Origin: JADFSZ01 sp022560555 [NCBI: PVC group bacterium]
GTDB taxonomy: Bacteria > GCA-001730085 > JADFSZ01
Length of the DNA: 10,677 nt
Direction of reading: 5' to 3'
Assembly: GCA_022560555.1 (NCBI GenBank)
Contig: JADFSZ010000046.1
Span: 1 to 10,677 of the forward strand
Part shown: positions 1 through 10,677 of the stretch, piece by piece
Layout of the letters: each line of letters begins with the position of its first letter
How positions within the stretch are numbered: the first letter of the stretch is position 1
Translations under genes and position numbers: made by a program
Notes under the pieces: generated by a model
The model's input: the letters and a program-made list of their open reading frames with translations, nothing else
Told to the model about the DNA's origin: nothing
Database searches by the model: none

Positions 1-120
1 CTGGGCCCTGAGGGTGGTGATCAGGGGGGGTATGTGATCGCGACGGGACGACCCCAGGAAATTAAACAGGTACAAGCGTCTGCCACAGGAAGATATTTAA
101 AAAGGCATTTTCAAAATTAG
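1..120 (+). CDS. uvrA: UvrA, excinuclease ABC subunit A (C-terminal end only)
   Basis: Reading frame 1 is open from the window edge and ends with TAG at 118-120, giving 39 residues. It begins [10 protein letters not shown] and ends [12 protein letters not shown]. The LGPEGG(D/S)xGG block, followed by a 'G-x-P-x-x-(I/V)' turn and a final 'GxYLK' helix, is the invariant extreme C-terminus of UvrA. UvrA is the ABC-type ATPase that scans DNA for bulky lesions and loads UvrB in nucleotide excision repair. LGPEGG follows the second Walker B region in the full protein, which lies upstream of this window. No U-tract terminator is visible after the stop, and the next gene starts 284 bases on behind its own promoter, so uvrA is probably the last gene of a separate transcript. 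The identification rests on a short but highly characteristic tail. Confidence 0.88.
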
Positions 121-240
121 GGGAAGATAGATATACAATATACATGGCCCCAAAAAATAAACTAATGTACTAACATATTGTTACTAGTTAAGTTGTGAAT
201 CAACATTTGTTAGAATAATAAAAAAAATCTTTACTTTTAG

Positions 241-263
241 ATAGATCCCTCCCAGCCCCACCA
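241..263 (+). other. tRNA 3'-end-like fragment
   Basis: A C-rich patch stands out in AT-rich spacer DNA. It reads as a T-stem 3' strand (CCTCC, 248-252), an acceptor 3' strand (CAGCCCC, 253-259), discriminator A (260) and encoded CCA (261-263). The seven bases before it (ATAGATC) keep the G-A-x-C end of a T-loop. The bases that should form the 5' T-stem (236-240, TTTAG) do not pair, and no acceptor 5' strand precedes it, so this is not a functional tRNA. It could be a relic of a tRNA gene or of an attachment site, or chance. Confidence 0.25.
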
Positions 264-293
264 GCTAATTCAAATTTATAGAGAATTCTCATA

Positions 294-322
294 TTGTATT
301 ATAACTATGGCTATAATATAAT
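294..322 (+). promoter_or_regulatory. Predicted sigma-70-type promoter for the aro cluster
   Basis: TTGTAT (294-299) and a perfect TATAAT (317-322) are separated by 17 bases, the optimal spacing. A second TATAAT overlaps at 312-317, but its spacing is only 12. Transcription would start near 329-330, leaving a leader of about 75 bases before the aroF ATG at 405. It is the only well-formed promoter I find upstream of the aromatic gene block. Confidence 0.6.
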
Positions 323-333
323 TACGGTTTTGT

Positions 334-357
334 TCCGGAAATCCGGAAATCCTGAAT
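334..357 (+). repeat. Tandem octamer TCCGGAAA (two exact copies and one diverged), possible operator
   Basis: TCCGGAAA occurs at 334-341 and 342-349, followed by TCCTGAAT at 350-357. The first copy sits in the palindrome TTCCGGAA (333-340). The array starts about 12 bases after the -10 hexamer, so it covers the first transcribed bases and is well placed to bind a repressor. A short inverted repeat follows at 361-372 (GGCT, loop CTTG, AGCC), flanked by CTGA (352-355) and TCAG (373-376). No leader peptide rich in aromatic codons was found. The regulatory role is inference. Confidence 0.35.
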
Positions 358-404
358 TTTGGCTCTTGAGCCTCAGCCTTTAAATATCTATAAGGAGTAC
401 GTTT

Positions 405-1421
405 ATGATTATCGTTATGAAGCCAAAGGCGTCGCAAGAACAACTGGATCACTTGATAGAGAAAATTAAATCTCTTGGCTTTTCCGTCAATATCTCCAAA
501 GGGAAAGAGCGGACTGTCATAGGTGTGATCGGAGAAGAAGATAAATTGCGCGTGCAGCCGCTCGAAGCATTTCCCGGAGTCGAAAAAGTGATGTCCGTTC
601 TCAAGCCGTACAAACTTATCTCACGGGAATTTCATCCGGAAAATGCTATTATTGACATTAATGGCGCGCGATTTGGATCCACAGATATATGCATGATTGC
701 CGGGCCCTGCTCCGTTGAAAGTTTAGAACAAATTAGAACCGTCGCGGCAGCGATTAAAAAACTGGGCGGAAAATTGATTCGCGGGGGGGCATTTAAGCCC
801 AGGACAAGTCCCTATGCCTTTCAAGGTTTGGGTGAGCAAGGTCTTAAATACTTAGCACAAATCCGTGAGGAATTCGGGCTGGCGATCGTTACGGAAGTCA
901 TGGACACGCGTGATGTTGAACTTGTCGGGAAATATGCGGATGCGTTTCAAATCGGCGCGCGTAATATGCAGAATTTTAATCTTCTGAAAGAAGTCGGTGC
1001 GACAAAAAAACCCGTGTTTTTAAAAAGAGGTTTATCCGCCACGTATAAGGAATTTCTGATGTCAGCTGAATATATTGCGTCCCGGGGGAATTTTAATGTG
1101 ATCTTGGTTGAGAGGGGCATCCGGACTTTTGAAGACTACACAAGAAATACCCTGGATATTACGGCTGTCCCTGTATTAAAACAATTTACGTACCTTCCGG
1201 TTGTTATTGATCCGAGTCATGCCGCCGGAAGACGAGAGCTGCTTGAGCCCTTATCAAAAGCGGCTGTGGCTGTTGGGGCTGATGGTTTGATGCTTGAGGT
1301 CCACCCTTGCCCTGAAGAAGCCCTCAGTGACGGACAGCAGCAAATTGTTCCTGAGAGATACAAAGAAATTCTTGAAAGCTTGCAAAGTATAGCGAACGCG
1401 GTAGGAAGAAAAATTGTATGA
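405..1421 (+). CDS. aroF: 3-deoxy-7-phosphoheptulonate (DAHP) synthase, type I-beta with N-terminal ferredoxin-like regulatory domain
   Basis: The enzyme condenses phosphoenolpyruvate with erythrose-4-phosphate, the first committed step of aromatic biosynthesis. At 338 residues it matches the Thermotoga maritima enzyme in length and, by memory, in register. Residues 1-65 form the ferredoxin-like regulatory domain ([11 protein letters not shown] at 30-40), and a TIM barrel follows. Visible motifs are the metal ligands C102, H272, E298 and D309; PEP-binding R126 and K131 in the [11 protein letters not shown] stretch; IGARNMQN at 183-190; LKRG at 206-209; and ERGIRTFE at 236-243. The N-terminal domain normally confers tyrosine feedback inhibition. 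The start at ATG 405 is supported by AAGGAG (392-397) seven bases upstream. ATG 417 is too far from it. The stop codon overlaps the tyrA ATG, so the two are translationally coupled. Confidence 0.95.
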
Positions 1422-2272
1422 AGTTTCATCGGATCGGCATTTATGGCTTGGGGCTTTTAGGCGCTTCTCTCGCGTTAACGATTAAGGACGTTTATAAGCC
1501 TAAAAAAATTATAGGATTCGCGCGAAAGCAAAAGGTTCTCAATCAAGCGATCGCTCAACGGTTGATTGATGAAGGGTACTTGAGTCTGGAAAATCAGGAA
1601 GCCGTTCAATCTTGTGATTTGTTGATTCTGTGTGTGCCGATTCGGTCTATCATGAGCGCCTTGAAAATATTAGAAAAGATCTGTCATAAAAATCTCGTTG
1701 TTGTAGATGTTGGAAGTACTAAGGAACAAATTGTTAAAACGGCCGATCAGGTTTTAAGGAAAAGCCCCGTCTCGTTTGTGGGGTGCCACCCCATGGCGGG
1801 TTCGGACAAGAGCGGCCTCATTCATGCTCAAAGAGACCTATTTGAAAGAGCTCTTTGCCTGGTTTGTCCCGGAAAAACCTCGCCAAAAAAGGTTACACAC
1901 GCGGTGGAAGTTTTTTGGAGAAGACTCAATTGCAGGGTGGAAATAATTAACGCAAAGGATCATGATAAAATTATCGCACGCGTTAGCCATTTTCCTCATC
2001 TGGTAAGCGCGGCTCTTGTCCAGAGTGTCAACGAATCACAGGTTAAATACGCCGGCGCGGGTTTTAAGGATATGACGCGAATTGCGGCAAGTAATACCGA
2101 GCTTTGGAAAGAAATTTTGTTTTCAAATATCCATGCTGTTAAGAAAGCTCATGAGGAATTTGATAGAAAATTAAAGTCCCTGATCGCTCTCATGGGCAAA
2201 CATGACGAAAAGAAATTTTCCAAAATAATTCATAAAGCTTCGGAACGTAGAAAAAAAATCGATAAAATGTGA
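1418..2272 (+). CDS. tyrA: Prephenate (or arogenate) dehydrogenase, TyrA family
   Basis: TyrA oxidatively decarboxylates prephenate to 4-hydroxyphenylpyruvate, or arogenate to tyrosine, in the tyrosine branch. The protein is 284 residues. The N-terminal Rossmann fold has GLGLLG at 10-15, CVPI at 72-75 and DVGSTK at 97-102. The catalytic signature [12 protein letters not shown] lies at 122-133, with H124 as the likely catalytic histidine. It is followed by SHFPH at 190-194 and FKDMTR ending at R221, the expected substrate-binding arginine. No ACT or chorismate mutase domain is fused. At the end of beta-2 (IIGFARK, 31-37) there is no acidic residue; R36 and K37 occur instead, which bears on cofactor choice. 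The ATG shares the ATGA overlap with the aroF stop, and AGGAAG (1403-1408) is the ribosome site. aroA follows after 25 bases. Confidence 0.92.
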
Positions 2273-2297
2273 TCTTATGCTAACAAGGACATGTACT

Positions 2298-3563
2298 ATG
2301 ACAAGAGTTTGCGGCGAAATAAAAGTCCCGGGTGACAAATCGATTTCACACAGGGCCTTGATATTTGCCTCTTTGGCAGATGGGGTGTCCACGATCCGTA
2401 ATTTTCTTGCCGCAGATGATTGTTTAGCCACCATGCACGCAATGCAAGCTATGGGGGCTGATATTGCATTAAATGGAACAACTTTGACTGTCCGGGGGAT
2501 GGGGATGGGAGGCTTAAAATGTCCAACTCAAGTACTGGATGTCAGAAATTCCGGAACATCAGCACGATTGCTTTTAGGTGTTCTTGCTGCGCAAGATTTT
2601 GAAGTCCAGATCACAGGGGATGATTCTTTAAGACGTCGCCCCATGAAAAGAGTGATTGAACCACTCGAAAAAATGGGCGCAAAGTTTACAAGCTCAAGTG
2701 GTGATGTTCTTCCTGTACGTGTGCTCAGAAAAGATCGCCCCTTAGAGGGAATCCATTATCGTACACCGTTGGCCAGCGCTCAAGTAAAATCCGCCATTTT
2801 ATTGGCGGGCATGTACGCGGAGGGCTCGACATCTGTTGAAGAACCCCACGGTTCACGTGATCATACGGAAAACATGATGGCACATTTAGGCTTGCCGATC
2901 AAACGCGCGGGATTGACAACGACTATCGAGAAGGTTACTAAAATTCCTGCGTTTCAATGTGATGTGCCCGGAGATATTTCAAGCGCAGCTTTCTTTATCG
3001 TATTAGCTCTGATTGTTCCTGATTCAGAGCTTGTTTTGAAAAATGTCGGGCTGAATCCGACAAGAACGGGTTTTTTGAAGGTTCTACAACGGATGGGGGC
3101 GGATATCAAAATTTTAAATCAAAATATGGATTCATTTGAGCCGTTCGGCGACCTTCTTGTTAGATCGAGCTTTCTCACGGGTACGGACATCTTGGCTGAG
3201 GAGATTCCGTCTCTGATAGATGAAATACCTGTGCTGGCTGTTGCGGCGGCGAAAGCCGAAGGCTTGAGCCGTATTCAAGGGGCCGAAGATTTGCGCCAAA
3301 AAGAGTCTGATCGCCTTCAAGCATTAGCCTCAAATCTCAAAAATATGGGGGTAAATGTTCTTGAGAAAAAAGACGGGCTCGAGATTAAGGGACAAAAAGA
3401 TTTTTCATCCGCGCGCGTCCGGAGTTTTGGGGATCATCGCATAGCCATGGCGATGGAGATTGCCAAAAAGGCAGCTCAAAATGAAATCCAAATAGATAAC
3501 ACGGATTGTGTGAATATATCATTTCCGCAATTTTATGAACTGCTGAGGGATGTGCTTGAGTGA
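2298..3563 (+). CDS. aroA: 3-phosphoshikimate 1-carboxyvinyltransferase (EPSP synthase)
   Basis: AroA transfers the enolpyruvyl group of PEP to shikimate-3-phosphate, two steps before tyrosine-branch prephenate. I place the start at ATG 2298 (421 residues) because AAGGA (2285-2289) lies eight bases upstream, and because EPSP synthases begin with 'GEIKVPGDKSISHRA' very near the N-terminus. The in-frame ATG at 2277 would add seven residues without a ribosome site. Numbering from 2298, visible motifs are GDKS 12-15, NSGTSAR 84-90, SAQVK 160-164, RDHTE 187-191, NPTR 253-256, catalytic D308 in DEIP, QKESDR from 334, and FGDHRIAMA from 377. The four motifs GDKx, SAQxK, RxHxE and NxTR are the published signature of class II EPSP synthases. 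The 3' end overlaps the start of cmk by 14 bases. Confidence 0.94.
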   Translation: MTRVCGEIKVPGDKSISHRALIFASLADGVSTIRNFLAADDCLATMHAMQAMGADIALNGTTLTVRGMGMGGLKCPTQVLDVRNSGTSARLLLGVLAAQDFEVQITGDDSLRRRPMKRVIEPLEKMGAKFTSSSGDVLPVRVLRKDRPLEGIHYRTPLASAQVKSAILLAGMYAEGSTSVEEPHGSRDHTENMMAHLGLPIKRAGLTTTIEKVTKIPAFQCDVPGDISSAAFFIVLALIVPDSELVLKNVGLNPTRTGFLKVLQRMGADIKILNQNMDSFEPFGDLLVRSSFLTGTDILAEEIPSLIDEIPVLAVAAAKAEGLSRIQGAEDLRQKESDRLQALASNLKNMGVNVLEKKDGLEIKGQKDFSSARVRSFGDHRIAMAMEIAKKAAQNEIQIDNTDCVNISFPQFYELLRDVLE

Positions 3564-4236
3564 GAGGCAAGATAAACCGTTTATTATAACGATTGATGGG
3601 CCGGCGGGTGCCGGGAAAAGCACGCTTGCAAAGAAGTTGGCGGCCCATGTCGGAGCCATATATTTGGATACAGGATCCATGTATAGGGCGGCAACATTAA
3701 AGATTGTTGAGGAGAGGGTGGATATTCACGATGAACAAGCCGTTCATCAAGCTCTTTGTTCCACAGAAATACAGTTTGTTAAATATGATGAGATATTGAT
3801 GGACAATCGGAATGTGGAGTCATTGATTCGCTCGCGCGCGATTGACAAAACCGTTTCGCTTATTTCATCGTATTCAGATGTGCGAAAAAAAATGGTTGGA
3901 CTTCAGCGGGATTTTGCAAGAACGCATAAAACTGTAGTAGAAGGACGGGACGTTGGATCTGTTGTGTTTCCGAAAGCCGATGTTAAATTCTTCTTAACGG
4001 CTGATCTGAACGAACGAGCGGCACGCCGGCAAAAGGAGCTCAAAGAAAAGGGTGTGGAGGCGGTTTATGAAGATATTCGAAAAGAAATTCGCGAAAGAGA
4101 CCGGTTAGATGAATCACGCGAACATTCTCCTTTAAAGGTGCCGGACGGCGCCTTTGTCGTGGATACGACACATTTAGGCATTGAAGATGTTTTAAAAGCT
4201 TTGACGGGAAAAACCATAGAGGTTTTGAATCTCTAA
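3550..4236 (+). CDS. cmk: Cytidylate kinase (CMP/dCMP kinase)
   Basis: This kinase phosphorylates CMP and dCMP with ATP, giving CDP/dCDP for RNA, DNA and CDP-activated precursors. The protein is 228 residues, typical of the long bacterial form. The Walker A loop is GPAGAGKST (17-25), followed by YLDTGSMYRA (38-47), which binds the nucleotide monophosphate. EGRDVGSVVFP lies at 131-141, and a lid with RERDRLDESREHSPL begins around 181. The gene starts inside the end of aroA. ATG 3550 is used here, but TTG 3556 in the same frame sits at a better distance (5 bases) from GAGGGA (3545-3550) and would give 226 residues. The aroA-cmk-rpsA order is common across bacteria, so the link with aroA is positional rather than metabolic. 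Confidence 0.93.
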   Translation: MCLSERQDKPFIITIDGPAGAGKSTLAKKLAAHVGAIYLDTGSMYRAATLKIVEERVDIHDEQAVHQALCSTEIQFVKYDEILMDNRNVESLIRSRAIDKTVSLISSYSDVRKKMVGLQRDFARTHKTVVEGRDVGSVVFPKADVKFFLTADLNERAARRQKELKEKGVEAVYEDIRKEIRERDRLDESREHSPLKVPDGAFVVDTTHLGIEDVLKALTGKTIEVLNL

Positions 4237-4327
4237 AGAACAAAATATTTGAGTGTGGGACTGGAGGTGAAGGGTAGAGAAGTAAATGTTTTTATATTTT
4301 ATGAACTTGCTTTTAAAAAAATGACAC

Positions 4328-4336
4328 TAAGGAGGT
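4328..4336 (+). promoter_or_regulatory. Full-length Shine-Dalgarno of rpsA
   Basis: TAAGGAGGT is complementary over nine bases to the 3' end of bacterial 16S rRNA, and the rpsA ATG follows six bases later. It is the strongest ribosome site in the window. The other genes have 4-6 base matches. Confidence 0.75.
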
Positions 4337-4342
4337 TTCAAC

Positions 4343-5956
4343 ATGATTGCGGAAAGTATAAATGAGGAAACGGCGAATGACTCTCAAAATGAAAATGTTG
4401 AGAGTATGGAAAAATTATTGGCCGATAGCTTGAAGGAATTTAAAACCGGAGAGATTATCGAGGGAGCGATTATTGCTATCAGTAAAAGTGATGTGATGAT
4501 CGATATTGGATACAAATCCGAAGGCATGATAAATATTACTGAGTTTAACAATCCTGAGGAACTTAAAGTAGGACAAACCATCAAGGTGTTTCTCGAATCT
4601 ATTGAGAATCAGGAAGGGAACGTCGTTCTTTCAAAGAATAAAGCGGATAAAATTATCAGTTGGGATCGTACGATGTCGGCTTTTGAAGAGGGATCTCAGG
4701 TGAAAGGGAGGATTATTCGCAAAGTTAAAGGGGGGTTGATTGTCGACATTGGCCTTGACGCATTTTTACCGGCTTCTCAAGTGGACATCAGACCCGTGCA
4801 GGATATTGACTCTCTGATGGGGAAAATGCATGATTTTAAGATCGTTAAGATCAATCATGAGCGTAAAAATGTTGTTGTGTCCCGTAGAGAGCTTTTGGAA
4901 AAGGACCGTGAAGCCAAACGTCAGCAGCTTGTCAGTAAGATCAAAAAGGGAGATGTTCTCAAGGGACATGTAAAGAACATCACCGATTTTGGAGCCTTTA
5001 TCGATCTTGGCGGTTTGGATGGATTGCTTCATATAACGGATATGAGCTGGGGGCGTATCAGTCATCCTTCAGAAGTTGTTGCTTTGGGTGATGAAATCGA
5101 AGTTGTTGTTCTGGACTTTGATGAAGTCAAACAACGAGTGTCTCTTGGATTAAAGCAAAAATCTTCTAATCCCTGGGTACATGCCGAAGAGAAGTATCCT
5201 ATCTCTTCCCGGGTTAAAGGGAGAGTTGTGAATATTACCAATTACGGAGTTTTTGTCGAGCTGGAGGAGGGAATCGAAGGCTTGGTCCATATCTCTGAGA
5301 TGTCTTGGACAAAAAGAATCAATCATCCTTCTGAAATCCTTGGTATCGGAGACACAGTTGAAATTGTTGTCCTGAACATCAATGTTGAGGAACAAAAGAT
5401 TTCTCTGGGAATAAAACAAACAGAAGTCAATCCCTGGGAAAAAGTTCAGGAAAAATATCCTGTTGGCACGAAAATCGAAGGCCGCATTAAAAATATTACG
5501 GACTATGGTGCTTTTGTTGAGCTCGAAGAGGGCATTAACGGACTCATTCATTCAAGTGATATGAGCTGGACACGGAAAATCAGTCATCCCACAGAGGTTC
5601 TTAAAAAGGGAGATGATGTGACGGCCGTTGTTCTCAATGTCAGCCCGGAGAATAAAAAGATATCACTTGGGCTAAAGCAATTGACGGATGACCCTTGGTT
5701 GACAAGCATCCCGGAAAAGTATCGTGAAGGCGATGCCTTGACCGGAAAAATTTCAAAAATAACCGGTTTCGGATTGTTTGTTCTTCTGGATGATGAAGTT
5801 GAAGGCTTACTTCACGCGTCTGAACTCGGGTTGGAAGAGGGCAAAAAACCGGAAGATATCTATAAAGTCGGGGATGAGCTTAAAATCATTATCGCAAAGG
5901 TAGATTCTACCGAAAAGAAAATTGCCCTTTCCAGGCAACTTCCAAAATCGATGTAA
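4343..5956 (+). CDS. rpsA: 30S ribosomal protein S1, six S1 domains
   Basis: S1 binds mRNA on the small ribosomal subunit and promotes initiation on structured or weakly ribosome-binding messages. The protein is 537 residues. After an acidic N-terminal tail (1-33) it has six OB-fold S1 repeats at about 34-100, 117-183, 201-272, 288-359, 374-446 and 460-531. Domains 3-5 are the most alike, each with NITDFGAF- or NITNYGVF-type strands, a (D/E)MSW turn, HP(S/T)E and a closing SLG(L/I)KQ. This fits family knowledge that the central domains bind RNA and the first two dock on the ribosome. Domain 6 is more divergent. Six domains is the full Gram-negative arrangement, unlike the four-domain proteins of many Firmicutes. 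The 106-base gap after cmk contains no convincing promoter, and the glmM-type gene follows within about 20 bases. Confidence 0.95.
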   Translation: MIAESINEETANDSQNENVESMEKLLADSLKEFKTGEIIEGAIIAISKSDVMIDIGYKSEGMINITEFNNPEELKVGQTIKVFLESIENQEGNVVLSKNKADKIISWDRTMSAFEEGSQVKGRIIRKVKGGLIVDIGLDAFLPASQVDIRPVQDIDSLMGKMHDFKIVKINHERKNVVVSRRELLEKDREAKRQQLVSKIKKGDVLKGHVKNITDFGAFIDLGGLDGLLHITDMSWGRISHPSEVVALGDEIEVVVLDFDEVKQRVSLGLKQKSSNPWVHAEEKYPISSRVKGRVVNITNYGVFVELEEGIEGLVHISEMSWTKRINHPSEILGIGDTVEIVVLNINVEEQKISLGIKQTEVNPWEKVQEKYPVGTKIEGRIKNITDYGAFVELEEGINGLIHSSDMSWTRKISHPTEVLKKGDDVTAVVLNVSPENKKISLGLKQLTDDPWLTSIPEKYREGDALTGKISKITGFGLFVLLDDEVEGLLHASELGLEEGKKPEDIYKVGDELKIIIAKVDSTEKKIALSRQLPKSM

Positions 5957-5975
5957 GAAAAGGGGTGTGAGGATA

Positions 5976-7337
5976 TTGCGCCAGAAGACGAATCAGAAGA
6001 GTGCTTCCTTGATGGTGGGTGTATCCGGCGTCCGGGGTATTGTCGGAGAATCCCTGACTCCGGAGGTTTTAACACGATTTGCCTGCGCTTTTGGCACGTA
6101 TCTTCACCGGGGACGGGTTGTTATCGGTCGGGATACCAGATCGACCGGTACGATGGTTCAGCCTTTAGTTACTTCATGTCTTTTAGCTACGGGTTGTGTG
6201 GTTATTGACATTGGAATTTGCCCGACGCCGACCTGTCAGGTCATGGTCGAGCACCTAAAAGCGGACGGCGGCATTATTATTTCGGCCAGTCATAATCCGG
6301 TTGAATGGAACGCGCTTAAATTTTTCGGTTCTGACGGGATTTATTTAAATGCCGAAGAGGGCACATCGTTATTAAAAATTTACGATCAAGGGCCCTTGTC
6401 ATTTGCCTCTTGGGACCAAGTGCCGTCTTCAGAAGTAAATTCTCATGCGCTTGATATTCACATGGAGATGGTCTTGTCCGGGATCGACATTGAATCCATT
6501 CGAAAGAAGAAATTTAAAGTCGCGCTTGATGGGTGTAACGGAGCGGGATCTGTGATCACGCCTCGCTTATTAGAATCTTTAGGCTGTGATGTTGAGCTTC
6601 TCTGGTGTGATCCTAACGGAACATTTCCGCGTGATCCGGAGCCGATAAAGGAAAATCTGTCTGAATTAGCCTCATTTGTAAAAAGGACCCGGTCTGATAT
6701 TGGATTTGCCCAGGATGCCGACGCGGACCGTCTTGCCATGGTTTCTGAAGAAGGAGTTATTTTGGGCGAAGAATACTCTCTTGCTATGATCACCGAATGG
6801 CTCCTATCACAGACGCCTGGAAAAATTGTTGCTAATCTATCTACATCTAGAATGCTTGACGATTTAGCCAAAAAATATAAGGGTGAACTTATTAGGACCA
6901 AAGTCGGAGAAGTTAACGTAGCAAGAAAGATCCAGGAAACGCGTGCTGTGATTGGCGGTGAAGGGAACGGAGGTATTATTGATCCGAAATTCCATCTGGG
7001 ACGGGATAGTCTCGTTGGGATTGTTAGAATGCTCGAGTATATGGCTCATGAAAATACACGCGTGTCTCAATTAGCCGCTCGCCTGGAGAAATATTACATG
7101 ACAAAGCTTAAAACCAATGTGAGTCCTGACGGATACGCTAAGGTTATTGATTTTTTTCAGAAAAAATACAAAATGGAAAAAATCAGCCTGTTAGACGGCA
7201 TACGCGTTGATTGGGAAGATTCCTGGATTCATGTTCGGCCTTCCGGGACAGAGCCCATTGTGCGCGTTATCGCGGAAGCCAAAGACTCCCATCGTGTTAA
7301 TGCTCTTTGTGAAGAAGCCCTAAATATGCTTGCATAA
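5976..7337 (+). CDS. glmM: Phosphoglucosamine mutase-type alpha-D-phosphohexomutase
   Basis: The family interconverts hexose-6-phosphates and hexose-1-phosphates through a phosphoserine. The gene lies 26 bases before glmS, so the likely job is GlcN-6-P to GlcN-1-P for UDP-GlcNAc, although phosphomannomutase or phosphoglucomutase activity cannot be excluded from sequence. With the start used here (453 residues), motifs are SGVRGIVGE from 17, the phosphoserine loop SASHNP (S105), the metal loop DADADR (247-252, in place of the commoner DGDGDR), the sugar loop GGEGNGG (327-333) and the phosphate loop RPSGTEP (421-427). All four domains are present. The start is uncertain. TTG 5976 lies nine bases past AAGGGG-like sequence and does not overlap rpsA. 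ATG 6012 would begin directly at MVGVSGVRG. ATG 5922 would overlap rpsA and has no ribosome site. Confidence 0.85.
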   Translation: MRQKTNQKSASLMVGVSGVRGIVGESLTPEVLTRFACAFGTYLHRGRVVIGRDTRSTGTMVQPLVTSCLLATGCVVIDIGICPTPTCQVMVEHLKADGGIIISASHNPVEWNALKFFGSDGIYLNAEEGTSLLKIYDQGPLSFASWDQVPSSEVNSHALDIHMEMVLSGIDIESIRKKKFKVALDGCNGAGSVITPRLLESLGCDVELLWCDPNGTFPRDPEPIKENLSELASFVKRTRSDIGFAQDADADRLAMVSEEGVILGEEYSLAMITEWLLSQTPGKIVANLSTSRMLDDLAKKYKGELIRTKVGEVNVARKIQETRAVIGGEGNGGIIDPKFHLGRDSLVGIVRMLEYMAHENTRVSQLAARLEKYYMTKLKTNVSPDGYAKVIDFFQKKYKMEKISLLDGIRVDWEDSWIHVRPSGTEPIVRVIAEAKDSHRVNALCEEALNMLA

Positions 7338-7363
7338 GAAAAACCTTTATTTTAAGGATCATT

Positions 7364-9205
7364 ATGTGCGGAATAGTAGGATATGTTGGGCCACGAAAAG
7401 CTTCTGACGTTCTTATCAAAGGCTTGAAGGATCTCGAATACCGGGGCTATGATTCGGCGGGCATCGCTGTGGTTGACAATAACCGGATCAAGGTCTCGCG
7501 CTGTAAGGGGAAAGTGGCCGGGCTCGAGCGAATTGTTCGAAAGGAAAAATATGATGGCGGCATAGGGATCGGACATACTCGCTGGGCCACACATGGGGCC
7601 CCTTCAGAAGAAAATGCCCATCCGCATATGGACAACAAGCATGAATTCGTTGTTGTTCATAACGGTATAATTGAGAACTATGTTGAGCTTAAGCGCAAAT
7701 TGATACGTGAAGGGCACCGGTTTCGCTCTGACACGGATACGGAAGTTTTGGTTCATTTGATCGCCAAGTATGCCCGACATGGATTTGAAGGTGCCGTTTT
7801 TCGCGCGATTCAAAATATCGAAGGGTCTTACGCATTCGGAGTTATTTCGAAAATTTATCCCAAAATGATGTTTCTCGCGAGAAAAGACAGCCCTCTGGCC
7901 ATCGGATGCGGTGTGAACGAAATGTTTATGGCGTCTGATGCTCTTCCCCTTGTTTCTTACACAAAAAAAATTGTTTATTTAGACGATGGTGAAGTTGCCA
8001 AAGTCGAACAAAATCGACTTCAAGTCAAGAATCTTAAGAAGCGTATCATTCGTAAAAAAATCCGCACGACGAATATATCAGCTCAGGATATTAAAAAAAG
8101 CGGGTATAAACATTTTATGCTGAAGGAAATTTATGAACAGCCGCAGGCCATTGAAGAAACTATTAAAGGGCGTGTTTTCGCGACAAAAGGAGAAATCGTT
8201 CTCGATGAACTGAATCTTCCTAAAAACTTTATAAAAAATATCGACCGTATCATTATTGTGGCCTGCGGAACGAGCTGGCATGCCGGATTGGTCGGCCGAA
8301 ACATGATTGAACGCGTGATCAAAATCCCTGTGGCCGTGGAGTATGCGGCGGAATTTCGTTACAAGGACCCCCTTATCTTATCAAAAAAGACCCTGGTGAT
8401 TGCCATCAGTCAATCCGGAGAAACTGCCGATACCAACGGAGCTGTTAAAGAAGCCCGAAAAAAGGGAGCCAAGGTTGTCTCTATTGTGAACGTTCTTGGC
8501 AGCACCATTGCCCGCGGGTCTGACGGGGTTATTTATACGCGGGCCGGTCCGGAAATTGGGGTGGCATCCACAAAAGCTTTTACATCGCAGTTAGTTGTCT
8601 TGTACATGCTGGCTCTTTATCTCGGAAAAATACGTAACAGCATTCCCTCCAAAGAAATTAAACGGCGTATTAATGATTTGATCCATGTTTCCGCAAAACT
8701 TCAGAATTTGCTCAAAGGATTTACGCGTAGCCAAATTATTAAAAAAATTGCCCTCAAATACTCAAAAAACAAAAACTTTCTTTATTTGGGAAGAGGAACG
8801 GGATTTCCGATCGCTCTTGAAGGAGCCCTGAAACTTAAAGAAATTTCTTATATTCATGCTGAAGGATATCCTGCCGCCGAAATGAAACACGGTCCGATTG
8901 CTCTGATTGATGCCAATATGCCGATTGTTGTTCTCGCGCTCAAGGGACGGCGATTTAAAAAAATTATGTCTAACATTGAAGAAGTTGCGTCCCGCGGCGG
9001 AAAAATCATAGCCATCGCTTCTGTAGGAGATAATAGCATCAAAAAGTATGTGAATGATGTGATATATATTCCCGATGATAGCGGCATCATGACGTCTATC
9101 TTAGCCGTTGTCCCATTACAGTTATTAGCGTATCATATAGCTGTTGCAAGACGTTGCAATGTGGATCAACCAAGAAATTTGGCCAAAAGCGTGACAGTAG
9201 AGTGA
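7364..9205 (+). CDS. glmS: Glutamine-fructose-6-phosphate aminotransferase (isomerizing)
   Basis: GlmS makes glucosamine-6-phosphate from fructose-6-phosphate and glutamine, the entry step to UDP-GlcNAc. The protein is 613 residues, close to the E. coli length. The N-terminal glutaminase domain (about 2-235) has nucleophile C2, exposed after Met removal; HTRWATHG (71-78); HNG (99-101); and SDTDTEV (122-128). Two SIS isomerase domains follow, with ACGTS (300-304), SQSGETADT (349-357) and GVASTKAFTSQL (399-410). By alignment to E. coli the catalytic residues are E493, H509 and K608. The ending DQPRNLAKSVTVE is the family's invariant tail. AAGGA (7354-7358) lies five bases before the ATG. The 26-base gap to glmM is too small for a glmS ribozyme, so control must come from elsewhere. 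Confidence 0.97.
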   Translation: MCGIVGYVGPRKASDVLIKGLKDLEYRGYDSAGIAVVDNNRIKVSRCKGKVAGLERIVRKEKYDGGIGIGHTRWATHGAPSEENAHPHMDNKHEFVVVHNGIIENYVELKRKLIREGHRFRSDTDTEVLVHLIAKYARHGFEGAVFRAIQNIEGSYAFGVISKIYPKMMFLARKDSPLAIGCGVNEMFMASDALPLVSYTKKIVYLDDGEVAKVEQNRLQVKNLKKRIIRKKIRTTNISAQDIKKSGYKHFMLKEIYEQPQAIEETIKGRVFATKGEIVLDELNLPKNFIKNIDRIIIVACGTSWHAGLVGRNMIERVIKIPVAVEYAAEFRYKDPLILSKKTLVIAISQSGETADTNGAVKEARKKGAKVVSIVNVLGSTIARGSDGVIYTRAGPEIGVASTKAFTSQLVVLYMLALYLGKIRNSIPSKEIKRRINDLIHVSAKLQNLLKGFTRSQIIKKIALKYSKNKNFLYLGRGTGFPIALEGALKLKEISYIHAEGYPAAEMKHGPIALIDANMPIVVLALKGRRFKKIMSNIEEVASRGGKIIAIASVGDNSIKKYVNDVIYIPDDSGIMTSILAVVPLQLLAYHIAVARRCNVDQPRNLAKSVTVE

Positions 9206-9211
9206 TGATAG

Positions 9212-9239
9212 TTCGGAGTTGGGTGTTCGGAGTTCGGAG
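9212..9239 (+). repeat. Heptamer array, unit TTCGGAG
   Basis: Four consecutive 7-base units lie in strict register: TTCGGAG (9212), TTGGGTG (9219), TTCGGAG (9226) and TTCGGAG (9233). The array starts six bases after the glmS stop. It contains no palindrome and no spacer, so it is neither a terminator nor a CRISPR array. Confidence 0.85.
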
Positions 9240-9255
9240 TCAAAAAAACAAACCA

Positions 9256-9283
9256 GAAACTAGAGACTGAAAACTGAAAACTT
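9256..9283 (+). repeat. Heptamer array, unit (G/A)AAACT(A/G)
   Basis: Four units lie in register: GAAACTA (9256), GAGACTG (9263), AAAACTG (9270) and AAAACTT (9277). The array is 16 bases downstream of the TTCGGAG array and ends ten bases before the ribosome site of the first pilin gene. The two arrays share the unit length but not the sequence. Confidence 0.8.
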
Positions 9284-9307
9284 GATATAGAACAAGGGGA
9301 TAAATTT

Positions 9308-9859
9308 ATGAACAAAAAAACAAAAAATTCCATTTACCATTTACCATTTACAAATCACGGATTTACAATGATCGAGATTTTAACAGTCGCGGCCATTATT
9401 GTATTGCTCGCGGCGATTTTACTTCCCGCTGTGGGCAAGGCTAGAGAGCGCGCGTATATTGCTAAAGGCAAAGCGGCGATTGCCGCGCTTGAAACAGCTA
9501 TATCCATGTATGAGTCAGATTTCGGATATTATCCGGGTGTGGATAAAGATACAGTCGGTGCCGGTACTGATACAGGAATGGGGAACATGATGGTCAACAT
9601 TTTGAGCAGTTATACTCTTTATCATGATGATTACCCAAAATGGCAGGGGCCCTATATGGAATTTAAGAGCACGGATATCAGCGGGACCTTCGGGGGGGGC
9701 AATCAATCCCTGTTGGATCCTTGGGGGGTTGAGTATCATTATCAAATCAATGGCCCCGATTATTCTCCGCGTGTACGGATTTGGTCTAATGGGCCTGATG
9801 GATCAAGCACAAGCTTGGATCAATCAACCCCACAGGATGATGATATCGGGAATTGGTGA
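9308..9859 (+). CDS. GspG-like type II secretion/type IV pseudopilin
   Basis: This is a prepilin-like protein of 183 residues. A basic leader of 18 residues ends in G18|FTMIE, the prepilin peptidase site with Glu at +5, followed by a hydrophobic helix (about 21-43) that anchors the subunit and packs the pilus core. The C-terminal half carries the major-pseudopilin hallmarks: LLDPWGVEYHYQ (135-146), IWSNGPDG (158-165) and the ending DDDIGNW. In GspG/PulG this loop binds calcium. The leader is partly encoded by a heptamer array (9330-9350). ATG 9308 is supported by AAGGGGA (9294-9300) seven bases upstream. The stop overlaps the start of the next pilin gene. Secretion ATPase, inner-membrane platform and secretin genes are not in this window, so the assembly system served is unknown. 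A free-standing pilin role is also possible. Confidence 0.85.
   Translation: MNKKTKNSIYHLPFTNHGFTMIEILTVAAIIVLLAAILLPAVGKARERAYIAKGKAAIAALETAISMYESDFGYYPGVDKDTVGAGTDTGMGNMMVNILSSYTLYHDDYPKWQGPYMEFKSTDISGTFGGGNQSLLDPWGVEYHYQINGPDYSPRVRIWSNGPDGSSTSLDQSTPQDDDIGNW
9330..9350 (+). repeat. Heptamer array, unit CCATTTA, inside the pilin leader
   Basis: Three exact copies of CCATTTA lie at 9330, 9337 and 9344, followed by CAAATCA, which may be a decayed fourth. Three units equal 21 bases, so they encode seven residues in the leader (about positions 8-15), just before the G18|F19 cleavage site. No in-frame start codon exists between the array and the cleavage site. Confidence 0.88.
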
Positions 9860-10362
9860 TGAAAAATGGGAAATGGGTAATGGGAAATGGTAAAAAAAGG
9901 AACGGGTATACACTGGTTGAGTTGATCACCGTGGTTGTGATTATCGGCCTTTTGACCCTGGCCTCGCTCCCGGCTTTCAATAATATGCGAAAAGGCGCTC
10001 GTCTGAAAGCCAGCGCCCGAAGAGTTACTTCGGCCCTTCGATACGCTAGACGGCTAGCCATCACGATGAATTCCATTTATTCTGTGGCTTTTAATCAAAC
10101 AAACAATACGTTTGGTGTGATTAACGGGTTTTCGGGATCCGATACGATCGAAAAAAGGTTTTCTTTGGATGAAACCATCTCGTTTGATAGTGACGGATAT
10201 CCTATAAAAAATTTCCCCAATGATATTGTTCAATTCAAACCGAACGGTAGTGCTAACAGAAAGGGGACTATATGGATCAAGAGTACCGATGGCTCCTACT
10301 TTCATATTACGGTTGTTAATACGTCCGGTCGTACGAGGATTTACCCCGGTGCGACGCATTAA
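9859..10362 (+). CDS. GspH/FimT-like pseudopilin
   Basis: This is a minor pseudopilin-like protein of 167 residues. The leader runs to G16|YTLVE, and a hydrophobic helix follows (about 18-38). The middle has an 'ARRVTSALRYARRLAI' helix (53-68), and the C-terminal beta-part has FKPNGSANRKGTIWI (126-140) and ITVVNTSGRTRIYPG (150-164). This is the GspH/FimT arrangement of 'F-x-P-x-G ... G-x-I ... GR-x-(R/K)-(I/V)'. Such minor pseudopilins sit near the tip of the pseudopilus. ATG 9859 overlaps the TGA of the upstream gene (TGATG), pointing to coupled translation. TTG 9853 in the same frame is possible but less likely. No strong Shine-Dalgarno is present. ATG 9880, inside the repeat array, is an alternative start giving a nine-residue leader. 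The leader is almost entirely built from the AAATGGG array. Confidence 0.83.
   Translation: MKNGKWVMGNGKKRNGYTLVELITVVVIIGLLTLASLPAFNNMRKGARLKASARRVTSALRYARRLAITMNSIYSVAFNQTNNTFGVINGFSGSDTIEKRFSLDETISFDSDGYPIKNFPNDIVQFKPNGSANRKGTIWIKSTDGSYFHITVVNTSGRTRIYPGATH
9864..9891 (+). repeat. Heptamer array, unit AAATGGG, inside the pilin leader
   Basis: Four units lie in register: AAATGGG (9864), AAATGGG (9871), TAATGGG (9878) and AAATGGT (9885). The array begins five bases after the start of the ATG at 9859. Each unit contains an ATG (9866, 9873, 9880, 9887). Only the one at 9880 is in the pilin frame. Confidence 0.88.
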
Positions 10363-10368
10363 AGGCTG

Positions 10369-10382
10369 TTATTGGTAAATGG
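10369..10382 (+). repeat. Short heptamer pair ending in TAAATGG
   Basis: TTATTGG (10369) and TAAATGG (10376) form two adjacent 7-base units in the spacer between the second and third pilin genes. TAAATGG is the exact reverse complement of the CCATTTA unit at 9330-9350. With only two units, one of them diverged, this is a weak case. Confidence 0.35.
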
Positions 10383-10442
10383 GGCAAATAATGAGGGGAC
10401 TAAAATACAATTAAACTCAACCCAAAATTCTTAAAACACAAT

Positions 10443-10677
10443 ATGATGAATCAAAAAATATCTATGAATTGCGAATCACGAAGATCGAATAACGGTTTCA
10501 CTCTGATCGAACTGATAACCGTAATAGCGATTATAGCTATTGTGGCCGGCTTGCTTTTGTCCGGCATCAGTAAGGGACGTGCTTTCGGTGTCAAAGCCAG
10601 CTGTGTCATGCAGCTCTCCAAAATCGAGCTTATGCTTCGCATGTATGCCGCGGATTGGCGGGATACGTATCCGTTTA
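10443..10677 (+). CDS. Prepilin-like protein, N-terminal part (runs off the window)
   Basis: The frame is open from ATG 10443 to the window edge, giving 78 residues. An 18-residue leader ends at G18|FTLIE, with Glu at +5, followed by a hydrophobic helix (about 20-43). The next segment, CVMQLSKIELMLRMYAADWRDTYPF, has the 'C-x-x-x-L-x-x-I-x-x-x-L-x-M-Y-x-x-D-x-x-x-x-(Y/F)P' pattern of the pilin-like proteins abundant in PVC bacteria, some of which carry DUF1559-type C-termini. The C-terminal domain is outside the window, so the subfamily is open. In-frame ATGs at 10446 and 10464 are alternatives, and no Shine-Dalgarno is evident. The leader contains a GAATnnC heptamer array at 10466-10493. It follows the GspH-like gene after an 80-base spacer. 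Confidence 0.8.
   Translation, partial: MMNQKISMNCESRRSNNGFTLIELITVIAIIAIVAGLLLSGISKGRAFGVKASCVMQLSKIELMLRMYAADWRDTYPF
10466..10493 (+). repeat. Degenerate heptamer array, unit GAATnnC, inside the third pilin leader
   Basis: Four units lie in register: GAATTGC (10466), GAATCAC (10473), GAAGATC (10480) and GAATAAC (10487). G, A, A and C at unit positions 1, 2, 3 and 7 are constant. The array ends two codons before the G18|F19 cleavage site. All candidate starts lie upstream of it. Confidence 0.7.

Follow-up and report, generated by a model that had tools for sequence, protein, structure and literature searches.

Period-7 arrays beside the prepilin genes of a PVC group bacterium and a dispersed, mostly intergenic family of heptad arms

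We analyzed a window of 10,677 nt, the whole stretch of contig JADFSZ010000046.1 presented above, which ends in a group of prepilin genes accompanied by short tandem arrays with a period of 7 nt. At least one of these arrays, and probably several, are copies of dispersed, mostly intergenic elements with short period-7 arms, and the repeats beside the pilin genes are not simply stutters of chance local sequence. The best defined of the elements is the GTAAATN family, whose arms stand singly or in convergent pairs. Members of this family are dispersed in the genome, share their ends, have a usual number of units, are convergent when closely paired and lie at gene ends.

Heptad arrays in the pilin region

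The genes and arrays of the region are as follows.

7364..9205, + strand: ORF upstream of the first array with Pfam domains SIS and GATase_6, from which it is named as putative glmS (glutamine-fructose-6-phosphate aminotransferase)
9210..9240, + strand: array 1, 31 nt, four units of AGTTCGG (AGTTCGG AGTTGGG TGTTCGG AGTTCGG AGT)
9250..9282, + strand: array 2 (AAACCAG AAACTAG AGACTGA AAACTGA AAACT)
9308..9859, + strand: prepilin gene 1, T2SS-G-like, Pfam T2SSG above and N_methyl below the cut-off
9330..9360, − strand: array 3, a full 31-bp arm (CC-GTGATTT-GTAAATG-GTAAATG-GTAAATG-G) that includes three CCATTTA units at 9330-9351
9859..10362, + strand: prepilin gene 2, GspH-like, N_methyl above and GspH just below the cut-off
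9864..9894, + strand: array 4, four units of AAATGGG (AAATGGG AAATGGG TAATGGG AAATGGT AAA), within the coding leader of gene 2
10361..10382, + strand: weak partial GTAAATN arm at the gene 2 stop codon, absent from the original prediction
10443..10677, + strand: prepilin gene 3, truncated by the contig end, N_methyl 34.1 bits
10466..10495, − strand: array 5, GAATnnC (CC GTTATTC GATCTTC GTGATTC GCAATTC), weak

Array 1 begins after a gap of 4 nt from the glmS stop codon. In a genome-wide search prepilin gene 1 also exceeded the N_methyl cut-off; its leader is MNKKTKNSIYHLPFTNHG, followed by FTMIEI. Its stop codon is overlapped by the ATG of gene 2, for which an alternative TTG start is listed at 9853.

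The original prediction had listed five period-7 arrays here, each of three or four units in strict register. The register is correct, the units are often imperfect, and four of the five arrays are far above chance. At a score of at least 11, the window contained four imperfect arrays at lag 7, none at lags 4–6, one at lag 8, none at lags 9–13 and one at lag 14, itself a multiple of 7. In 200 randomized windows from a third-order Markov model, the mean number of lag-7 arrays was 0.015 and the maximum one. In the best stretch of the fifth array (GAATnnC), at least 14 of 21 positions match at lag 7. Since each of the lags 5, 6 and 8–12 gives 0–3 such stretches in the whole window, array 5 alone is not significant. 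As had also been noticed, no comparable array (score of at least 11) is present in the first 9.2 kb, where intergenic gaps are mostly very short and reach 100 nt in two of eight cases.

The GTAAATN family

The CCATTTA array was recognized by a model, R1, built without the window copy from 24 arms located elsewhere in the same genome. The match at 9328-9364 had E = 3.2e-9 at the scale of the whole genome and 2e-11 at that of the window. The arms of R1 were picked and trimmed by hand, a choice that biases the model towards CC ends and four units. The array represents a dispersed family in antisense, as a complete copy of 31 bp, CC(GTAAATN)4G. Genome-wide, R1 gave 59 matches at E <= 0.1 and 47 at E <= 1e-3, the window array included, with 150 of 671 first-look candidates scored and rough E-values. 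The earlier argument that unrelated words exclude a dispersed family therefore fails for at least one array, the CCATTTA array belonging to this 59-match family.

The dimer CCATTTACCATTTA with one mismatch was found at 41 places, unrelated sites of one genome, which speaks against local slippage. Dimers of shuffled units with one mismatch had a mean of 0.1–0.3 sites in 442 kb, about one per genome; a backward-pattern control gave 37, the backward pattern being the same repeat in another phase. In the 69 sampled stretches left after removal of those with CCATTTACCATTTA-dimer matches, a set depleted by definition, five GTAAATN arms were present and GTAAATG/GTAAATC dimers were not clearly above control.

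A GTAAATN arm starts with CC, continues with usually four heptads and closes with GG, a length of about 31 bp, to which an A-rich tail is added. Under a loose counting rule, 40 rows (one array being included twice) had four units in 15 cases and five in 14, with a range of 2–8. In at least nine of the 14 five-unit rows the fifth "unit" was, by eye, the A-rich tail. CC preceded the first unit in 24 of the 40 rows; among 43 arms found by pattern alone, independently of R1, it stood immediately before the matched word in 17.

In 58 other genomes, searched with stricter filters and with no more than 106 candidates per genome scored, R1 gave ten matches in one genome, one each in two and none in 55, among them a genome of the same phylum; by this search the present genome is almost the only one with R1 matches. 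Within the window, array 4 had weak matches to R1 (E = 0.032 and 0.11) and is possibly a decayed sense arm of the family. Array 5 matched weakly at 10469-10498 (E = 0.16), and the partial arm at the gene 2 stop codon had E = 0.0096, all at window scale.

Position, orientation and folding of the arms

In the 80 sampled stretches, with our own gene caller, 22 of 25 GTAAATN arms were intergenic. Arms between genes of the same direction were sense in 13 cases and antisense in four; nine of the 13 sense arms lay -1 to +6 nt from the upstream stop codon, and all four antisense arms 5–10 nt before the next start codon. Close opposite-strand pairs of R1 matches (< 200 nt apart) were convergent in 10 of 10 cases, two of which include a member at E 0.02–0.04. 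Such pairs take up the space from one gene's stop codon to the start of its neighbor, an example being the gap at L109:6916-7060. Some pairs are predicted to fold as hairpins. Folded alone, one of two pairs had z -5.3 with its arms paired; the other had z -2.9 with the far arm unpaired, and this arm does pair when a longer stretch is folded.

The window copy of the family lies inside a gene. Read on the + strand, it spans the leader codons S-IYHLPFTNH of prepilin 1, and its end falls in the cleavage-site Gly codon, which precedes the motif FTMIE; the CC end of array 5 is again inside a Gly codon before the F of the prepilin motif. This complete antisense arm forms the last part of the cleaved leader of prepilin 1, a stretch that tolerates many peptides. 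The antisense word contains no stop codon and each sense heptad contains TAA, which would explain why sense arms stand at gene ends and the antisense arm can be read through.

Neither a target-site duplication nor an empty site came to light for the GTAAATN arms. Rfam gave no match at E <= 1 in window positions 8900-10677 and, at gathering thresholds, only two tRNAs and one c-di-GMP riboswitch in five other loci. The genome has three Y1_Tnp matches above the cut-off, a count in which RAYTs are not told from other Y1 transposases. REP/BIME elements are short palindromes with a guide tetranucleotide; the arms of GTAAATN are direct heptads.

It should be mentioned that a reading of all arrays as hairpins was rejected. 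An inverted partner (score of at least 12 within 250 nt) was found in 10 of 33, 13 of 33 and 2 of 15 arrays of three groups, against 8, 3 and 3 in a reversed-only control; only the glmS loci were clearly above it, and by the same measure none of the window arrays had an inverted partner.

Other heptad words

TTCGGAG was found at nine sites against a control mean of 1.6, a number reached by none of 39 shuffled words and counted in stretches that were not chosen for matches; this, too, argues against slippage. A copy of array 1 with the same length and register and unrelated flanks is located at L073:2294-2324 (minus strand). Arrays like array 2 occur at L058, L079, L106 and L109; GAAACNA recurs, but not above control. 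AAACTAG and ACTGAAA were not above shuffled words, also on a recount, nor was ACAGATN, as slippage would have it. For AAATGGG there were 16 sites against 3.8 in the control, mostly GTAAATN arms. The first word counts include stretches with CCATTTACCATTTA-dimer matches and overstate GTAAATG, GTAAATC and AAATGGG, and the recount leaving out match-bearing stretches understates them; the whole-genome counts are the fair basis.

Period-7 excess in this and other genomes

At a score of at least 13, periods 5–9 gave 0, 1, 7, 0 and 0 arrays in 69 stretches (442,279 b) of the genome and 0, 2, 24, 0 and 0 in all 80. The 11 stretches left out of the unselected counts were the window's contig and ten contigs with CCATTTACCATTTA-dimer matches; several of them would have entered by their numbering series anyway, and the period-7 counts are thus conservative. 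As anticipated, most arrays lay between genes: 29 of 33 according to one gene caller and 22 of 33 according to a second, cruder one.

The expected excess of period 7 over periods 5, 6, 8 and 9 was seen in this genome, in glmS loci of several phyla and in the genome G017, and it does not hold everywhere. There was none in G001, which belongs to the same phylum. Stretches of 23 other genomes yielded 14 arrays, 12 of them from two genomes; without the first stretches of these two no excess was present (two arrays at period 7, five at period 6). The rich first stretches of G017 and G002 led to further sampling of these two genomes. Without that first stretch, periods 5–9 gave 0, 7, 20, 1 and 3 arrays in G017 and 3, 0, 6, 5 and 2, with no clear excess, in G002.

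These data bear on the explanation closest to the original prediction, that replication slippage, or some other process duplicating 7 nt, turns local sequence into heptad arrays at those places that tolerate them, namely the gaps between genes and the cleaved leaders. A slippage-type origin of heptads was proposed in a 2007 survey, as cited in PMC4692102. The sharp excess at 7 with different words in unrelated lineages (glmS loci, G017), harmonics at 14 and 21, the scattered variation between units and the long arrays of G017 are in its favor; the shared ends and convergent order of GTAAATN arms are against it, and we consider it rather unlikely.

Some observations speak against dispersed elements. 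A lineage-specific element does not account for the excess of period 7 seen with other words elsewhere, which would need a common cause. Some arrays are long, as slippage would give (110 nt at L110:14370-14479; 49–82 nt in G017). Arrays 1 and 2 lack a complementary partner and showed no folding. In three array groups the differences between units show no preference among the seven columns, in line with random mutation. Conserved core columns were accordingly rejected, the invariant columns numbering 142, 135 and 64 against 140.7 +/- 2.7, 134.0 +/- 2.3 and 64.9 +/- 1.8 under the null.

Further candidates for a general rule were discarded. A length of exactly 31 nt was found in 12 of 103 arrays (none in G017, one in G002), other lengths being common. 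A universal GT dinucleotide was weak (62 against 50.8 expected in 101 arrays). In this genome, 26 same-direction arrays contained 72 sense and 27 antisense stop codons (50 and 17 in 16 arrays with the cruder gene caller), with stops in all three frames in 14 of 26 arrays in sense and 2 of 26 in antisense. The bias is absent in 19 glmS-locus arrays of other phyla (41 sense, 46 antisense), a further observation against the element view; the bias is therefore word-specific and not a general rule.

Pilin genes and phase variation

Enrichment near pilin genes, suggested originally, was not borne out. A lag-7 score of at least 11 was found upstream of 4 of 25 N_methyl genes; leaving the window aside, the count was 2 of 22. 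The corresponding figures for genes in general were 7 of 353 in unselected stretches and 15 of 480 outside the window, the upstream stretches being defined not identically for the two kinds of genes.

Arrays 3 and 4 lie 3' of start codons, and since a heptad is not a whole number of codons, its gain or loss in the prepilin leaders could shift the pilin reading frame and act as a phase-variation switch; PMC8262952 names heptanucleotide repeats alongside the phase variation of an H. influenzae adhesin. We hold such a switch to be very improbable. There are merely three or four short units, imperfect in array 4, and family members are mostly outside genes. Each of the four heptads of array 4 contains an ATG, and these fall successively in all three frames, so that a change could be bypassed. 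A heptad array within gatA, a different gene and a different word, has the same length of 35 nt in two MAGs whose glmS is 95.8% identical.

Comparison with known heptad repeats

The period-7 excess is already known: heptamers are over-represented in many bacteria (PMC4692102, citing the 2007 survey), and satellite families are derived from heptamers and hexamers (PMC4060949, PMC6749651), 4–11-mers as a whole being normally or only weakly over-represented (PMC4060949). These accounts class bacterial heptameric repeats as SSRs or satellites and do not describe dispersed arms with shared ends; the over-representation is ascribed there to slippage or G-quadruplexes, or left unexplained.

The closest precedents are the four-heptad elements of Xanthomonas and Geobacter, whose G-rich words the GTAAATN family lacks. 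In Xanthomonas, GGGAATC or (GGGANTN)n elements are described as heterogeneous heptads, mostly of four units, 89–93% intergenic, on average 28 nt from the upstream ORF and often in convergent opposite-strand pairs, 70 and 75 cases (PMC4692102). GTAAATN likewise has mostly four heterogeneous heptads, lies between genes near the upstream ORF and forms convergent pairs. Unlike the Xanthomonas elements, with their G-tracts and possible G-quadruplexes, its heptad is AT-rich and without a G-tract; it is therefore alike in architecture and is not classed as Xanthomonas-type. Several words, moreover, coexist in the present genome. Geobacter metallireducens has four tandem heptanucleotides of GGGACCG at 49 sites in and between genes, and paired heptad/octad classes on opposite strands at variable distance with a predicted function (PMC2700814); four tandem heptads are common to both, whereas the Geobacter words given there are GC-rich.

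TAACTGA repeats, reported from Beggiatoaceae and also from cyanobacteria and Bacteroidetes, form intergenic sets of 2–6 copies near start codons, some split by a related 7-mer (PMC4679880). They resemble the present arms as intergenic heptad sets close to start codons, but are described as one word in one predominant orientation (1 of 170 inverted), and the present genome has several words and convergent pairs.

A regulator-binding role was proposed for TAACTGA (PMC4679880) and for the Geobacter classes (PMC2700814), and the arms could similarly be bound, as DNA or RNA, by a putative regulator recognizing a word at a 7-nt pitch. The usual four units, the shared ends, the position beside stop and start codons and the same theme in Geobacter and Xanthomonas fit this. 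One copy within a coding leader, no constrained columns within arrays and no strong dinucleotide common to arrays across genomes do not, and we regard it as quite unlikely.

Origin and significance

Returning to dispersed elements, we suggest that the GTAAATN copies spread by insertion or gene conversion, and that purifying selection shaped where they remain. Tandem duplication (slippage) would have made only the original units and would lengthen some arrays. The family is presumably mobile and functional.

Rickettsia palindromic elements are dispersed repeats tolerated in frame within protein genes. The prepilin copy of GTAAATN is like them in its in-frame tolerance, a likeness by description only. 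It may illustrate how a protein can take up such a repeat in a segment that is subsequently cleaved away.

A broader idea is a general class of heptad-armed hairpin elements. Such elements would share their architecture (convergent arms of about four heptads, placed by insertion between a stop and a start) and a common mover, with words that are lineage-specific and interchangeable. We think this unlikely; if it is true, the bacterial 7-mer excess would be largely the footprint of such elements and not of polymerase slippage. An AT-rich family with the architecture of the G-rich ones indicates that this architecture is separable from the G-tract, and through the GTAAATN family the question of element or slippage becomes testable.

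Heptad arrays and a dispersed element in the window

The window is one entire contig (C2, 10,677 b) of the source genome, a draft whose 222 contigs total 1,658,262 b at 91.5% completeness. At the end of the window, three genes that carry a prepilin N-terminal motif come next after glmS. Five tandem arrays of 7-base units had been predicted there (TTCGGAG, (G/A)AAACT(A/G), CCATTTA, AAATGGG and GAATnnC). Four of them are strong and the fifth, GAATnnC, is weak; as predicted, the strong arrays are the only ones in the window at lag 7. The observation was confirmed; the general phenomenon is already known.

The original prediction took the words to be unrelated local sequences. This does not hold for CCATTTA, which reads TAAATGG on the opposite strand. 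With one mismatch allowed, its dimer was found at 41 places in the genome; dimers of shuffled units had a mean of 0.1–0.3 sites in 442 kb. A backward-pattern control (37 sites) was discarded: it reads the same repeat with a shifted phase and is hence no control. Many sites share CC before the array, GG and an A-rich tail after it, and usually four heptads between. A sequence model of this family (GTAAATN) was built from 24 hand-picked arms, i.e., single GTAAATN arrays, which match it by construction; the window copy was excluded. Among the 150 of 671 candidates scored, the model gave at least 59 genomic matches with E ≤ 0.1, at least 47 of them with E ≤ 1e-3. The CCATTTA array aligned to model positions 3–39 of 46 (E = 3.2e-9). 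The matches in the window were:

9360-9330, minus strand: complete GTAAATN arm, CC-GTGATTT-GTAAATG-GTAAATG-GTAAATG-G (model alignment)
5235-5252: weak match in the ORF at 4343-5956, E = 0.0021
10361-10382: weak match, E = 0.0096
9880-9897: weak match, E = 0.032
9864-9879: weak match, E = 0.11
10469-10498: weak match, E = 0.16

Read on the plus strand, positions 9330–9360 supply the codons for S-IYHLPFTNH in the leader and extend two bases into the Gly codon that precedes FTMIE. The window carries at least one full copy of an AT-rich dispersed element, usually with four heptads, which has been taken up into a prepilin leader. This main reading rests on the whole-genome counts. The proposed origin of the arrays by local slippage is only partly supported. 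Since the model matches one array strongly and two others weakly, three of the five arrays may belong to one family (one surely, two weakly). No earlier description of the GTAAATN family was found among the titles and abstract openings searched, which included few subscription papers.

Among the other words, TTCGGAG recurs above control, at 9 sites, a number reached by none of 39 shuffled words (mean 1.6). One copy, at 2294–2324 of stretch L073, has the same length and register as the window array and different flanks. GAAACNA arrays are present in stretches L058, L079, L106 and L109; dimers of AAACTAG and ACTGAAA were not above control.

Period 7 compared with other periods

Periods 5, 6, 8 and 9 served as controls, as the original prediction had asked. 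The conservative set from the source genome leaves out stretches with matches in the CCATTTA-dimer search.

Imperfect arrays at periods 5, 6, 7, 8 and 9
Source genome, conservative set (69 stretches, 442,279 b), score ≥ 13: 0, 1, 7, 0, 0
The same set, score ≥ 11: 0, 1, 11, 3, 0
Source genome, all 80 stretches (590,512 b), score ≥ 13: 0, 2, 24, 0, 0
80 glmS loci of many phyla (788,217 b), score ≥ 11: 0, 5, 33, 2, 6
23 other genomes (26 stretches, 437,747 b), score ≥ 11: 0, 5, 14, 2, 3
The same sample minus one G002 and one G017 stretch: 0, 5, 2, 2, 2

The 33 period-7 arrays of the glmS loci fall in 17 of the 80 loci. Twelve of the 14 in the 23 other genomes lie in one stretch each of genomes G002 and G017, and the remainder shows no period-7 excess. 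Further sampling of G017 yielded 27 period-7 arrays in 211,983 b with the first stretch and 20 without it, the latter against 0, 7, 1 and 3 at the control periods. In G002 without its first stretch the excess was not clear, and it was absent from G001, the only genome of the same phylum (1 array at period 7 vs 4 at period 6 in 95,129 b). The predicted excess is thus real and found in several lineages, but very unequal between genomes. Such an excess is already on record: a 2007 survey, as cited in PMC4692102, gives over-representation of heptameric SSRs, with slippage as the explanation.

At 2280–3648 of L265, a stretch of G017, TTCGACC-type arrays, each of about four units and similarly flanked (cctgcgca ... 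tgctt), occur repeatedly; they are a candidate for another dispersed four-heptad element. Under stricter filters than in the source genome, the GTAAATN model gave at least 10 matches in G055 and at least one in both G008 and G019; in the remaining 55 of 58 other genomes no scored candidate matched.

Two MAGs titled Thermodesulfovibrionia and Nitrospirae, with 95.8% identical glmS, carry five in-frame CACGATT units in gatA (L145:8033-8067 and L146:5964-5998). The encoded peptides, HDSRFTIHDSR and HDSRFTVHDSR, differ by one substitution and not in length; GatA of the solved structure 3h0l is shorter by about ten residues at this place. Between glmS and gatC, L145 has a gap after 6827 with an array, whereas in L146 the stop and next start overlap. 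The intergenic gap has changed and the length of the in-frame array has been kept. The L145 gap also carries a repeat of the CATTCC...GGAATCC type.

Position, orientation and folding of the arrays

A home-made gene caller, which gave 534 genes and 79.7% coding sequence, put 29 of the 33 arrays between genes and four within them, two of these in the prepilin leaders of the window; with a cruder caller 22 of 33 were intergenic. All 10 opposite-strand GTAAATN pairs less than 200 nt apart are convergent (hand count, whole-genome list). Folded alone as RNA, the arms of one of two GTAAATN pairs form a hairpin (z -5.3); the other (z -2.9) leaves its far arm unpaired, and its arms pair in a longer stretch. 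Four pairs with other words gave z -4.35, -4.1, -2.0 and -1.6. The two window stretches did not fold (z +0.8 and +1.1).

About 0.5 kb upstream of a heptad hairpin in L079 lies a c-di-GMP-I riboswitch (911–975; Rfam RF01051, 36 bits vs cut-off 35), with a tRNA (1354–1424) between them. In L110, upstream of a pilin gene (L117), a 110-nt degenerate TCTGTNN array (14370–14479) directly adjoins a GTAAATN arm.

The Xanthomonas GGGAATC elements have a matching architecture, being mostly of four units, 89–93% intergenic, near the upstream ORF and in convergent pairs, but the G-tract on which the Xanthomonas paper focuses is absent from the GTAAATN family. The four-heptad and paired classes of Geobacter and the TAACTGA repeats are reminiscent of the GTAAATN architecture.

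Of 13 sense arms in the sampled stretches, nine start no more than 6 nt from the upstream stop codon; the four antisense arms all end 5–10 nt ahead of the next start. Because every sense heptad contains TAA, translation in any frame ends at a sense arm placed at a gene end; the antisense word is free of stops and can be read through. Stop content as the reason for the arm positions would fit the observed placement.
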